NCBI RefSeq assembly: GCF_015482775.1
Contig: NZ_CP058214.1
Coordinates: 2,780,501 to 2,844,500, forward strand
Direction of reading: 5' to 3'
DNA: 64,000 nt
Origin: Kaustia mangrovi
GTDB taxonomy: Bacteria; Pseudomonadota; Alphaproteobacteria; Rhizobiales; Im1
Shown here: positions 1 through 64,000 of the stretch, one piece after another
How positions within the stretch are numbered: the stretch's first letter is position 1
Layout: every line of letters starts with the position of its first letter
Made by a program: the position numbers and the translations under genes
The notes under the pieces: model-generated
Databases searched by the model: none
Seen by the model: only the letters and a program-made list of their open reading frames with translations
What the model was told of the DNA's origin: nothing

Positions 1-426
1 GCCCGGCGCGGCGATGGTCGCCGCGATATAGGCGACACCGGGCACCACGTGCTCCGCGCCGATCGCGGCGCCGATGCGGGCGGCGCTCTCCACGCCGTTC
101 TGGAAGGTGAAGAGGCTCGTCTCCGGCTTGAGGAGCGGGCGGCAACGCTCCGCCGCGCTCTCGGTATCGCCGAGCTTGACCGCGAACACAATGGCGTCGA
201 CCGGCCCGATCTCGGCGGGATCGTTGCTCGCCGTAACAGGGGCGAGCGCGAGGTCGCCGAGCGGGCTTGCGACCGTCAGGCCGGATGTCTTCAGCGCGTC
301 GAGATGGGCGCCGCGCGCGATGAAGGAGACGTCGTGGCCCGCCGCCTTGAGGCGCGCGCCGAAATAGCCGCCGACGCCGCCGGTGCCCATGACCGCGATG
401 CGCTTCAGGGTTGGATCGGGTGCCAT
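1..426 (-). CDS. panE: 2-dehydropantoate 2-reductase, 5' part (cut by window edge)
   Basis: Ketopantoate reductase uses NADPH to make pantoate for coenzyme A synthesis in the cytoplasm. The visible 142 residues carry the N-terminal Rossmann fold, with the glycine-rich motif GTGGVGGYFGARL about 14 residues after the start, then VKLGDTESA and LFTFQNGVESAARIG, both typical of the PanE/ApbA family. The C-terminal helical domain lies beyond base 1. The ATG at 426 sits inside the end of the upstream RES gene, an overlap of 22 bases, so translation is probably coupled to that gene. ApbA-like proteins of unknown substrate share this fold, so the exact substrate is inferred from family resemblance. 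Confidence 0.85.
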   Translation of the reverse strand, partial: MAPDPTLKRIAVMGTGGVGGYFGARLKAAGHDVSFIARGAHLDALKTSGLTVASPLGDLALAPVTASNDPAEIGPVDAIVFAVKLGDTESAAERCRPLLKPETSLFTFQNGVESAARIGAAIGAEHVVPGVAYIAATIAAPG

Positions 427-1124
427 TTTTCCTCCTGATAGTCGAAATAGCGGGTCACGGCGCGCCCGTCATAGTCGATCTTGATGTGCTGGGCCTGAAC
501 GGGAATGCCGACGACATCCGGGTAGAAGGCGCCGACGCAGCGACCGCCGGGGCGGCGGACGCTTGGATAATGCACCCCGTCGGCGCCGTCGTCACGGATT
601 GTCTGCGCGAAGGCCCGGGAGGCCTCGTAGGAAGCCGGGTCGAGGATGCGCCGGCGCATTTCCGGCTCGAGCGCGCCGACATCGACGAAGCGGTGATCGA
701 TCTTGCCGACGAGGCAGCGCATGTCCTCCCGGCGCGGGCCGTCGCCGCTGTCGCGCGCCCGTTCTGCGAAGTGGTGGGCGACCTCGGCGAGCGCGGTCGC
801 GAAGCTCTCGCCCGCATAGTAGACACCGCGGGAGCCGTCGGAGAAGCGCGAGCCGGACGGGTTGACGTGGGTGAAGGAGGCCATGACGTAACTCGCCCCC
901 GGCCCCGAGATGCGCCGGTCCGGCGACACGAGGCTGATATCGCCGACCTCGTCGCGCACGCGCGGATTGGTCGCCATCTCCAGCGCGGTCAGGGCCTCCC
1001 GGACGGCGGGGTCGCGGCTCACCCGCTCGAACAGGTCGATGGGCGGGTAGCGCGACGCGATGATCCGGTACGCCCGCTTCCAGTCGACATGTGTGTGCGG
1101 CCACATGGGCCGGCTCACGACCAC
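405..1124 (-). CDS. RES-domain toxin of a RES/Xre toxin-antitoxin pair
   Basis: This 239-residue protein has a RES domain. Members of this family (ParT, MbcT) are toxins that destroy or modify NAD+. The signature stretch GSRFSDGSRGVYYAGES, followed by FATALAEVAHHF, holds the conserved Arg, Tyr and Glu expected at the active site, and a later SRAFAQTIRDDGADGV segment fits the conserved Ser region. It starts with GTG at 1124, overlapping the antitoxin stop by 10 bases, the usual antitoxin-first order. At its 3' end it overlaps panE. The length is within the normal range and no frame break is seen. The toxic activity is inferred from family and context. Confidence 0.85.
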   Translation of the reverse strand: MVVSRPMWPHTHVDWKRAYRIIASRYPPIDLFERVSRDPAVREALTALEMATNPRVRDEVGDISLVSPDRRISGPGASYVMASFTHVNPSGSRFSDGSRGVYYAGESFATALAEVAHHFAERARDSGDGPRREDMRCLVGKIDHRFVDVGALEPEMRRRILDPASYEASRAFAQTIRDDGADGVHYPSVRRPGGRCVGAFYPDVVGIPVQAQHIKIDYDGRAVTRYFDYQEEKWHPIQP

Positions 1125-1525
1125 GGCGCGCGCAGCGCGTCGACATACTGGCGCACCGCCGCGAGGTCGACGATCTCGCCCGCCGCCATGCGCTCAAGCG
1201 GCGTCTGGCCGCCAAGGGCGCGGTTGGGCCTGCGCACCCACTCGTCGGCCTGGGCGGCGTCGCCATAGACGATCTGCAGCCCCTTGAAGATGCCGGCCAC
1301 ATAGCCGACGCGGCTCAGCGTGTCGCGCGATATGGCGGCGACCTCGCCGGCCCGCCAGCGCTGGAAGGTGCGCTCCGCCGGCTCGCCCAGAATGCGCCGG
1401 GCCTCCTCGCGCGAGGCACCCCACAGCGCCATGATCGCGAAGAACCCCTCCATGGCCTTCCCGGCATCGACGCCTTTCGGGTCGATCCGCCCGTCGGGCC
1501 TGTTGTCTGCGGCAATCATCATCAT
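1115..1525 (-). CDS. Xre/MbcA/ParS-type antitoxin
   Basis: A 136-residue cognate antitoxin for the RES protein. The N-terminal half resembles the helix-turn-helix of Xre-type antitoxins (SREEARRILGEPAERTFQRW). The C-terminal half matches the MbcA/ParS toxin-binding domain (DUF2384), with the hallmark WVRRPNRALGGQTPLERM and a final helix DLAAVRQYVDALRAPW that normally plugs the toxin active site. The ATG at 1525 is the first of three in a row (MMMI), preceded by ACAAGG as a modest ribosome site. Its promoter contains two short palindromes (see 1564-1609), which suggests that the complex represses its own operon. Confidence 0.87.
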   Translation of the reverse strand: MMMIAADNRPDGRIDPKGVDAGKAMEGFFAIMALWGASREEARRILGEPAERTFQRWRAGEVAAISRDTLSRVGYVAGIFKGLQIVYGDAAQADEWVRRPNRALGGQTPLERMAAGEIVDLAAVRQYVDALRAPWS

Positions 1526-1563
1526 GCGGCCTTGTCACCGTTCCGTCCGGTCCATGCTGCATG

Positions 1564-1609
1564 ACTATAATGCCATTTGGCGCAAAATCAATAATAAATG
1601 CCGTTTGGC
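1564..1609 (-). promoter_or_regulatory. Promoter and twin operator of the RES/Xre operon
   Basis: On the minus strand a -35 box TTGATT (1586-1591) and a -10 box TATAGT (1564-1569) are separated by 16 bases and lie about 40 bases before the antitoxin ATG. A 13-base sequence, GCCAAAYGGCATT on the minus strand, occurs twice (1569-1581 and 1597-1609), 28 bases apart. Its core GCCANNTGGC is palindromic in the first copy. One copy lies in the spacer and the other just upstream of the -35 box, the usual arrangement for an autorepressed toxin-antitoxin operon. Confidence 0.65.
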
Positions 1610-1644
1610 GGAGGCGTTTGCGTGAAGGCGGGCCATTGCAGATG

Positions 1645-1925
1645 GCGCGCTCACCCCCTCACCCGGCGCACTTTGCGCGCGCTCCTCTCCCGCGAGGGGA
1701 GAGGGGAAATGGGGCAGTCTCGCCAGGCGGCGGGAGGGGGAAGGGAACGGTGGCAGGTTACACCGAAGACGGGCGTGCTGCGTCCGAGCGGAGCCACTCA
1801 GGCCAGTTGTCTCCAGCGTCCGGGCTCCCGCCTTCGCGGGAGCGAGCGCAGGGAAGGGCAGGCCGTTTGATACCGTCGTGGCGCTCATGCCCGCGAATGC
1901 GGGCATCCAGAGGCCGCAGCCGCCT
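1645..1925. repeat. Gene-free stretch packed with short palindromic repeats
   Basis: The gap between the antitoxin promoter and lepA holds no credible gene. It contains at least three palindromic units: a REP-like block at about 1651-1740 (CCCTCACCCGGCGC followed by a hairpin built on CTCTCCCGCGAGGGGAGAG), a hairpin at 1824-1843 with arms GCTCCCGC/GCGGGAGC, and another at 1887-1906 with arms ATGCCCGC/GCGGGCAT. The first is the same family as the repeat at 63549-63676, and the last resembles the element at 60862-60938. Short reading frames across it are composition artefacts. Confidence 0.75.
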
Positions 1926-1930
1926 TCGCC

Positions 1931-3736
<1,806 letters not shown>

Positions 3737-3857
3737 GAGGCGGGTAGATAGCACTCCCCATGGCCGGGTCAAGCGGTTCCATCGCCGCTGTGCGGATGGC
3801 CGCCATCCGCCTGAGGTTCGGTGCGGGCCCCAGGCGGCTTTTCCCGTCCGATTGTCG

Positions 3858-3938
3858 CGGCACCGGCCCGCTCCCCACGCGGCTACCCACGGAAGTATCG
3901 TCTCATGGGCGGCCGGGTGGGGAGCGGGCCGGGGCCGC
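3858..3938. repeat. Dispersed long hairpin element, copy A
   Basis: An imperfect inverted repeat of about 80 bases. Its left arm begins CGGCACCGGCCCGCTCCC and its right arm ends GGAGCGGGCCGGGGCCG, with a loop containing GGAAGTATCGTCTC. It begins 6 bases past the stop of the TRAP binding-protein gene (minus strand) and lies upstream of lepA, so it may end that transcript. It belongs to the same family as 13985-14062, 29181-29274 and 37002-37082. Confidence 0.8.
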
Positions 3939-3944
3939 CTGATC

Positions 3945-5075
3945 CTAGAGACCGAGCGCCAGCGCGCGCATGTCGAGCGCGCGGCGCTCCATCTTGTCGG
4001 CATAGGCGGCGGTCTTCGCGCGATAGTCCATGAAGGACTCGTAGACGCGCCCGGCCAGATCGCTCTCCTCCGCGATCGAGGCCAGCACGGTCGCGGACTC
4101 CTTCGCCATGGCCTCCACGACCTCGTCGGGCCATGTGTGGACCGTCACGCCCTCCTTCTCCAGGAGCGGCCCGAAGGACTCCGCATTGTGGTAGGTGAAG
4201 TCTGCGGTCGCCTCCAGGCCGGACGCCATGGCCGCATGGGAGACGATGGCCTTCAGATCGTCCTCTAGGCTCTCATAGACTTCCGTATTGGCGGTAACCT
4301 CGAGCGCCGGGCCGAATTCGTGGAATGCCGGCAGATAGTAGTGGCCGGCCACCTTGTAGAGCCCGAAGGCGATGTCGTTCCAGGGGCCGACCCATTCCGC
4401 GGCATCGATCGTGCCGGCCTGCAGCGCGGTGTAGATGTCGCCCGGCGGCAGCAGCGTGACATTGACGCCGAGCCGCCGCATCACCTCGCCGCCGAGCCCG
4501 GCAATGCGCATCTTGAGGCCCGTCAGGTCGTCGAGGCCGGCGATCTCCTTGCGGAACCAGCCACCCGCCTGGACGCCGGAGGAGCCGGCATAGAAGGGGG
4601 TGACGCCGAAGGGCGCATAGGCTTCCTCCCACAGCGCCTGCGCGCCACCGAAATAGAGCCATCCGGCATGCTCGACCGCCGTCAGGCCGAACGGCACGCC
4701 GGTGAAGAAGTGCACGACCGGGTCCTTGCCCTGCCAGTAATAGGGCGTGGCATGGCCGAGATCGGCGGTGCCGCTGGAGACCGCGTCGAACACCTCGAAT
4801 GGCGGCACCAGCTCGCCGGCGGCATAGAGGTCGACCTTGAGCCGGCCGCCGGACATGGCGGTGATCATGTCCGCGACCCGCTGGGCGTTCACGCCGACCC
4901 CCGGCGTGTTCTTGGGCCAGGAGGTCGCCATCTTCAGCGTGCGCGGCGTCTGGGCGCGCACCACATTGGGCGCGGCGAGGCCCGCGCCGGCGGCAATGCC
5001 GGCCGTGCCGAGCGCCAGCGCGGTGCGCCGGCTGAGACCCTTCCGGGGCGATGTGGGCTCGTTCCGTCTCGTCAT
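3945..5075 (-). CDS. TRAP transporter solute-binding protein, DctP family, probably Tat-exported
   Basis: A 376-residue periplasmic binding protein of the DctP/TAXI-like TRAP class, of the type that binds 2-oxo acids or other carboxylates. The N-terminus [20 protein letters not shown] is a twin-arginine-type signal, followed by a mature start near [13 protein letters not shown]. The body shows the family features [21 protein letters not shown] and [12 protein letters not shown], the latter containing the region with the substrate-contacting residues. The ATG at 5075 has GAGGAAAAGG just upstream. No DctQ or DctM membrane subunit is in this window, so its partner must be elsewhere. The substrate is not assigned. 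Confidence 0.88.
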
Positions 5076-5122
5076 TCTGGGACCCTTTTCCTCGTGGATA
5101 AATTGTTCTTGCGATGTCGCCG

Positions 5123-5935
5123 TCAGGACGCGGCCTTGCTGTCGCGCGGTCCCGCCCCGTCTGCCGGCTGTCCCCATGTCAGGGTCTTGTAATCGAACCC
5201 GAAGGCGAGGGTGGGCTTGACGACCTCGAAATAGGGTGACAGGTCGAAATCGCGCGGCGTGAAGAGCGAGTGGTGGCGGATGTGGAAGATCTCCTCGCGG
5301 CTGTAGCCGCTGGAGCCAGACCCCAGCCGGTCCACCGTCTCGACCGACGGCAGGATCGGATACTGGACCGATTGGAAGGCCTGGGCAATAAGGGTCGAGC
5401 AGATGGCCTGAGTGGGCTCGCCGGAGCCGAGCGCGAACATCCGCCGGCGCCAGCGCATGGGCACGGGCGGCATGGGCATGAGGTAGCGTACCAGATCGAC
5501 GACGTTCTTCATGTCGTAGGCCGTGCCGATGCGCGCCACCATGAAGGAGACGACCGCGTCGCGATCCTCCGGCGTCAGGCCGACCGGCCGGCAGATCCGC
5601 ACATTGCGATGCGCATAGCGTGACAGGGGAGAGGCCTTGCAGCCGCCGTCGAGCTCGACCTCGACAAGGGTCGGCGGCTCTGCCCCCTCGCCGCTTGCCG
5701 CCAGCGCGTCGCCGACATAGAGCGCGGCATGCGACCAGGTCGACTGGGTGAGATACTTGATCGCGATCGAGAGCCGCTGATTGCCGTCGACCAGCAGGAC
5801 GTCGCCCGGCCGCAGGATGCGGCGGAGCGTTGCGTGGTCGTAGGCGGCAAAGGGCTCGTAGGTCCGCACATCCTTCTGCAGGATGTGCGCGATCCCGCGT
5901 CCGATCCATTCGAGGGTGCGTAGGTAAAGGGACAT
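5123..5935 (-). CDS. YiiX/YebB-like permuted NlpC/P60 cysteine peptidase or amidase
   Basis: A 270-residue protein resembling the YiiX/YebB group of circularly permuted papain-like (NlpC/P60 superfamily) enzymes. The catalytic histidine is probably the one in STWSHAALYVGD, which follows the typical GDVLLVDGNQRLSIAIKYLT lead-in. The catalytic cysteine is probably in TQAICSTLIAQAF, after a long helical insert. No signal peptide is evident. Members of this group act on peptidoglycan peptides, lipids or protein amides, and the substrate cannot be told here. It lies 47 bases upstream of the TRAP binding-protein gene on the same strand, possibly co-transcribed. Confidence 0.75.
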   Translation of the reverse strand: MSLYLRTLEWIGRGIAHILQKDVRTYEPFAAYDHATLRRILRPGDVLLVDGNQRLSIAIKYLTQSTWSHAALYVGDALAASGEGAEPPTLVEVELDGGCKASPLSRYAHRNVRICRPVGLTPEDRDAVVSFMVARIGTAYDMKNVVDLVRYLMPMPPVPMRWRRRMFALGSGEPTQAICSTLIAQAFQSVQYPILPSVETVDRLGSGSSGYSREEIFHIRHHSLFTPRDFDLSPYFEVVKPTLAFGFDYKTLTWGQPADGAGPRDSKAAS

Positions 5936-6019
5936 CGCCGCGTTCTCCGCCGGCCCCGACTCTTGCCCGCGCCGCCGCCGAGGGCAAGCCCGTTCCGGAC
6001 AAGGCCGGCCGGGAGGATC

Positions 6020-7222
6020 CTACCGGTTCCGCGCGAGCCAGCGCGTGAGCCGGTCCATCGCCTCCACGAGTTGGCCGCGCTCGCGCAGGAAGCACAACCG
6101 GAGGAAGGCCTCGCCGCCCGGCCCGAAGGCCGCACCGGGCGCAAGCCCGACGCCCGCCTCGTCGATGATCCTGAGGGCGGTTTCGGTGGAATCGGTCATG
6201 CCGTCGAGCGTGAAGAACAGATAGAACGCGCCTTCCGGCACGGCGAAGCGCGCGCCGTCGACGGAGCTGAGCGCCGCATAGGCGATGTCGCGGCCCTCGC
6301 GCGCCTGGCGCACCTGCTCGGCGAGGAAGTCCTCGCCCTCGTCGAGCGCCACAACGCCGGCGCGCTGCATGAAGGCGGCGGTGCCGGAGGTGTTGTACTG
6401 GATGAGGTTCTCCAGCACGTCGCCGAGCGCCTGGGGCGCGACCATCCAGCCCATGCGCCAGCCGGTCATCGCCCAGTTCTTGGAGAAGGTGTTGGTCATG
6501 ATGAGCCGTTCCTCGGTATCGCAGATATCGAGGAAGGAGGGCGGCAGGGGGCCGGCGGCCTCGTCCTGCGGGAAATAGTAGCGCGCATAGACCTCGTCGG
6601 AGACGATCCACAGGCCCCGCTCGCGTGCGAAGTCGCGGATGGCGAGGAGGTCTTCCGCCGGCGCGACCCAGCCCAGGGGGTTGCTCGGCGTGTTGACGAC
6701 GATGGCCTTGGTACGCTCGGTCACCGCATCGAACAGCCGGTCGAGGTCGAGCTGCCAGCCGGACGGCGCGAATGTCATGGGCACCTCGACGGGCCGCGAC
6801 CCCTTCATGCGCAGGGGGCCGGCATAGTTCGGCCAGGCCGGCGTCGGCAGCACCACCTCGTCGCCCTCGCCGGCGATCGCCTGGATGGCGGTCTGGATCG
6901 ATTGCATGCCGCCGCCCGTGACGAAGAAGTTCTCCGCCTCGAAGGGCGTCCCGTAGAGGCGCGCGTGATAACGCGCGAGCGCGTCGCGCAGCTCCGGAAT
7001 GCCGCGCTGCCAGGTATAGAAGGTCTCGCCATCCTCCAGCCCCTTCACCGCCGCGTCGCAGATGAAGCGCGGGGTCGGCAGGTTGCCCTCCCCGGCCCAG
7101 AGCGGAATGAGCCCCTGGCGGCCGAAACCGTGATTGATCACGGTCATGATGCTGCTCTCGGGCTCGTTGCGGGCTTCCGGACGCAGATCGTTCAGCAGGT
7201 CCTCGGGGGTCGGGCGCTTCAT
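6020..7222 (-). CDS. Class I/II pyridoxal-phosphate aminotransferase
   Basis: A 400-residue fold-type I aminotransferase. The phosphate-binding region GGGMQSIQTAIQAIAG, the NTPSNPLGWV motif, the aspartate in IVSDEVYARYYF and the PLP-lysine motif NTFSKNWAMTGWRMGW are all present, as is the C-terminal Arg region FLRLCFLRE. The family includes aspartate, alanine and aromatic aminotransferases, so the substrate is left open. ATG at 7222 is preferred over an in-frame TTG nine bases upstream. The gene is 84 bases upstream of the YiiX-like gene and runs the same way. Confidence 0.9.
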   Translation of the reverse strand: MKRPTPEDLLNDLRPEARNEPESSIMTVINHGFGRQGLIPLWAGEGNLPTPRFICDAAVKGLEDGETFYTWQRGIPELRDALARYHARLYGTPFEAENFFVTGGGMQSIQTAIQAIAGEGDEVVLPTPAWPNYAGPLRMKGSRPVEVPMTFAPSGWQLDLDRLFDAVTERTKAIVVNTPSNPLGWVAPAEDLLAIRDFARERGLWIVSDEVYARYYFPQDEAAGPLPPSFLDICDTEERLIMTNTFSKNWAMTGWRMGWMVAPQALGDVLENLIQYNTSGTAAFMQRAGVVALDEGEDFLAEQVRQAREGRDIAYAALSSVDGARFAVPEGAFYLFFTLDGMTDSTETALRIIDEAGVGLAPGAAFGPGGEAFLRLCFLRERGQLVEAMDRLTRWLARNR

Positions 7223-7369
7223 GGCAGACAATCCGGTTCTTGAAGTGTCGGGACTGGAGGGGCGCCGGCGCCCCGTCTCCGGGCGGCATACGCCGGGGCG
7301 AAGCCCGCTGTCAATCGCGGGGCCGCGGGGGCTGAGGGCGCCGGTGCCGCGGTATCAATCGGCGCCGGC

Positions 7370-7425
7370 GCGGATTTCTGCTAAAGTCCGCCTCCGGGAG
7401 GAACGCCCGGCGGACGCAAATCCGC
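7370..7425 (+). promoter_or_regulatory. Nested hairpin in the leader of the sensor kinase gene
   Basis: Two nested inverted repeats lie 28 bases before the kinase ATG. The outer arms are GCGGATTT (7370-7377) and AAATCCGC (7418-7425), and the inner arms are GTCCGCC (7386-7392) and GGCGGAC (7409-7415). In RNA they would form one long interrupted stem. It could be a leader structure affecting expression or simply a strong stem in GC-rich DNA; no known riboswitch class is recognised. Confidence 0.4.
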
Positions 7426-7453
7426 CCGAAGAAGGGCGAAGCGGGCTCTGAGG

Positions 7454-10400
7454 ATGCTCGACAGCTGGACGATCATCGCGGTCGCGCTCGCCTATCTGGG
7501 CGCGCTGTTCGCCGTGGCGAGCTACGGCGACCGCATTGCGCGGCGCCGCCGGGCCGGCACGCCGCGCCCCTTCATCTATGCGCTGAGCCTCGGCGTCTAC
7601 TGCACCTCCTGGACCTTCTTCGGTTCCGTCGGCCTGTCGGCGCAGTCGGGGCTCGATTTCCTGCCGATCTATATCGGGCCGATCATCATGCTGGTCTGCG
7701 GCTGGCCGCTCCTCATCAAGATCGTGGAGATCGCCAAGAAGCAGAACATCACCTCCATCGCCGACTTCATCGCCGCGCGCTACGGCAAGAACCAGGCGCT
7801 CGGCGCCGTTGTGGCGGCCATCGCGGTGATCGGCACGCTGCCCTATATCGCGCTGCAGCTGAAGGCGGTGGCAAGCTCGCTGACCACGCTGCTGGAGGTC
7901 TCCGGCACGTCGGGCTCGGCCTTCCCGGTGTTCAGCGACCTGGCGCTCGTGGTGGCGGCCGCCATGGCCGTCTTCACCGTGCTCTTCGGCACGCGCCATA
8001 TCGACGCGACGGAACACCAGGACGGCGTGATCGCGGCCATCGCGGTGGAGTCCGTGGTCAAGCTCGTCGCCTTCACGGTGGTCGGCGCCTTCGTCACCTT
8101 CTCCATGCTCGGCGGTATCGGCCCCATGCTGGACAAGGTGGCCGCGACCCCTGAGATCGAGGAGCTGTTCACGCGCGGTCTCCAGGGCGACCGCTGGCTC
8201 ACCATGACGCTGCTCGCACTGGTCGCCATCGTGCTCCTGCCGCGCCAGTTCCACGTCGCGGTGGTGGAGAACACGCATGTCTCCGACGTGAAGCGGGCGG
8301 CCTGGCTGTTCCCGCTCTATCTCATCGCGATCAACCTGTTCGTCGTGCCCATCGCGATCGCCGGCCTGCTCACCTTCGAGCCGGGCACGGTGGACGCCGA
8401 CAGCTTCGTGCTCGCGCTGCCGGTCGCGGCGGACTCTCCGGCCATGACGCTCGTCGCCTTCGTGGGCGGCCTGTCTGCGGCGACCGCCATGGTGATCGTG
8501 GCCACGCTGGCGCTGTCCATCATGGTGTGCAACGACATCGTGGTGCCGCTCCTCCTGCGCCAGCGCCAGGAGAGCGCCCATGAGCGCGAGGACATGCTCG
8601 GGCTGCTGCTGAATGTCCGCCGCGTGGCGATCTTCGCCATATTGGGGCTCGGCTACGCCTTCTATCACATGATCGGGGATTCCGTGGCGCTCGCCCAGAT
8701 CGGGCTCCTGTCCTTCGCCGCCATCGCGCAGTTCGCGCCGGCCTTCTTCGGCGGGCTCATCTGGCGGCGCGCCACCGCCCGCGGCGCCATGGCGGGAACC
8801 CTGACGGGCTTCGCGCTGTGGGCCTACACGCTCATCCTGCCGGCCTTCACCGATGCCGGCTGGTTCCCGGCGAGCCTGCTCGAGCACGGGCCGTTCGGCA
8901 TCGGGCTGTTGCGGCCGGAAATGCTGTTCAACCTGGAATTCGAGCCGCTGACCCACGGTGTGCTGTGGAGCCTGATCGCCAATATCGCCGTCTATGTCGC
9001 CGTTTCGCTGCTCTCCCAGCCCCAGCCCATCGAGCGGCTCCAGGCCAATCTGTTCGTGACGGCCGACCTGCCGGCGGCGGCGCCGAGCTTCCGGCTGTGG
9101 CGGACCTCCATCTCGATCGGCGACCTGAAGCGCACGGTCGCGCGCTATCTCGGCGCGGAACGGACCGAGCGCTCCTTCGCGGAGTTCGCCGGCGCGCGCC
9201 ATATCGCGCTCGACGACGAGGCGGAGGCCGATATCCGGCTTCTGCGCTTTGCCGAGCATCTGCTCGCGAGTGCCGTGGGCGCCGCGTCGTCGCGGCTGGT
9301 TCTCGCCCTTCTGCTGGAGCGCTACAGCGCCAACCGGCGCGGCGCCATGCGGCTCCTCGACGACGCCTCCGCCGCCATCCAGTACAATCGCGACCTGCTG
9401 CAATCGGCCATCGATCATGTCGGCCAGGGCATCGCCGTCTTCGACAAGACACTCAATCTCATCTGCTGGAACCGGCAATTTCGCGGGCTCCTGCACCTGC
9501 CGCCCGATATCGGCCGCGTCGGCGTGCCGCTCAACGAGGTGGTGCGGACCATTGTGGGCAATGCCGGCATCGCACAGAGCGAGCGCGCCATCGCGGAGCG
9601 CCTCGACAAGCTGATCGTCTCCATGGAGCCCTATCAGGAACGCCTGAGCCATGACGGCTCCGTCGTGGAGGTGCGTTCGAGCCCCATGCCCGACGGGGGC
9701 TTCGTGGTCACCTTCGCCGACATCACCGAGCGCGTGGAGGCGGCGGAAGCGCTCCAGCGCGCCAACGAGACGCTCGAGCGCCGTGTCGAGGAGCGCACCG
9801 CCAGGCTCACCGAGCTCAATGCGGAGCTCGTGCGCGCCAAGGCCGAGGCGGAGGCAGCCAATCTCGGCAAGACGCAGTTCATCGCCGCGGCGAGCCACGA
9901 CATCCTCCAGCCGCTCAACGCCGCCAGACTCTACACGTCGAGCCTCGTCGAGCGCCATGGGGAGGGGGTGGAGGACACCGCGGAGGACCGCCGACTCGCG
10001 GCCAATGTCGACGCCTCGCTGGAGGCGGTGGAGGATATCCTCACCGCCCTTCTCGATATTTCGAGACTCGATGCCGGCGCGCTGAAGCCCGATGTGACGA
10101 GTGTCCATATCGGCGAGCTGTTCGGCGCGCTCGAGCGCGAATTCGGCCCCGTCGCCGCCGCGCAGGGGCTCGAGCTCAGGATCGTGCCCTCCTCGCTGTC
10201 GGTGCGCACCGACCGCCGGCTCCTGCGCCGGGTGCTGCAGAACCTCGTCTCCAACGCGCTGAAATACACGCCGAGGGGCCGCGTCCTCGTCGGCTGCCGC
10301 CGCGCGGGCGACACCGTGCGAATCGCGGTGCTCGACACCGGCACGGGGATCGCGGAGGCCAAGCAGGCCCTGATCTTCCAGGAGTTCCAGCGGCTCGACG

Positions 10401-10987
10401 CCGCCCCGGAGGCGGGGCCGGGCCTCGGGCTCGGCCTGTCCATCGTGGAGCGCATCGTGCATATGCTCGGCCACGGGCTGGAGCTGAAATCGGCGCCGGG
10501 GCGGGGCTCGGCCTTCTCCGTCGCCGTGCCGCTGGCGGAGCCGGCCACGGAACCCGCCCTCGCCATCGGGCCGCGGATCGGCGGGCCCGCCACCGCGCGC
10601 ATGGAGGGGCTGGGCGTGCTCTGCATCGACAATGAGGAGCAGATCCTCGACGGCATGGAAACGCTACTGGAGGGCTGGGGGTGCGCGGTCTTCAAGGCGA
10701 CCGGATCGGCGGAAGCGCTCGCCGCGCTCGACCGTCACGGAAGCCGGATCGGCTGCATCCTGGCCGACTACCACCTGCATCGCGAGGACGGGCTGAGCCT
10801 CGTGGAGGCCCTGAGGACACGCGCCGGGCGCCATCTCCCCGCCGTCCTTATCACCGCCGACCGCTCGCGGACGCTGCGCGACCGCGCGGCCGCGCTCGGC
10901 GTGCTCTATCTGAAGAAGCCGGTGCGCCCGGCCTCCCTGAGGGCCTCGATCGCGCAATCCCTCATCCGTGCGGAGGCCGCGGAGTAG
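7454..10987 (+). CDS. SLC5-type symporter / PAS / hybrid histidine kinase
   Basis: A 1177-residue membrane sensor of the CbrA/NahK-like class. Residues 1 to about 500 form a sodium:solute-symporter (SLC5) module with roughly 13 membrane spans (for example YCTSWTFFGSVGLSAQSG). A PAS domain follows at about 645-745 (AIDHVGQGIAVFDKTLNLI), then a coiled coil, a HisKA domain with His815 in ASHDILQPLN, a HATPase domain (NLVSNALKYTP, DTGTGIAEA, GLGLGLSIVERI) and a C-terminal receiver with Asp1105 in ILADYHLHREDG. The start is ATG at 7454. Such proteins sense or import small metabolites and often act with a separate NarL-type regulator. None is adjacent, but an orphan one lies at 37222. The ligand is unknown. 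Confidence 0.93.
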   Translation: MLDSWTIIAVALAYLGALFAVASYGDRIARRRRAGTPRPFIYALSLGVYCTSWTFFGSVGLSAQSGLDFLPIYIGPIIMLVCGWPLLIKIVEIAKKQNITSIADFIAARYGKNQALGAVVAAIAVIGTLPYIALQLKAVASSLTTLLEVSGTSGSAFPVFSDLALVVAAAMAVFTVLFGTRHIDATEHQDGVIAAIAVESVVKLVAFTVVGAFVTFSMLGGIGPMLDKVAATPEIEELFTRGLQGDRWLTMTLLALVAIVLLPRQFHVAVVENTHVSDVKRAAWLFPLYLIAINLFVVPIAIAGLLTFEPGTVDADSFVLALPVAADSPAMTLVAFVGGLSAATAMVIVATLALSIMVCNDIVVPLLLRQRQESAHEREDMLGLLLNVRRVAIFAILGLGYAFYHMIGDSVALAQIGLLSFAAIAQFAPAFFGGLIWRRATARGAMAGTLTGFALWAYTLILPAFTDAGWFPASLLEHGPFGIGLLRPEMLFNLEFEPLTHGVLWSLIANIAVYVAVSLLSQPQPIERLQANLFVTADLPAAAPSFRLWRTSISIGDLKRTVARYLGAERTERSFAEFAGARHIALDDEAEADIRLLRFAEHLLASAVGAASSRLVLALLLERYSANRRGAMRLLDDASAAIQYNRDLLQSAIDHVGQGIAVFDKTLNLICWNRQFRGLLHLPPDIGRVGVPLNEVVRTIVGNAGIAQSERAIAERLDKLIVSMEPYQERLSHDGSVVEVRSSPMPDGGFVVTFADITERVEAAEALQRANETLERRVEERTARLTELNAELVRAKAEAEAANLGKTQFIAAASHDILQPLNAARLYTSSLVERHGEGVEDTAEDRRLAANVDASLEAVEDILTALLDISRLDAGALKPDVTSVHIGELFGALEREFGPVAAAQGLELRIVPSSLSVRTDRRLLRRVLQNLVSNALKYTPRGRVLVGCRRAGDTVRIAVLDTGTGIAEAKQALIFQEFQRLDAAPEAGPGLGLGLSIVERIVHMLGHGLELKSAPGRGSAFSVAVPLAEPATEPALAIGPRIGGPATARMEGLGVLCIDNEEQILDGMETLLEGWGCAVFKATGSAEALAALDRHGSRIGCILADYHLHREDGLSLVEALRTRAGRHLPAVLITADRSRTLRDRAAALGVLYLKKPVRPASLRASIAQSLIRAEAAE

Positions 10988-11015
10988 CGCGGCCTGTTCC
11001 TCCCGTGTCGCGCCG

Positions 11016-12854
11016 TCAGTCCTCGTGGGTGCCGTGGAACTGGGCGCTGACGGCATGCTCCGTCTTCTCCCAGTAGAACGGCTTGCGAATGAACTGCCAC
11101 AGCGCATGCCACGCGCCGAGAGAGACGAGCAGCCAGTAGAGCGGCATTGCGGGCACCGCGCGGCGCAGGCGCCTTAATCCCTCGCGCTCGCCGAGCGCGG
11201 CGTAGCCCGCCGCGAGCACGCAGCCATAGCCCGTCACGAGCACCAGGATGCTGGAGGCGGCGAGCGTGGCGACGAGCCAGCTCCGATCCACGCCGGCGAA
11301 CAGTATTCCGCCCAGCGCATCGGCGGCGATCACGGCGAGGAACAGCGGATGGGCGAGGCCGGAGACGACGATGCCGCCGACGAGCGCCTGGGTGGCGAAG
11401 AAGCCGGTCGCGCCGAGCTCGCGCCAGAGCCGGACGGGGGAGCGCATATGGACGAACCATGTCTGCATCCAGCCCTTGATCCAGCGCGAGCGCTGCCGGA
11501 TCCAGTTTCCGAGGCGGCAATTGGCCTCCTCGTAGGTCGTGGAGGCGAGCATGCCGACGCGCCAGCCCGAGCGCGCGAGCCTCAGGCCCAGATCGGCGTC
11601 CTCGGTGACGTTCCAGGGGTCCCAGGCGAGCACCTTGCGCAGGGTGTCGGCGCGAAAGTGGTTCGAGGTGCCGCCGAGCGGAACCGGCAGGTCGAGATCG
11701 GCCATGACCGGCAGCATGAGATCGAACAGGCTCGCATATTCCACGGTGAACTGCCGCGTCAGCCAGTTCTCGTCCGGATTGTAGAAGCTCAGCCGGGCCT
11801 GGAAGCAGGCCACGTCGCCGGGGGCTGCCCGGAAGGCGGCGACCGCCTTGCGCAGCTGGTCGGGCTCGGGTGCGTCCTCCGCGTCGTAGATCACCACGAA
11901 CTCGCCGTGCGCGAAGCGCAGGCCGTAATTGAGCGCGCGCGGCTTGGTCTGCGGTTCGCCGCGCGGCACGACGAGGCACTCGAACCATGGCGGCAGGTCG
12001 AGGGCGGCCGCCGCGCGCCGGCTGTCGGTGTCGTCCTCCTCCAGCAGGATCTTGATGTCGAGCTTCTCCGGCGGATAGTCGAGCTCGCGCAGGGCGGCGG
12101 CGAGATGGGGCAGGATCGCCGCCTCGCGGAACAGCGGCACGAGGATGGTGTAGACGGGGAGCGCCCGGTCGTCGGGCAGGGGCGGGTCGGGCGGCAGCGT
12201 GCCGCGCCGGCAGGCGAGCACGGTCAGGCGCAACGCCGAGACGGCGAGGAAGAACAGCGCGCATAGGATATTCGCGGCGATGGCCGTGACCGCGGGCGCG
12301 ACCAGAAGGCCGGCGAGTCCGGCGAGCCCCATGGCGGCCATCGCGGCGCGCTGTGCGACCGTCGTGCGGCGATGTGCCGACAGTGCGGGCTCTTCCCCGG
12401 CGAGCCATCCGCTCGCGCGGGCCGCAAACGCCACGCCATGCTCCGCCTGAACGGCCCAGCGCAGCTCGTCCGGCGTGACCAGAGCGCAGACGTCGCCTCC
12501 CGCCGCCCGGGCCGCGCCGGGATCGGCGATGGCGGCCGCGTGGCCCGGCCCCTGGCCGGACGGCCACAGCGGCACCATGCCGGAGCGGGCGGCGGCCTCG
12601 GCCTCCTCCGCGTCCAGTGCCGCCACGGCGGCCCGCAGCGCGTCGAGGCCGAGGCGCGGAATGCCGGTCGCCATGGAGAGCCGGTCGAAATAGTCCGCCT
12701 GGGCCACCATCCCGCGCGACAGGAGCACCGCGCCGGGGGCGACGCCGAAGCGGCGCGCCTCCCGCTCCGCCCCGTCGAGCTCTTCGGGCGCCATCAGGCC
12801 ATGCGCCAGAAGGCTCCCGCGCAACAGCTCGCCGGCTGGCCGGATGAACGGCAC
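11016..12854 (-). CDS. Family 2 glycosyltransferase with GspE/MshEN-like N-terminus
   Basis: A processive-type GT2 membrane glycosyltransferase of about 612 residues. The catalytic elements are the acidic stretch LLEEDDTDS, VIYDAEDAPEPDQL, the EDADLGLRLARSG motif and QRSRWIKGWMQTW (QxxRW), with several membrane spans before and after the catalytic domain. The N-terminal 150 residues resemble the MshEN/GspE-N nucleotide or c-di-GMP-binding fold (LLRGSLLAHGLMAPEEL, GVAPGAVLLSRGMV). The start is uncertain: GTG at 12854 is used, and ATG at 12794 is possible. Homologues in alphaproteobacteria make exopolysaccharide or adhesin. The product is not known, and no other polysaccharide genes adjoin it. 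Confidence 0.85.
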   Translation of the reverse strand: MPFIRPAGELLRGSLLAHGLMAPEELDGAEREARRFGVAPGAVLLSRGMVAQADYFDRLSMATGIPRLGLDALRAAVAALDAEEAEAAARSGMVPLWPSGQGPGHAAAIADPGAARAAGGDVCALVTPDELRWAVQAEHGVAFAARASGWLAGEEPALSAHRRTTVAQRAAMAAMGLAGLAGLLVAPAVTAIAANILCALFFLAVSALRLTVLACRRGTLPPDPPLPDDRALPVYTILVPLFREAAILPHLAAALRELDYPPEKLDIKILLEEDDTDSRRAAAALDLPPWFECLVVPRGEPQTKPRALNYGLRFAHGEFVVIYDAEDAPEPDQLRKAVAAFRAAPGDVACFQARLSFYNPDENWLTRQFTVEYASLFDLMLPVMADLDLPVPLGGTSNHFRADTLRKVLAWDPWNVTEDADLGLRLARSGWRVGMLASTTYEEANCRLGNWIRQRSRWIKGWMQTWFVHMRSPVRLWRELGATGFFATQALVGGIVVSGLAHPLFLAVIAADALGGILFAGVDRSWLVATLAASSILVLVTGYGCVLAAGYAALGEREGLRRLRRAVPAMPLYWLLVSLGAWHALWQFIRKPFYWEKTEHAVSAQFHGTHED

Positions 12855-13019
12855 AGCCGCCTCGCGCAGCGAAGGGTCGCCGCGTCGCTCGAAATGTCCG
12901 ATTGCCCCCTCCCCCGGTTCAATCCAGAGGTTCCCGGCAGCATGAAAGCATGAAATGATGGCGCTGCAAACGGCGCTGTGGGAAACGGGTCGGGTGACAA
13001 GGGGTAACGGTCTCGACGA

Positions 13020-13958
13020 ATGCGAAGTGCGGTCGCGATGAGGCGGACAGGAACAGCGTTCTGGCGCGCCGTCTTCGCGGGGGCTCTGCTTGCCGCGGCA
13101 ACGGTCGTGCCGGCGGCGGCGCAAATGGGTCCGGGCGAAGGGTCCGGCGCGGACGGCTTCCAGGATGCCGGCGAGGAGCTGGCGCTGCCGCGCGCCGGCG
13201 ACCAGCCCATGCTGTGGCGGATCGATCCCGACCGGCCGGCACCGGTCCTGCCGGGCCGCGACCGTGTCCGCATCCTCACCGGCGACGACTATCCGCCCTT
13301 CAACTATATCAGCACCGAGGGCGCGCTGGTCGGCTTCAATGTCGAGCTCGCCCGCGCGCTCTGCGCGACGCTGAAGGTGACCTGCGAGATCGCGTCCAAG
13401 CCGTGGGAGGAGCTGATGCCGGCGCTCCTGTCGGGGGAGACGGACGCGATTGTCGCCTCGATGAAGATCACCGAGGCCGCGCTCCGGCGCGTCGATTTCT
13501 CCAAGCCCTATTTCCGCACGCCCGCTCGGTTCGCCGTGCGCAAACCGGCCAAGCTCAGCCGCGCCACGCCGCGCGCCCTGTCCGGCCAGCGCGTGGGCGT
13601 GATGCGCGGTTCGGCCCACGAGGCCTATCTCGGCGCGTTCTTCAGCGGCGCCCTGATCCGGCTCTACGACGATCCGGCGGAGGCGCGCCTGGCGCTCAAG
13701 GAGGGCCGTATCGACGCGCTGTTCGCCGACGGCGCGGGGCTCATCTTCTGGGTGCTGGGCGAGGATGCGGAGGATTGCTGCGAGCTCGTCGACGGCGCCT
13801 ATACGGAGGCGTATTTCTTCGGCGACGGCATCGGCATTGCCGTCAGGCGCGGCGACGAGCCGCTCCGCGAGGCCTTTAACCGCGCGCTCGACCGGATCAA
13901 GCTCTCCGGCACTTACGACCAGCTCGTCCGGAAATACCTGCCGCTCGATCTCTACTGA
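13020..13958 (+). CDS. Periplasmic amino-acid-type solute-binding protein (SBP_bac_3)
   Basis: A 312-residue secreted binding protein with a signal peptide (hydrophobic stretch AVFAGALLAAATVVPAAAQ). The mature domain has the family-3 ligand-binding pattern ILTGDDYPPFNYI, LVGFNVELARALC, SGETDAIVASMKIT, RRVDFSKPYF and the hinge GQRVGVMRGSAHEAYL, ending with GTYDQLVRKYLP. A 60-residue low-complexity linker between signal and domain is unusual. ATG at 13020 is preceded by AAGGGG. No ABC permease or ATPase lies beside it, so it may serve a distant transporter or be a sensing domain protein. It is divergent from the glycosyltransferase gene. Confidence 0.85.
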   Translation: MRSAVAMRRTGTAFWRAVFAGALLAAATVVPAAAQMGPGEGSGADGFQDAGEELALPRAGDQPMLWRIDPDRPAPVLPGRDRVRILTGDDYPPFNYISTEGALVGFNVELARALCATLKVTCEIASKPWEELMPALLSGETDAIVASMKITEAALRRVDFSKPYFRTPARFAVRKPAKLSRATPRALSGQRVGVMRGSAHEAYLGAFFSGALIRLYDDPAEARLALKEGRIDALFADGAGLIFWVLGEDAEDCCELVDGAYTEAYFFGDGIGIAVRRGDEPLREAFNRALDRIKLSGTYDQLVRKYLPLDLY

Positions 13959-13984
13959 GACGGGCGTTCTCTCATGCGATGGCG

Positions 13985-14062
13985 GCACCGGCCCGCTCCC
14001 CCACCCGGCCACCCACGGGATCATAATTCTATGGGCGGCCGGGTGGGGGAGCGGGCCGGTGC
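13985..14062. terminator. Dispersed long hairpin element, copy B
   Basis: A perfect 26-base-pair stem: arms 13985-14010 and 14037-14062, the left arm starting GCACCGGCCCGCTCCCCC, with a 26-base loop containing GATCATAATTC. It lies between two convergent genes, 26 bases after the stop of one and 27 bases from the stop of the other, as expected of a bidirectional terminator. There is no U-tract on either strand. Confidence 0.75.
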
Positions 14063-14089
14063 TGTTCCGAATGCAAGCCTCCCCCGCGC

Positions 14090-14926
14090 TCAGCTTTCGC
14101 CGGACGTCTTGCGCGTGCGCAGGCTGCGGCCGAGATGCCGGAACGGGAGGAGGAGGCTCCAGCCGAGCCGGGAGGGCTCGTCGGTCTGGCAGTCGGCCAG
14201 TCCGATGCGCATGCCCAGATGGCCGTCGCGGGGCTGGGGAACATAGGTGGCGAACAGCCGGTCCCAGACCGACAGATTGAAGCCGTAGTTGGAATCGGTC
14301 TCCGCCATGCGGACCGAATGGTGGACGCGGTGCATGTCCGGCGTCACCACGAGCAGCCGCACGATCCGGTCGACGGGTGCGGGCAGGCGCAGATTGGCAT
14401 GGTTGAACATGGCCGTGCCATTGAGCAGCACCTCGAACAGGAACACCCCCAGAGCCGGCCCGCCGAGCGCGATCACCACGGCGAACTTGATGAGCATGGA
14501 CAGGCAGATCTCCACCGGATGGAAGCGGATGCCGGTGGTCACGTCGATATCCCGGTCGGCATGGTGGACCTTGTGGATCGCCCAGAGGATGGGAACCTTG
14601 TGGAAGGCGACATGCTGCGCGTAGATCGCCAGGTCGAGGGCGATCACGGCCAGCGTGACCTCGAGCCATGAGGGAAGGGCGGTCAGGGCGAACAGACCCC
14701 AGCCCTGCGCGGAGGCCTCCATGGCCACGCCCACCGCGAGAATGGGGAAGAGGAGACGCAGGGCCAGCGTGTCGATGGCCACCATGGCCAGATTGGTGAG
14801 CCAGCGCCGGCCCCTCGGCTGGACACGCTCGCGCCGCGGCATGGCAAGCTCCCACACCGCCATGACGGCGAAGATGCCGCCAAAGGCTGCGAGCCGGACA
14901 AGCGCTTCGGACTCTATGACCTGCAT
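14090..14926 (-). CDS. Fatty acid hydroxylase / sterol desaturase family membrane enzyme
   Basis: A 278-residue integral membrane di-iron oxygenase of the ERG3/fatty acid hydroxylase superfamily. The histidine boxes are all visible: HVAFHKV, HKVHHADRDID, the HPVE box, the NHAN box and HRVHHSVRMAETDSNYG. Hydrophobic segments precede and separate them. The superfamily includes sterol desaturases, carotenoid hydroxylases and lipid A or ornithine lipid hydroxylases; the lack of sterol genes here makes a lipid or carotenoid substrate more likely, but this is inference. Start ATG 14926. It stands alone between a convergent neighbour and the nhaC-like gene. Confidence 0.88.
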   Translation of the reverse strand: MQVIESEALVRLAAFGGIFAVMAVWELAMPRRERVQPRGRRWLTNLAMVAIDTLALRLLFPILAVGVAMEASAQGWGLFALTALPSWLEVTLAVIALDLAIYAQHVAFHKVPILWAIHKVHHADRDIDVTTGIRFHPVEICLSMLIKFAVVIALGGPALGVFLFEVLLNGTAMFNHANLRLPAPVDRIVRLLVVTPDMHRVHHSVRMAETDSNYGFNLSVWDRLFATYVPQPRDGHLGMRIGLADCQTDEPSRLGWSLLLPFRHLGRSLRTRKTSGES

Positions 14927-15036
14927 CTCCCGTGGCGTCCGCTACGATCCGCGATGCGGCCAATGTAATCCCTCGGGTCCCCCTGCGCACGGGGGGCTGC
15001 GGTCACAAGACCGTGTGGTGCCCGGGAGCGGGACGA

Positions 15037-15064
15037 GCCCCGTCCGAAAGGGTCCGGACGGGGC
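15037..15064 (-). terminator. Hairpin after the NhaC-type gene
   Basis: A perfect 10-base-pair stem, arms GCCCCGTCCG (15037-15046) and CGGACGGGGC (15055-15064), with an 8-base loop. It lies 30 bases past the stop of the NhaC gene on the minus strand. A U-tract is missing, so terminator strength is uncertain. Confidence 0.5.
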
Positions 15065-15094
15065 CCGCATGGCGTTCTGCCGTGCCGGTCGAGG

Positions 15095-16648
15095 CTACTG
15101 GCTGCGCACCCGCTCGGCCGCGAGGCCGTCGGCCTCGATATCGGCGCCGGCATCCGCGGGCTCGTCTTCGGGCACCCAGCCGTGGGCGCTGAGATCGGCG
15201 ACGGTCTCTCCGGCTTCCTGCCAGCCGCGCTTCTCCTCCTCGCTCGCGCGCGGCGAGAAGAAGCCGGTGAAGGCGTAGAAGATGCCGAAGACCGGCGACA
15301 GCCAGCAGGCGAAGGCGAGCGGAATGTAGAGCAGGTTCTCCATGTGCCCGCTGGAGACGCCGAGCGCGAGCGCGGAGATCACGAAGGCCCCGCCCGCATT
15401 CCACGGGATCAGCGGCGAGATCAGCGTGCCGCCTTCCTCCACCGCGCGCGACAGGTTCAGCGTCGAATAGCCCATGCCGCGATAGACCGGGGCATACATG
15501 CGGCCTGGAAGGGCGATGGAGAGATAAGGGTCGCCGGCGACCAGGTTGGTGGCCATGGAGGTGCCGATGGCTGCCGACTGGATACCGGCGAAGCTGCGGA
15601 TCTTCGTCATGATCGCCTGGATGATCGTTTCCAGGCAGCCGGTCTTCTCCAGCGCGCCGCCGAAGCCGAGCGCGATCAGCACGAGCGAGATGGTCCACAT
15701 CATGGACTGGATGCCGCCGCGATTGAGCAGGCTGTCGATCTCGCTGATGCCGGTGTCGATGCTGTAGCCGCTATTGGCATAGGTGAAGACGTCGTGGAGC
15801 CCGACGCCCTGCGCGATCATGGCCGCCGCGCCGCCGGCCAGCGCGCCGGCGAACAGAGACGGGATGGGCGGCATGCGCTTGACTGCCAGCACGATCACCA
15901 GCAGCGCAGGCAGGAGCAGCCAGGGCGAGATGACGAAATTGTCCTGGAGCGCCCCGGTGATCAGCGTGATCCGTTCGAAGGAAGCCCCGTCGGACTCGAT
16001 GAGCGTATAGCCCGCGAACAGATAGATCGCGAAGGCGATCAGCATGGAGGGGACGGTCGTCGGCATCATGTTCTTGATGTGCGAGAACACGTCGACACCG
16101 GTGACGGCGGGCGCGAGATTGGTGGTGTCGGAGAGCGGCGAGACCTTGTCGCCGAAGAAGGCTCCCGAGACCACGGCGCCGGCCGTCCAGTAGACCGGAA
16201 TGCCGAAGCCCGCGCCGATGCCCATCAGCGCCAGGCCGACCGTGCCGACCGTACCCCAGGAGGTGCCGAGCGACAGCGAGACGACCGAGCACAGCACCAT
16301 GGCGGCCGCCAGGAATATCTGCGGCGAGAGGATGGTCAGCCCGTAATAGATGAGCGTCGGCACGGTGCCGCTGGCGATCCACACGCCGATGATCATGCCC
16401 ACCGTGATGAGCACGGAGACCGACGGCAGGGAAACGTGGATCACATGGAACACACCCTTTTCGATATTGCGCCAGTCGAAGCCCAGCGAAATGCCGACCA
16501 GCGAGGTGATCGCCAGTCCGATCGCCAGTGGCACATGCGGTGTGAAATCGTCGAAATAGAAGAGCTGCACGCCCAGCACGAGCAGCGTGAGCACCACGGG
16601 CGTCAGCGCCAGCGGCAGGCTCGGCAATCGCCTTGTCGATGATGTCAT
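15095..16648 (-). CDS. Na+/H+ antiporter, NhaC family
   Basis: A 517-residue polytopic membrane protein of the NhaC antiporter/arginine-ornithine-like superfamily, with about 11-12 predicted spans. Characteristic are GTSWGTVGTVGLALMGIG, the re-entrant SPLSDTTNLAPAVTG stretch with an acidic residue in the membrane, and SAAIGTSMATNLVAGDPYLS near the C-terminal repeat. ATG at 16648 is chosen for the GGGAAGAGA ribosome site just before it; an upstream in-frame extension to 16717 lacks similarity. It is divergent from an Lrp/AsnC regulator, which may control it. NhaC relatives may exchange organic ions instead of sodium, so the true substrate is open. Confidence 0.9.
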   Translation of the reverse strand: MTSSTRRLPSLPLALTPVVLTLLVLGVQLFYFDDFTPHVPLAIGLAITSLVGISLGFDWRNIEKGVFHVIHVSLPSVSVLITVGMIIGVWIASGTVPTLIYYGLTILSPQIFLAAAMVLCSVVSLSLGTSWGTVGTVGLALMGIGAGFGIPVYWTAGAVVSGAFFGDKVSPLSDTTNLAPAVTGVDVFSHIKNMMPTTVPSMLIAFAIYLFAGYTLIESDGASFERITLITGALQDNFVISPWLLLPALLVIVLAVKRMPPIPSLFAGALAGGAAAMIAQGVGLHDVFTYANSGYSIDTGISEIDSLLNRGGIQSMMWTISLVLIALGFGGALEKTGCLETIIQAIMTKIRSFAGIQSAAIGTSMATNLVAGDPYLSIALPGRMYAPVYRGMGYSTLNLSRAVEEGGTLISPLIPWNAGGAFVISALALGVSSGHMENLLYIPLAFACWLSPVFGIFYAFTGFFSPRASEEEKRGWQEAGETVADLSAHGWVPEDEPADAGADIEADGLAAERVRSQ

Positions 16649-16806
16649 TGGTCTCTTCCCGGTCTTTCCGTCACGTTCGCTGCGAGGCCTTCGGGCCATT
16701 CTCCCTTTTATCTGCAATCTAACAGCCGTATGGTAGGTTTAGGCTCCAAAAAACGGCATTAGACAGACAAAAAGACCGTGAAAGGATAATAAAACAGGAA
16801 AATGAT
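16649..16806. promoter_or_regulatory. AT-rich divergent promoter region between nhaC-like and lrp-like genes
   Basis: This short intergenic stretch has several A- and T-rich runs (CTCCAAAAAACGG, GACAAAAAGACC, AGGATAATAAAACAGG) that contrast with the flanking GC-rich genes. A -10-like GATAAT lies about 20 bases before the regulator ATG, with a poor -35. Lrp-type proteins bind such AT-rich DNA. Exact sites cannot be fixed by eye. Confidence 0.45.
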
Positions 16807-17283
16807 ATGAAAGAGCACAAGCTCGACGCGACCGATCTGCGCATTCTCCAGGAAGTCCAGAAAAACGGGCGCATCACGATCGCGGAGCTGTCGCGCCGGG
16901 TGCATCTCACCAAGACGCCCTGCGCGGAACGCCTGAGACGGATGGAGAAGGCGGGGGTGGTTTCGGGCTATTTCGCAAGGCTCGACCCGTCGATCCTCGA
17001 TGTCGCCCATCTGGCCATGGTCCAGGTGCAGCTCAAGGGCACGACGTCGGACGAGCTGGAGGCGTTCAACAGGGCGGTGGCGCGCGTGCCGGAGATCCAG
17101 TCCTGCCACATGATCGCCGGCGGCTACGACTATCTGCTCAAGGTCCGCACCCGCGACATCGAAAGCTACCGCCGCGTCCTCGGCGCCGTCATCTCCAGGC
17201 TGCCCGGCGTGCTCCAGACCCACACCTATGTGGTGATGGAAACCGTGAAGGACGAGCTGACGCTCGCGCTTCCGGGGGCGTGA
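16807..17283 (+). CDS. Lrp/AsnC family transcriptional regulator
   Basis: A 158-residue regulator with the N-terminal winged helix (LDATDLRILQEVQKNG, then ELSRRVHLTKTPCAERLRRM) and the C-terminal RAM ligand-binding domain (QSCHMIAGGYDYLLKVRTRD). These proteins sense amino acids and act as dimers to octamers. The TKTPCAERLRRME helix resembles the proline-utilisation branch (PutR), but no putA is nearby. ATG at 16807 follows CAGGAAAATGAT. The 158-base AT-rich space shared with the divergent NhaC gene probably holds its sites. The regulator is probably autoregulated and may control the transporter. Confidence 0.92.
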   Translation: MKEHKLDATDLRILQEVQKNGRITIAELSRRVHLTKTPCAERLRRMEKAGVVSGYFARLDPSILDVAHLAMVQVQLKGTTSDELEAFNRAVARVPEIQSCHMIAGGYDYLLKVRTRDIESYRRVLGAVISRLPGVLQTHTYVVMETVKDELTLALPGA

Positions 17284-17343
17284 GGGAGCGGCGTTCCCCG
17301 CCCGTCATGGCCGGGGGACACGGGGGCGCGGGCCGGCGGCCGG

Positions 17344-17757
17344 TCACATCGTGCGGTAGCGGGCGCGGGCGGCGCGTTCGATGGCGGCGACGGTGAGCTT
17401 GTCGAGGTCGAGATGGTCGCGCAGGATCTGCAGGAAGCGCAGTTCCTCCTGCTGCACGTCGAGGTCCACCGCGGCAACCTCCACGGCGAGTGCATAGGCC
17501 GTCTCGCGCAGGCGCTCGGGCAGCGCCTCCTTCACCAGTCCCAGAATGGCGTCGAGCCCGCCATCCTCGCTCAGGATCTCGCCGCATTCCTCCGCGACCG
17601 ATACCAGCCGCTCCGGGTCGAAATCGCGGAAGATCGGAAGGCTCTGCACGATATTGCCGATCCGCATGAGCTCGTGGTCGCTCATCTTGCGGTCCACCGC
17701 CGACATGGTGACCATGACATAGACGAGGGCCTGATGGGGATTGATGGTGCTCGGCAT
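17344..17757 (-). CDS. TerB-like tellurite-resistance family protein
   Basis: A 137-residue helical protein resembling the TerB/DjlA-like family, which carries paired acidic motifs that may bind metal (here MVTMSAVDRKMSDHE and VEVAAVDLDVQQEE). Spacing of the two similar halves fits the family. ATG at 17757 follows AAGAGGAGACCCCG; a GTG 27 bases upstream is less likely. It lies 71 bases upstream, in transcription direction after, the helicase gene's 3' end region on the same strand. Function in this organism is not known; no other ter genes are present, so tellurite resistance itself is doubtful. Confidence 0.75.
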   Translation of the reverse strand: MPSTINPHQALVYVMVTMSAVDRKMSDHELMRIGNIVQSLPIFRDFDPERLVSVAEECGEILSEDGGLDAILGLVKEALPERLRETAYALAVEVAAVDLDVQQEELRFLQILRDHLDLDKLTVAAIERAARARYRTM

Positions 17758-17827
17758 CGGGGTCTCCTCTTGAGCGACCGTCACTGTTCGGACCGGTGCG
17801 GCGGCGCGGGGTCCGGCCCGCCATCAT

Positions 17828-20710
17828 CTATCCGTTCGCGGCGCGATCAACAAGGGGGGCGGTCAAAAACCCCTCCACCGCCTCGATCGCCTCGACCAGC
17901 CCCACGCGTTCCACCGCGACGCCCGGCGGGAAGGCCGTGGTGAAGCGCGTCGGCAGGCGCGGGTCGAGCACGACGAAGACACCGCGGTCGTCGGCCTTGC
18001 GCACCAGCCGGCCGAAGGCCTGGCGCAACCGGAGCCTGACCGTCATGTCCTGCCAGGCCGATCCGCCGAACGCCCCGCGCCGCGCCCGGTCGAGGATGCT
18101 CGGCTGCGGCCACGGCACCCGCTCCAGCACGATGAGGCGCAGCGCCTCGCCCGGCACGTCCACCCCGTCGCGCATGGCGTCCGTGCCGAGCAGGCACGCA
18201 TCGGCCTCCGCGCGGAAGATGTCGACCAGCGTGCCGTTGTCGATGGGATCGACATGCTGGGCATAGAGCGGCAGGCCGCGCTCGCCGAGCGGCGCGAGCA
18301 GCCGCCCGTGCACCTGCCGGAGCCGGGAGATCGCGGTGAACAGGCCGAGCGCGCCGCCGCGCGAGGCGATGAAGAGCTCGCGATAGGCTGCGGCGACCTG
18401 GTCGAGGTCCTGCCGGTTGACGTCGTTCACGACAAGGATCCGTGCCTGGCTCGGATAGTCGAAGGGCGAGTCGTGCGCGGTGCGCCGGACCGGATAGGGC
18501 AGGTGGGTCGCGCCGGTGCGCATCTCCGCGCTGGTCCAGTCGTCGGGCACGTCCGGCGGGCGGTCCTTGAGCGTTGCGGATGTGACGATCGCGCCGTCGA
18601 CCGTCTCCAGCACCGTCTGCGCGAGCGGGATGGTCGGATCGATCCAGTGGCGGTGCATGCCGACGTCGGACTCCCGGCCGAAGGCGTGGTCGATGGCGAA
18701 CCACGAGACGAAGCCGGCGGCTTCCTCCTCCTCGTCGTCGAGGGTCGTGAGCATCTCGCTCCAGCCGCCGACGAGCAGGTCGCCGCGCCGCCTGAGGCTA
18801 CGTGCGGTCGCCTCCAGCCGCGAGCGCTCCGCGGTTTCCAGCGTGCGCGCCTCGTCGTCGAGCTGGCCGGAGAGCGCGCGGGCGAGCGCCCTCATGGGCG
18901 CCAGCAGCTCCCGCAGGGCGTCGTCGAGCTCGCGCGCGGCCTTGCCGACGCCGCCGGCCAGCGGGCGGCAGTCGGCTTCCATGGCATAGGGGCCGCGCTG
19001 CTCGGCGCGGGCGAGAACCTGCTCGCGCACCAGCGTGAGGAACCGTTCCGCCGGGCCGTCCGGCGCCCCGGCCTGGATACGCCGCATCCAGCCCGGCCCG
19101 GGCAGGGCGCGTGCGGCGTCCATCACCTTTGCGAGCGCCTCCTCGGCCGCCTCGTCGTCGCCCGTGAGGTCGCCGATGCGTTCCGCCAGGCTGCGGCCGC
19201 GCCGGCCCCGCTGCTCGCCGCCGCGCAGCCAGCGCCTGAGCTCGGCGGCCTCGATGGCGGTGAGATGTGCGGAGAACGCGCTGTCGGCGGCATCGAAGAC
19301 GTGATGGCCCTCGTCGAAGACGAGCCGCCTGACGAGGCCCGTGGAGGTCTGCTCGCCCGCCGTTTCCGGGGGGCCGAGCGCATGGTCCATCGCCGCCTGG
19401 ATCATGACCAGCGCGTGGTTGGCGATCACGATCTCCGCCTTGCGCGCCGCGCGGACCGCGCGCTCGATGAAGCACTTGCGGTAATGCGGGCAGGCGGAAT
19501 GGATGCATTCGCCGCGCCGGTCGGTCAGCCCGAGGGCGGCGGGCGACGGCGCGCGATCGCTGCCCGCCCCCATATCGACGAAGAGCGGCATGAGCCAGGC
19601 CGGAAAGTCGCCGCCCACCATGTCGCCGTCGCGGCTCGCCATGGCCCAGCGGGCGATGAGGGCGGCGAGCAGCGTGCCGCGCCCATTCTGGGGATTGAGG
19701 CCCGCGACGCGCTCCTGAAGGTTCAGCAGGCAAAGATAGTTCTCTCGGCCCTTGCGGACGACCACCTTGCGGCGGCGCTCCTCGGGGTCCGGATAGGCGC
19801 GCTGGGCCTCCTGGCGGAGCTGGCGCTGGAGGTTCTTCGTATAGGTGGAGATCCACACCGTGCCGCCGTTCCGGCGCGCCCAGACGGTCGCCGGCGCGAG
19901 ATAGCCGAGCGTCTTGCCGAGCCCCGTGCCGGCCTCCGCGAGAAGGATATGGTTCTCCTCCGGCCGGTCGCGCGGCGCGAAGGCTTCTGCGGCCTCCGCG
20001 CTGTATTGCCGCTGCGCGGGCCGCGCCTCCGCCCCCTCGCCGATGAGGGTGGCGAGGGCAGCCTCGGCCTCTTCGGGGCTGACGGGCAGTGTGCCGGGCG
20101 GGGGAACGGGGCCGTCGTCCTCCCAGTCCGGCAGGCGGTCCCACACATTGAGGCTCGTCGCCGGCATGGTGTCGTCGAGGGCGAGGCCGCGGCGGTCGAG
20201 CGCCGCACGCACGAAGGGGGCCCAGGGCCAGCGGGCTCGCTCCAGAAGGACGGTCAGCCGGGCGAGGTCGCGCGGATTGGATATCCGCCCCGAAGCCAGC
20301 GTGTCGAGCAGGGCACCGGCCGCGGCATGCAGCAGGTCGGCCGGACCGCCGTGCCCGCCCTCGATGCCGAGCGCCTGGGCCATGCCCTCCGGGCTCGGCA
20401 GGGCGAAGCGGGCGGGATGCACGAAGGCGAACAGCTCCGCGAGATCGAGATGGCCGACGTCGCGGGCGGCGCGGGCTTCGCGCTCGCCCGCCTGGGCGGC
20501 GACCGCGAGCCGGTTCGCCAGAAAGGCTGCGTGGCAGACGAGATGCGGCGTCCGGGACAGGAGACGCAGGCCGTCCGCCGCCGCCAGCATGCCTGAGCCC
20601 CCGTGCCCGTCGCCGACGGCGAGACGTACGCCGGCAAGGGCTGCGGCGGGGACGTCGCCGAGCGCGCCGATATGGGCGATGTCGGCCGGGTCTGGCGCGG
20701 ACTGTGCCAT
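17828..20710 (-). CDS. DinG/XPD-type ATP-dependent DNA helicase
   Basis: A 960-residue superfamily 2 helicase of the DinG/YoaA group. After an alphaproteobacterium-typical N-terminal region of about 250 residues comes Walker A in EAGTGLGKTLGYLAP (near residue 262), a cysteine cluster CIHSACPHYRKC plus a further cysteine (about 403-430) that fits a 4Fe-4S site, the DEAH-like box VFDEGHHVFDAADS (near 467), and helicase domain 2 ending with QAFGRLVRKADDRGVFVVLD. Such enzymes unwind R-loops, G-quadruplexes and stalled forks. ATG at 20710 is used. The length exceeds DinG (about 720) because of the N-terminal extension, which I see in related alphaproteobacterial proteins from memory only. Confidence 0.92.
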   Translation of the reverse strand: MAQSAPDPADIAHIGALGDVPAAALAGVRLAVGDGHGGSGMLAAADGLRLLSRTPHLVCHAAFLANRLAVAAQAGEREARAARDVGHLDLAELFAFVHPARFALPSPEGMAQALGIEGGHGGPADLLHAAAGALLDTLASGRISNPRDLARLTVLLERARWPWAPFVRAALDRRGLALDDTMPATSLNVWDRLPDWEDDGPVPPPGTLPVSPEEAEAALATLIGEGAEARPAQRQYSAEAAEAFAPRDRPEENHILLAEAGTGLGKTLGYLAPATVWARRNGGTVWISTYTKNLQRQLRQEAQRAYPDPEERRRKVVVRKGRENYLCLLNLQERVAGLNPQNGRGTLLAALIARWAMASRDGDMVGGDFPAWLMPLFVDMGAGSDRAPSPAALGLTDRRGECIHSACPHYRKCFIERAVRAARKAEIVIANHALVMIQAAMDHALGPPETAGEQTSTGLVRRLVFDEGHHVFDAADSAFSAHLTAIEAAELRRWLRGGEQRGRRGRSLAERIGDLTGDDEAAEEALAKVMDAARALPGPGWMRRIQAGAPDGPAERFLTLVREQVLARAEQRGPYAMEADCRPLAGGVGKAARELDDALRELLAPMRALARALSGQLDDEARTLETAERSRLEATARSLRRRGDLLVGGWSEMLTTLDDEEEEAAGFVSWFAIDHAFGRESDVGMHRHWIDPTIPLAQTVLETVDGAIVTSATLKDRPPDVPDDWTSAEMRTGATHLPYPVRRTAHDSPFDYPSQARILVVNDVNRQDLDQVAAAYRELFIASRGGALGLFTAISRLRQVHGRLLAPLGERGLPLYAQHVDPIDNGTLVDIFRAEADACLLGTDAMRDGVDVPGEALRLIVLERVPWPQPSILDRARRGAFGGSAWQDMTVRLRLRQAFGRLVRKADDRGVFVVLDPRLPTRFTTAFPPGVAVERVGLVEAIEAVEGFLTAPLVDRAANG

Positions 20711-20768
20711 CGATGCGGAAATGTTCTCGATTCGTTTTGACGCCCGGCCAGCCTAGAGCAAACGATCC

Positions 20769-20860
20769 TAAATCGAAATCGATTTAAGATCGATAACTTG
20801 ATCGATTTCAAAAGGTTGGAGCAACTCGATCCGCATCCGATCGCATGCGGGTTGCTCCAA
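20769..20860. repeat. AT-rich palindrome followed by a nested hairpin
   Basis: The divergent gap between the helicase and lysS holds a striking AT-rich island. A perfect palindrome TAAATCGA-AA-TCGATTTA lies at 20769-20786, then several further ATCGAT units (20788-20809), then a hairpin at 20816-20860 with 10-base arms TTGGAGCAAC/GTTGCTCCAA and inner arms CCGCAT/ATGCGG. This resembles the dispersed palindromic elements of rhizobial-type genomes, but it could also contain operators for either flanking gene. Confidence 0.6.
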
Positions 20861-20943
20861 GGCATTGTCCTGCCCGGCTGAACCGGTACCGGGCCGCTCT
20901 CCACCTGCCAAACCCAGATTGACGCCCGGCGGGGAGAGACCTA

Positions 20944-22581
20944 GTGTCGCGCGCGCATTCAACCCCCGACAGCGAAACGACGGACATGACCGACCACCGC
21001 ACCCCCGAGCTCTTCGACGAGGCAATGGCCAGCAAGGCCTGGCCATTCGAGGAGGCGCGCAAGCTCCTCAAACGGATCGAGCGGAGCGGGGACAAGAAAG
21101 AGGTCCTGTTCGAGACCGGCTACGGCCCCTCCGGCCTGCCGCATATCGGCACCTTCGGCGAAGTGGCGCGCACCACCATGGTGCGCCATGCCTTCTCGCT
21201 CATCTCCGATTTGCCGACCCGCCTCGTCTGCTTCTCCGACGACATGGACGGCCTGCGCAAGGTGCCCGACAACATTCCCAACGGGGATATGGTGCGCGAA
21301 CATCTCGACAAGCCGCTGACGGCGGTGCCGGACCCGTTCGGCAAGTATGAGAGCTTCGGCCACCACAACAACGCCATGCTGCGCGCGTTCCTCGACCGCT
21401 TCGGCTTCGAGTACGACTTCGCGAGCGCGACGGAATGCTATCGCTCCGGCCTGTTCGACAAGGCGCTCCTGCGGGTGCTTGAGGCCTATGACGAAGTGAT
21501 GGCGATCATGCTGCCCTCGCTCAGGGCGGAGCGCCAGAAGACCTATTCGCCCTTCCTGCCCGTATGCCCGCGCACGGGCAAGGTCCTCCAGGTGCCGCTC
21601 GAGGAACGCAAGCCCGAGGCCGGAACGGTCGTCTATCGCGATCCGGAGACGGGCGCGCTCGTCGAGGTGCCGGTGACCGGCGGCCATTGCAAGCTGCAAT
21701 GGAAGGCCGACTGGGCCATGCGCTGGTACGCGCAGGATGTGGACTACGAGATGTCCGGCAAGGACCTGATCGACAGCGTGAAGCTCTCCAGCCGCATCTG
21801 TTCGGCGCTCGGCGGCACGCCGCCCGACGGCTTCAACTACGAGCTCTTCCTCGACGAGAAGGGCGAGAAGATCTCCAAGTCCAGGGGCAACGGCCTCACC
21901 ATCGACGAATGGCTGCGCTACGCCTCGCCGGAAAGCCTGGAGCTCTTCATGTTCCAGGCGCCGCGCAAGGCCAAGCGGCTCTATTTCGACGTCATCCCGA
22001 AGACGGTGGACGAGTATTTCACCTTCCTCGCGAAATATCCCGGGCAGTCGCTCAAGGAGCGGCTCGTGAACCCGGTCTGGCATATCCATCTGGGCGATCC
22101 CCCGACGGTGGACATGCCGGTGAGCTTCGCGCTGCTCCTCAATCTGGTGAACGCGTCGCAATCGGACGACCGCGAGGTGCTGTGGGGCTTCATCCGGCGC
22201 TATGCGCCCGGCGCCTCGCCGGAAACCCATCCCGTGCTCGACAATCTGGTCGGCTACGCGGTCAACTATTTCGACGACTTCGTGAAGCCGTCCAAATCCT
22301 ACCGCGCGCCGAGCGATACCGAGCGCGCCGCGCTTGAGGACCTCGCGGAGCGGCTGGGTGCGCTTGAAGCGGGCGCACCGGCGGAGGAGATCCAGGATGT
22401 GGTCTACGAGGTCGGCAAGAGCCATCCCTTCGAGAGCCTGCGCGACTGGTTCAGGGCGCTCTACGAGATCCTGCTCGGCCAGGAGCAGGGGCCGCGCTTC
22501 GGCTCCTTCGTCGCCCTCTACGGCGTGGAGGAGACGCGCGCCTTGATCTCGCAAGCGCTCTCGGGGCGGCTGGCGGGCTGA
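20944..22581 (+). CDS. lysS: Lysyl-tRNA synthetase, class I
   Basis: A 545-residue class I LysRS, the archaeal-type enzyme also found in alphaproteobacteria and spirochaetes, unrelated to the class II enzyme of most bacteria. It charges tRNA-Lys in the cytoplasm. The HIGH-type motif is in [12 protein letters not shown] (residues 59-70) and the KMSKS-type motif is KISKSRGNG (309-317). A CPRTG element and the C-terminal helical anticodon domain are present. GTG at 20944 has a strong GGGGAGAG site 6 bases away; ATG at 20986 would give 531 residues and is a real alternative. Its 3' end overlaps a convergent small HTH gene by 64 bases. Confidence 0.95.
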
Positions 22582-22832
22582 GCCGGGCTGTCCGGGTTCG
22601 CCGCGGCACCGACAAGGGCGGCGAACTCTTCGAGCGGCACGCCGGTCGCGCGCAGGAGCTTGGCGATGCTCGACGTGCTCGGCCAGCGCGGCCGGCCCTC
22701 GCGGGTGAACCGCTTCGACCTGTTGAGTGAGGTGGGGTCGAGCCCGGCCCGGCGGGCGAGCGCGGACGGCGACAGGCCGTGGCTCAGGGCCAGACGGTCT
22801 ATGCCGGCCCAGATCTGGTCATGCGAGAACAT
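22518..22832 (-). CDS. Stand-alone HTH protein resembling the N-terminus of S24/LexA-like repressors
   Basis: A 104-residue protein whose residues 1-75 closely resemble the helix-turn-helix of alphaproteobacterial S24-peptidase repressors ([51 protein letters not shown]). Those repressors normally continue with a self-cleaving serine/lysine peptidase domain of about 120 residues, absent here; the tail after residue 75 is short and Pro/Ala-rich. ATG at 22832 follows GGGAAAG. It converges on lysS and overlaps its last 64 bases. It may be an independent small regulator or the remnant of a longer gene whose 3' part was lost; the intact start and frame favour a working gene. Confidence 0.7.
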
Positions 22833-23049
22833 GGATGGCTTTCCCGACTGTTTCCGTGAACGGTGGCCCGGAGCGTTCGCCCGCCAGTGCCGAAGGCGCG
22901 GCAAGAGCGCCCTTGAGCGACCGGGTGCCCGCGGCTAGTGTCCCCCGCGATGCAAGCTGTTTCCGGTCCACGGTCATGGGTTGTACGCCCGAGTGTTTAA
23001 TAATCTATGATTGCAAAGCGCCCTGCTACGGGCCAAAGGTGGCAATGTC

Positions 23050-24143
23050 ATGACCGGCGGCCTCTATGCGCTGACCCGCCCCTTCCTCCATGCCGTCGAT
23101 GCTGAGACCGCGCATGGGCTCGCGATCCGGGCGCTCGATCTGGGGCTCGTGGCGGGAGCGCCGGTGCCGGACGATCCGCGCCTCCATGTCTGCGCCTTCG
23201 GGCTCGACTTTGCGAACCCCGTCGGCATGGCGGCCGGGTTCGACAAGAATGCCGAAGTGCCGGGCGCGCTCCTGAGGCTCGGCTTCGGCTTCGTGGAGGT
23301 CGGCACGCTGACGCCCGAGCCCCAGCCCGGCAATCCGCGCCCGCGCATCTTCCGCCTGCCGGAGGACCGCGCGGTGATCAACCGGCTCGGCTTCAACAAT
23401 GACGGCCACGCCGCCGCCCGCGCGCGCCTTTTGGCGCTCAGGCGGCGCAAGGGTGTGATCGGCGTCAATATCGGCGCCAACAAGACCTCCGCCGACCGCA
23501 TGGCCGATTACGAGCGCGGCGTGGAGGCCTTCCACGACATTGCCGACTATCTCGTCGTCAACGTCTCCTCGCCGAACACGCCGGGCCTGCGCGACCTTCA
23601 GGCGCGCGGGGCCATGGCGGAGCTGATCGGCCGCGTGGTCGCCATGCGCGACCGCTGCGCGGCGGAGAGCGGGCGCAAGACGCCGGTGCTCGTCAAGATC
23701 GCGCCCGATCTCGACGAGGCGGGACTTGCCGACATCGCGGACTGCTGCCTTGAGGGCGGGGTCGACGGCGCGGTGGTCTCCAACACGACGGTGGGCCGCC
23801 CGGCGCTGCGGTCTGCCCATGCCGACGAGGCGGGCGGGCTGTCGGGCGCTCCGCTCTTTGCGCTCTCCACCGCGGTGCTCGCGCGCTTCCGGCTGCTCAC
23901 CGAAGGCCGGCTGCCGCTCATCGGCGTCGGCGGTGTCTCCTCGCCGGAGACGGCCTATGAGAAGATCCGCGCCGGCGCGACGCTCGTCCAGGTCTATACC
24001 GGCTTCATCTACGAGGGCCGGGGATCGTCGCGCGAATCAGGCGGGGCATGTCGGAGCGTCTGGAGCGCGACGGTTTCGACCGGCTCGCAGATGCGGTGGG
24101 CTCGGGCGCTGAGGACTGGGCCCGGCGAAAACCGGAGGAGTGA
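23050..24143 (+). pseudogene. pyrD: Dihydroorotate dehydrogenase (quinone), broken by one frameshift
   Basis: Class 2 PyrD oxidises dihydroorotate to orotate at the inner membrane with ubiquinone, in pyrimidine synthesis. The gene begins MTGGLYALTRPFLHAVD and keeps the FMN-site motifs VGMAAGFDKNAEVPG, INRLGFNNDGH, VNVSSPNTPGLR, VVSNTT and LPLIGVGGV up to VYTGFIYEG. There, near 24016-24020, GGGCCGGGG replaces an expected GGGCCCGGGG. Restoring one C gives the normal ending (GPGIVARIRRGMSERLERDG... to the stop at 24143) and 364 residues. Because the gene is near essential and the change is one base in a C/G run, an error in the sequence is more likely than true loss. The stop is 5 bases before the arsC ATG, so the two are probably co-transcribed. 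Confidence 0.88.
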
Positions 24144-24148
24144 TCCGA

Positions 24149-24499
24149 ATGGACGTCACCATGTATCACAATCCGCGCTGCTCGAAGTCGCGCGAAACCC
24201 TGAAGCTCCTTCAGGACATGAATATCCGGCCCAAGCTCGTGGAGTATCTGAAGGCGCCGCCGTCTCCCGACGAGCTGGAACGGATCCTCAAGAAGCTCGG
24301 CAAGCGCCCGCGCGACGTCATCCGCCGCGGGGAGGCGCCCTACAAGGAGCTCGGCCTAGACAATCCCGAGCTCGACGACCGCGCCCTGATCGAGGCGATG
24401 AGCGCCAATCCGATCCTGATCGAGCGACCCATCGTGGTGGCGGGGCCGCGCGCCGCCCTCGGCCGCCCGCCGGAGGCCGTCCTGGAGCTGTTCCGCTGA
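24149..24499 (+). CDS. arsC: Arsenate reductase family protein (glutaredoxin-type ArsC)
   Basis: A 116-residue thioredoxin-fold protein with the ArsC signature YHNPRCSKSRETLKLL, where the Cys takes the role of the catalytic Cys12 of the plasmid enzyme, and the conserved RRGEAPYKELGL and LIEAMSANPILIERPIVV segments. Family members reduce arsenate to arsenite with glutathione and glutaredoxin. ATG at 24149 has GGAGGAG 7 bases upstream, overlapping the pyrD stop region. No arsR, arsB or acr3 is adjacent; single arsC genes next to pyrD are common in alphaproteobacteria to my knowledge, so the role may be general. Confidence 0.88.
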   Translation: MDVTMYHNPRCSKSRETLKLLQDMNIRPKLVEYLKAPPSPDELERILKKLGKRPRDVIRRGEAPYKELGLDNPELDDRALIEAMSANPILIERPIVVAGPRAALGRPPEAVLELFR

Positions 24500-24502
24500 C
24501 GC

Positions 24503-25866
24503 CTATCGCGCGGCGACCGGGCCGGGTGTGCCGAACAGGTTGCGGTCGAGGGTCGGCAGCCTTGCGGCGAGCGTCACGGCACGGGCGGCGAACAGGACGA
24601 GGAGCGACATCCACAGGCCGTGATTGCCCCAGATCGGCGTGAGGAGCGCCCAGGCGCCGAGATAGATGGCGACGCTCACGATCATCATGTTGCGCATCTC
24701 CCGGCTCTCCGTCGCGCCGATGAAGATGCCGTCGAGCTGGAAGCTCCACACGCCGACGACCGGCGCGAGCGCCACCCAGGGGAGATAGGCCCGCGCCGTC
24801 TCCCGGATCTCCGGATTGACCGTCAGCCCGTCTATGGCGAGAGGGCCGGCGAGGATGGCGAGGGCGGCGAGCGCCACGCTCACGGCCATCGCCCACAGGG
24901 TGGAGATGCCGGCGGCCCTGCGGAAGAGGCCCCGGTCGCGCCGGCCCGCCGCCCGGCCGACGAGGGTCTCGGAGGCATGGGCGAAGCCGTCGAGCACGAA
25001 GGAATAGACATAGAGGAAGTTCATCAGCACGGCATTGGCCGCGAGCACGAGGTCGCCCGCCTTCGCCCCTTGCGCGGTGAAGAAGGAGAAGCTCAGGAGC
25101 AGGCAGATCGAGCGCACCATGATGTCGCCATTGACCCGGAGGGTGCGCCGCAGGCGGGCGGGCGCGAGAATGGCGGGCCATTGCCAGCCGCCGCCGCGCC
25201 GGGCGAGTTCGCGCGAGACCGCCCATGCCCCGCCCGTGGCCGCGACCATCGCGGCGAGCAGCGAGCCGAGCGCCACGCCCTCCACCGCCATGCCGAAGCC
25301 CAGCACGAACACGATGTTGAGCGCCATGTTGGTGACGTTGAGCAGGATCTGCAGCGCAAAGGCCGTGCCGGCCGGCCAAGCCCGATGAACCAGCCGAGAA
25401 AGGCGTAGTTGGCGAGCGAGAAGGGTGCCGCCCAGATGCGGATATCGAAATACGCGCCGGCGTGGGACTCGACGGCTTGCGACCCCTCGATCACCGCGAA
25501 GGCGATGCGCCGGAGCAGCGGGCTCGCCACGATCAGCGCCAGTCCGCAGGCCCCGGCGATCATGAGGGCGCGGGCGAGCACGGCCCTCAGCTCGTCGCGG
25601 TCGCCCATCCCGTCGGCCTGGGCGGTCATGCCGGTGGTACCCATGCGCAGGAAGCCGAAGGCGGAGAACAGGACGGAGAAGATCACCCCGCCGAGCGCCA
25701 CCGCGCCGATATAGTAGGGGTCCGGCAGCCGGCCGATGACGGCGGTGTCGACGACGCCGATCAGCGGCTCGGACACATTCGCCGCCATGATCGGCAAGGC
25801 GATGGCCAGAACGGCGCGATGCGTGACGCGCTGCGATGATGTCGGCGTTGCGCTCATCGTTCTCAT
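24503..25866 (-). pseudogene. MATE-family efflux transporter, broken by one frameshift
   Basis: A NorM/DinF-type multidrug and toxin exporter with 12 expected membrane spans. The 5' half starts MRTMSATPTSSQRVTHRAVL and includes ALPIMAANVSEPLIGVVDTA, the usual MATE opening. The frame breaks after YAFLGWFIGLGR near 25370-25377, and the 3' half continues in another frame with NIVFVLGFGMAVEGVALGS to the end GTPGPVAAR. One extra C/G in the GGCCGGCC run would restore 454 residues, the normal MATE length. The start could also be ATG 25857. Convergent with arsC, 3 bases between stops. Either a real lesion or, more likely, an indel error like those in three other genes here. Confidence 0.87.
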
Positions 25867-25925
25867 GGGGACAATCGACAGATGCGTGACCGGTTCTCTA
25901 TCACAGGACGTGCGGGGCGGCATCC

Positions 25926-28499
25926 ATGGCTTGGAGCGCGAAGGCGGAGCGCATGACGGCGAGCGAGGGACAGACGGGCGTGACCGTGCGCGCCGGGGCG
26001 GATCTCCTGCCCCGGCGCTTCGCGGACTGGTTCGCCGGTCGCGGCTGGCAGCCGCGCCGCCACCAGCTCGAACTGCTGGAGCACGGCCTTGCCGGGCGCT
26101 CCGCGCTGCTCATCGCGCCGACCGGCGGCGGCAAGACACTCGCCGGCTTCCTGGCGAGCCTCGTCGAGCTGGGGGAGCGGGCCGCCGGTGCAGCGCGGGC
26201 CGGGAGCCGGCTCCACACGCTCTACATCTCGCCGCTCAAGGCGCTTGCCGTCGACATTGCGCGCAATCTCGAGGCGCCGGTGGCGGAGATGGGGCTCGAC
26301 ATCCGCATCGAGACGCGCACCGGCGACACGCCCCAGGGCAAGCGCCGGCGCCAGCGCCTCGACCCGCCGGACATCCTGATCGCCACGCCGGAACAGCTCG
26401 CGCTGATGATCGCCTATCCGGATGCGGAGCGGTTCTTCTCGGGGTTGCGCTGCGTGGTGCTCGACGAGCTGCACGCGCTGGTCGCCAGCAAGCGGGGCGC
26501 GCTGCTCTCGCTGGGGCTCGCCCGGCTCGCGCGGATCGCGCCGCAAGCCCGGCGCACCGGGCTTTCCGCGACCGTTGCCGACCCGGATGCATTGCGGGCC
26601 TGGCTCGTGCCGCAACCCGTGGACGCGCCCGCGCACCATGCCGCACTGGTCGAGGGCGATCCGGGACCGCCGCCCGACATCTCGATCCTGGAGTCGGTGG
26701 AGCGCGTGCCCTGGTCGGGCCATTCCGCGCGCTATGCGATCGGCGAGATCTACGAGGCGATCCGCGCGCGACGCATGGTGCTCGTCTTCGTCAACACCCG
26801 TTCGCAGGCCGAGCTCGTCTTCCAGGAACTCTGGCACGTCAACGAGGACACGCTGCCCATCGCGCTCCATCATGGCTCGCTCGACGTCTCCCAGCGCCGC
26901 CGGGTGGAGCAGGCCATGAGCGAGGGCACCCTGCGCGCGGTGGTCTGCACCTCCACCCTCGATCTCGGCATCGACTGGGGCGATGTCGACCTCGTCGTCA
27001 ATGTCGGCGCGCCCAAGGGGGCGAGCCGCCTCATGCAGCGCATCGGGCGCGCCAATCACCGCCTGAACGAGCCGTCCCACGCGCTGCTCGTGCCGTCGAA
27101 CCGGTTCGAGGTGCTCGAATGCCAGGCGGCGGAGGACGCCGCCGCCGACGGCGAGCAGGACACCGAGCCGCCGGTGGCGGCCAAGCTCGACGTGCTCGCC
27201 CAGCATGTGCTCGGCGTGGCCTGCGCCGGCCCGTTCGACGCCGATGCGCTCTATAGGGAGATCCGCTCCGCCGCCGCCTATATGACGCTCGCCCGCGCCG
27301 ATTTCGACGCGGTGGTCGATTTCGTGGCGACCGGCGGCTATGCGCTGCGGTCCTATGAGCGCTTCGCCCGGCTGAGGCGCACGCCGGACGGGCTCTGGCG
27401 CCTCGCCCATCCGCGCATCGCCCAGCAATACCGCCTCAATGTCGGCACCATCGTGGAGGCCGACATGCTCAAGGTCCGCCTCGCGCGCCAGCGCGGACGC
27501 GGTGCCCGGCGCATGGTCGGTCCGGGCGGCCGGGTGCTCGGCGAGATCGAGGAGTATTTCATCGAGCAGCTCGCGCCCGGCGACACCTTCCTGTTCGCCG
27601 GCCATGTGCTGCGCTTCGAGCGGCTGGAGGAATCGGAAGCGCTGGTGACGCGCACGAGCGCGCAGGAGCCGCGCATTCCCGCCTATATGGGCGGCAAGTT
27701 TCCGCTCTCCACCTATCTCGCCGCGCGCGTGCGCGCCATGCTGGACGATCCCGAGCGCTGGCGGAGCCTGCCGCCGCAGGTGCGCGACTGGCTGTCCATC
27801 CAGCGCTTCAAGTCGCGCGTGCCGAGGCGCACGGAGATGCTGGTGGAGACCTTTCCGCGCGCGAAACGGCATTATCTCGTCTGCTATCCGTTCGAGGGCC
27901 GGCTCGCGCACCAGACGCTCGGCATGCTCTTGACGCGCCGGATGGAGCGCCTCGGCGCGCGGCCCTTGGGCTTCGTCGCCAACGAATATGCGCTGGCCGT
28001 CTGGGCCACGCGCGATCTGAGCCTGATGGTGGAGAGCGGCCTTCTCTCTCTCGCTGCGCTCTTCGAGGAGGACATGCTGGGCGACGATCTCGGCGCCTGG
28101 CTCGCCGAATCGAGCCTCATGAAGCGCACCTTCCGCTCCTGCGCCGTGATTGCCGGGCTGATCGAACGGCGCTTCCCCGGCAAGGAGAAGTCGGGCCGGC
28201 AGGTCACCTTCTCCTCCGACCTCATCTACGATGTGCTGCGCCAGCACGAACCCGACCACGTGCTCTTGCGCGCGGCCTGGGACGATGCGGCGGCGGGCCT
28301 GCTCGATATCCGCCGCCTGAGCGACATGCTGGCCCGCATCCGCGGCCACATCGTCCACCGCAGGCTCGAGACCGTCTCCCCGCTCGCCGTGCCGGTCATG
28401 CTTGAGATCGGGCGCGAACCCGTTTATGGCGAGGCCGATGAAGCCCTTCTCCAGGAAGCCGCCGATGAGCTCGTCGCCGAAGCCATGCGCCTCGTCTGA
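25926..28499 (+). CDS. Ligase-associated DExH-box helicase (Lhr-like)
   Basis: An 857-residue superfamily 2 helicase of the Lhr group found with DNA-repair ligase genes. Visible are Walker A in LLIAPTGGGKTLAGF (about 64-75), ISPLKALAVDIARN, the DELH box VVLDELHAL (about 178-187), LSATVADPD, a C-terminal RecA domain with VVCTSTLDLGIDWGDVDLV and RIGRANHRLNEPS, then the long Lhr-specific C-terminal domain. Lhr proteins translocate 3' to 5' on DNA and help repair crosslinks or oxidative damage. It overlaps the phosphoesterase gene by 35 bases, the conserved pairing. The ligase and exonuclease that often accompany them are not here. Confidence 0.95.
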   Translation: MAWSAKAERMTASEGQTGVTVRAGADLLPRRFADWFAGRGWQPRRHQLELLEHGLAGRSALLIAPTGGGKTLAGFLASLVELGERAAGAARAGSRLHTLYISPLKALAVDIARNLEAPVAEMGLDIRIETRTGDTPQGKRRRQRLDPPDILIATPEQLALMIAYPDAERFFSGLRCVVLDELHALVASKRGALLSLGLARLARIAPQARRTGLSATVADPDALRAWLVPQPVDAPAHHAALVEGDPGPPPDISILESVERVPWSGHSARYAIGEIYEAIRARRMVLVFVNTRSQAELVFQELWHVNEDTLPIALHHGSLDVSQRRRVEQAMSEGTLRAVVCTSTLDLGIDWGDVDLVVNVGAPKGASRLMQRIGRANHRLNEPSHALLVPSNRFEVLECQAAEDAAADGEQDTEPPVAAKLDVLAQHVLGVACAGPFDADALYREIRSAAAYMTLARADFDAVVDFVATGGYALRSYERFARLRRTPDGLWRLAHPRIAQQYRLNVGTIVEADMLKVRLARQRGRGARRMVGPGGRVLGEIEEYFIEQLAPGDTFLFAGHVLRFERLEESEALVTRTSAQEPRIPAYMGGKFPLSTYLAARVRAMLDDPERWRSLPPQVRDWLSIQRFKSRVPRRTEMLVETFPRAKRHYLVCYPFEGRLAHQTLGMLLTRRMERLGARPLGFVANEYALAVWATRDLSLMVESGLLSLAALFEEDMLGDDLGAWLAESSLMKRTFRSCAVIAGLIERRFPGKEKSGRQVTFSSDLIYDVLRQHEPDHVLLRAAWDDAAAGLLDIRRLSDMLARIRGHIVHRRLETVSPLAVPVMLEIGREPVYGEADEALLQEAADELVAEAMRLV

Positions 28500-29184
28500 G
28501 GCGCCGCCCATCCGGCTGAACGGCCTCGATCTCGTGGCCGACCTCTCCGGCGCGCTCTTCGTTCCGGCGCTTGAGACGCTGATCGTCGCCGACCTGCATC
28601 TGGAGAAGGGCTCCGCCTATGCCGCGCGCGGAGTGCACCTGCCGCCCTACGATACAGGCGCGACGCTCGGCCTGCTCCGGGAGGTAACGGCGCGCTACCG
28701 GCCGCGCACGCTCGTCTCGCTCGGCGACAGCTTCCATGACGGCCGCGCCCGCGAGCGGTTGCACGACACGGATATCGCGAGCATCCGCGCCCTGTCCGAA
28801 CTGTGCGACATGGTCTGGATCACCGGCAATCACGACCGCGAGCCGCCCGACGATCTGGGCGGGCAGGTGGCGGGCGAGCTGAGGCTCGGCGACATCGTGC
28901 TGCGCCACGAGCCGTCGACGGGCCTGGCGCTCGAGACGGAGATCTCCGGCCATCTCCACCCCGTCGCCGCGGTGGTCCGACGCGGGCGCAGGGTGCGCCG
29001 GCGGTGCTTCGCGAGCGACGGCGCGCGCCTCGTCCTGCCGGCCTTCGGGGCCTATACGGGCGGGCTCGATGTCCGCTCGCAAAGTTTCGCGGAGGTCTTC
29101 CCATCCGGCCGGTTCACCGTCTGGATGATCGGCCGCGATGCCGTCTACGCCCTTCCCTCGCGGGCGCTTCGTTATTCTGGCTGA
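28465..29184 (+). CDS. pdeM: Ligase-associated DNA damage response phosphoesterase
   Basis: A 239-residue calcineurin-type metallophosphoesterase. The metal ligands are in VADLHLEKG, SLGDSFHDG, ITGNHDREP, RHEPS and ISGHLHPVA. PdeM is a partner of the Lhr-like helicase in a predicted repair system. ATG at 28465 (MSSSPKPCASSEAPPIRL) is preferred because AGGAAG lies 7 bases upstream; earlier in-frame starts at 28402-28438 only add sequence that also codes the helicase C-terminus. Translation is probably coupled to the helicase. The TGA stop is inside the left arm of a long hairpin. Confidence 0.92.
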   Translation: MSSSPKPCASSEAPPIRLNGLDLVADLSGALFVPALETLIVADLHLEKGSAYAARGVHLPPYDTGATLGLLREVTARYRPRTLVSLGDSFHDGRARERLHDTDIASIRALSELCDMVWITGNHDREPPDDLGGQVAGELRLGDIVLRHEPSTGLALETEISGHLHPVAAVVRRGRRVRRRCFASDGARLVLPAFGAYTGGLDVRSQSFAEVFPSGRFTVWMIGRDAVYALPSRALRYSG

Positions 29185-29274
29185 AGCGGCACCGGCCCGC
29201 TCCCCCACCCGGCCACCCATGAGATCATAATTCCGTGGGTGGCCGGGTGGGGGAGCGGGCCGGTGCCGCTTCAG
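29181..29274. terminator. Dispersed long hairpin element, copy C: perfect 39-bp stem
   Basis: Arms 29181-29219 and 29236-29274 are perfect reverse complements over 39 bases, with a 16-base loop that includes GATCATAATTCC. The left arm begins CTGAAGCGGCACCGGCCC and contains the pdeM stop codon; the right arm ends 18 bases before the stop of the convergent DUF3429 gene. This position and structure fit a bidirectional terminator and, in the genome, a mobile or duplicated repeat family. Confidence 0.85.
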
Positions 29275-29292
29275 CAGGGTCTTCGAACCCTC

Positions 29293-29772
29293 TCACGGCG
29301 CGTCGGTGAGGACGAGCCGGGCGAGAATGGAGAGGAGAGCGGCGAGCGAGAGCCCGGTCAGGAGGCCTCTCAGCGCGCCGTACCAGCGCGGCAGCCGGCC
29401 CGATTGCGTGTCGAGCGCGTCCCAGAGGCCGGCGAGAAGCAGCCCCGCGATCAGCAGTCCGACGCCCGGCAGGGGCGGCAGGAGAAGGCTCGCCCAGCCG
29501 GCGGCGGCGGGCAGGGCGGCGAGCGTGAACTGCCGCGCCTGACGGCGCCGGCCGAAACGCGTGTCGAGCGCGGCGCCCCAGCGCACGCCGCCGGCAAAGG
29601 ACAGGACCACCGCGCCATAGGTCAGCGCGACGACGATCCACCGGCCGATCTCGGCGACATCTTTCTCCACCCACACCATCGCCGCGGCGAGAATGAAGGG
29701 AACGGTACCGGCAAGCCCCAGAATGGCTGCCGCGCGCGGTGCCCGGTGCGTCCTGTCGCCGCCGCCCTGCAT
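29293..29772 (-). CDS. DUF3429 membrane protein
   Basis: A 159-residue protein of the DUF3429 family, with about five hydrophobic segments (AAILGLAGTVPFILAAAMV, WIVVALTYGAVVLSFAGG, LPAAAGWASLLLPPLPGV, and LLIAGLLLAGLWDALD). The conserved VLSFAGGVRWGAAL motif is typical of the family, whose function is not known. ATG at 29772 has GAAAGGACG upstream and replaces a longer TTG start at 29808. It converges on pdeM with the 39-bp hairpin between them. Confidence 0.82.
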   Translation of the reverse strand: MQGGGDRTHRAPRAAAILGLAGTVPFILAAAMVWVEKDVAEIGRWIVVALTYGAVVLSFAGGVRWGAALDTRFGRRRQARQFTLAALPAAAGWASLLLPPLPGVGLLIAGLLLAGLWDALDTQSGRLPRWYGALRGLLTGLSLAALLSILARLVLTDAP

Positions 29773-29889
29773 GCGTGTCGTCCTTTCGGTGTGGTCGCGA
29801 CCGGCCAAGGCTTCAGCTTTTCCGCCAGCCTGTCAACGAGATGCCGCGACGGGGTGCGAGCTGCTCCGTGACGGGACGGGCGGGACCGG

Positions 29890-32800
29890 TCAGCCCCGGG
29901 CGTTGCGCAGCCGTTCGAGCACGCCGGCGGTCAATGTGCCATTGACCTCCAGGCCGTTCTGGAGCTGGAAGAGACGCACGGCATTGGCCGTGCCGGCGCC
30001 CATCACCCCGTCCGGCGTGCCGGCGTCGAAGCCGAGCCCGTTGAGCAGGGCCTGGGCTTCCCTGATCCGCTCGCGGTCGCTCAAGGGGGCGTCCGTTTCT
30101 CCGCTGTCCGCCGGTGCGGAGGCCGCCCAGGCGCCGACGGGCGCGATGACGGTATTGGCGCTTGCGTCCTGCTCGCGCGGCTCCCAGGCCTCGACCGTCT
30201 CGTTCAGCTCGGCGAGCTCGTCCGGGGCGAGCTGTTCCTCCAGCGCTTTGGCCTGGGTGGCGGCGTCCTTGTCGCCCCGCGCGGCGGCGATGGCGAACCA
30301 GTGATAGGCCGCCGCCGGGTCTCGCTCCACGCCGACACCGCGCTGATAGAGGATGGCGAGATTGTACTGGCTGTCCTTGAGGCCGAGGGCGGCGGCCCGG
30401 CCGAACCAGTAGGCCGCGTTCGCCAGCGCCGGGTCGCCGGGCTTCGCACCGGCATAGAGCACGGCGAGATTGTGCATGGCCATGGCGTTGCCCCGCTTGG
30501 CGGCGCGCTCGTACCAGTGCTGCGCCGCTGCGAGATCGGCAGGCACGCCTCGGCCCTTCTCGTACATGGTGGCGAGCCGGTACTGGGCCGGGGCGAGGTC
30601 CTGGTCGGCCGCGCGTTCGTACCAGCGTGCGGCCCGCGCCTCGTCGCGCGCCACGACCTTGCCCTCCAGGAAGCGGGTCGCGACGATATATTGCGCCGCC
30701 GGGTCGCCATTGAGCGCGGCGTCGCGCAGGCCCTTGGGGCCTATCGCCGCCGGCAGCACGGGCCGGTCGACGGCCGTCTGGGGGCCGGTCTTGCCACGGT
30801 CGGCCTTGCCGGCAGAGCCCATGGCCGGCCGGGCCGACATGACGGGCTCGCCCGCCGGGGCTTGCGCGCGGGTCTCGGGATCGATCGACCCGGTGGCGAT
30901 GGGATCGCTGGTCGGCGTCGGCCTTGCGGGTTCGGCGGCGGTGCGCTCCGCCCGGTCCGCCTTGGCGGGCGCGGTATCGACGATCCTGTCGAAGGCCGCG
31001 CCGGCAAGGGCGGTGAGGTCGATCCGCCCGGACAGGACGGCATAGCCCGAGGCCGCGGCGACGAGCAGCGCCGCGCCGGCGATGATGAGCGGCCCGCGTC
31101 CGCCGGGCCGGGCCTGCTCGACCGCCTTGCCGGCCTTCTCTGGTCCGGCCGCCTCGTCCGCGGTCGCCTCCTCTCCGCCGGACAGCGGCTCGTCCGCCCT
31201 GTCGCGGCCCTTGAGGAGGCCGAAGGGATTGAAGCGCGATCTCGGCCTGCGCGGATCGTGGGCGGAGGCCTGGGCGGCGCGGCGCGCGGCGGCGATGAAA
31301 TCCTCATGGCGAGAGACGGACTGCATGTCGCCGCCGGTCCCGCGGCCCTCGTCCAGTCCGGTTTCCCCGGCCTTCGGCCCTTCCCCTTCCGCATCCGTTT
31401 TCGTTTCCGGTTCGGCGGGCGGCGGTGGCGGCGCGCCGCGTGCGGCGACCACCTCGCCGGTGGCGGGCTGGGTGGGGGTCCCTTCCTCGTCCGCGTCGTC
31501 GCCGTCTTCCGCGCCGAGCGGGGGCAGGCGCAGATTGCGCACGGTCTCGGGCAGGTCGCGGTCGTCGCTGGAGGACGGTCCGTCCGCCGGCGGCTGCGCG
31601 GCACGCTGTGCCTCCAGGACACCTAGCCGGTCGGTAATCGTCTTCAGCGTGGCCTGGACCGCGTCCAGCGTTTCCTGCGCGCGCCGGTCGCTGGCACGCG
31701 CGCCGTCGCGCACCGCGGCGAGGTCCTCCTGCACCGTGCGCAGCGCCTCGGGCTCGGCGGCGGGCTTGTCCGCCTGGGCGGCGAGCGCCTCGCGCGCGGT
31801 CTGCTCGGCGATCTGCCGGGCCGTCTCGTGCGACTGCCGGAGCTCGGCTGCGAGCGTGTCGAACCGGGCCGGGAGTTCGGCGACCGTGTCGAGCCGGTCC
31901 TCCATGGTCGCCAGCCGCTCAGACAGGCGGGCGACCTCCCCGTCGAGCGCGGACCGGTCGCCGGCGTCCTGTGCGGCGGCGAGCGCAGAGGAGACGCGCC
32001 CCTCCAGGGCATGGATCCGGTTGGAAATCTCGTCTAGGGGCCGGTTGTCATGGGCTTCGAGCGTGCTTTCGAGGCGGCGGGCGAGCGCCTTGAGGCGTTC
32101 GTCCATCTCCGCCACGGGCCCGGCGTCCGGCATGGCCTCCACGCGGTCGCTGATATGGGCGAGCGTCGCCTTGACCGCGGCGAGCTCGCGGCTTGCGGCC
32201 ATCTCCTCGCGTGCGCTCTCGAGCTGGCGGGCAAGGCTCGCGATCTCCTCGCGCAAGCCGTCGATCTCGGCACGGTCGTGCGCGCCGTCGGCCGTTGCGG
32301 CGAGGTCGTGGATCCTGCGCTCGATGTCGCGCAGATCCGCGCGGGTCGCCGCCGCGGTCTCGGCGCTCTCCGGCGCCTGCGCAGTCCGGCCGGCCGCTTC
32401 CACCGCCTCGAGGCGGTGGACGACCCCGGCAAGGCGCCGGTCGAGGGCGTCGAGCGCGTGCGCCGCATCGGCTTCGCCGTCGCGCGCATGTCCGGCCATG
32501 CGCCGGGAAAGCCCGTCCAGCCGCTCGTCGAGGTCGTCGAGCGCGATGCGCGTCCGGCGCTCATTGGCTTCCATATGGTCGACGACGTGTTGCAGCGCGC
32601 TTTCCAGCGCGCGGAAACCCGGCACGTCCTCCGCCCTCGGGGGCGGACGGTGCTCGGCGATCCGGGCCAGACGGTCGTTGAGGCCGGATATGCGGGTATT
32701 GACGCCGCCGAAGGCGTCCGCCGTCTGCCGCTCATGCCGGGCGATCCGGTCGATCACGCTGTCGACGGAAAGATGGGGGCTGCGGTCGTGACCGCGCGCC

Positions 32801-32949
32801 TGGGCGGTCTCCTCGCCGTCGGCGTCCCCGAGAATGACGGCGTTCAGCCATTCGCCGAGCGTGAGGCCGGCCCTGCGGGCCTGCGCCTTCGCCGCCTCGC
32901 GGGCCTCCGGCTCGATCCCTTTGATGCTCCAGGGCACACCCGGCTTCAT
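29890..32949 (-). CDS. PodJ-like polar organiser: coiled coil, membrane span, Sel1 repeats, peptidoglycan-binding domain
   Basis: A 1019-residue protein. Residues 1-50 hold an alphaproteobacterial opening (MKPGVPWSIKGIEPEAREAA and RRAGLTLGEWLN) seen in PodJ/PopZ-pathway proteins. Residues about 60-500 are coiled coil, followed by an acidic Pro-rich linker, one membrane span near 618-640 (LLVAAASGYAVLSG), four Sel1 repeats (about 740-910, for example AQYRLATMYEKGRGVPADL) and a C-terminal peptidoglycan-binding domain (ALLNGLGFDAGTPDGVMGAG). The topology suggests a cytoplasmic scaffold with a periplasmic wall-binding part, as in PodJ, which marks a cell pole. ATG 32949 has GGAAGA upstream. Assignment to PodJ is by architecture. 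Confidence 0.82.
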   Translation of the reverse strand: MKPGVPWSIKGIEPEAREAAKAQARRAGLTLGEWLNAVILGDADGEETAQARGHDRSPHLSVDSVIDRIARHERQTADAFGGVNTRISGLNDRLARIAEHRPPPRAEDVPGFRALESALQHVVDHMEANERRTRIALDDLDERLDGLSRRMAGHARDGEADAAHALDALDRRLAGVVHRLEAVEAAGRTAQAPESAETAAATRADLRDIERRIHDLAATADGAHDRAEIDGLREEIASLARQLESAREEMAASRELAAVKATLAHISDRVEAMPDAGPVAEMDERLKALARRLESTLEAHDNRPLDEISNRIHALEGRVSSALAAAQDAGDRSALDGEVARLSERLATMEDRLDTVAELPARFDTLAAELRQSHETARQIAEQTAREALAAQADKPAAEPEALRTVQEDLAAVRDGARASDRRAQETLDAVQATLKTITDRLGVLEAQRAAQPPADGPSSSDDRDLPETVRNLRLPPLGAEDGDDADEEGTPTQPATGEVVAARGAPPPPPAEPETKTDAEGEGPKAGETGLDEGRGTGGDMQSVSRHEDFIAAARRAAQASAHDPRRPRSRFNPFGLLKGRDRADEPLSGGEEATADEAAGPEKAGKAVEQARPGGRGPLIIAGAALLVAAASGYAVLSGRIDLTALAGAAFDRIVDTAPAKADRAERTAAEPARPTPTSDPIATGSIDPETRAQAPAGEPVMSARPAMGSAGKADRGKTGPQTAVDRPVLPAAIGPKGLRDAALNGDPAAQYIVATRFLEGKVVARDEARAARWYERAADQDLAPAQYRLATMYEKGRGVPADLAAAQHWYERAAKRGNAMAMHNLAVLYAGAKPGDPALANAAYWFGRAAALGLKDSQYNLAILYQRGVGVERDPAAAYHWFAIAAARGDKDAATQAKALEEQLAPDELAELNETVEAWEPREQDASANTVIAPVGAWAASAPADSGETDAPLSDRERIREAQALLNGLGFDAGTPDGVMGAGTANAVRLFQLQNGLEVNGTLTAGVLERLRNARG

Positions 32950-33155
32950 GCTCAACGGTCTTCCGCTCCCGCCGGATCCCGGACTGCGCCTGTGACAGGC
33001 TCCGTCCCGCCCGTTCCTCTCTCCTGTGTCCGGCGATGCGCGGCCGGTCGGACGCCGCGGACTGCCGAACACGACCAAAGGTTAACCGTCGTGGTAAATA
33101 TTCCGTTAAAGGTGTGTTGCGGAGGCCGTGGACGCGCTTGATTTTTTCACCTATC

Positions 33156-33170
33156 TTGACGTTAAGGTAA
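33156..33170 (+). promoter_or_regulatory. Imperfect palindrome upstream of the MerR gene
   Basis: TTGACGTTAAGGTAA is an imperfect 15-base palindrome about 36 bases before the MerR start, in an AT-rich promoter that also has TTGATT 17 bases from GTTAAG. MerR proteins bind such palindromes between promoter boxes, so this may be its own operator. I infer this from position and symmetry only. Confidence 0.4.
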
Positions 33171-33205
33171 GCTTTTCTTGGCCATCGCGCCCAACGGGAC
33201 GGCCC

Positions 33206-33646
33206 ATGGCGGATATCGACAGGCCCGAGACACCTCACGCCCGCACCTATTCCATCAGCGAGCTGTGCCGGGAGTTCGGCGTGAGCGCGCGCACATTGCG
33301 CTTCTACGAACAGAAGGGCCTGCTGCATCCGGGCCGGCGCGGCTGGACGCGCATCTTCAGCCATCGCGACCGCGCGCGCCTCCAGCTCATCCTGCGTGGC
33401 AAGCGTGTCGGCTTCTCGCTGGAGGAAATCCGCGAGATGCTCGACCTCTACAATCTGCGCGACGGACAGGTCACCCAGCTCACCGTGGCCTCGCACAAGA
33501 TGCACGAGCGCCTCGACGGGCTGAAGCGCCAGCGCGTCGAGCTCGACGACGCGATTGCGGAGCTGGAACGCGCGCTGGAGATCGTGGATGGCATGCTGCG
33601 CGAGAGGTCCGCTCAATCGAGCGATCTGGAGCCGGAATCGATCTGA
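33206..33646 (+). CDS. MerR family transcriptional regulator
   Basis: A 146-residue MerR-type regulator: winged helix SISELCREFGVSARTLRFYE (residues about 15-35), the EQKGLLHPGRRGWTRIFSHRDR wing, then a coiled coil (LKRQRVELDDAIAELERALE) and a short tail. No metal-binding cysteines are present in the tail. Of the known branches it resembles those next to acyl-CoA dehydrogenase genes (such as LiuR-type controllers of branched-chain amino acid breakdown), and here it stands 83 bases before one. ATG 33206 is used instead of an upstream frame opening at 33128. Confidence 0.9.
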   Translation: MADIDRPETPHARTYSISELCREFGVSARTLRFYEQKGLLHPGRRGWTRIFSHRDRARLQLILRGKRVGFSLEEIREMLDLYNLRDGQVTQLTVASHKMHERLDGLKRQRVELDDAIAELERALEIVDGMLRERSAQSSDLEPESI

Positions 33647-33729
33647 GCGCGACAATCCGGCCATTTCGAGAGGCTGAGGTGCCGTGACCGGCCGCATGGC
33701 GGGAACGGCCCGACGGGAGGAGAGAGAGG

Positions 33730-34887
33730 ATGAGCGTTCTCGACGTCGCCAGGCCCGGCTGGATGGGCGAGGATCTGGAGATCCTCGCAGAGGCCTCCGC
33801 CCGTTTCCTCGCGCGCGAATGCGTGCCGCACTACGAGCGTTGGGAGGAGGCCGGCATCGTCGACCGCGAGGCCTGGGAGAAGGCCGGCGCGGCGGGGCTT
33901 CTGTGCGCGGAGGTGCCCGAGGCCTATGGCGGACCGGGCGGCAGTTTCGCCCACGATGCGGTGATCACCCACCAGATCGGGCTGGCCGGCGTCGACGGCT
34001 TCGGCATCGCGCTCCACAGCGCCATCGTCGCCCCCTACATCCTCAATTACGGTTCGGAAGACCAGAAGAGGCGCTGGTTGCCACGCATGGTCTCGGGCGA
34101 GCTGATCGGTGCCATCGCGATGACGGAGCCCGCGGCCGGGTCCGACCTCCAGGGGGTCACGACGACCGCGCGCCGAGACGGCAACCAATATGTCCTGTCC
34201 GGCCAGAAGACCTTCATCACCAACGGGCAGAACGCCAATCTCATCGTCGTCGTGGCCAAGACCGACCCGTCGATGGGCGCGAAGGGCACCTCGCTCTTCG
34301 TGGTGGAGACCGACGGGGCGGAGGGCTTCCGGCGCGGGCGCAATCTCGACAAGATCGGGCTGAAGGCGAACGACACCTCCGAGCTCTTCTTCGACGATGT
34401 CCGCGTGCCCGCCGACAGCCTGCTGGGGCCGGAGGAGGGCCAGGGCTTTACCCAGCTCATGGAGCAGCTTCCCCAGGAACGCCTGCTGATCGCCATCCAG
34501 GCCATGGGCCGGATCGAGCGCGCGCTCGCCGTGACGCTCGACTATGTGCAGCAGCGCAAGGCATTCGGCGAACGCATCGTCGATTTCCAGAACAGCCGCT
34601 TCACGCTCGCCGAGGCCAAGACGAAGGCGACGGTGGCGAAGGTGTTCGTCGATCACTGCACGGGGCTCCTGCTCGACGGCGCACTCGACACCGCGACCGC
34701 CTCCATGGCGAAGTACTGGCTGACCGACCTGCAATGCGCCATCATCGACGATTGCCTCCAGCTCCATGGCGGCTACGGCTACATGAACGAGTATCCGATT
34801 GCGCGCATGTACCGCGACGCCCGCGTGGAGCGCATCTATGGCGGCTCCAACGAGATCATGAAGGTCCTGATCTCGCGGACGCTTTAG
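33730..34887 (+). CDS. Acyl-CoA dehydrogenase
   Basis: A 385-residue FAD-dependent acyl-CoA dehydrogenase that forms a 2-enoyl-CoA and passes electrons to ETF. Landmarks are IAMTEPAAGSDLQGV, the FITNGQNANL flavin contact, KIGLKANDTSELFFDDVRVP, ERLLIAIQAMGRIERAL, KAFGERIVDFQ, LQLHGGYGYMNEYPIARMYRDARV and the C-terminal ERIYGGSNEIMKVLISR, whose first Glu in RVERIYGG is the likely catalytic base. Length is typical. The MerR gene upstream probably regulates it. Chain length or branched substrate preference cannot be read by eye. A clear GGAGGAGAGAGAGG site precedes the ATG. Confidence 0.95.
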   Translation: MSVLDVARPGWMGEDLEILAEASARFLARECVPHYERWEEAGIVDREAWEKAGAAGLLCAEVPEAYGGPGGSFAHDAVITHQIGLAGVDGFGIALHSAIVAPYILNYGSEDQKRRWLPRMVSGELIGAIAMTEPAAGSDLQGVTTTARRDGNQYVLSGQKTFITNGQNANLIVVVAKTDPSMGAKGTSLFVVETDGAEGFRRGRNLDKIGLKANDTSELFFDDVRVPADSLLGPEEGQGFTQLMEQLPQERLLIAIQAMGRIERALAVTLDYVQQRKAFGERIVDFQNSRFTLAEAKTKATVAKVFVDHCTGLLLDGALDTATASMAKYWLTDLQCAIIDDCLQLHGGYGYMNEYPIARMYRDARVERIYGGSNEIMKVLISRTL

Positions 34888-34959
34888 GATCACCCCTTGC
34901 CCGGCCGCTGCCGGCGCTCCGTCCCTTCCGCAAACCCCGAAACGATCCGAGACGACCCC

Positions 34960-35598
34960 ATGAGCGACTTCACGCTTTACTGCTTCGCCCAGTCCGGCAA
35001 TGCCTACAAGGCGGCGCTGATGCTCTCCCTGTGCGGCGCGGACTGGACGCCGCGCTTCGTCGACTTCTTCAATGGCGAGGCCCGCACGCCCGACTATCGC
35101 GCGATCAACGAGATGGGCGAGGTGCCCGTGCTCGTCCATGGCGGGCGAACCCTGTCGCAGTCGGGCGTGATCCTCGACTATCTGGCCGAGCTCTTCGGCC
35201 GGTTCGGGCCCGCCGACAGCGACGAGCGGCGCGAGATCCTGCGCTGGATCCTGTTCGACAACCACAAGCTCACCAGCTATGTCGCGACCTACCGCTTCCT
35301 GAGGACCTTCGCGAAGGAGCGCGATCCGGCGGTGATGGAATTCCTGCGGGGGCGGGCCCACGCCGCGCTCGGAATTCTTGACGGCCATCTCGAGGGGCGC
35401 AGCTTCGTCGCGCTCGACCGGCTGACCGTGGCCGACCTCTCGCTGTGCGGCTATCTCTACTGGCCCGACGAGATCGGCGTCGACTGGGCGGGCGACTATC
35501 CCAATATCGAGCGCTGGCTTGCGCGCATCGCGCAGGAGCCCGGCTGGGTGCATCCCTATGAGCTCATGCCGGGCCATCCCCTGCCCGCTGGTGCGTGA
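34960..35598 (+). CDS. Glutathione S-transferase family protein
   Basis: A 212-residue GST. The N-terminal thioredoxin-fold domain (TLYCFAQSGNAYKAALML, then INEMGEVPVLVHGGRTLSQSG, with the cis-Pro and the QSG glutathione contact) is followed by an all-helical domain with SFVALDRLTVADLSLCGYL and IERWLARIAQEPGW. GSTs conjugate glutathione to electrophiles or act in aromatic and acyl metabolism. ATG at 34960 follows the acyl-CoA dehydrogenase stop by 72 bases, so it is probably in the same transcript, perhaps with a role in the same catabolic route. The substrate is not known. Confidence 0.9.
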   Translation: MSDFTLYCFAQSGNAYKAALMLSLCGADWTPRFVDFFNGEARTPDYRAINEMGEVPVLVHGGRTLSQSGVILDYLAELFGRFGPADSDERREILRWILFDNHKLTSYVATYRFLRTFAKERDPAVMEFLRGRAHAALGILDGHLEGRSFVALDRLTVADLSLCGYLYWPDEIGVDWAGDYPNIERWLARIAQEPGWVHPYELMPGHPLPAGA

Positions 35599-35773
35599 GC
35601 GCGGCAAGGCAGGCTTTGCATCCCGGCGCCGCCCGTGTGATATGGTGCCCGGTGAAACGCGCCACCGCGACCGATCTGCCATCGGGCGGACATGCCCGCT
35701 TGCGGACGGGCCGGTCCGGAGGGCGGCGACGGGGCCGAACGGGATGCCCCGCATTTTCTGAGGAGACGAGCCG

Positions 35774-36208
35774 ATGCGCGTCCGACACACGATGATCGCC
35801 CTTGCCGCGGTCGTGCTTGCAGCCCTTGGCGCGGGTCCGGCCGGTGCCCAGGAGCAGCAGCAGAACGAGCGCTTCACGATTCGCGAGGTGGAGGACGGCT
35901 TCCTCCGCGTCGACCGGCAGACGGGCGAGGTGCTCCATTGCGGCCGGGAGAGCGGCCAGTGGACCTGCGAGACGCTGAGCGGCGAGAGCAGCCCCTCCAT
36001 GGATGAGCTCGCTCGGCTGAAGCAGGAGAATGCCGCGCTCAGGGACCGCGTCGCGGCGCTGGAGAGCCGGCTGAAGGAGCAGGAGGAGGCGAAGGACCTG
36101 CCGAGCGACGAGGAGCTCGACCGCATCTTCGGCTTCTTCCAGGACATGGTGCGTCGCTTCTTCGACTTCGCCCGGTCGTTCCAGAACCAGCCCGGCGAAC
36201 AGGTCTGA
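35774..36208 (+). CDS. Small secreted coiled-coil protein of unknown function
   Basis: A 144-residue protein with a clear signal peptide (MIALAAVVLAALGAGPAGAQ), predicted cleavage after about residue 26. The mature part begins with a short beta-rich segment FTIREVEDGFLRVDRQTGEV that contains two cysteines (LHCGRESGQWTCET), which could form a disulfide, then a coiled coil (LARLKQENAALRDRVAALES) and an acidic, aromatic tail (RIFGFFQDMVRRFFDFARS) that could be amphipathic and membrane-associated. ATG 35774 is preceded by GAGGAGA. No named domain is recognised; similar small proteins of this shape occur across Hyphomicrobiales to my knowledge. Function unknown. Confidence 0.75.
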   Translation: MRVRHTMIALAAVVLAALGAGPAGAQEQQQNERFTIREVEDGFLRVDRQTGEVLHCGRESGQWTCETLSGESSPSMDELARLKQENAALRDRVAALESRLKEQEEAKDLPSDEELDRIFGFFQDMVRRFFDFARSFQNQPGEQV

Positions 36209-36544
36209 CGGCGCCGGCGGCGCCCGGTGCGGACCGATATCCCGGCGTGGGTCCTGACGGAATGGTCCGCCCGGCGCTTGCGCCGGACGGACCGGATCCG
36301 GTCCCCGGGACGGCGATTGGGAACCGGACACTCCACCGGTCGAGGCAAGCTCGACACCGTGAAGAATGCCTGCGGCAAAAGGCAGCGGAAGGGCATGTCC
36401 GTGGCGTTATTGCGGAATATGGGTGCGCCCCTGCGGCCGTTCGATCTGGTGGTTCAGGCCCAGAAAACCCATGTCTCACAGAAGGATAGCCATTCTGAAG
36501 GCTGAGCGGGGCGGCATGGGACGGAACAACCGGAGAACGCCCGG
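36209..36544. other. Gene-free stretch before yjbQ
   Basis: No credible gene, RNA or strong repeat is visible here. The base composition falls towards the 3' part (around 36400-36500: AATATGGGTGCGCC, ACAGAAGGATAGCC), which may hold the promoter of the yjbQ gene. Short open frames have no recognisable similarity. Confidence 0.55.
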
Positions 36545-36976
36545 GTGCAGCAGGTTGTAAAAACGCTCGCGGTCGAGACGCCGGGCCAGGCCATGGTCGA
36601 TGTCACGGATCGCCTGGTGAGTTGGCTTGCGCAGGAGCGGGCGGGGGACGGTCTTCTCACCGTCTTCATCCGCCATACCTCCGCCTCGCTCACCATTCAG
36701 GAGAACGCCGATCCCGACGTCCGGCGCGATCTCGTCGACGCGCTCGACCGGCTCGCCCCGCGCGAGCGCACCTATCGCCATTCCATGGAGGGGCCGGACG
36801 ACATGCCCGCCCATATCCGCGCTGCCCTGACGGCGACGAGCCTCGCCATTCCGGTCATGGCCGGCCGGCCCGCGCTCGGCACCTGGCAGGGCGTCTATGT
36901 GATCGAGCACCGCGACCGTCCGCATCGCCGGGAGCTGGCGCTCCATTTCATGGGGCATCTCGGCGGGCGGCGCTGA
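36545..36976 (+). CDS. YjbQ family protein (secondary thiamine-phosphate synthase type)
   Basis: A 143-residue UPF0047/YjbQ protein with a compact beta-barrel. The family motif HTSASLTIQENADPDVRRDL and the second one, ALGTWQGVYVIEHRDRPHRREL, are well preserved, including the three histidines thought to bind a metal (HTSA, YRHSMEGPDDMPAH). E. coli YjbQ has weak thiamine phosphate synthase activity, so the real role is unknown. It starts with GTG at 36545, preceded by CCGGAGA. A long hairpin element begins 26 bases after the stop. Confidence 0.9.
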   Translation: MQQVVKTLAVETPGQAMVDVTDRLVSWLAQERAGDGLLTVFIRHTSASLTIQENADPDVRRDLVDALDRLAPRERTYRHSMEGPDDMPAHIRAALTATSLAIPVMAGRPALGTWQGVYVIEHRDRPHRRELALHFMGHLGGRR

Positions 36977-37001
36977 CGCTCTCGCGCTGTGCCCGATTGT
37001 T

Positions 37002-37082
37002 GCGGCACCGGCCCACTCCCCCACCCGGCCACCCACGGAAGTATCGTCTCATGGGTGACCGGGTGGGGGAGTGGGCCGGTGC
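37002..37082. terminator. Dispersed long hairpin element, copy D
   Basis: Left arm begins GCGGCACCGGCCCACTCCCC and the right arm ends GGGGAGTGGGCCGGTGC. The stem is near perfect in its outer 24 bases: both arms carry the same compensatory change relative to the other copies (CCCGCTC to CCCACTC and GAGCGGG to GAGTGGG). The loop contains GGAAGTATCGTCTC as in copy A. It lies between yjbQ and the next gene on the same strand, as a terminator for yjbQ would. Confidence 0.8.
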
Positions 37083-37221
37083 GGGCCGAAACCGCTCCTG
37101 AATGTCGTGCCTTGGCCTAAGTGCTGGCGATTGGCTATAAAGGAAGGTGGACGACCGGGCGGGGACCATGAGAACGCCAGTCAGCACGGCGCGGATAGCC
37201 GGTCGGCCGGGACGGGGCTGA

Positions 37222-37893
37222 ATGCAAAAAAACGGGCACATGGCGGATTATCGAATCGTCATCGCCGATGACCATCCGCTCTTCAGGGATGCACTCAAGC
37301 AGGCGCTGACCGCGCTCTATCGCGACATCCACATCGCGGAGGCCGGGAGCCTGGAGGAGGCCGTGCGCCTGCTCGATGCGGCGGAGGAGCCGTACGACCT
37401 GGTGCTTCTCGACCTCAAGATGCCCGGCGTTCAGGGACTGTCCGGCCTCGTCTTCCTGCGCGCGCAGTTCCCCGACATGCCCGTGGTCGTCGTCTCCGCC
37501 ACGGAGGACGCGGCCGTGATCCGCAGGGCGCTCGACCTCGGCGCCTCCGGCTTCATTCCGAAGTCGACGCCCGTCGACACGATCCGCTCCGGCATTGCCG
37601 CCGTGCTCGCAGGCGATATCTGGGTGCCGGGCGACATGGCGCTCGCGGGCCGGCCAGACAGCGAGATCGATATGCTCGCCGCGCGGCTGGCGACCCTGAC
37701 CCCGCAGCAGGCGCGCGTCCTGATGATGCTGCGCGAGGGGCTGCTCAACAAGCAGATCGCCTATGAGCTCAGCGTTTCGGAGGCGACCGTGAAGGCCCAT
37801 GTCTCCGCCATCCTCCAGAAGCTCGGCGTGGAAAGCCGCACCCAGGCCGTGATCGCCGCGAGCCGGATCGACGGGGAGCAGTGGGCAAGCTGA
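37222..37893 (+). CDS. Orphan NarL/LuxR-type response regulator
   Basis: A 223-residue two-domain response regulator. The receiver domain shows VIADDHPLFRDALKQA (acidic pair), the phospho-acceptor Asp64 in LVLLDLKMPG, the switch Thr/Ser in VVVVSATEDA and Lys in SGFIPKSTP. The LuxR-type helix-turn-helix follows (LTPQQARVLMMLREGLLNKQIAYELS, then VKAHVSAILQKLG). ATG at 37222 has GGACGGGG upstream; 37240 is also possible. No kinase gene is adjacent. In CbrA/NahK-like systems such regulators pair with kinases like that at 7454, a possible but unproven partner here. Confidence 0.92.
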   Translation: MQKNGHMADYRIVIADDHPLFRDALKQALTALYRDIHIAEAGSLEEAVRLLDAAEEPYDLVLLDLKMPGVQGLSGLVFLRAQFPDMPVVVVSATEDAAVIRRALDLGASGFIPKSTPVDTIRSGIAAVLAGDIWVPGDMALAGRPDSEIDMLAARLATLTPQQARVLMMLREGLLNKQIAYELSVSEATVKAHVSAILQKLGVESRTQAVIAASRIDGEQWAS

Positions 37894-37980
37894 CGGAATG
37901 GCAGGCGCGCGGTTGGCGGGCCCGTCCGGCAGCCCCAATTATAGTGGCCGGAGACCGCAAGTTCACCGGAAGGATCCCAT

Positions 37981-38573
37981 ATGTGGAATGAGCGATATGC
38001 GGCGGACGGCTATCTGTTCGGAACCGAGCCGGCCGCCTTCCTGAAGGCGCAGCAGGGCTATCTCGTGCCCGGCGGCCTTGCCCTGTCGGTGGCCGACGGC
38101 GAGGGGCGCAATTCGGTCTTCATGGCGGAATGCGGCCTCGATGTCCGGGCCATGGATGCCTCCGAGGTGGGGCTTGAGAAGGCGCGCGCCCTTGCCGACC
38201 AGCACAATGTCTCCATCGACTTCCGGCTGGCCGACCTCTTCGACTGGGACTGGACGCCGGAGACCTACGATGTCGTCGCGGCGATCTTCATCCAGTTCGT
38301 TCCGCCGGAGGACCGCCCGGCTGTCTTTGCGGGCATGAAGCAGACATTGAAGCCGGGGGCGTCCTCCTGCTTCACGGCTACAGGCCGGAGCAGATCGACT
38401 ACGGCACCGGCGGCCCGCCCCATCCGGAGAACATGTACACCGAAGCGCTCCTGCACGAGGCCTTCGCGGATATGGAGATCCTCCGGCTTGCCGCCTATGA
38501 CCGCGCGATCGAGGAAGGAGAGGGGCATTCGGGCATGTCCGCCCTCATCGATCTCGTCGCCCGAAAGCGCTAG
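37981..38573 (+). pseudogene. Class I SAM-dependent methyltransferase, broken by one frameshift
   Basis: A TehB-like Rossmann-fold methyltransferase. The intact part begins MWNERYAADGYLFGTEPAAF and has LALSVADGEGRNSVFMAECG (SAM-binding motif I), the DASEVGLEKA acidic motif and YDVVAAIFIQFVPPEDR. After GMKQTLKPG the frame changes at about 38355-38362, where one G seems to be missing from a run of G. With it restored the protein continues GGVLLLHGYRPEQIDYGTGG and ends at 38573, for 197 residues in total. Substrate unknown. It lies 87 bases after the response regulator. A sequencing error is likelier than a real lesion. Confidence 0.85.
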
Positions 38574-38761
38574 ATCGACGGGCAGGCCTTCTTCGGAAAG
38601 GCCCGAGCAGGCCGCGGCCGGGGCGAGTTCCTCTTCGCGCCCGCTTGTCCTCAGCCGCGTTCCGACTCCTCGTCGCCCGCCCATTCCTCGCCGGCCATCA
38701 ATCGGTTTGACACTTTCGGCCTCCTTTGCTCTTCTTGATCGCGAGTAGGGTGGATACTCAC

Positions 38762-40588
38762 ATGGCCGAAAGCATCCGGAAGGAGGACTGGGAGCGGTTC
38801 CGAGCGCTCGGCAAGGTTCCGCCGAGGATCCGCGAGGTCGTGCTCCAGTCCTGGCAGCGATCGGAGGCCGACAGGGGGATCCCGTCCCTCAAGCAGGCCC
38901 CGAGGGTGGCCGACGACGAGTTTGCCGCCATCCGGCAGCAGACCGGGCGGCTGCGCGAGGCCGCGCGCCCCGCGCTCGAGCGGGCCGGCTACATGCTGAA
39001 CCGCGCCAATGCCATGGTTCTCCTGTGCAATGACAGAGGGGTCGTCACCGACACGACGGGCGACGCGCGCACCATCGCGCGCGGGCAGGAGAACCACCTG
39101 CATATCGGGGGACAATGGGACGAGGGGGCCATCGGCACCAACGCCATCGGCACCGCGATCCATACGCGCCGCCCGGTGCAGATCTGGGGCGTGGAGCACT
39201 ATTGCGAGGAGATCCAGCGCTGGAACTGCGCGGCGACGCCCGTCTGCGATCCGGTGACGGGGGAGCTTCTCGGTCTTGTCGACATTTCCGGACCCTCCGA
39301 GTTCGAGCAGCCCCATTCGGCGGCCCTGTCCATGTCCATGGCGCTCCAGATCGAGGAGAGCCTGCGCCAGCAGGTGGGCGCGGAACGCCAGCAGCTCACC
39401 GAGCGCCTCCTGGTCCGGCGGATGCGCTGGGTCGATGACGAGGTGATGGTGCTCGACCGCTATGGCGCGGAGGCGTTCGCGACCGAGCATTTCGCCCAGA
39501 TGGCCGGCGATCTCTGCGACCTGACGGAGTTCCGGCGCATGGCCTCGGGCCTTTCGCAGCGCCCGCGCGACGAGGTCATGGAGGAGCTTCACGCCGCCAT
39601 GCCCAATGCGAGCATGGAGCTGGTTGAGGAGGCCGGCCGGCCGATCGGCGTCGTGGTCGCGCTGCGTCGGCGCCAGCGCAACGCGCCGTCCCGGCCCGCC
39701 CTCACGCTCGACCGGATCGCGGCGGGCGGCGTGGAGATCTCGTCGGTCTGCGAACAGGCGCGCCGCCTCGCGGCCAGCCGCATGCCGATCCTCGTCGAGG
39801 GTGAGACGGGCTCCGGCAAGGAGGTGCTGGCGCGCGGCATCCACCGGGAGAGCGGGGATCCCGAGCGCCCCTTCGAGGTCCTGAACTGCAGCCTGCTCAC
39901 CGCCGACCGGCTCCGCCAGGAGCTGTCCGAAGGCGCGCTCGTCGCCCGCCTCGCACGCGCGGGCGGCACGATATGTCTCGACGAGCCGGCGGACACGCCC
40001 GCCGATGCCCAGGCGCTCCTTCTGGAGGTCGTGAAGGCGCTCGGCGGGGTGGAGACGTCCTCCGGCCCCATGCGCATCGTCTCGCTGTCGGCGCGTGACC
40101 TGTCCGCCGACATCCAGGCGGGCCGGTTCCGCGGCGACCTCTATTACCGGCTCGCCGCGGCGCGGATCGCCGTGCCACCCCTGCGGCAGAGAAGCGACGA
40201 GGTGGCCCATCTCCTGAAACATTTCGCGCGCGAGCTGGCGGAGCGCTCGCGCAGGCCGGAGCTCCGCTTCACGCCGGCCGCGACCGACCGGCTGTCGGCC
40301 TATCGCTGGCCGGGCAATGTGCGCGAACTGCGCAATCTGGTCGAGACGCTCTTCGCGCTCTCGCGCAACCGGCTGGTCGATCTGCGCGACCTGCCGCCGG
40401 AGATCGTGACGCCGGCGCGCGCGGACTGCACGCAGACGCTGCGGGCGCGCGAGAAGGCGGAGATCGTGAACGCGATCGCCAGTGTCGACGGCAATCTCAC
40501 CGAGGCCGCGCGCCGGCTCGGCATCGCGCGCTCCACCCTCTATCTGAAGCTCGACGAGCACGGCATCCAGCGCGCCCGCAGGCACTGA
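38762..40588 (+). CDS. acxR: AcoR/AcxR-type enhancer-binding activator lacking the GAFTGA loop
   Basis: A 608-residue regulator immediately upstream of the acetone carboxylase operon. Residues about 60-200 form a GAF-type sensor (TGDARTIARGQENHL, DEGAIGTNAIGTAIHT, PVCDPVTGELLGLVDISG). The AAA+ domain has Walker A VEGETGSGKEVLARGIH, Walker B GGTICLDEPAD, the sensor-II WPGNVRELRNL, and a Fis-type DNA-binding helix (GNLTEAARRLGIARSTLYL). Between Walker A and B, the stretch LRQELSEGALVARLARA is much shorter than usual and has no GAFTGA, the loop that contacts sigma-54. A few activators without it, such as TyrR and the NtrC of Rhodobacter capsulatus, work with sigma-70. ATG at 38762 is used. Confidence 0.88.
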   Translation: MAESIRKEDWERFRALGKVPPRIREVVLQSWQRSEADRGIPSLKQAPRVADDEFAAIRQQTGRLREAARPALERAGYMLNRANAMVLLCNDRGVVTDTTGDARTIARGQENHLHIGGQWDEGAIGTNAIGTAIHTRRPVQIWGVEHYCEEIQRWNCAATPVCDPVTGELLGLVDISGPSEFEQPHSAALSMSMALQIEESLRQQVGAERQQLTERLLVRRMRWVDDEVMVLDRYGAEAFATEHFAQMAGDLCDLTEFRRMASGLSQRPRDEVMEELHAAMPNASMELVEEAGRPIGVVVALRRRQRNAPSRPALTLDRIAAGGVEISSVCEQARRLAASRMPILVEGETGSGKEVLARGIHRESGDPERPFEVLNCSLLTADRLRQELSEGALVARLARAGGTICLDEPADTPADAQALLLEVVKALGGVETSSGPMRIVSLSARDLSADIQAGRFRGDLYYRLAAARIAVPPLRQRSDEVAHLLKHFARELAERSRRPELRFTPAATDRLSAYRWPGNVRELRNLVETLFALSRNRLVDLRDLPPEIVTPARADCTQTLRAREKAEIVNAIASVDGNLTEAARRLGIARSTLYLKLDEHGIQRARRH

Positions 40589-40667
40589 GCGCGGGGGCCG
40601 CGCCGGCGGCCTCGGCCCGTATGCGGCTGCGAACGGGGTTTCGCGTCCGCAACATGTCGTCGGCGCC

Positions 40668-40682
40668 GTCCGAAATTCGGAC
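40668..40682 (+). promoter_or_regulatory. Perfect palindrome upstream of acxA
   Basis: GTCCGAA-A-TTCGGAC is a perfect 7-base inverted repeat with a one-base centre, 78 bases before the acxA ATG in the only gap between the regulator and the operon. Position and symmetry fit an operator or activator site for the AcxR-like protein. No correctly spaced GG-N10-GC sigma-54 element is seen around it. Confidence 0.5.
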
Positions 40683-40759
40683 ACTTGCCGGCATCCCGCA
40701 GTTCCTACCCTTCCATCACGCGCCGGCTTTCCAAGGCGCGGGTAACGGGAGGAACTGCA

Positions 40760-42913
40760 ATGTCATCCACTGAACAGCCTGTCCGCAGCGTTCAGGTGCT
40801 CGGCATCGACGCGGGCGGTACCATGACCGATACCTTCTTCGTCGACAGCGAGGGGGAGTTCGTCGTCGGCAAGGCCCAGAGCACGCCGGATAACGAGGCG
40901 CTGGGCCTGATCGCCTCCAGCAGGGAGGGGCTCGAGCACTGGGGCATCGAGCTCGGCGAGGCGCTGTCCCAGATCCAGACCGGGGTCTATTCCGGCACCG
41001 CCATGCTCAACCGCGTGGTCCAGCGCAAGGGTCTGCGCTGCGGCCTGATCGTCAATGCGGGCATGGAGGATTTCCACCGCATGGGCCGCGCGATCCAGGC
41101 CTATTTGGGGTTCGCCTACGAGGACCGCATCCACCTCAACACCCACTATTACGACGAGCCGCTGGTTCCCCGCCACCTCACGCGCGGTGTGATGGAGCGG
41201 ATCGACATGTCGGGTACCGTGGTCATCCCGCTCAGGGAGGAAACGGCCCGTCAAGCGGCCAGAGAGCTCATCGCGCAGGATGTGGAGGGGATCGTCATCT
41301 CGCTCCTGCATTCCTACAAGAACACCTCCCATGAGCGCCGGGTGCGCGACATCGTGCTGGAGGAGGTCGAGGCCAGCGGCAAGGCCATCCCGGTCTTCGC
41401 CTCCACGGACTACTATCCCGTCCGCAAGGAGACCCACCGCACCAACACGACGATCCTGGAGGCCTTTGCCGCCGAACCCTCCCGCCAGACGCTGCAGAAG
41501 ATCTCCAGCGCCTTCAGGGAGAACGGCTCGTGCTTCGACTTCCGCGTCATGGCGACCCATGGCGGCACGATCAGCTGGAAGGCCAAGGAGCTCGCCCGCA
41601 CCATCGTGTCGGGCCCGATCGGCGGCGTGATCGGTGCGAAGTATCTGGGCGAGACGCTGGGCTACAACAATATCGCCTGCTCCGATATCGGCGGCACCTC
41701 CTTCGACGTGGCGCTCATCACCCAGAACGAGCTGACCATCCGGAACGATCCGGACATGGCGCGCCTCGTCCTGTCCCTGCCGCTGGTGGCGATGGACTCC
41801 GTCGGCGCCGGGGCGGGCAGCTTCGTCCGGCTCGACCCCTATACCAAGGCCATCAAGCTCGGCCCGGACTCGGCGGGCTACAGGGTCGGCGTATGCTGGG
41901 CCGACAGCGGTATCGAGACGGTGACCGTGTCGGACTGCCATGTGGTGCTCGGCTATCTGAACCCCGACAACTTCCTCGGCGGCCAGGTTCGCCTCGACCG
42001 GGAGCGCGCCTGGAACGCGCTCAAGGAGCAGGTGGCCGACCCGCTCGGCCTGTCGGTGGAGGATGCCGCCGCCGGCGTCATCGAGCTGCTCGACAGCGAT
42101 CTGCGCGACTATCTGCGCTCGATGATCTCCGGCAAGGGCTACAGCCCGTCGAGCTTCGTGTGCTTCTCCTATGGCGGCGCCGGCCCCGTTCACACCTATG
42201 GCTACACGGAGGGGCTCGGCTTCGAGGACGTCATCGTGCCGGCCTGGGCGGCGGGCTTCTCCGCCTTCGGCTGCGCGGCGGCGGATTTCGAGTACCGCTA
42301 CGACAAGTCGCTCGATATCAATATCTCGACCGACGCCGAGCCGGACTTCAAGGCGGAGCAGGCGCAGACGCTGCAGGCGGCCTGGCACGAGCTTACCGAA
42401 CGCGTCCTGGAGGAGTTCGAGCGCAACGGCTATGAGCCCGACAAGGTCGCCCTGCAGCCCGGCTTCCGTATGCAGTATCGCGGCCAGCTCAACGATCTGG
42501 AGATCGAGAGCCCGATCCTGCGGGCCGACAACGCGCAGGACTGGGACCGGCTGGTGGAGACCTTCAACGACACCTATGGCCGGGTCTATTCCGCCTCGGC
42601 CCGCTCGCCGGAGCTCGGCTATTCGGTGACCGGCGCCATCATGCGCGGCACCGTGCCGATCCCCAAGCCGCGCATCCCCAAGGAGACCCTGTCGGGCGAA
42701 ACGCCGCCGGAGGCGGCCAAGCTCGGCACCCGCAAGTTCTACCGCAAGAAGGAATGGGTCGACGCGCAGCTCTACCAGATGGAGATGCTGCAGCCGGGCA
42801 ACCGGGTCGAGGGACCGGCGATCATCGAGTCCGACGCGACCACCTTCGTCGTCCCCACGGGTTTCGTGACGTGGCTCGACGCGCACCGCCTGTTTCACCT
42901 GAAGGAAATCTGA
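40760..42913 (+). CDS. acxA: Acetone carboxylase beta subunit (hydantoinase A-like)
   Basis: A 717-residue hydantoinase/oxoprolinase-type subunit, the length known for AcxA. Acetone carboxylase (alpha2 beta2 gamma2) joins acetone and bicarbonate to acetoacetate using ATP. The ASKHA-type nucleotide motif VLGIDAGGTMTDTFFVD lies at the N-terminus and a second, SDIGGTSFDVALI, in the middle, with SFVCFSYGGAGPVHTYGYTE near the C-terminal third. The beta subunit is thought to bind and cleave ATP to phosphorylate the substrates. ATG at 40760 follows GGGAGGAACTGCA. The stop is 23 bases before acxB. The length and the presence of acxC rule out acetophenone carboxylase or a plain hydantoinase. Confidence 0.95.
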   Translation: MSSTEQPVRSVQVLGIDAGGTMTDTFFVDSEGEFVVGKAQSTPDNEALGLIASSREGLEHWGIELGEALSQIQTGVYSGTAMLNRVVQRKGLRCGLIVNAGMEDFHRMGRAIQAYLGFAYEDRIHLNTHYYDEPLVPRHLTRGVMERIDMSGTVVIPLREETARQAARELIAQDVEGIVISLLHSYKNTSHERRVRDIVLEEVEASGKAIPVFASTDYYPVRKETHRTNTTILEAFAAEPSRQTLQKISSAFRENGSCFDFRVMATHGGTISWKAKELARTIVSGPIGGVIGAKYLGETLGYNNIACSDIGGTSFDVALITQNELTIRNDPDMARLVLSLPLVAMDSVGAGAGSFVRLDPYTKAIKLGPDSAGYRVGVCWADSGIETVTVSDCHVVLGYLNPDNFLGGQVRLDRERAWNALKEQVADPLGLSVEDAAAGVIELLDSDLRDYLRSMISGKGYSPSSFVCFSYGGAGPVHTYGYTEGLGFEDVIVPAWAAGFSAFGCAAADFEYRYDKSLDINISTDAEPDFKAEQAQTLQAAWHELTERVLEEFERNGYEPDKVALQPGFRMQYRGQLNDLEIESPILRADNAQDWDRLVETFNDTYGRVYSASARSPELGYSVTGAIMRGTVPIPKPRIPKETLSGETPPEAAKLGTRKFYRKKEWVDAQLYQMEMLQPGNRVEGPAIIESDATTFVVPTGFVTWLDAHRLFHLKEI

Positions 42914-42936
42914 CAGGGCCAGGGAGGAAAAAAGAG

Positions 42937-45249
42937 ATGAACATCGCAGCAGAAACCAAACGCGGCATCGTCCGCGGCGGCGAGACGCTCAAGGAGCATC
43001 GCGACCGCCTGATGGAGGCCACACGGCGCACCGGCCACTATGCGGGCCTCGAGAAGAGGGCGCTGCATGACAGCGATCCCATCCTCTACAACAAGCTCTT
43101 CTCGCGGCTCAGGGCGGGCGTCGTCGATGCCCGCGAGACGGCCAAGAAGATCGCGGCCTCGCCGATCGTGGAGCAGGAGGGCGAGCTGTGCTTCACCCTC
43201 TACAACGCCGCGGGCGATGCGATCCTCACATCGACCGGCATCATCATCCATGTCGGCACCATGGGCGCGGCGATCAAGTACATGATCGAGAACGACTGGG
43301 AGGGCAATCCCGGCATCAGGGACAAGGACATCTTCTGCAACAACGACTCGCTTATCGGGAACGTCCACCCCTGCGACATCCACACCATCGTGCCGATCTT
43401 CCATGGCGGCGAGCTCGTCGGCTGGGTCGGCGGCGTCACCCATGTGATCGACACCGGCGCGGTCGGTCCGGGCTCCATGTGCACCGGCCAGGTCCAGCGC
43501 TTCGGCGACGGCTATTCGGTGACCTGCCGCAAGATCGGCGAGAACGACACGCTGTTCCGCGACTGGCTGCACGAGAGCCAGCGCATGGTGCGCACGACCC
43601 GCTACTGGATGCTCGACGAGCGGACCCGCGTGGCCGGCTGCCACATGATCCGCAAGCTCGTGGAGGAGGTGATCGCGGAAGAGGGCATCGAGGCCTACTG
43701 GAAGTTCGCCTACGAGGCCGTCGAGCATGGCCGGGTCGGCCTGCAGAACCGCATCAAGGCGATGACCATCCCCGGCACCTACCGCCAGGTCGGCTTCGTC
43801 GACGTGCCCTACGCCCATGAGGATGTGCGCGTGCCCTCCGACTTCGCCAAGGTCGACACGATCATGCACACCCCCTCGGAGATGACCATTCGCGGCGACG
43901 GGACGTGGCGCCTCGACTTCGAGGGCTCGAGCCGCTGGGGCTGGCACACCTACAACGCCCATCAGGTGAGCTTCACCTCGGGCATCTGGGTGATGATGAC
44001 GCAGACGCTGATTCCCACCGAGATGATCAATGACGGGGCGGCCTACGGCACCGAGTTCCGCCTGCCCAAGGGCACATGGATGAACCCGGACGACCGGCGC
44101 GTGGCCTTCGCCTATAGCTGGCACTTCCTCGTCTCGTCCTGGACGGCCCTGTGGCGCGGCCTGTCGCGCTCCTATTTCGGGCGCGGCTATCTGGAGGAGG
44201 TGAATGCGGGCAACGCCAACACCTCCAACTGGCTCCAGGGCGGCGGCTTCAACCAGTATGACGAGATCCATGCGGTGAACTCCTTCGAATGCGCCGCCAA
44301 CGGGGTGGGCGCCTCGGCCATCGCCGACGGGATCAGCCACGCCGCCGCCATCTGGAACCCGGAAGGCGACATGGGCGACATGGAGATCTGGGAGCTCGCC
44401 GAGCCGCTCGTCTATCTCGGCCGGCAGATCAAGGCGAGCTCCGGCGGCGCCGGCAAGTATCGCGGCGGCTGCGGGTTCGAGAGCCTGCGCATGGTCTGGA
44501 ACGCCAAGGACTGGACCATGTTCTTCATGGGCAACGGCCATATCAGCTCCGACTGGGGGCTGATGGGCGGCTATCCGGCGGCGTCGGGCTATCGCTTCGC
44601 GGCCCACGAGACCGGGCTTGAGGAGAAGATCGCGAGCGGTGCGCCCGTGCCCCATGGCGGCGACACCGATCCGGAGAACCCCGTCTGGGACGGCATGCTG
44701 GAAGGGGCGCGGATCAAGCGCGACAAGCAGGCCATCACCACCGAGGAGATGTTCCGCGATCACGATCTCTACCTCAACTACATGCGCGGTGGGCCGGGCT
44801 TCGGCGACCCGCTGGACCGGGACCCGCAGGCGGTCGCCGACGACGTCAATGGCGGCTATCTGCTGCACCGCTTCGCCGACAGCGTCCATGGCGTGATCCT
44901 GGCGGAGGCCGGCGACGGGCTCTACGGCGTGAACGAGGCGGCGACGGAGGCCCGCCGCGCCGCCATCCGCAAGGAGCGGCTGGAGCAGTCCGTGCCGACG
45001 GCGGAATGGATGGCGAAGGAGCGCGAGCGGATCCTCGCCAAGGATGCCGGCCTCCAGGTCCAGCAGATGTTCGCCGCCTCCTTCAAGCTCGGGCCCCGCT
45101 TCGAGGTGTCGTTCCGCGAGTTCTGGGACCTGCCGGAGAGCTGGGTGCTCGACGAGGCGGACCTGCCGATCCCCTCCTATGGGCGGGAGTACTCGATGGA
45201 CCTGTCGGAGCTGCCGGACGTGCGCACCGTGGAACTCGTCGAGCAATGA
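42937..45249 (+). CDS. acxB: Acetone carboxylase alpha subunit (hydantoinase B-like)
   Basis: A 770-residue HyuB-type subunit. The alpha subunit holds the site where the activated enolate of acetone is joined to CO2, with manganese. Seen are a conserved hydantoinase-B core ASPIVEQEGELCFTLYNAAG, FCNNDSLIGNVHPCDIHTI, VGWVGGVTHVIDTGAVGPGS and MRGGPGFGDPLDRDPQ near the C-terminus. ATG at 42937 has AGGGAGGAAAAAAGAG upstream; an open frame back to 42754 is only a shadow of acxA. The protein is full length for the family and free of frame breaks. Its stop is 59 bases before acxC. Confidence 0.95.
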   Translation: MNIAAETKRGIVRGGETLKEHRDRLMEATRRTGHYAGLEKRALHDSDPILYNKLFSRLRAGVVDARETAKKIAASPIVEQEGELCFTLYNAAGDAILTSTGIIIHVGTMGAAIKYMIENDWEGNPGIRDKDIFCNNDSLIGNVHPCDIHTIVPIFHGGELVGWVGGVTHVIDTGAVGPGSMCTGQVQRFGDGYSVTCRKIGENDTLFRDWLHESQRMVRTTRYWMLDERTRVAGCHMIRKLVEEVIAEEGIEAYWKFAYEAVEHGRVGLQNRIKAMTIPGTYRQVGFVDVPYAHEDVRVPSDFAKVDTIMHTPSEMTIRGDGTWRLDFEGSSRWGWHTYNAHQVSFTSGIWVMMTQTLIPTEMINDGAAYGTEFRLPKGTWMNPDDRRVAFAYSWHFLVSSWTALWRGLSRSYFGRGYLEEVNAGNANTSNWLQGGGFNQYDEIHAVNSFECAANGVGASAIADGISHAAAIWNPEGDMGDMEIWELAEPLVYLGRQIKASSGGAGKYRGGCGFESLRMVWNAKDWTMFFMGNGHISSDWGLMGGYPAASGYRFAAHETGLEEKIASGAPVPHGGDTDPENPVWDGMLEGARIKRDKQAITTEEMFRDHDLYLNYMRGGPGFGDPLDRDPQAVADDVNGGYLLHRFADSVHGVILAEAGDGLYGVNEAATEARRAAIRKERLEQSVPTAEWMAKERERILAKDAGLQVQQMFAASFKLGPRFEVSFREFWDLPESWVLDEADLPIPSYGREYSMDLSELPDVRTVELVEQ

Positions 45250-45308
45250 GAACGAGCCGGGCCGCGGGGGCGGTCCCCGCGGCCCGCCAATCATAAAGGG
45301 AGGAAACC

Positions 45309-45809
45309 ATGGCCTATACGAAGGCAAAGATCCGGGATCTGGTCGACGGCAAGATCGACCGCGACACGCTGCACCAGATGCTCTCCACGCCGAAGGATGC
45401 CGAGCGCTTCGAGATGTATCTGGAGATCCTTCAGGAGCAGGTGCCCTGGGACGACAGGATCGTTCTGCCGCTCGGCCCGAAGCTCTTCGTCGTCCAGCGC
45501 GCGATGGACAGGAAATGGGTGATCCGGAGCTGGGCCGGATACGATTTCTGCGACTGGCAGGAGAACTGGAAGCTCCATGCGCGCATCCGCGTGCGCGAGA
45601 CGCCGGAGCAGATGGAGGAGCTCTATCCCCGCCTCATGGCGCCGAGCACCGACTGGCAGGTGATCCGCGAATATTTCTGCCCGCTCTCCGGAGACCTCCT
45701 CGATGTGGAGGCGCCGACGCCCTGGTATCCGGTCATCCACGATTTCGAGCCGGATATCGACACCTTCTATCGCGACTGGCTCGGCCTCGAGATCCCCGAA
45801 CGGGCCTGA
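45309..45809 (+). CDS. acxC: Acetone carboxylase gamma subunit
   Basis: A 166-residue subunit of the family found only in acetone carboxylases. It begins MAYTKAKIRDLVDGKIDRDT and has IRSWAGYDFCDWQENWKLHA and REYFCPLSGDLLDVEAP, where the cysteines may bind zinc, then WYPVIHDFEPDIDTFYRDWL. It is required to hold the alpha and beta parts together; its catalytic role is unclear. ATG 45309 has AAAGGGAGGAAACC upstream. It ends the operon, 29 bases before a strong hairpin. Confidence 0.95.
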   Translation: MAYTKAKIRDLVDGKIDRDTLHQMLSTPKDAERFEMYLEILQEQVPWDDRIVLPLGPKLFVVQRAMDRKWVIRSWAGYDFCDWQENWKLHARIRVRETPEQMEELYPRLMAPSTDWQVIREYFCPLSGDLLDVEAPTPWYPVIHDFEPDIDTFYRDWLGLEIPERA

Positions 45810-45838
45810 CGCAGGTCTTCCCCGCCGACCCCTCGGCG

Positions 45839-45876
45839 GCGCACGGGCTCCACCCCCTCCTCCGGAGCCCGTGCGC
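45839..45876 (+). terminator. Hairpin after the acx operon
   Basis: Arms GCGCACGGGCTCC (45839-45851) and GGAGCCCGTGCGC (45864-45876) make a perfect 13-base-pair stem with a 12-base C-rich loop, 29 bases after the acxC stop. There is no run of T afterwards, but location supports a terminator. Confidence 0.65.
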
Positions 45877-46288
45877 TCTCCGTCTCGCCCCGCCCCGCCA
45901 CGGGCCCGGATTCGCCCCGTGGCATTTTTGCGACAGGACGGGGGATAAATCCGAATGCCGGCGGGGCCCGGCGCGACGGCATCCGGCGCCGGCCGCCATC
46001 GCGATCCCCGCGAAAACATTACTTTTTCAGTCAAGAATTCCGTCGGCGGCGTCCTGGCCGGCGATACATTCCTGGAATTGATCTAAATCATTGCTATTGC
46101 AAGAGAAATTCAAAGTGCATTAAAGCCGGTCATCATCGGTGTCCAGAGGGCTGGACACGCCAAGGCCGTCTTCCGGGCTCGTCTTCCGTCCGTATCATGC
46201 ACCAGTGCGATCCCCATATGCCGTATCTCCTGCCCGGTGGCCCGGCCGGCGGGATATGGCGTGCGTCCGCCAGAGCGAGGGCCGGCTG
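45877..46288 (+). promoter_or_regulatory. AT-rich leader and putative promoter of the sigma factor gene
   Basis: About 400 bases without a gene. From 46010 to 46125 base composition drops sharply. A promoter-like pair TTGCAA (46097-46102) and TTAAAG (46120-46125), 17 bases apart, follows a 17-base AT-rich element AATTGATCTAAATCATT (46076-46092) that could be an iron-response (Fur-like) operator. This is consistent with an iron or haem uptake operon downstream, but the site does not match a textbook Fur box well. The stretch between 45880 and 46010 shows nothing notable. Confidence 0.45.
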
Positions 46289-46798
46289 ATGTGGGACCTG
46301 CAGAAGCTCTTCCTGCGGCATGCGCGCGAGATCGACCGCTTCCTGAGACGGCGCGGCCACAGCCCCGAGACCGCCGCCGACCTGACCCAGGACACCTTCT
46401 TGCGTGTGATGACGGCGGCGGCGCGCCGCGATGGCGGCAATCCGCGGGCCTATCTGCACCGGGTGGCGCGCAACCTGTCGATCGACCTGCGCCGCCGGGA
46501 GTGCCGCATGGAGCATGTGAGCCTGCCGGAGGAGGAGATCCACGCCATTGCCGATCCTTCCCCCTCGCCGGAGACTGCGGCCTATGACCGCGAGCGGCTG
46601 AGGATCGTCGAGAGCGCCATCGCGGAGTTGCCGGAAAGGACGCGCCGGGCCTTCCAGCTGCACCGGCTGGGCGGCCGCACGCTGAGCGAGGTGGCCGGCG
46701 AGCTCGGCCTGTCCACATCGCGGACATGGGTTCTGATCCGCAAGGCCTATCTCCATCTGCGCGCCCGTCTCGCCGAGGCCGGCGACGACCCGGCCTGA
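46289..46798 (+). CDS. FecI-type extracytoplasmic-function sigma factor
   Basis: A 169-residue ECF sigma factor: region 2 is REIDRFLRRRGHSPETAADL followed by TQDTFLRVMTAA and GNPRAYLHRVARNLSIDLRR, and region 4 is IAELPERTRRAFQLHRLGG plus LSEVAGELGLSTSRTWVLIR. The FecI branch is indicated by the following FecR and TonB-receptor genes. ATG at 46289 is preceded by GAGGGCCGGCTG; a longer reading frame begins at 46139 but has no family match. In the known system an iron compound at the outer membrane releases this factor through FecR. It should recognise promoters such as those at 46797 and 47852. Confidence 0.93.
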   Translation: MWDLQKLFLRHAREIDRFLRRRGHSPETAADLTQDTFLRVMTAAARRDGGNPRAYLHRVARNLSIDLRRRECRMEHVSLPEEEIHAIADPSPSPETAAYDRERLRIVESAIAELPERTRRAFQLHRLGGRTLSEVAGELGLSTSRTWVLIRKAYLHLRARLAEAGDDPA

Positions 46799-46825
46799 GA
46801 AAATTGCCGCCCGCCAATCGTTCCA
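46797..46825 (+). promoter_or_regulatory. Putative ECF promoter before fecR-type gene
   Basis: GAGAAAAT (46797-46804) and CGTTCCA (46819-46825) are separated by exactly 14 bases. The same two boxes, with the same spacing, occur ahead of the TonB receptor at 47852-47880. The left box overlaps the stop codon of the sigma factor gene. A promoter for a FecI-type factor is the natural reading. Confidence 0.6.
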
Positions 46826-46870
46826 GATAGTGTGGGACGCAATCCGACGGCCTCCGCAAGGGGCCGCGCC

Positions 46871-47833
46871 ATGGAACGGATAGCCATGACCGAGGACATG
46901 CCGGAAGACGACGCGCTGTTCGTGGAGGCGCTCGACCTGATCATCCGGCTGCAGAACGATCCCGACAACCCCGTCGCGCGCGACCTGGTCCGCCGCTGGC
47001 GCGCGCGCGGCCCCCGGCACGAGGCGGCCTGGGCGGAAGCCGTCGAGCTCCACGGCATGGCCGGCGAGGTGCTCCGCGACGGCGGCCGGACAGGCGCGCC
47101 GTCGCGGCGCAAGGTGATCCTGGGCGCCGCCGCCGGGGCGGCCGCGCTCGGGCTCGGCGCGCTCTACGCACCGGAGCTGCGCCTGAGCCTCATGGCCGAC
47201 CACATGACATCGACGGCGGAACTGCGCCGGATCGCGCTCGAGGACGGAACGGCCGTCACGCTCGGTCCCGACAGTGCCATCGCGACAACCTTCACGCCGG
47301 AGCACCGGCAGGTGGAGCTGCTCGACGGCATGGCGTTCTTCCAGGTGGCCGACGACACCGGCCGCCCGTTCCGCGGCATTGCCGGCGATCTGTCGGCGAC
47401 GGCGCGCGCAGCGGCCTTCGCCATGAGCCGCGATGCCGGCTTCCTGACGGTATCGGTGGACCGTGGCGGCGTGGACCTCGCGGCCCCGCAGGCACGCTTC
47501 TCCGCCGGGGTGCGGCTGTCGCGCGGGGAGTGGCTCACCCTGGACGGCCGGTCGTCCTCGATCGAGCGCGGCGCCCGCGATCCAGGCCAGATCGCGGCCT
47601 GGCGGGACGGTCTGGTCGTCGCCGAGCGCGACACGGTGGCCGCCGTGGTGGCGAGGATCGCCCGCTGGCAGCCCGGCCGGGTCCTGATCGCCGATACGGG
47701 GCTCGGCGAGCGCCGGATCAGCGGCGTGTTCGATCTCCACAATCCCGTCGCGGCCCTGAGGGCCGTGGTCCAGCCCCATGGCGGCACGGTCCGCCGGTTC
47801 TCGCCCTGGCTGACCGTCATCTCGTCCGTCTGA
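46871..47833 (+). CDS. FecR-type transmembrane anti-sigma regulator
   Basis: A 320-residue FecR family protein. The N-terminal part has the cytoplasmic DUF4880-type opening (FVEALDLIIRLQNDPDN, RRWRARGPRHEAAWAEA), which holds the sigma factor. One membrane span follows (RRKVILGAAAGAAALGLGAL) and then the FecR periplasmic domain (DGTAVTLGPDSAI, VELLDGMAFFQVADDTGRPF) and a C-terminal STN-interacting region (GLGERRISGVFDLHNPVAAL). It passes the receptor's signal to the sigma factor. ATG at 46871 is favoured by AAGGGG upstream; ATG 46886 is also possible. Transcribed in the sigma factor operon. Confidence 0.93.
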   Translation: MERIAMTEDMPEDDALFVEALDLIIRLQNDPDNPVARDLVRRWRARGPRHEAAWAEAVELHGMAGEVLRDGGRTGAPSRRKVILGAAAGAAALGLGALYAPELRLSLMADHMTSTAELRRIALEDGTAVTLGPDSAIATTFTPEHRQVELLDGMAFFQVADDTGRPFRGIAGDLSATARAAAFAMSRDAGFLTVSVDRGGVDLAAPQARFSAGVRLSRGEWLTLDGRSSSIERGARDPGQIAAWRDGLVVAERDTVAAVVARIARWQPGRVLIADTGLGERRISGVFDLHNPVAALRAVVQPHGGTVRRFSPWLTVISSV

Positions 47834-47851
47834 GAAAAATCCCCGGCAGGG

Positions 47852-47880
47852 GAGAAAATCCGCAAGGCCCGTTCGTTTCA
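47852..47880 (+). promoter_or_regulatory. Putative ECF promoter before the TonB receptor
   Basis: GAGAAAAT (47852-47859) and CGTTTCA (47874-47880) are again 14 bases apart, 74 bases before the receptor ATG. The identity with 46797-46825 in both boxes and in spacing is unlikely to be chance in this GC-rich DNA. Confidence 0.65.
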
Positions 47881-47953
47881 TTCAGTAGGGGCTGCCGCTA
47901 GCCGCTGCCAACCGTCCAGCCCCTTCCGACAGACTGAAACGGAGAGATGGATC

Positions 47954-50620
47954 ATGGGGCCAGAAGGTCGGTGCGAGGGGAGAAGACGTGTCGGCGCACA
48001 TCTGTTCATTGCGGCATTGCTTGCCTCCGCAGGCGGCGGCGCGGCCATGCTGGCCGGTGCGCAAGCGGTGCAGGCGCAGGCACGCCAGCAGGTTTCGTTC
48101 AACCTTCCCGCCGGGCCGCTGCCGGCGGCGCTGGCGGCGTTCGGCCGCCAGGCCGGTCTTCAGGTGACCTACCGCCCCGAAATCGCGTCCGGCAAGCGCT
48201 CGCCGGGCCTGTCCGGCGCCTTGCCGCCCGACATGGCGCTGGGACGCCTCCTGCAGGGGTCCGGGCTCGCCTACCGCTTCACGGGCGCACGCACTGTGGC
48301 GATCGTCGATCCCGCCGCGCCCGGCGATGTCGGTGCGGTGGCGGACGGCTCGACCCTGCTCGGCGCCATCAACGTGACCGCGGGAGGCGGCAATCCGGTC
48401 GAGCGCCCCTACGAGACGCCCGGCGCCACCGCCTATATCTCGGAGGAGAACATCGAGCGCTTCCGCGGCAGCAACCCGGCCGACATGTTCCAGGGCACGC
48501 CCGGCGTCATGTCGGGCGAGGCGCGCAATGCCGGCAGCGCCATCGACGTCAATATCCGCGGCATGCAGGGCATGGGGCGCGTCGAGGTGACGGTCGACGG
48601 GGCGGAGAACGCCGTGACGGTCTATCAGGGCTATCAGGGCATATCGAACCGCACCTTCGTCGATCCCGACCTGCTCGCCGGCATCGACATCACCAAGGGG
48701 TCCGACGTCGCCTCGAACGGCATTGCGGGAACGGTCGCCATGCGCACGCTGGATGCCGGCGACATCGTGAAGGAGGGCAACCGGTTCGGCGTGAGGCTCA
48801 AGGGCGGCTTCGGCACCAATACGAGAAGCCCGAAGGACGGTGCGGTCTCCGGCTATGACTGGCCCAGCGGGCAGCCGGACGCCCCGACGCCCTCGCCGGA
48901 CGGCATGAACCGTCCGTCCTTCCTCACCCCCACGAGCGGATCGGGCAGCGTCGTCGGGGCCTACAAGGGCGACCGGATCGACCTGCTCGCCGCCTATGCC
49001 TACCGCAAGCGCGGCAACTACTATGCGGGCGAGGAGGGGCCCGGAGCGGAGCCGGTCAATATCGGCCCGCGCGAATACTGCACGGCCTGGGGCAACTGCT
49101 CGCAGGTCGAGGATTACTACGTGAATGGCGGCCTCACCAACTACCGCCCGGGCGAGGAGGTGCTCAACACCCAGCTCGAGACCGAATCCTGGCTCGGCAA
49201 GGCGACAGTACGCTTCGGCGACGGACACAGCCTGAAGCTCGGCTATACGGGGTTCCGCAGCGAAGCCGGCGACCGCCTCGCCTCGCGCCTGACGAGCGGG
49301 TCCTCGCAGGCGACCCAGCAGCCCCAGACCGCCGGCACCAGGCTCGACACCGGTACGCTGCACTACAACTGGCAGCCTGACGACAACGACCTGATCGCGC
49401 TCAAGGCCAATCTGTGGTTCACCCACCTCGAGCTGCGCAATCCCAAGCGCACCGGCTTCACCCTGCCCGAGCCCGGCGACTTCCGGCCCGGCTCCGATTC
49501 CGACCTGTGGGGCGGGGAGATCGCGAACACCTCCAGGCTGTCCACCGGTTTCGGCGCGGTCGATGTCGATTATGGCATCTCCTATCGCGGCGAGGACACG
49601 CGGCCGAGCCCCGGCACGAAGGAGGCGGAGACCTGGCTCGACCTGCGCGACGGGATCCGCCATGAGGTGGCGGGTTTCGCCAAGATGGCCTGGCAGGCCC
49701 GGGACTGGCTCACCGTCGAGGCCGGTCTGCGCTACGCCCATGTCTGGTCGAAGGACCGCAACGACCCCTATCTGGAACGCAACTACACCTACGATTCCTC
49801 GTTCAACGACGGGGGCTTCAGCCCGTCGGTCGGCGTGACGGTGGAGCCGGTCGACTGGGCACAGCTCTATGTGAGGTATTCCAACGTCATGCGCGCGCCG
49901 AGCATCATCGAATCGGTGTCGGCCTTCACCATGAACGTCAACGAGAACCTCAGGCCGGAACGCTCCAGCAACTGGGAGATCGGGGCGAATCTCATCGGCG
50001 ACGGGCTGATCGCCGCCGGCGACCGGGGCATGGTGAAGCTTGGCTACTTCAACTGGGTGGTGGACAACTATATCGCGCGGGAGTGGTACACCTACCCCAA
50101 TGGCTCCATGGGCATGCGCATCTTCAATATCGACAGCGCGTCGTTCTCCGGACTGGAGCTGTCCGGGCGCTACGAGATCGGCGGGTTCGCCGCCGAGCTT
50201 GCGGCCAATTACTATCTCGATGTGGAATTCTGCCGCACGGCGGACAGCTGCGAGAGCAAGTCGCTCTATGCCGACTACGCGACGAACCAGGTGCCGCCCG
50301 AATATTCCGTCGACCTGACGCTGTCCCAGAGATTCTTCGGCGATGCGCTGACCGTCGGCGGCCGCGTCTCCCATATCGGCCCGCGCGCGGTCGGCCATGG
50401 CGACGTCACCGGGCAGGGCATGTCGCAGTTCATCACCAAGATCGACTGGAAGCCCTACACGCTCTTCGACGTCTTCGCAGAATACAGGTTCAACGAGAAC
50501 TTCACCGCCAGCGCGCGCATCGAGAACCTGATGGACAAATACTATGTGGACCCGCTGAGCCTGGTGAACCAGCCGGGGCCGGGACGGACCTTCTATGCCT
50601 CGCTGACGGCCTCGTTCTGA
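47954..50620 (+). CDS. TonB-dependent haem-type receptor with signalling (STN) domain
   Basis: An 888-residue outer-membrane receptor. A signal peptide (AALLASAGGGAAMLAGAQAV) is followed by an STN domain (about 46-115; SFNLPAGPLPAALAAFGRQA), which talks to FecR, then plug (about 140-265; NIRGMQGMGRVEVTVDGAE) and a 22-strand barrel ending with aromatic Phe (YASLTASF). Haem-receptor elements are present: YVRYSNVMRAP (FRAP-like) and VNENLRPERSSNWEIG (NPNL-like), as in HasR-type proteins, though the histidine usually between them is not seen. The next gene encodes haem oxygenase, which supports haem as the cargo. ATG 47954 follows GGAGAGATGGATC. Confidence 0.93.
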   Translation: MGPEGRCEGRRRVGAHLFIAALLASAGGGAAMLAGAQAVQAQARQQVSFNLPAGPLPAALAAFGRQAGLQVTYRPEIASGKRSPGLSGALPPDMALGRLLQGSGLAYRFTGARTVAIVDPAAPGDVGAVADGSTLLGAINVTAGGGNPVERPYETPGATAYISEENIERFRGSNPADMFQGTPGVMSGEARNAGSAIDVNIRGMQGMGRVEVTVDGAENAVTVYQGYQGISNRTFVDPDLLAGIDITKGSDVASNGIAGTVAMRTLDAGDIVKEGNRFGVRLKGGFGTNTRSPKDGAVSGYDWPSGQPDAPTPSPDGMNRPSFLTPTSGSGSVVGAYKGDRIDLLAAYAYRKRGNYYAGEEGPGAEPVNIGPREYCTAWGNCSQVEDYYVNGGLTNYRPGEEVLNTQLETESWLGKATVRFGDGHSLKLGYTGFRSEAGDRLASRLTSGSSQATQQPQTAGTRLDTGTLHYNWQPDDNDLIALKANLWFTHLELRNPKRTGFTLPEPGDFRPGSDSDLWGGEIANTSRLSTGFGAVDVDYGISYRGEDTRPSPGTKEAETWLDLRDGIRHEVAGFAKMAWQARDWLTVEAGLRYAHVWSKDRNDPYLERNYTYDSSFNDGGFSPSVGVTVEPVDWAQLYVRYSNVMRAPSIIESVSAFTMNVNENLRPERSSNWEIGANLIGDGLIAAGDRGMVKLGYFNWVVDNYIAREWYTYPNGSMGMRIFNIDSASFSGLELSGRYEIGGFAAELAANYYLDVEFCRTADSCESKSLYADYATNQVPPEYSVDLTLSQRFFGDALTVGGRVSHIGPRAVGHGDVTGQGMSQFITKIDWKPYTLFDVFAEYRFNENFTASARIENLMDKYYVDPLSLVNQPGPGRTFYASLTASF

Positions 50621-50771
50621 GGCGCGCGCAGGCAGCCGCGACCGGCCGGAAAACTTTTTTGCAAGATCGGGCGGCGTGGATCGTCATCTCTATAAGAGCC
50701 CGTTTCAGGCTGGCGCCGTGCGATCTCGACGGCCCGGCTCCCGGGAGCCCATGCGAACAGGAGTAGCGACG

Positions 50772-51380
50772 ATGGCAATGACGGAGACCGCAGACCCTCA
50801 AGAGGCGAGCCGCGCCAGGCGGCTGAAGGCCCGGACCCACGAGACGCATGACCGCCTCGACAAGGCGATCATGGCCAACGAGCCTTTCTCCAGCCGCGCG
50901 CGCTATGGCCGGTTCCTCGAGGTGCAGCACGGTTTCCACCGCGATATCGACGCGCTTTACGGCAACGAGGTGCTCGACCGCTTGTTGCCCGACCTGGCCG
51001 GGCGCCGTCGCCTCGGGCTGATCGAGCAGGACCTTGCCGATCTCGGTGTCGCGCAGCCGGAGCGCGACGGGGCGCCGGCTTTCGGGCCGGGCCGCGCCGT
51101 CGACATCCCGACCGCGTTCGGCTGGCTCTATGTGGCCGAAGGCTCCAATCTCGGTGCGGCATTTCTCCTGAAGGCCGCTGCGGCGCTCGGCCTGTCTGAG
51201 ACGTTCGGCGCGCGGCATCTGGCCGGTGCGCCGGAAGGGCGCGGACTGCACTGGCGCACTTTCACCGCCGCGCTCGATGCGCTGGATCTGCCCGAGGCGG
51301 AGGAGGCGCGTGTCACCGCCGGGGCGGAAGCTGCCTTCGCCCGCGTGCATGGTCTCGTTCTGGACCGTTTTGCCGCCTGA
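50772..51380 (+). CDS. Haem oxygenase, biliverdin-producing
   Basis: A 202-residue all-helical haem oxygenase of the bacterial HemO/BphO group. It opens the porphyrin ring and frees iron from imported haem. The likely proximal histidine is in LKARTHETHDRLD (residue 23 or 26), and the helix WLYVAEGSNLGAAFLLKAA has the flexible glycine-rich haem-contacting turn. ATG 50772 follows AACAGGAG. It lies 151 bases after the receptor gene in the same direction. A BphO role (biliverdin for a phytochrome) is unlikely because no phytochrome gene is present. Confidence 0.9.
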   Translation: MAMTETADPQEASRARRLKARTHETHDRLDKAIMANEPFSSRARYGRFLEVQHGFHRDIDALYGNEVLDRLLPDLAGRRRLGLIEQDLADLGVAQPERDGAPAFGPGRAVDIPTAFGWLYVAEGSNLGAAFLLKAAAALGLSETFGARHLAGAPEGRGLHWRTFTAALDALDLPEAEEARVTAGAEAAFARVHGLVLDRFAA

Positions 51381-51413
51381 CCGGCCGGCACACCCTGAAA
51401 ATCCCCAGGCTCC

Positions 51414-51965
51414 TCATGCCGCGCTGGGTCCGGAGTCGCCGCCGCCATCGAATGAACCGTCCCCCCCGTCCACGGGCCGGGGGCGGCGCGCGGCGAAATC
51501 GATGACGGGTGCGGGGCTGGCCGGCATGCGGGAGGCTTGCGGCCCGGGATGGGGCCGGCTGGCCTGACCGGAGGCCGCCGGCTGGTAGGCCACGGCCTCC
51601 AGCCGCAGCCGTTCCGTGCCGCCGCCGGGCCGCTCGACCTCCACCGCGTCGCCGGCGGCGAGGCCGAGCAGCGCGAGGCCGCGTAGCGTCGTGACCGGCA
51701 GTGTCGCGCCCTGCATGGCGCGATTGCCGTCGAGGACGAGGATGCGGGTGTCGGTCGGCCCGCCGTCGACGTTGAAGACCACGCGGCTGTCGAGCGTGGC
51801 GATCCGGGGGTCGATATCGTCGCGGAACAGGACGGTCGCGGCGGAGAGCTTCGTCCGCAGGAGCCGTCGGAAACGCGCAGCGCCGCTGCCGGGCGTGCGC
51901 TCGAGCAATCGCTCCAGGAGAGTAAAATCCTTCGCCGTCAGGCGGCAATGAGGGGCGTTGACCAA
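51414..51965 (-). CDS. GreA/GreB C-terminal domain protein with a low-complexity tail
   Basis: A 183-residue protein: residues 1-50 are helical (CRLTAKDFTLLERLLERTPG), then the GreA/Rnk-type FKBP-like C-domain (IATLDSRVVFNVDG, ILVLDGNRAMQGATLPVTT, ALLGLAAGDAVEVERPGGG), then a Pro/Gly/Ala-rich tail of about 55 residues. The domain binds in the secondary channel of RNA polymerase in Gre factors or acts in the Rnk family. Here the Gre coiled-coil is lacking, so cleavage activity is unlikely. It is a paralogue of the following rnk-type gene on the same strand, 108 bases away. Convergent with haem oxygenase. Confidence 0.8.
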   Translation of the reverse strand: MVNAPHCRLTAKDFTLLERLLERTPGSGAARFRRLLRTKLSAATVLFRDDIDPRIATLDSRVVFNVDGGPTDTRILVLDGNRAMQGATLPVTTLRGLALLGLAAGDAVEVERPGGGTERLRLEAVAYQPAASGQASRPHPGPQASRMPASPAPVIDFAARRPRPVDGGDGSFDGGGDSGPSAA

Positions 51966-52072
51966 GGCGCATCTCCGTCGCGCCGGGCCTCCCTAGGAGG
52001 ATCCGGCGTCAAGGCAGGTCCGTCTGTGGGGTGGTTGTGCGCGCTATCGCCGGCGCGGGCCGGCGCCGGCGC

Positions 52073-52516
52073 TCAGGCCGAGGCCGCGCCGGTCCGGGCG
52101 GCCTTGCCGGGCGTGCCGGCCGCGGGCGGCTCGACACTCACGACCGTCAGCGCGTGGCGCCGGCCGTCGCGCGCGGTCCAGGAGATGGACTGGCCGGGGG
52201 CGAGGCCCAGAAGCGCGGTTCCCACAGGTGTGAGAATGGAGACGCGCCCCTCCGCGATATCGGCATCGCCGGGAAAGACGAGCGTCACGCGCCGCGCTTC
52301 GCCGGCGTCGGAGCGGAATTCGACGGTCGAGCCCATCGCCACGACATCCGCCGGCATCCGGCGTGCGGGGACGACGCGCGCCCGGTCGAGCTCCGACAGG
52401 AGCTCGTCTGCGGCATCCGCCCAGCGCTCCGGCGCCGCGCCGGCAAAGGCGGAAAGCTGTTCGTAATCGTGGTCGCTGACGGTGATCTTCGGCTTGCGCC
52501 GCGTGTTCTGGGCCAT
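52073..52516 (-). CDS. rnk: Regulator of nucleoside diphosphate kinase (Rnk family)
   Basis: A 147-residue Rnk-like protein with a short N-terminal helical arm (ITVSDHDYEQLSAFAGAA, LLSELDRARVVPARRMP) and the GreA/B C-terminal fold (VAMGSTVEFRSDAGEARRV, VFPGDADIAEGRVSILTPVG, LLGLAPGQSISW). Rnk binds RNA polymerase in competition with Gre factors. The architecture and length match E. coli Rnk (136 residues). ATG 52516 lies after GAGAGGAG. Together with the downstream paralogue it may form an operon. Confidence 0.88.
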   Translation of the reverse strand: MAQNTRRKPKITVSDHDYEQLSAFAGAAPERWADAADELLSELDRARVVPARRMPADVVAMGSTVEFRSDAGEARRVTLVFPGDADIAEGRVSILTPVGTALLGLAPGQSISWTARDGRRHALTVVSVEPPAAGTPGKAARTGAASA

Positions 52517-52919
52517 GGCAGAGCAGGACTCCTCTCGAGCCGCAAAGGGTGAGGCGTCGGCGCGGGCACGATGCCGTCCGTCCGATGCCGATATGTCTGG
52601 AAAGCGCCTGCTGGGATGGCTGCAGAGGATGCAGCGCGAGCTATGCCCCCGGAGCTCGGGGGCGCATCTAGGGCCGAGCCGGGGGCTGGGATTCCGCGAT
52701 CGGATGGATCCGGAGAACTGCGGGGCGAATTCTGCTCATGGGTCCGAGTGTGCCCGGTTCCCTGCCTTTGTCAAGTGAGGTGGAGCCGGTAGCGAGGCAG
52801 TTCGGAATTCCGCTACCGACCCATCTACGCCGTTTGGGTTGCGTGCACCCAGGCCTGCTTCAAAGCCCGGATGGCACGGTCCATGTCTCCGGAACGTCTT
52901 GCTGGAGGGCTGGAATGGC
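52517..52919. other. Gene-free stretch with a small inverted repeat
   Basis: About 400 bases between rnk and the next gene. No convincing coding region is seen; short frames have skewed Arg/Ser composition. An 8-base inverted repeat, CGGTAGCG (52787-52794) and CGCTACCG (52811-52818), has a 16-base loop and lies 102 bases past the stop of the glyoxalase-like gene, so it may be a weak terminator. Codon and base use is less GC-extreme than in the flanks. Confidence 0.5.
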
Positions 52920-53360
52920 TCAGCGTCCCTCTGGAACCGCTATCGCGAGTTGCGGATGGCCGTCCGAGGTTTTCTCCCGGGATGTTCCGGCAGGGCCGAC
53001 GACGCCCGTCACGCGCTTTCGGAAGTTCGAGAAGCCATCGAAGGTAACGACGTCTACAGCCTCGTCGAGATCGAGGGTGAGCCGATACCAGGCGGGCCGG
53101 ACTGCTTCGACGGCAAGAATCTCCGCCTCGAAGGGTTGATTGAGATACCGGCCTTTCACACGGTCGCTCACGGTCCACACCGCCGGGGGCCGGTTGCCGA
53201 TCTTCGCGTGAAGCGTATTCCAGTCGCGATAACCGTACTGGTGGGCGAGCAGCTCGAGCGACTTGCTGTGGCCGATGCTCGTGCCTTCCGCTTCCAGCTT
53301 GGCGCGCAGGCGCCTTGCCTGTTCCTTTGCCTGGGGAATTGAGGATGGTAATGCGATCAT
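52920..53360 (-). CDS. 'Glyoxalase superfamily' protein of unknown function
   Basis: A 146-residue protein of a family that annotation pipelines call glyoxalase superfamily. The N-terminus IPQAKEQARRLRAKLEAEGT, then GHSKSLELLAHQYGYRDWNTLHAKIG, is highly typical, followed by a small beta domain (DRVKGRYLNQPFEAEILAVE, LDEAVDVVTFDGFSNFR). These proteins are common on plasmids and in variable regions of alphaproteobacteria. No metal-binding glyoxalase motif is obvious, so enzyme activity is doubtful. ATG 53360 is used. It is on the same strand as the MATE gene, 67 bases downstream of it. Confidence 0.78.
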   Translation of the reverse strand: MIALPSSIPQAKEQARRLRAKLEAEGTSIGHSKSLELLAHQYGYRDWNTLHAKIGNRPPAVWTVSDRVKGRYLNQPFEAEILAVEAVRPAWYRLTLDLDEAVDVVTFDGFSNFRKRVTGVVGPAGTSREKTSDGHPQLAIAVPEGR

Positions 53361-53427
53361 AACTGCATTCTCCGCGAGACGTGTTGCTGAAATGGATTCG
53401 AGCCGGTTCGATCCGCCGGCCGGGGGC

Positions 53428-54813
53428 TCAGGCTGCAGCCTTGAACAGACCCCATCTGAGCTCTTCGCGTTGCGCCCTCGCCGCCAGGACGACCGCCGCC
53501 AGGCCGAGGAGCAACAGCTCCGCGGCCGGCCCGGCCATCCATATGCCCTGCTCGCCGAAGGCGAATGACAGCAGGAAGATCAGTGGGATGGCGAAGAGAT
53601 ACGGCTTCGACAGCGCCAGTATCGCCGCCCGCCCCGCGTCGCCGATTGCCTGGAAATAGGTGGCGATCATTGCCAATGGGCCGGCTGCGAAGAACATGGC
53701 GACCATCACTGGCATGATCCGCGCCACCTCGCCGGCGACCCGGGCATCGGCAACGAAGAGAAAGCTGGTCGGCCCCGCAAAGCCGATCAGGACGGCCTCG
53801 GCGGCGAGGCAATAGATGAACGCGAGCGCGATTCCCAGCCGTAAACCGTCGTCGGAGCGGCGCCACAGCTCCGCGCCGAAATTGTTGCCGACGATCGTTT
53901 GCAACGCCTGGGAAAGCCCCAGGAGCGGCAGGTAGACGAAGGTCATGATGCGGGTAACGATACCGTAGGCCGAGACGGTAATGGCGTAGCTACCGGTGTC
54001 CGCGACTTGCAGGGCAACGATGATGGCCGCCGAAACCAGAGCCATGCCGAGAAAGCCCAGGCTCTGCGGCGCGCCCAGCGCCAGGATACGCTGCCACGCT
54101 GTCACGGGACTGTAGCGATACAGGGCGCTCAGCCTCAGCTCCGTGCGGCCCCGCGTGCGAAAGGCGGCGACGATGAGAAGCGCCAATCCCCATGCCATTG
54201 CCGTGCCGAAGGCCGACCCGGCCACGCCGAGATCGAGGATCGCGATCAGCACATAGTTGAAGCCGACATTGGAAAGCGAGATCGCAAGGCTCATCGATGC
54301 CATGAGGCCTGTACGCCCTTCGTTGCGCAGCGCGTCCGAATTCACCGAAACGACGAACAGGACCGGTGAGAAGAGCACGAGAATACCGAAATAGATGCGT
54401 CCCATTGCGGCCAACGATTCCGAGCCCTCCGCGGCGAGCAAGGTCACCTGCCGGCCAAATATCGCAAACAGCAGGATCAAACCGACGCTCACGGCGAGTG
54501 CCAGACCGTGCGCACCGGCGAAGACAGCCCGGGCTTCGCTGACGAGCCCGCCGCCCAGATGCCGCGCGAGAAGGCTCGACATACCGCTGGCGACCAGCGT
54601 GGCGAGCGCGACGATCAGCATATGGAGCGGAAACATTAGCGTGACCGCCCCAAGCGCCTCCGGGCCGACGAAAACGCCAAGGAACGCGGCATCGACGAGG
54701 GCGGTCAGCCCGTTCAGGCTCATCACGAGGATGATGGGCAGGGCAGTCTTTGCAAAGACGGCGCCAAGCGGGCCATGCGTGAACATGTTGGGGGTGACGG
54801 CTTCAGACGACAT
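53428..54813 (-). CDS. MATE-family efflux transporter (intact)
   Basis: A 461-residue MATE exporter with 12 predicted membrane spans. The opening FAKTALPIILVMSLNGLTALVDAAFLG is the usual first span, followed by LEGHMSS-like LVASGMSSLLARHLGGG, VGFNYVLIAILDLGVAGSAF and, in the second half, LPLLGLSQALQTIVGNNFGA, the family pattern for the cation-coupled drug site. ATG at 54813 has GAGGAGATCGGG upstream. It differs clearly from the frameshifted MATE gene at 24503. A promoter with a palindrome over 140 bases upstream suggests regulation, perhaps by an unlinked repressor. Substrates unknown. Confidence 0.93.
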   Translation of the reverse strand: MSSEAVTPNMFTHGPLGAVFAKTALPIILVMSLNGLTALVDAAFLGVFVGPEALGAVTLMFPLHMLIVALATLVASGMSSLLARHLGGGLVSEARAVFAGAHGLALAVSVGLILLFAIFGRQVTLLAAEGSESLAAMGRIYFGILVLFSPVLFVVSVNSDALRNEGRTGLMASMSLAISLSNVGFNYVLIAILDLGVAGSAFGTAMAWGLALLIVAAFRTRGRTELRLSALYRYSPVTAWQRILALGAPQSLGFLGMALVSAAIIVALQVADTGSYAITVSAYGIVTRIMTFVYLPLLGLSQALQTIVGNNFGAELWRRSDDGLRLGIALAFIYCLAAEAVLIGFAGPTSFLFVADARVAGEVARIMPVMVAMFFAAGPLAMIATYFQAIGDAGRAAILALSKPYLFAIPLIFLLSFAFGEQGIWMAGPAAELLLLGLAAVVLAARAQREELRWGLFKAAA

Positions 54814-54954
54814 CCCGATCTCCTCATCACAAGCATCTCGTGACTGGCGATGGGTGCTCGCATTGCCACCCGCACGAAATGCGTGGAGGTGAGGAAACAG
54901 TCGTCTGAGCCAGAACTTCACCGAGACCAACAGGCCGCGAGCGGCGGGTGTCTG

Positions 54955-54996
54955 GAACCTGAGGTTCTGGTTATACAGACGATCGGAGGACGTCAA
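54955..54996 (-). promoter_or_regulatory. Promoter with adjoining palindrome for the MATE gene
   Basis: On the minus strand TTGACG (54991-54996) and TATAAC (54970-54975) are 15 bases apart, short of the ideal 17. Directly downstream a perfect palindrome GAACCT-C-AGGTTC (54955-54967) covers the expected start of transcription, a common place for a TetR/MarR-type operator. The leader to the ATG is about 145 bases. Confidence 0.55.
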
Positions 54997-55079
54997 CCGA
55001 ATTGCCGGGATCGAATGGGGCCGTCAGCAAATGGGTTCGCTGGCCGCGAAGCTGCAGCCTGAGGCTCGTGCCGCCGGCC

Positions 55080-56555
55080 TCACTCGGCCTCCTCGTGCCA
55101 GGTGCGCCGGTCGCGTTCGATGAGGGCGATGGCGGCGCTCGGGCCCCAGGTGCCGGCCCTGTAGCCATGCGGCGCGGTTCGCGAGGCATCCCATGAGGCG
55201 CGGATCGGGTCGATCCAGGCCCAGGCGGCGGCGACCTCGTCGCGGCGCATGAACAGGGTCTGGTTTCCGCGCACGACATCCAGCAGCAGCCGCTCATAGG
55301 CGTCGGGCGGGCGGGTGTCGAAGGTCTCCGCGAAGGACAGGTTGAGCGGCACCTGCCTCAGCCGCATGCCGCCGGGGCCCGGATCCTTGATCATCAGGTA
55401 CAACTTGACGCCCTCGTCCGGCTGGAGCCGGAGCACGAGCTGGTTGACGAGGATGCGTCCGGCCTCCGGGCCGAAGATCGAATGCGGGATGGAGCGGAAC
55501 TCGATGACGATCTCGGAGGCGCGCCGCGCCATGCGCTTGCCGGTGCGCAGATAGAAGGGCACGCCCGCCCAGCGCCAGTTCTCCACCTCCGCCTTGATCG
55601 CGACGAAGGTCTCCGTGCCGCTCGCGCGGCCGAGCTCGTCGGCATAGCCCGGTATGTCGGCGCCGCCCGCCGCGACGCCGCGATACTGGCCCCGCACGGT
55701 GAGGTCGGCGGCGGCATCGCCGGTTATCGGCTTCAGCGCCGTCAGGATCTTCAGCTTCTCGTCGCGCACCGCGTCGGCGGTGAAGGCGGCCGGCGGCTCG
55801 AGTGCGACGAGGCAGAGGAGCTGCAGGAGGTGGTTCTGCACCATGTCGCGCAGCGCGCCGGACGCCTCGTAATAGTCGGCCCGCCCCTCGACCCCGATCT
55901 CCTCGGCCACCGTGATCTGGACATGGTCGATCTGGGCGGAGTTCCAGAGCGGCTCGAACAGCGCATTGGCGAATCTCAGCGCCATGAGGTTCTGGACCGT
56001 CTCCTTGCCGAGATAATGGTCGATCCGGTAGATCTGGCGCTCCGCGAAGACGCGCCCCACCGCCTCGTTGATCGCCTCCGCGGAGGTGAGGTCGTAGCCG
56101 AGCGGCTTCTCCAGCACGACGCGGGAGTTTGCCGTCGCGAGGCCCGCCTCGCCGAGCCCTTCGCAGATCGGCCCGAAGAGGTCCGGCGCCACGGCAAGAT
56201 AGAAGGCGCGGATCCGGGTCTCGTCGCGGTCGAGCCTGTCGGCGAGCGCTGCCCAGCCGGCGGGGTCGGTGACGTCCAGATGGATGTGGTCGAGGCAGCC
56301 GAGGAACCGTGAGAGCACCTCGCCGTCATGGTCGCCAGGCGAGCCGTGCTCGCCGATCGCCTCTGCGGCCATGGCGCGATAGGCCTCGCGCGCCATCCCG
56401 CTGCGCGACACTGCGAGGATGCGGGAGCTCTCGTCGAACTGGCCGTCGGCGAAACGGTGGAAGAGCGCCGGCAGGAGCTTTCGGCAGGCGAGATCGCCGC
56501 TGCCGCCGAACACCACATAGTCGAACGGCGTGACGGGAATGATGCGTGTGGTCAT
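55080..56555 (-). CDS. zwf: Glucose-6-phosphate 1-dehydrogenase
   Basis: A 491-residue enzyme that oxidises glucose 6-phosphate to 6-phosphogluconolactone with NAD(P)+, the entry to the Entner-Doudoroff and pentose phosphate routes. The nucleotide motif VVFGGSGDLACRKLLPAL is near the N-terminus. The active-site signature RIDHYLGKETVQNLMALRF (about 174-192) has the catalytic His region, and FYLRTGKRMARRASEIVIEF and DAYERLLLDVVRGNQTLFMR follow. ATG 56555 (MTTRIIPVTPFDYVVFGG) matches the usual start; ATG 56588 would add 11 residues. No pgl or edd is adjacent. Confidence 0.96.
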   Translation of the reverse strand: MTTRIIPVTPFDYVVFGGSGDLACRKLLPALFHRFADGQFDESSRILAVSRSGMAREAYRAMAAEAIGEHGSPGDHDGEVLSRFLGCLDHIHLDVTDPAGWAALADRLDRDETRIRAFYLAVAPDLFGPICEGLGEAGLATANSRVVLEKPLGYDLTSAEAINEAVGRVFAERQIYRIDHYLGKETVQNLMALRFANALFEPLWNSAQIDHVQITVAEEIGVEGRADYYEASGALRDMVQNHLLQLLCLVALEPPAAFTADAVRDEKLKILTALKPITGDAAADLTVRGQYRGVAAGGADIPGYADELGRASGTETFVAIKAEVENWRWAGVPFYLRTGKRMARRASEIVIEFRSIPHSIFGPEAGRILVNQLVLRLQPDEGVKLYLMIKDPGPGGMRLRQVPLNLSFAETFDTRPPDAYERLLLDVVRGNQTLFMRRDEVAAAWAWIDPIRASWDASRTAPHGYRAGTWGPSAAIALIERDRRTWHEEAE

Positions 56556-56642
56556 GTGCGCCGGGCTCGCCTTCTCGATGACGGTCATGATGCACGCATT
56601 GCCGGCGGCGACCAAGGCCTCTGCCGGCCGGGATATCGGGGT

Positions 56643-57358
56643 TCAGTGCGCACGCGCCACATGGAGCTGGCCGCGCATGACGATATAGGCGCGGTAGTAG
56701 TTGAAGACGCCGCCCATGAAGAACAGGATGCTGCCGGCCAGATATTGCCAGGCGATGAAGCTGAACAGGACATAGTGATCGCCCGCGCTCTCTATGGTCC
56801 ACAGATAGGGGACGGAGGCCACGACGAAGAGGGTGGAGCCGACCACGAAGGTCACCGCCGTCAGGTTCATGAGCTGCATGGTGATGAGCGAACGCGCCCT
56901 GACGATCTGCAGGACGTTGACACTGGCGCCGACGACGAACAGGGCCGAGCCGATCACGAAGCACCAGGAGCCGAGCATCAGCCAGCCCCACCAGGAGAGG
57001 AAGAAGAGGCTGCCGGCCGTGAACAGGATCGTGCCGCCGAGATAGCTCGAGGCGGCGGTGTATTCGAGCTTCTCGCCCGGCGTATGCCGCCGGTTGCGTT
57101 TCCAGAAGCGCCGGACCTCCACCATGTCGTGGCCCGTGACGACGAGATAGAGAAGGGAGCCGAAGAAGAACAGCCACGCCCCGAGATTCGCATAGGCCTC
57201 GAACCGGGGAAGAACATGATGCTTCCGGCGATGAACACCGCCCCGCCGAGCTTGTAGAGCACGGCGTTCAGCGTCTCCCACCGGAAATTGGCCCGGGGGT
57301 CGGCATGGGTGTCGGTGAGGGAGGAGTATTTCGGGCGGTTGGTGAACAGGTGCGGCAT
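56643..57358 (-). pseudogene. YrhK-like membrane protein, broken by one frameshift
   Basis: A polytopic protein with YrhK-type repeats, several spans in the pattern FRWETLNAVLYKLGGAVFIA, NLGAWLFFFGSLLYLVVTG and FSFIAWQYLAGSILFFMGG. The 5' part begins MPHLFTNRPKYSSLTDTHAD and runs to SIMFFP; the rest continues in another frame with RFEAYANLGAWLFFFG. One base is missing from the CCCC run near 57206-57209; adding one C yields 238 residues. Function of the family is unknown. Like the other three broken genes here it looks like an indel in a G/C run. It is upstream of zwf on the same strand. Confidence 0.83.
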
Positions 57359-57492
57359 CGTGCGGGGCGGGGTCCTCTCTGGCGGTCGTCCGGCCGGGCG
57401 CTCGGTCGCCTGGGCGGAAAGCTATTATCGTGCACGGGCCACTGGCCGTGCGGTGCGCAAGGAGGGTGCCCGGCCGCTCCGGGGTGAAGCGG

Positions 57493-57909
57493 TCAACCGT
57501 ATTGCCGCTTCAGGGCGTCGAGCCCGGTGGTGTAGATCGTCTCGATCACCTCCACGGCCTCGTCCTCGCTGGCGCCGGAGGGGGCGAAGCGTCCGGACCA
57601 GCGCACGGTGCAGCTCGTCTCGCTGTCCGGCTCGACCGCGATGGTGGAATGATAGTCGGCGACCGGCAGGGGGCCTTGCGCGATGGTGTAGCGATAGCTC
57701 ATGGTCTCGTCGTCGCGGGTTTCGAGCTTCTCCACCAGCGTGTCGCTGTCGGGAATGGTCAGGTTGCGGTAGAGCGCGCCGTCGTGCTCTTCCACTGCGC
57801 AGGCGGAGATGGCGGGATGCCATTGCGCGATGCTCCCGAAGTCGCCCACGACCGCCCATATGTCGGCGGCATGCGCGTTGAGCGTAATCGAACGTGTCAC
57901 CTCGGCCAT
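57493..57909 (-). CDS. SRPBCC (polyketide cyclase/dehydrase-like) family protein
   Basis: A 138-residue START/Bet v1-type protein: ITLNAHAADIWAVVGDFGSI, then WHPAISACAVEEHDGALYRN, MSYRYTIAQGPLPVADYHST and VRWSGRFAPSGASEDEAVEVI in the usual helix-grip order. The family binds hydrophobic ligands, and members similar to this one have no assigned role. ATG at 57909 has GGGGGGAAACC just upstream and is preferred over ATG 57927. No related pathway genes are nearby. Confidence 0.85.
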   Translation of the reverse strand: MAEVTRSITLNAHAADIWAVVGDFGSIAQWHPAISACAVEEHDGALYRNLTIPDSDTLVEKLETRDDETMSYRYTIAQGPLPVADYHSTIAVEPDSETSCTVRWSGRFAPSGASEDEAVEVIETIYTTGLDALKRQYG

Positions 57910-58058
57910 GCTCTGGTTTCCCCCCATCCGGTCCTTGTGCTCGATGCTGGCCCAACGTTATCAGCCCGCCCGCCTCAGGCAAACCGGGCCTTGCGCCTTT
58001 TCTTCCCGAAGCCTGCTTGTTATAGGCGGGGGGAGCGTCAAGAGGGACCTGGAGCGTC

Positions 58059-58874
58059 ATGAGCGTGATGAAGCTGGCGATTGCCGGTGCGGCCGGCCGG
58101 ATGGGCCGTACACTGACCCGTATCGTCCACGAGACGGAAGGCTGCGAGGTCGCGGGCGGCCTGGAGCCCCCGGGCTCGCCGCATCTGGGCGCCGATATGG
58201 GCGTGCTCGCCGGTATTGGCGAGATCGGCGCCACGGTCGGCGAGGATGCCCTGGGCCTCGTCAGCCGGATCGACGGGGTGATCGACTTCACCGTGCCGGC
58301 GGCCACCGTCGCGCTTGCCGAGCTCACCGCGCAGGCCCGCATCGTCCATGTCATCGGCACGACCGGCTTTTCCGCCGACGACGAGGCGAAGCTCAGGGCC
58401 GCCGCCCGCCACGCCACCATCGTGAAGTCCGGCAATATGAGCCTCGGCGTCAATCTGCTCGCCGCGCTCGTGCGCAAGGTGGCCGCGACGCTCGACGAGG
58501 ATTTCGACATCGAGATCGCGGAGATGCATCATCGCCACAAGGTCGACGCACCGTCGGGCACCGCACTGCTGCTGGGCGAGGCTGCGGCGGAAGGCCGCGA
58601 CATCCCGCTGGAAGCCCATGCGGTGCGCACCCGCGACGGCCATACGGGGCCCCGGCCCGACGGCGCCATCGGCTTTGCCACCTTGCGCGGCGGCTCGGTC
58701 GTGGGCGAGCATTCGGTGATCTTCGCCGGCGAGGCGGAGCGGCTCGAACTGTCGCACAAGGCCGAATCCCGCGATATCTTCGCGCGCGGGGCCGTCAAGG
58801 CGGCGCTGTGGGCGCGCGGGCGCAAGCCCGGCCTCATGTCCATGGCCGACGTTCTCGGTCTCGCCGATTTCTGA
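58059..58874 (+). CDS. dapB: 4-Hydroxy-tetrahydrodipicolinate reductase
   Basis: A 271-residue enzyme of the lysine and meso-diaminopimelate pathway (cytoplasmic), reducing the DapA product with NAD(P)H. Seen are the N-terminal [19 protein letters not shown] loop, [25 protein letters not shown], and the signature [20 protein letters not shown] with the catalytic His pair and Lys. Normal length. ATG at 58059 follows CCTGGAGCGTC. The gpmA gene follows after 58 bases on the same strand, so the two may be co-transcribed. It supplies the lysine that class I LysRS charges and DAP for the cell wall. Confidence 0.97.
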
Positions 58875-58932
58875 TCGGAAGGCCCGTTCGGCCTCCCACA
58901 CCGCCCATCACATCTCAAGGAGGATGTCGTTC

Positions 58933-59553
58933 ATGGACCGTCTTCTCGTACTCGTGCGTCACGGGCAGAGCGAGTGGAACCTGAAGAACCTGTTCACCGG
59001 CTGGAAGGACCCGGACCTGACCGAGAAGGGGGTCGAGGAGGCCCGCCGCGCGGGCCGCGCGCTGAAGGCCCGGGGGCTCGCCTTCGATGTTGCCTTCACC
59101 AGCGTTCTGACCCGCGCCCAGCACACGCTGTCGCTCATCCTGGAGGAGCTCGGCCAGACCGATCTGGAGATCGTCCGCGACGAGGCGCTCAACGAGCGCG
59201 ACTATGGCGATCTCACCGGCCTCAACAAGGACGATGCGCGCGCGCGCTGGGGCGAGGAGCAGGTCCATGTCTGGCGGCGCTCTTTCGACGTGCCGCCGCC
59301 GGGCGGCGAGAGCCTGAAGGATACGGCGGCGCGCGTCCTGCCCTATTTCCGCGCCGCGATCCGGCCGCGCATCGAGGCCAATGACCGGGTGCTCGTGGCC
59401 GCACACGGCAATTCGCTGCGCGCGCTCATCATGGAGCTGGAGGGCATGTCGGGCGAGGAGATCGTCAAGCGCGAGCTGGCGACCGGCGTACCCATCGTCT
59501 ACCGGCTCGACGCCGCGGGCAAGGTCGTCGAGCACGAGGTGCTGTCGGCCTGA
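58933..59553 (+). CDS. gpmA: 2,3-Bisphosphoglycerate-dependent phosphoglycerate mutase
   Basis: A 206-residue mutase interconverting 3- and 2-phosphoglycerate. The phospho-histidine His10 lies in [12 protein letters not shown], followed by [31 protein letters not shown] and [17 protein letters not shown] with the second histidine. Shorter than the 250-residue E. coli form, as usual for alphaproteobacteria. The start is set at ATG 58933: AGGAGG (58918-58923) is 9 bases upstream, whereas the in-frame ATG at 58924 would touch it. Likely transcribed with dapB. Confidence 0.95.
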
Positions 59554-59587
59554 GGACCCCGCGCCATGCGGGGATGGGCGCCCGCCG

Positions 59588-60076
59588 TCAGGTGGCGCGG
59601 CTGAGCGCCCGGCTGAGCGCGGTGGCGAAGCTGCGGCGCTCGTCCGGGGACAGGAAGGCGCCGATCTGCAGCCTGCGACCGTGCGAGGTGAGATAGAGCG
59701 GGCCGCAGGTCTCCAGCGCCTCGTTCTCCTCCAGCTCCACGCGCACCCAATAGGGAATGAAGCGCCACTCCTTCGGCTCGGCGTTGCGCGCCACGCGGCG
59801 CACCACCAGCTCGCGCTCGGTCAGGGCGACGCTCTCAAACAGCCGGGCATCGGCGAAATTGCGCCGGAACGCCCAGTAGACGAGCGCGACGTCGAGCCCG
59901 AAATAGCCGAAGACCGGCCAGGCGCCCATCATGAGGAAGGTGATGCCGGCGGCAAAGCTCGCAATGGCGAGCAGCGCCATCACGACGAGGAAGGCGCGCG
60001 GGCTCAGCGACCGGTGCGGCGTGAGCACCGCGGAGAAGCGGACGGTGTCTGTGGCGGCGGTGTCGGCGGCTGTCAT
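59588..60076 (-). CDS. DUF2244 membrane protein
   Basis: A 162-residue DUF2244 protein with two adjacent membrane spans (FLVVMALLAIASFAAGITFL and GAWPVFGYFGLDVALVYWAF) preceded by SAVLTPHRSLSPR, the family's usual lead-in, and a cytoplasmic beta-rich end (ELVVRRVARNAEPKEW, SHGRRLQIGAFLSPDERRSF). Function unknown. The start is chosen at ATG 60076 because a TATAAT box ends 7 bases upstream; ATG 60085 overlaps that box. The message would then have almost no leader. Convergent with gpmA and divergent from nth. Confidence 0.83.
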   Translation of the reverse strand: MTAADTAATDTVRFSAVLTPHRSLSPRAFLVVMALLAIASFAAGITFLMMGAWPVFGYFGLDVALVYWAFRRNFADARLFESVALTERELVVRRVARNAEPKEWRFIPYWVRVELEENEALETCGPLYLTSHGRRLQIGAFLSPDERRSFATALSRALSRAT

Positions 60077-60083
60077 GATCGCC

Positions 60084-60114
60084 ATTATAGGGCAGGATGC
60101 CCCTCCCCGCTCAA
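60084..60114 (-). promoter_or_regulatory. Promoter of the DUF2244 gene
   Basis: A perfect -10 box TATAAT (60084-60089, minus strand) is followed after 7 bases by the ATG at 60076. TTGAGC (60109-60114) is a possible -35, but the 19-base spacing is long. There is no ribosome site between them, which suggests a leaderless message. Confidence 0.5.
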
Positions 60115-60197
60115 CAGGCGATTGACGGGGCGGGCTCACTTGCGCCCTTATGTCGTCCACAGACCGGCCCACCCGCCCGAGAGAACAGCCACGCCCC

Positions 60198-60848
60198 ATG
60201 CCACGCCTGTCCAGACTGTCTCGTGCCGAGATCGAGGAGATGTTCGCCCGGTTCGAGAGGGCCGATCCCGACCCGCGCGGCGAGCTCCATTACACCAATG
60301 TCTTCACCCTGCTCGTCGCGGTGGTGCTGTCGGCCCAGGCGACGGACGAGGGCGTCAACAAGGCGACCACGCCGCTGTTTGAGACGGTCGACACGCCGGA
60401 GAAGATGGTGGCGCTCGGCGAGGAGCGGCTGCGCGAGGCGATCAAGACGATCGGCCTCTACCGGAACAAGGCGAAGAACGTCATCCAGCTCTCCCGCGAC
60501 CTGATCGAGCGCTTCGGCGGCGAGGTCCCGCACGACCGCGAGGCGCTCGAGAGCCTGCCCGGCGTCGGGCGCAAGACGGCGAATGTGGTGCTAAACACCG
60601 CCTTCGGGGAACCGACCATCGCCGTCGACACCCATCTCTTCCGCCTGTCGAACCGCACCGGCCTCGCGCCGGGGCGCACGCCGGCCGAGGTCGAGGGAAA
60701 GCTCATGAAGCTCGTGCCCAACCGCTACAAGGTCCACGCCCATCACTGGCTCATCCTGCATGGCCGCTATGTCTGCAAGGCCCGCAAGCCCGACTGCCTC
60801 GCCTGCCTGATCCGCGATATCTGCCGCTATCCCGAGAAGACGGTATAG
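60198..60848 (+). CDS. nth: Endonuclease III
   Basis: A 216-residue DNA glycosylase/AP lyase that removes oxidised pyrimidines. The helix-hairpin-helix LPGVGRKTANVVLNTAFG carries the catalytic Lys, and the catalytic Asp is in TIAVDTHLFRLSNRTGL. The 4Fe-4S cluster cysteines CKARKPDCLACLIRDIC have the classical C-x6-C-x2-C-x5-C spacing near the C-terminus. ATG at 60198 is preferred; ATG 60150 would add 16 residues not usual for the family. A TTGACG box lies at 60122. A palindromic repeat follows 13 bases after the stop. Confidence 0.96.
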   Translation: MPRLSRLSRAEIEEMFARFERADPDPRGELHYTNVFTLLVAVVLSAQATDEGVNKATTPLFETVDTPEKMVALGEERLREAIKTIGLYRNKAKNVIQLSRDLIERFGGEVPHDREALESLPGVGRKTANVVLNTAFGEPTIAVDTHLFRLSNRTGLAPGRTPAEVEGKLMKLVPNRYKVHAHHWLILHGRYVCKARKPDCLACLIRDICRYPEKTV

Positions 60849-60861
60849 ACAGTAAATTCTG

Positions 60862-60938
60862 CTCGTCATCCCCGCGAAAGCGGGGATCCAGCTACGCTGA
60901 TCCGGCTTATGGATTCCCGCTTTCGCGGGAATGACGAG
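60862..60938. repeat. Paired palindromic repeat (REP-like)
   Basis: Two inverted units at 60862-60890 and 60910-60938, each itself a hairpin of type CCCGCGAAAGCGGG, with near-complementary outer arms (CTCGTCAT and ATGACGAG). It lies 13 bases after nth and reaches into the 3' end of the convergent EI24 gene. This sequence type is widespread in alphaproteobacterial genomes. A shorter relative is at 1887-1906. Confidence 0.85.
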
Positions 60939-61593
60939 GCGTTTGGCCGACCCGCTTGTAGATGTGCACCATATAGGCGGTCGCGAACAGCGGCAGAAGC
61001 AGGTTGGCGAGCGGCAGGAGGGCGAGCGCGGCGGGGATGAGCCCGGCGGCGAAGACGCGCGCGGCATTGTCCTTGCGCAGTTGCTTCGCCTCGCGCACGC
61101 GCATATGGCGCATGGCGGCCATCTCGAAGAACTCCCGGCCGAGCAGATAGGCGTTGGCGAGCAGCATGGCGATGACGCCGATGCCGAACAGGAAGGTCGG
61201 CAGGACGAGCAGGTTGACGGCGAGAACCACCGCGGCGAACTGCAGGCCGGTCGCGATGGCGGGCCACACGGGCAGATCCCGGCCCGGCGGGTCGGCGGGA
61301 TAGTGCACCCGCTCCACCCGTTCCGCGATCTCGTCGAGGAAGAGCCCTGCGAACATCGCGGCCACGGGCGCGATGAGCACCACCATCAGGACGATGAGGC
61401 CGAGCCCGGTCAGCACATCGATGGCGGTATCGACCCACGGCCAGGGGGTGAGCGTCAGTCCGCTCACGATGAGCTGGACCACCACCCACAGCGCCACGAA
61501 CAGGGCGAGCGTCAGCCCGAGCGACTTCCACAGCACGGCGCGGAAGGGCGGGGAGAACATCTGGGACAGGGTCTTGAGGGCGGCTGGGATCAT
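60907..61593 (-). CDS. EI24/CysZ-like membrane protein
   Basis: A 228-residue membrane protein of the EI24 superfamily, to which the sulfate transporter CysZ belongs. It has about five long hydrophobic stretches (SLGLTLALFVALWVVVQLIV, VLTGLGLIVLMVVLIAPVAA, LQFAAVVLAVNLLVLPTFLF). Conserved are the PPFRAVLWKSL opening, GREFFEMAAMRHMRVREAKQ and GLIPAALALLPLANLLLPLF. Its final residues (RHSRESGNP) and TAA stop are provided by the palindromic repeat at 60862-60938, so the natural end has been replaced or extended. ATG 61593. Transport of sulfate is not shown. Confidence 0.88.
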   Translation of the reverse strand: MIPAALKTLSQMFSPPFRAVLWKSLGLTLALFVALWVVVQLIVSGLTLTPWPWVDTAIDVLTGLGLIVLMVVLIAPVAAMFAGLFLDEIAERVERVHYPADPPGRDLPVWPAIATGLQFAAVVLAVNLLVLPTFLFGIGVIAMLLANAYLLGREFFEMAAMRHMRVREAKQLRKDNAARVFAAGLIPAALALLPLANLLLPLFATAYMVHIYKRVGQTPRHSRESGNP

Positions 61594-61651
61594 GGCTGAC
61601 GGCGGGTTCGCTCGGATTGTCCGTCCAGGTGGAACAGGGGTGCGCAGAGCA

Positions 61652-61678
61652 TTTATAGGCTGCGCGCGGTCCCTTCAA
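61652..61678 (-). promoter_or_regulatory. Putative promoter of the EI24-like gene
   Basis: On the minus strand TTGAAG (61673-61678) and TATAAA (61652-61657) are 15 bases apart, about 60 bases ahead of the ATG. The boxes are good but the spacing is short. Confidence 0.4.
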
Positions 61679-61691
61679 GCCGTGCGGACGT

Positions 61692-63485
61692 TCACGACGG
61701 CATGGCGTCGGCCGCGAAATGGCCGCCGCCACGGTCGTTCAAGGTCACATGGTGGGGACTGAAGTCGAGCGGGCGGATCGGTGTCGGGACCTCGCCGGAA
61801 AGGCTGGAGAGATCCCCGCGCCGTCTCCTGGGGTCGGCAATCGGCACCGCCTCGAGGAGGCGCTGGGTATAGGCATGGCAGGGGTCGGTGAAGACGGCGC
61901 GGCGCGGGCCGATCTCCACGATCTGGCCGAAATACATGACCGCGACGCGGTGGCTCACCTCCTCCACCACGGCCATGTCGTGGGAGATGAAGAGATAGGC
62001 GATGCCGAGCTCGGCCTGCAGCTCCTGCATGAGCTCCAGAACCTGCGCCTGCACGGAGACGTCGAGGGCGGAGACGGATTCGTCGGCGACGATCACCTTC
62101 GGCCCCACGCTCAGGGCCCGGGCGATGCAGATGCGCTGGCGCTGGCCGCCGGAGAATTCGTGCGGATGGCGCGTGCGGTGCTGGGGCTCCAGCCCGACGC
62201 GCTCGAACAGCCAGGCGACGCGCTCGTCGATCTCCGCGCCGCGGGCCAGATCGTGGATGACGAGGGGCTCGGCGACGAGGTCGCCCACCGTCATGCGCGG
62301 ATCGAGCGAGGCGAAGGGGTCTTGGAAGATCATCTGGATGTCGCGCCGCACGGGCCGCATGGCGCGGTCGTCGAGCCCGGCCGTCCTGTGGCCCGCGATC
62401 TCCACGGCTCCCGACCACGGCACGAGATTGAGCAGCGCCTTTCCGGTAGTCGACTTGCCGCAGCCCGACTCGCCGACGAGCGACAGCGTCTCGCCGGGCC
62501 TGATGTCGAAGGAGATGCCCTCCACCGCATGGACGCGCCGGATGGGGCGCTGAAGCAGCCCGCCGTGAATGTCGAAGCGCACGGTGAGGTCGCGCACGCT
62601 CACCACGGGGGCGCCTTCGGGGGCGGGGGCCGGCGGTGTCGCGCGCGGCGCGCCGCGTACGCGCGGGCCATCCCGGTCGGCGAGGCTGCCGAGCCGGGGC
62701 ACGGCGGCGAGCAGCCCCCGCGTATAGGGATCGCGGGGCTCGGAGAAGATCGAGAAGACGTCGCCCGTCTCCACCACCCGGCCCCGGTTCATCACCAGCA
62801 CATGGTCGGCCATCTCCGCCACCACGCCCATATCGTGGGTGATGAGCACGACGGCGGTGCCGAACTCGCTCTTGAGGTCGTTCATGAGCGAGAGGATCTG
62901 GGCCTGCACCGTCACGTCGAGCGCGGTGGTGGGCTCGTCGGCGATCAGCACCTTCGGATTGCACGACAGCGCCATGGCGATCATCACCCGCTGGCGCATG
63001 CCGCCGGAGAGCTCGTGGGGATACTGGGCGAGGCGGCGCGACGGCTCCGACAGGCGCACCGCCTCCAGCATCTCCAGCGCCCTCGCGCGCGCCGCCCTCG
63101 CCGGCATGTCGCGATGCATGCGCAAGGCTTCCGTGAGCTGCCGGCCCACGGTCATGACCGGGTTGAGCGAGGTCATGGGCTCCTGGAAGATCATCGCGAT
63201 CTCGTCGCCGCGCACGCGCCGCATCTCGCGTTCCGACAGGGCGAGAAGGTCGCGCCCGGCAAGCAGCGCCTCGCCGCCCGTCACGCGCACCGAGCCCGGA
63301 AGCAGGCGCATGAGCGACAGCGAGGTGATCGACTTGCCCGATCCCGACTCGCCGGCGATGCACAGGGTTTCGCCGGCGCGCACGGAGAAGGAGACGTCGT
63401 CGAGAATGACCTTGCCGCCTTCCTCCGAGCGCGCCTCGGCGGAGAGCCCGCGCACGTCGAGAACGATATCGCCCGAAGCGGTCAT
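61692..63485 (-). CDS. Oligopeptide-type ABC transporter ATPase with two fused nucleotide-binding domains
   Basis: A 597-residue protein that joins DppD- and DppF-like ATPases in one chain, as in GsiA/YejF. Domain 1 (about 5-285) has Walker A CIAGESGSGKSI, signature LSGGMRQRVMIAMAL and Walker B VLIADEPTTALD. Domain 2 (about 310-570) has LVGESGCGKSTTGKAL, FSGGQRQRICIARAL and VIVADESVSALD (Glu kept as catalytic residue). Each is followed by the oligopeptide-binding C-terminal extension with YTRGLLAAVP or YTQRLLEAVP. It powers import of peptides or a similar solute. Its permeases and binding protein are not in the window. ATG at 63485. Confidence 0.94.
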   Translation of the reverse strand: MTASGDIVLDVRGLSAEARSEEGGKVILDDVSFSVRAGETLCIAGESGSGKSITSLSLMRLLPGSVRVTGGEALLAGRDLLALSEREMRRVRGDEIAMIFQEPMTSLNPVMTVGRQLTEALRMHRDMPARAARARALEMLEAVRLSEPSRRLAQYPHELSGGMRQRVMIAMALSCNPKVLIADEPTTALDVTVQAQILSLMNDLKSEFGTAVVLITHDMGVVAEMADHVLVMNRGRVVETGDVFSIFSEPRDPYTRGLLAAVPRLGSLADRDGPRVRGAPRATPPAPAPEGAPVVSVRDLTVRFDIHGGLLQRPIRRVHAVEGISFDIRPGETLSLVGESGCGKSTTGKALLNLVPWSGAVEIAGHRTAGLDDRAMRPVRRDIQMIFQDPFASLDPRMTVGDLVAEPLVIHDLARGAEIDERVAWLFERVGLEPQHRTRHPHEFSGGQRQRICIARALSVGPKVIVADESVSALDVSVQAQVLELMQELQAELGIAYLFISHDMAVVEEVSHRVAVMYFGQIVEIGPRRAVFTDPCHAYTQRLLEAVPIADPRRRRGDLSSLSGEVPTPIRPLDFSPHHVTLNDRGGGHFAADAMPS

Positions 63486-63548
63486 GGCGCTCCCGCTGTC
63501 CTAAAGCCAAGCCTATTGCGACCAGATCGGCCTGACCCCCTCATCCTC

Positions 63549-63676
63549 CCATCGCTTGCGCGATGGGCCCCTCCCTCTCCCGCGAGGGGAGAAGGAAAAG
63601 GGAAAGCGGATGGCCCAAGCGGACCCTCTCCCCTCGCGGGAGAGGGTGGCGCCGCGAAGCGCGCCGGGTGAGGGGG
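63549..63676. repeat. REP-like repeat cluster between the ABC and amidase genes
   Basis: A hairpin CCCATCGC-GCGATGGG at 63549-63568, then two complementary 19-base arms at 63573-63591 and 63628-63646 (each a hairpin based on CTCCCGCGAGGGGAG), ending with a GGCGCC...GGGTGAGGGGG block. Read on the minus strand, 63628-63676 matches the block at 1651-1740. Two copies thus lie head to head here. Confidence 0.8.
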
Positions 63677-63746
63677 TGTGAGCCAGACATATGCGATAGC
63701 CCTCCCGCCTGGGGAAGGGTGGTTCGATCTCATGACACTCCATCCC

Positions 63747-64000
63747 CTAGTCCAGCACGATGCGCGGGAAATAGAAGGAGACCGCCCAGTTCGGCTGGTC
63801 GACGATCTCGGAAATGCGCAAGTCCCCGCAGACCGAGCACAGCATGTAGGCCTCGACCGGCGTCATGCCGTGGCGTGCGGCGAGAAGCTCCACCATCTGG
63901 GAGAGCGCGGTGCGCGCGCCCTCCATCAGGTCCTCGCCGATGCCCGTCGTCACCTCGTAGCCCTTCTCGTCGAGATGGCGCGAGACGGGGCCGGGCGTGG
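63747..64000 (-). CDS. Acetamidase/formamidase, C-terminal end (cut by window edge)
   Basis: Only the last 84 residues are visible. They contain HLDEKGYEVTTGIGEDLMEG, HGMTPVEAYMLCSVCGDLRI and the ending EIVDQPNWAVSFYFPRIVLD, all characteristic of the acetamidase/formamidase (FmdA) family, which frees ammonia from formamide or acetamide. The AYMLCSVCGDLRI stretch is the conserved C-terminal core of this family. The gene lies upstream of the ABC ATPase gene on the same strand, so an amide or peptide-related uptake system is possible, but the rest is outside the window. Confidence 0.88.
   Translation of the reverse strand, partial: TPGPVSRHLDEKGYEVTTGIGEDLMEGARTALSQMVELLAARHGMTPVEAYMLCSVCGDLRISEIVDQPNWAVSFYFPRIVLD

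Follow-up and report, generated by a model that had tools for sequence, protein, structure and literature searches.

An AcxR-like protein of Kaustia mangrovi without the GAFTGA loop, and a probable change of promoter control in its clade of acetone carboxylase regulators

How is an acetone carboxylase operon controlled when the AcxR-like protein encoded just ahead of it belongs by descent to the sigma-54 activators and is without the GAFTGA loop? The question is raised by a stretch of 64,000 nucleotides from Kaustia mangrovi (contig NZ_CP058214.1, positions 2,780,501 to 2,844,500), which is referred to below as the window. The AcxR proteins of Xanthobacter autotrophicus Py2 and Cupriavidus metallidurans CH34, which like that of the window are encoded beside acxABC, carry the sequence SELFGXXXGAFTGA, unlike the window protein, and for the acxRA region TGGCATGNNNNTTGC has been reported as a sigma-54 promoter (available text of PMC2864759); control by sigma-54 and AcxR is stated for X. 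autotrophicus in the available part of PMC2244623. The original prediction held that the locus in the window has switched to another form of control. The genes and protein motifs on which the matter turns are the following.

38762 to 40588, plus strand: gene of the acxR-like activator (product of 608 aa with GAF, a linker, an AAA+ domain in which the GAFTGA loop is missing, lid and Fis HTH)
39800 to 39823, plus strand: Walker A, GETGSGKE, residues 347-354, intact (residue alignment)
39911 to 39970, plus strand: shortened stretch at the expected GAFTGA loop 1, residues 384-403 (residue alignment)
39971 to 39988, plus strand: Walker B, ICLDEP (residues 404-409), with Asp and Glu both retained (residue alignment)
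40439 to 40570, plus strand: Fis-type HTH DNA-binding domain, residues 560-603 (family match and alignment)
40760 to 42913, plus strand: acxA, acetone carboxylase beta subunit (ORF, family match, locus comparison)
42937 to 45249, plus strand: acxB, alpha subunit (start MNIAAETK chosen by reading; the listed ORF runs from 42754, inside acxA)
45309 to 45809, plus strand: acxC, acetone carboxylase gamma subunit, PF08882 (ORF, family match)

Further downstream, at 46139-50620, ORFs resembling an ECF sigma factor, a FecR-type regulator and a TonB-dependent receptor stand in a row, which by eye is the usual arrangement of an iron-uptake cassette.

The window protein shows the domain order of the AcoR/DhaR type within the bEBP/NtrC family, with matches to GAF (PF01590), AAA+ (PF00158, 87.9 bits), the AAA lid (PF25601) and the Fis HTH (PF02954). 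Family matches and residue alignment recovered every part that the protein had been predicted to keep, namely the sensor domain, Walker A (GETGSGK at residues 347-353), Walker B, sensor II (Arg 521) and the DNA-binding helix, together with the R-finger arginines 457 and 463. Among the features expected of a sigma-54-dependent enhancer-binding protein, Walker A, Walker B, the R-fingers and sensor II are thus in place, and loop 1 and a -24/-12 element at the adjacent operon are both missing. The predicted shortening between the Walker motifs is real: GA[FY]TGA was not found by motif scan, and 54 residues separate the Walker A Lys from the Walker B Asp, against 65-66 in all 11 GAFTGA-bearing AcxR proteins, so that a merely diverged loop cannot be concealed there. 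Alignment with these 11 proteins, part of a check suggested at the outset, places the deficit at loop 1; sensor I is Ser in the window protein and Thr in all 11. An AlphaFold model built from 16 sequences (mean pLDDT 77.8, pTM 0.45) retains the AAA+ fold, with a short turn at the position of loop 1 between helices 381-389 and 392-400, and has a DhaR-like N-terminal domain. DhaR (NF008485) is also the best NCBIfam match, at 256.4 bits, under the 551-bit cut-off.

To place the locus among its relatives we drew on a scan of genome contigs (15 relatives), a plasmid search (the best 30 of 2359 records, 10 of them taken for comparison) and searches with PF08882 of 385 and 397 genomes (17 stretches taken, one of them the genome G002 again). 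The 46 acx-related loci compared include 36 with an AcxR-like ORF, 25 without GAFTGA and 11 with it; the remaining ten gave no AcxR-like match (G228, G703, G715, G588, G452, G515, G529, G577, G469 and G605). The gap before acxA is readable in 24 of the 25 GAFTGA-less loci, the L043 contig being without acxA, and the frameshifted acxR of G002 was omitted from the residue table and from the AcxR tree. Each group contains a number of rows that are closely related to one another; AcxA of the GAFTGA-less set is 84-91% identical to that of the window.

The division by loop is matched by a division by promoter. A strong -24/-12 element stands before acxA in 11/11 GAFTGA-bearing loci and in 0/24 GAFTGA-less loci. 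All 11 of the former have a plus-strand GG-N10-GC with 9-11 of 12 consensus positions, equalled in 0-8% of shuffles, as in the sigma-54-type site TGGCACGGCGCCTGCG of G047. Among the latter, 20 of the 24 gaps have no plus-strand GG-N10-GC at all, and the matches in the other four are weak, with scores of 4-8 of 12 that 14-86% of shuffles also attain. The 171-base gap between acxR and acxA in the window had been predicted to contain no GG-N10-GC. Taken literally this was wrong, since there are four plus-strand matches (GG at 40594, 40614, 40637 and 40679); the thrust of the claim stands, because the best of them agrees with the consensus at 8 of 12 positions, a score that 22% of mononucleotide shuffles also reach, which leaves no credible sigma-54 site and disposes of a strong hidden one. 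The GG-N9-GC at 40725-40740, which the original prediction had named as the closest match, shares bases with a predicted leader hairpin.

What appears in place of the -24/-12 element is an arrangement that recurs across the GAFTGA-less group, and its parts lie in the window as follows.

40643 to 40660, plus strand: upstream half-sites GCGTCCGCAACATGTCGT (two-box pattern in 21 of the 22 GAFTGA-less acxA promoters scanned)
40667 to 40683, no strand assigned: dyad CGTCCGAAATTCGGACA, proposed as the site of AcxR and spanning about -51 to -35 (motif comparison)
40706 to 40711, plus strand: proposed -10 element TACCCT, 22 bp past the dyad (motif comparison)
40718 to 40740, plus strand: inferred transcript start at about 40718 and predicted leader hairpin (stem 40719-40724/40735-40740; z -0.56, not significant alone)

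The 15-bp core pattern of the window dyad, GTCCGANNNTCGGAC, occurs a single time in the genome. The GAFTGA-less acxA promoters share versions of TGTCCGA-N3-TCGGACA that agree at 9-14 of 14 letters (24 loci), those of three loci, all Martelella, being no better than shuffles. A -10-like YANNNT lies exactly 22 bp past the dyad in 21 of the 24 promoters and 21 bp past it in the other three, and the sequence in between varies widely. Strong dyads, with at least 13 of 14 letters, number 18 in the 392 kb made up of the loci and the window, and stand before acxA (5), before an adh-type gene (6) or before acxR (7); one mononucleotide shuffle of the same 392 kb gave none. The count of YANNNT was made on 22 acxA promoters (without G002 and L063), reduced to 20 when thinning took out L055 and L056, and on six adh sites, reduced to five by the removal of L063. 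After thinning, YANNNT is found at 21 or 22 bp in 20/20 acxA, 6/7 acxR and 3/5 adh promoters, being missing at adh of G002 and L058 and at acxR of L053. The dyad and YANNNT had been chosen by eye on the very sequences in which they were then counted, and the 21-bp option was added after the acxR sites had been seen; binomial tails for the spacing are therefore descriptive only, and, as kinship also inflates the 20/20, the acxR and adh promoters are the better test. It counts against the proposed layout that the window acxR itself has no dyad upstream.

Class II activators bind near -43, and if TACCCT is taken as the -10 element, the centre of the window dyad falls near that position, overlapping the -35 region. 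No recognisable -35 element was found at a spacing of 15-19 bp in the 22 acxA promoters, where TTGACA is matched at 4 of 6 positions in the window (at 15 bp) and at 1-3 of 6 in the other 21. From this layout we infer that the GAFTGA-less acxA promoters are activated from about -43 by class II contact with sigma-70 polymerase. Against this reading, the proposed element has a T at -7 that most alphaproteobacterial sigma-70 promoters are without, according to the available part of PMC8407463. The dyad word is also found, by computation, in two of the 11 GAFTGA-bearing loci (G047 and L064), its centre lying 111 bases ahead of the point at which a sigma-54 transcript would be expected to start, so that the DNA word seems to have been kept while its position changed. 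It is not a general feature of GAFTGA-bearing loci, as only these two reach 13 of 14 letters and the others 8-11.

A leader hairpin before the acxA ribosome-binding site, at the inferred 5' end of the mRNA, was seen in most leaders of both promoter types. Its z-scores run from -0.3 to -3.1 in 21 GAFTGA-less leaders and are about zero or positive in 5/7 GAFTGA-bearing leaders. Statistically weak as it is, the hairpin is perhaps a stabiliser of the mRNA; as independent proof of the start site it was set aside, given the window z of -0.56 and its presence in both groups.

The genome of the window (4.63 Mb, one contig) contains one rpoN gene, so sigma-54 has not been lost from the cell and its loss from the host cannot be the cause of the change. 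Activators of this genome that carry GAFTGA or a close variant include L002 (GAFTGA), L003 (GSFTGA) and L005 (GTFTGA). A second GAFTGA-less activator, L006 (G000:C1:385967-386461), lies about 4 kb from L002, and we take the pair to be, probably, NtrX beside NtrC. Among relatives, rpoN was looked for in the genomes of 14 of the 24 other GAFTGA-less loci (the plasmid records L057-L063 and L048, L052 and L054 not included) and found in 11, and in 8 of the 11 GAFTGA-bearing genomes (L064-L066 not included) and found in all 8. The three in which this search did not find it, a Paracoccus MAG (G781), a Rhodobacterales MAG (G784) and Paracoccus solventivorans DSM 6637 (G785), keep acx and have the housekeeping sigma-70; as they are drafts or MAGs whose completeness is not stated, the result supports a release from sigma-54 and does not decide the matter.

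We consider it likely, taking these lines together, that the window AcxR is a sigma-54-independent regulator of acetone use, perhaps also of 2-propanol use, and activates an ordinary sigma-70 promoter by class II contact. The ancestral AcxR, an AAA+ activator with the GAFTGA loop, would have remodelled sigma-54 RNA polymerase on a -24/-12 promoter from a site at about -111, judging by the two loci where such a site is clear. Loop 1 would then have been deleted in one alphaproteobacterial lineage and the acxA promoter rebuilt, with the dyad word now ending 21-22 bp before the -10-like YANNNT, so that the activator would sit near -43, across the position of the absent -35 element. The GAF domain may sense acetone or a metabolite, the Fis domain would bind the dyad and the upstream half-sites, and AcxR would recruit sigma-70 polymerase by contact, with ATP probably serving for assembly and not for remodelling. 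The predicted switch of control is supported by the promoter division, by the dyad and YANNNT at three kinds of promoter and by rpoN not being found in 3/14 genomes; it is not special to the locus in the window and is common to the GAFTGA-less clade.

A dyad lying across -35 is also what a repressor might use. A GAFTGA-less AcxR acting as a repressor or antiactivator, covering about -51 to -35 of a sigma-70 promoter until released by inducer, would be unharmed by the loss of loop 1 or, as has happened in most relatives, of the Walker B Glu. Such a promoter would call for a -35-like hexamer able to serve without an activator, and the best matches to TTGACA reach 1-4 of 6 positions; in addition, the upstream half-sites of 21/22 promoters suit an activator array, and the same word is the distal site of two sigma-54-type loci in which the protein is presumably an activator. 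Repression is on these grounds unlikely. We think it very improbable that acxA is still dependent on sigma-54, driven in trans by another GAFTGA activator at a degenerate or unrecognised -24/-12 element, with AcxR vestigial or a modulator. The means for this are at hand in the rpoN gene, in L002, L003 and L005 and in the four literal GG-N10-GC matches of the gap; none of these matches rises above chance, three of 14 clade genomes keep acx although rpoN was not found in them, and within the clade the GAF and HTH domains (0.62 and 0.70) are conserved above AAA+ (0.51), which speaks against a vestigial protein.

There is, finally, a frameshifted relative to be accounted for: acxR of G002 (L032 15694-17521) is split near 16113-16121, and one might suspect a sequencing error or pseudogene in the window as well. 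The probability of this is close to nil, for the reading frame in the window runs uninterrupted for 608 codons, the copy near that of G002 in Chelatococcus caeni (L044) is intact, and 24 other AcxR-like genes are also without the motif. The last point excludes a frameshift or assembly artefact behind the missing loop.

A branch with support 100/100 in the AcxR tree, which holds 40 proteins, sets apart the 25 rows without GAFTGA, among them the AAA+-less protein described below; the window protein branches first within this group, the remaining 24 rows grouping at 96/90. The AcxA tree of 34 rows likewise unites 22 GAFTGA-less operons (98/95), and with midpoint rooting these are nested among the GAFTGA-bearing ones, the window first and the next fork weak (85/67). 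Clade membership, adjacency to acxABC and the promoter of dyad, 22 bp and YANNNT are all present in the window. The trees are most simply explained if loop 1 was lost a single time in an alphaproteobacterial lineage, and since the GAFTGA-less AcxR proteins are one clade, the covariation of loop and promoter counts as one event and not as 24. The window AcxR is an informative early-branching example and not a new kind of system.

The ATPase parts have decayed unevenly. The Walker A Lys is retained in 24/24 GAFTGA-less proteins, the sensor II Arg in 11/24, and the Walker B Glu in only four (the window, L057, L058 and L059), having been lost in 20/24; ATP binding may thus outlast hydrolysis. AAA+ is the least conserved domain among 17 non-redundant GAFTGA-less members and the most conserved, at 0.70, among seven GAFTGA-bearing proteins. 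One relative has dispensed with the domain altogether: a GAF-HTH protein of 369 aa adjoining adh in G002 (L032 1719-2828, minus strand), identical to one at G779:C15:10159-11265 in the genome of C. caeni L044, which groups with L059 in the AcxR tree (95/89). A perfect AcxR-type dyad precedes the adh gene beside it. The whole protein was found in G002 and G779 only, in a search of 297 genomes of the order (E 1e-40) and six chosen genomes, and a plasmid search (E 1e-40) gave 11 records, none matching the whole query. The clade may form a graded series from an ATP-driven sigma-54 activator to an ordinary sigma-70 activator, in which loop 1 and the -24/-12 element went first (as in the window, where only sensor I has changed besides, to Ser in place of Thr), the Walker B Glu next, frequently together with the sensor II Arg, and, on the Chelatococcus side branch, the whole of AAA+, the DNA word being kept throughout and moved from about -111 to about -43; we would put the chances of this reading at about even.

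The kind of regulator is not new. Sluis et al. reportedly noted in 2002 (J Bacteriol 184:2969) that the AcxR homologue just upstream of acxA in Rhodobacter capsulatus B10 is without key features of sigma-54 activators and that acxABC there has no apparent sigma-54 promoter, and are reported to have suggested such a switch of control for that species. The window AcxR is accordingly a further case of a kind already known, and R. maris JA276 (L047), through which our comparison with Rhodobacter ran, shares the lack of these features. The window protein differs from that of L047 in retaining the Walker B Asp-Glu and the sensor II Arg and in branching earlier. What is added here, from comparison of sequences, is a probable single origin with the window basal, a shared promoter layout, a probable regulon and a graded loss of ATPase parts. 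Among the literature matches listed, no paper dealt with the AcxR dyad, a GAFTGA-less AcxR or the points added here, and none presented a transcription experiment on this clade, which is weak evidence, as their coverage did not take in the 2002 study of R. capsulatus.

Outside acetone metabolism the nearest parallels are the NtrC proteins of R. capsulatus and Caulobacter, which like the window AcxR are alphaproteobacterial, without GAFTGA and linked to sigma-70, and which differ in having a receiver domain in place of a GAF domain and in serving nitrogen control. According to the available part of PMC10274813 the deletions in these two NtrC proteins are not alike, ATP binding has outlasted hydrolysis in the R. 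capsulatus protein, and the Caulobacter protein requires both Walker A and Walker B residues. The same text describes VpsR of Vibrio cholerae (there spelled VspR) as an AAA+ activator without GAFTGA that works at sigma-70 promoters and does not require ATP. Its AAA+ fold matches that part alone of the window model (7v2b, Z 20.9, rmsd 2.8 over 226), and its sensing of c-di-GMP and phosphate is unlike the window AcxR. The N-terminal region of the model resembles DhaR(N) of Escherichia coli (4lrx, Z 24.2, rmsd 2.2 over 186), a regulator of a different pathway. MimR of mycobacteria is a further precedent.

As to the regulon, strong dyads stand before the gene following acxC in L049 (13048), L056 (13043), L057 (13082), L058 (13067) and L063 (13048). 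The gene past the adh-type dyad is annotated as a zinc-dependent alcohol dehydrogenase in L057, L058 and L063, and its identity as adh in L049, L056 and G002 comes from similarity or ORF reading. AcxR may in these genomes possibly serve a joint 2-propanol and acetone regulon. AcxAB of P. denitrificans is strongly upregulated on ethylene glycol, according to the available part of PMC12214560, and the AcxR of a P. denitrificans record (L059) is without GAFTGA, which would make loci of this type inducible, provided that the strains are alike in this respect.

Proteins of this clade are carried in the records of L058, L060, L061, L062 and L063 under names such as "sigma 54-interacting" or "sigma-54-dependent" regulator, which are probably wrong for GAFTGA-less AcxR; database names like "sigma 54-interacting transcriptional regulator" would seem to mislabel these acetone regulators. 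The usual view is that sigma-54 activators need their ATP engine. A clade that has lost the loop, the sigma-54 promoter and then parts of the engine, with operon and DNA site kept, may be a means of probing what role is left for the AAA+ ring, and, if the graded series is true, the protein of K. mangrovi would activate sigma-70 promoters and might have kept the hydrolysis of ATP.
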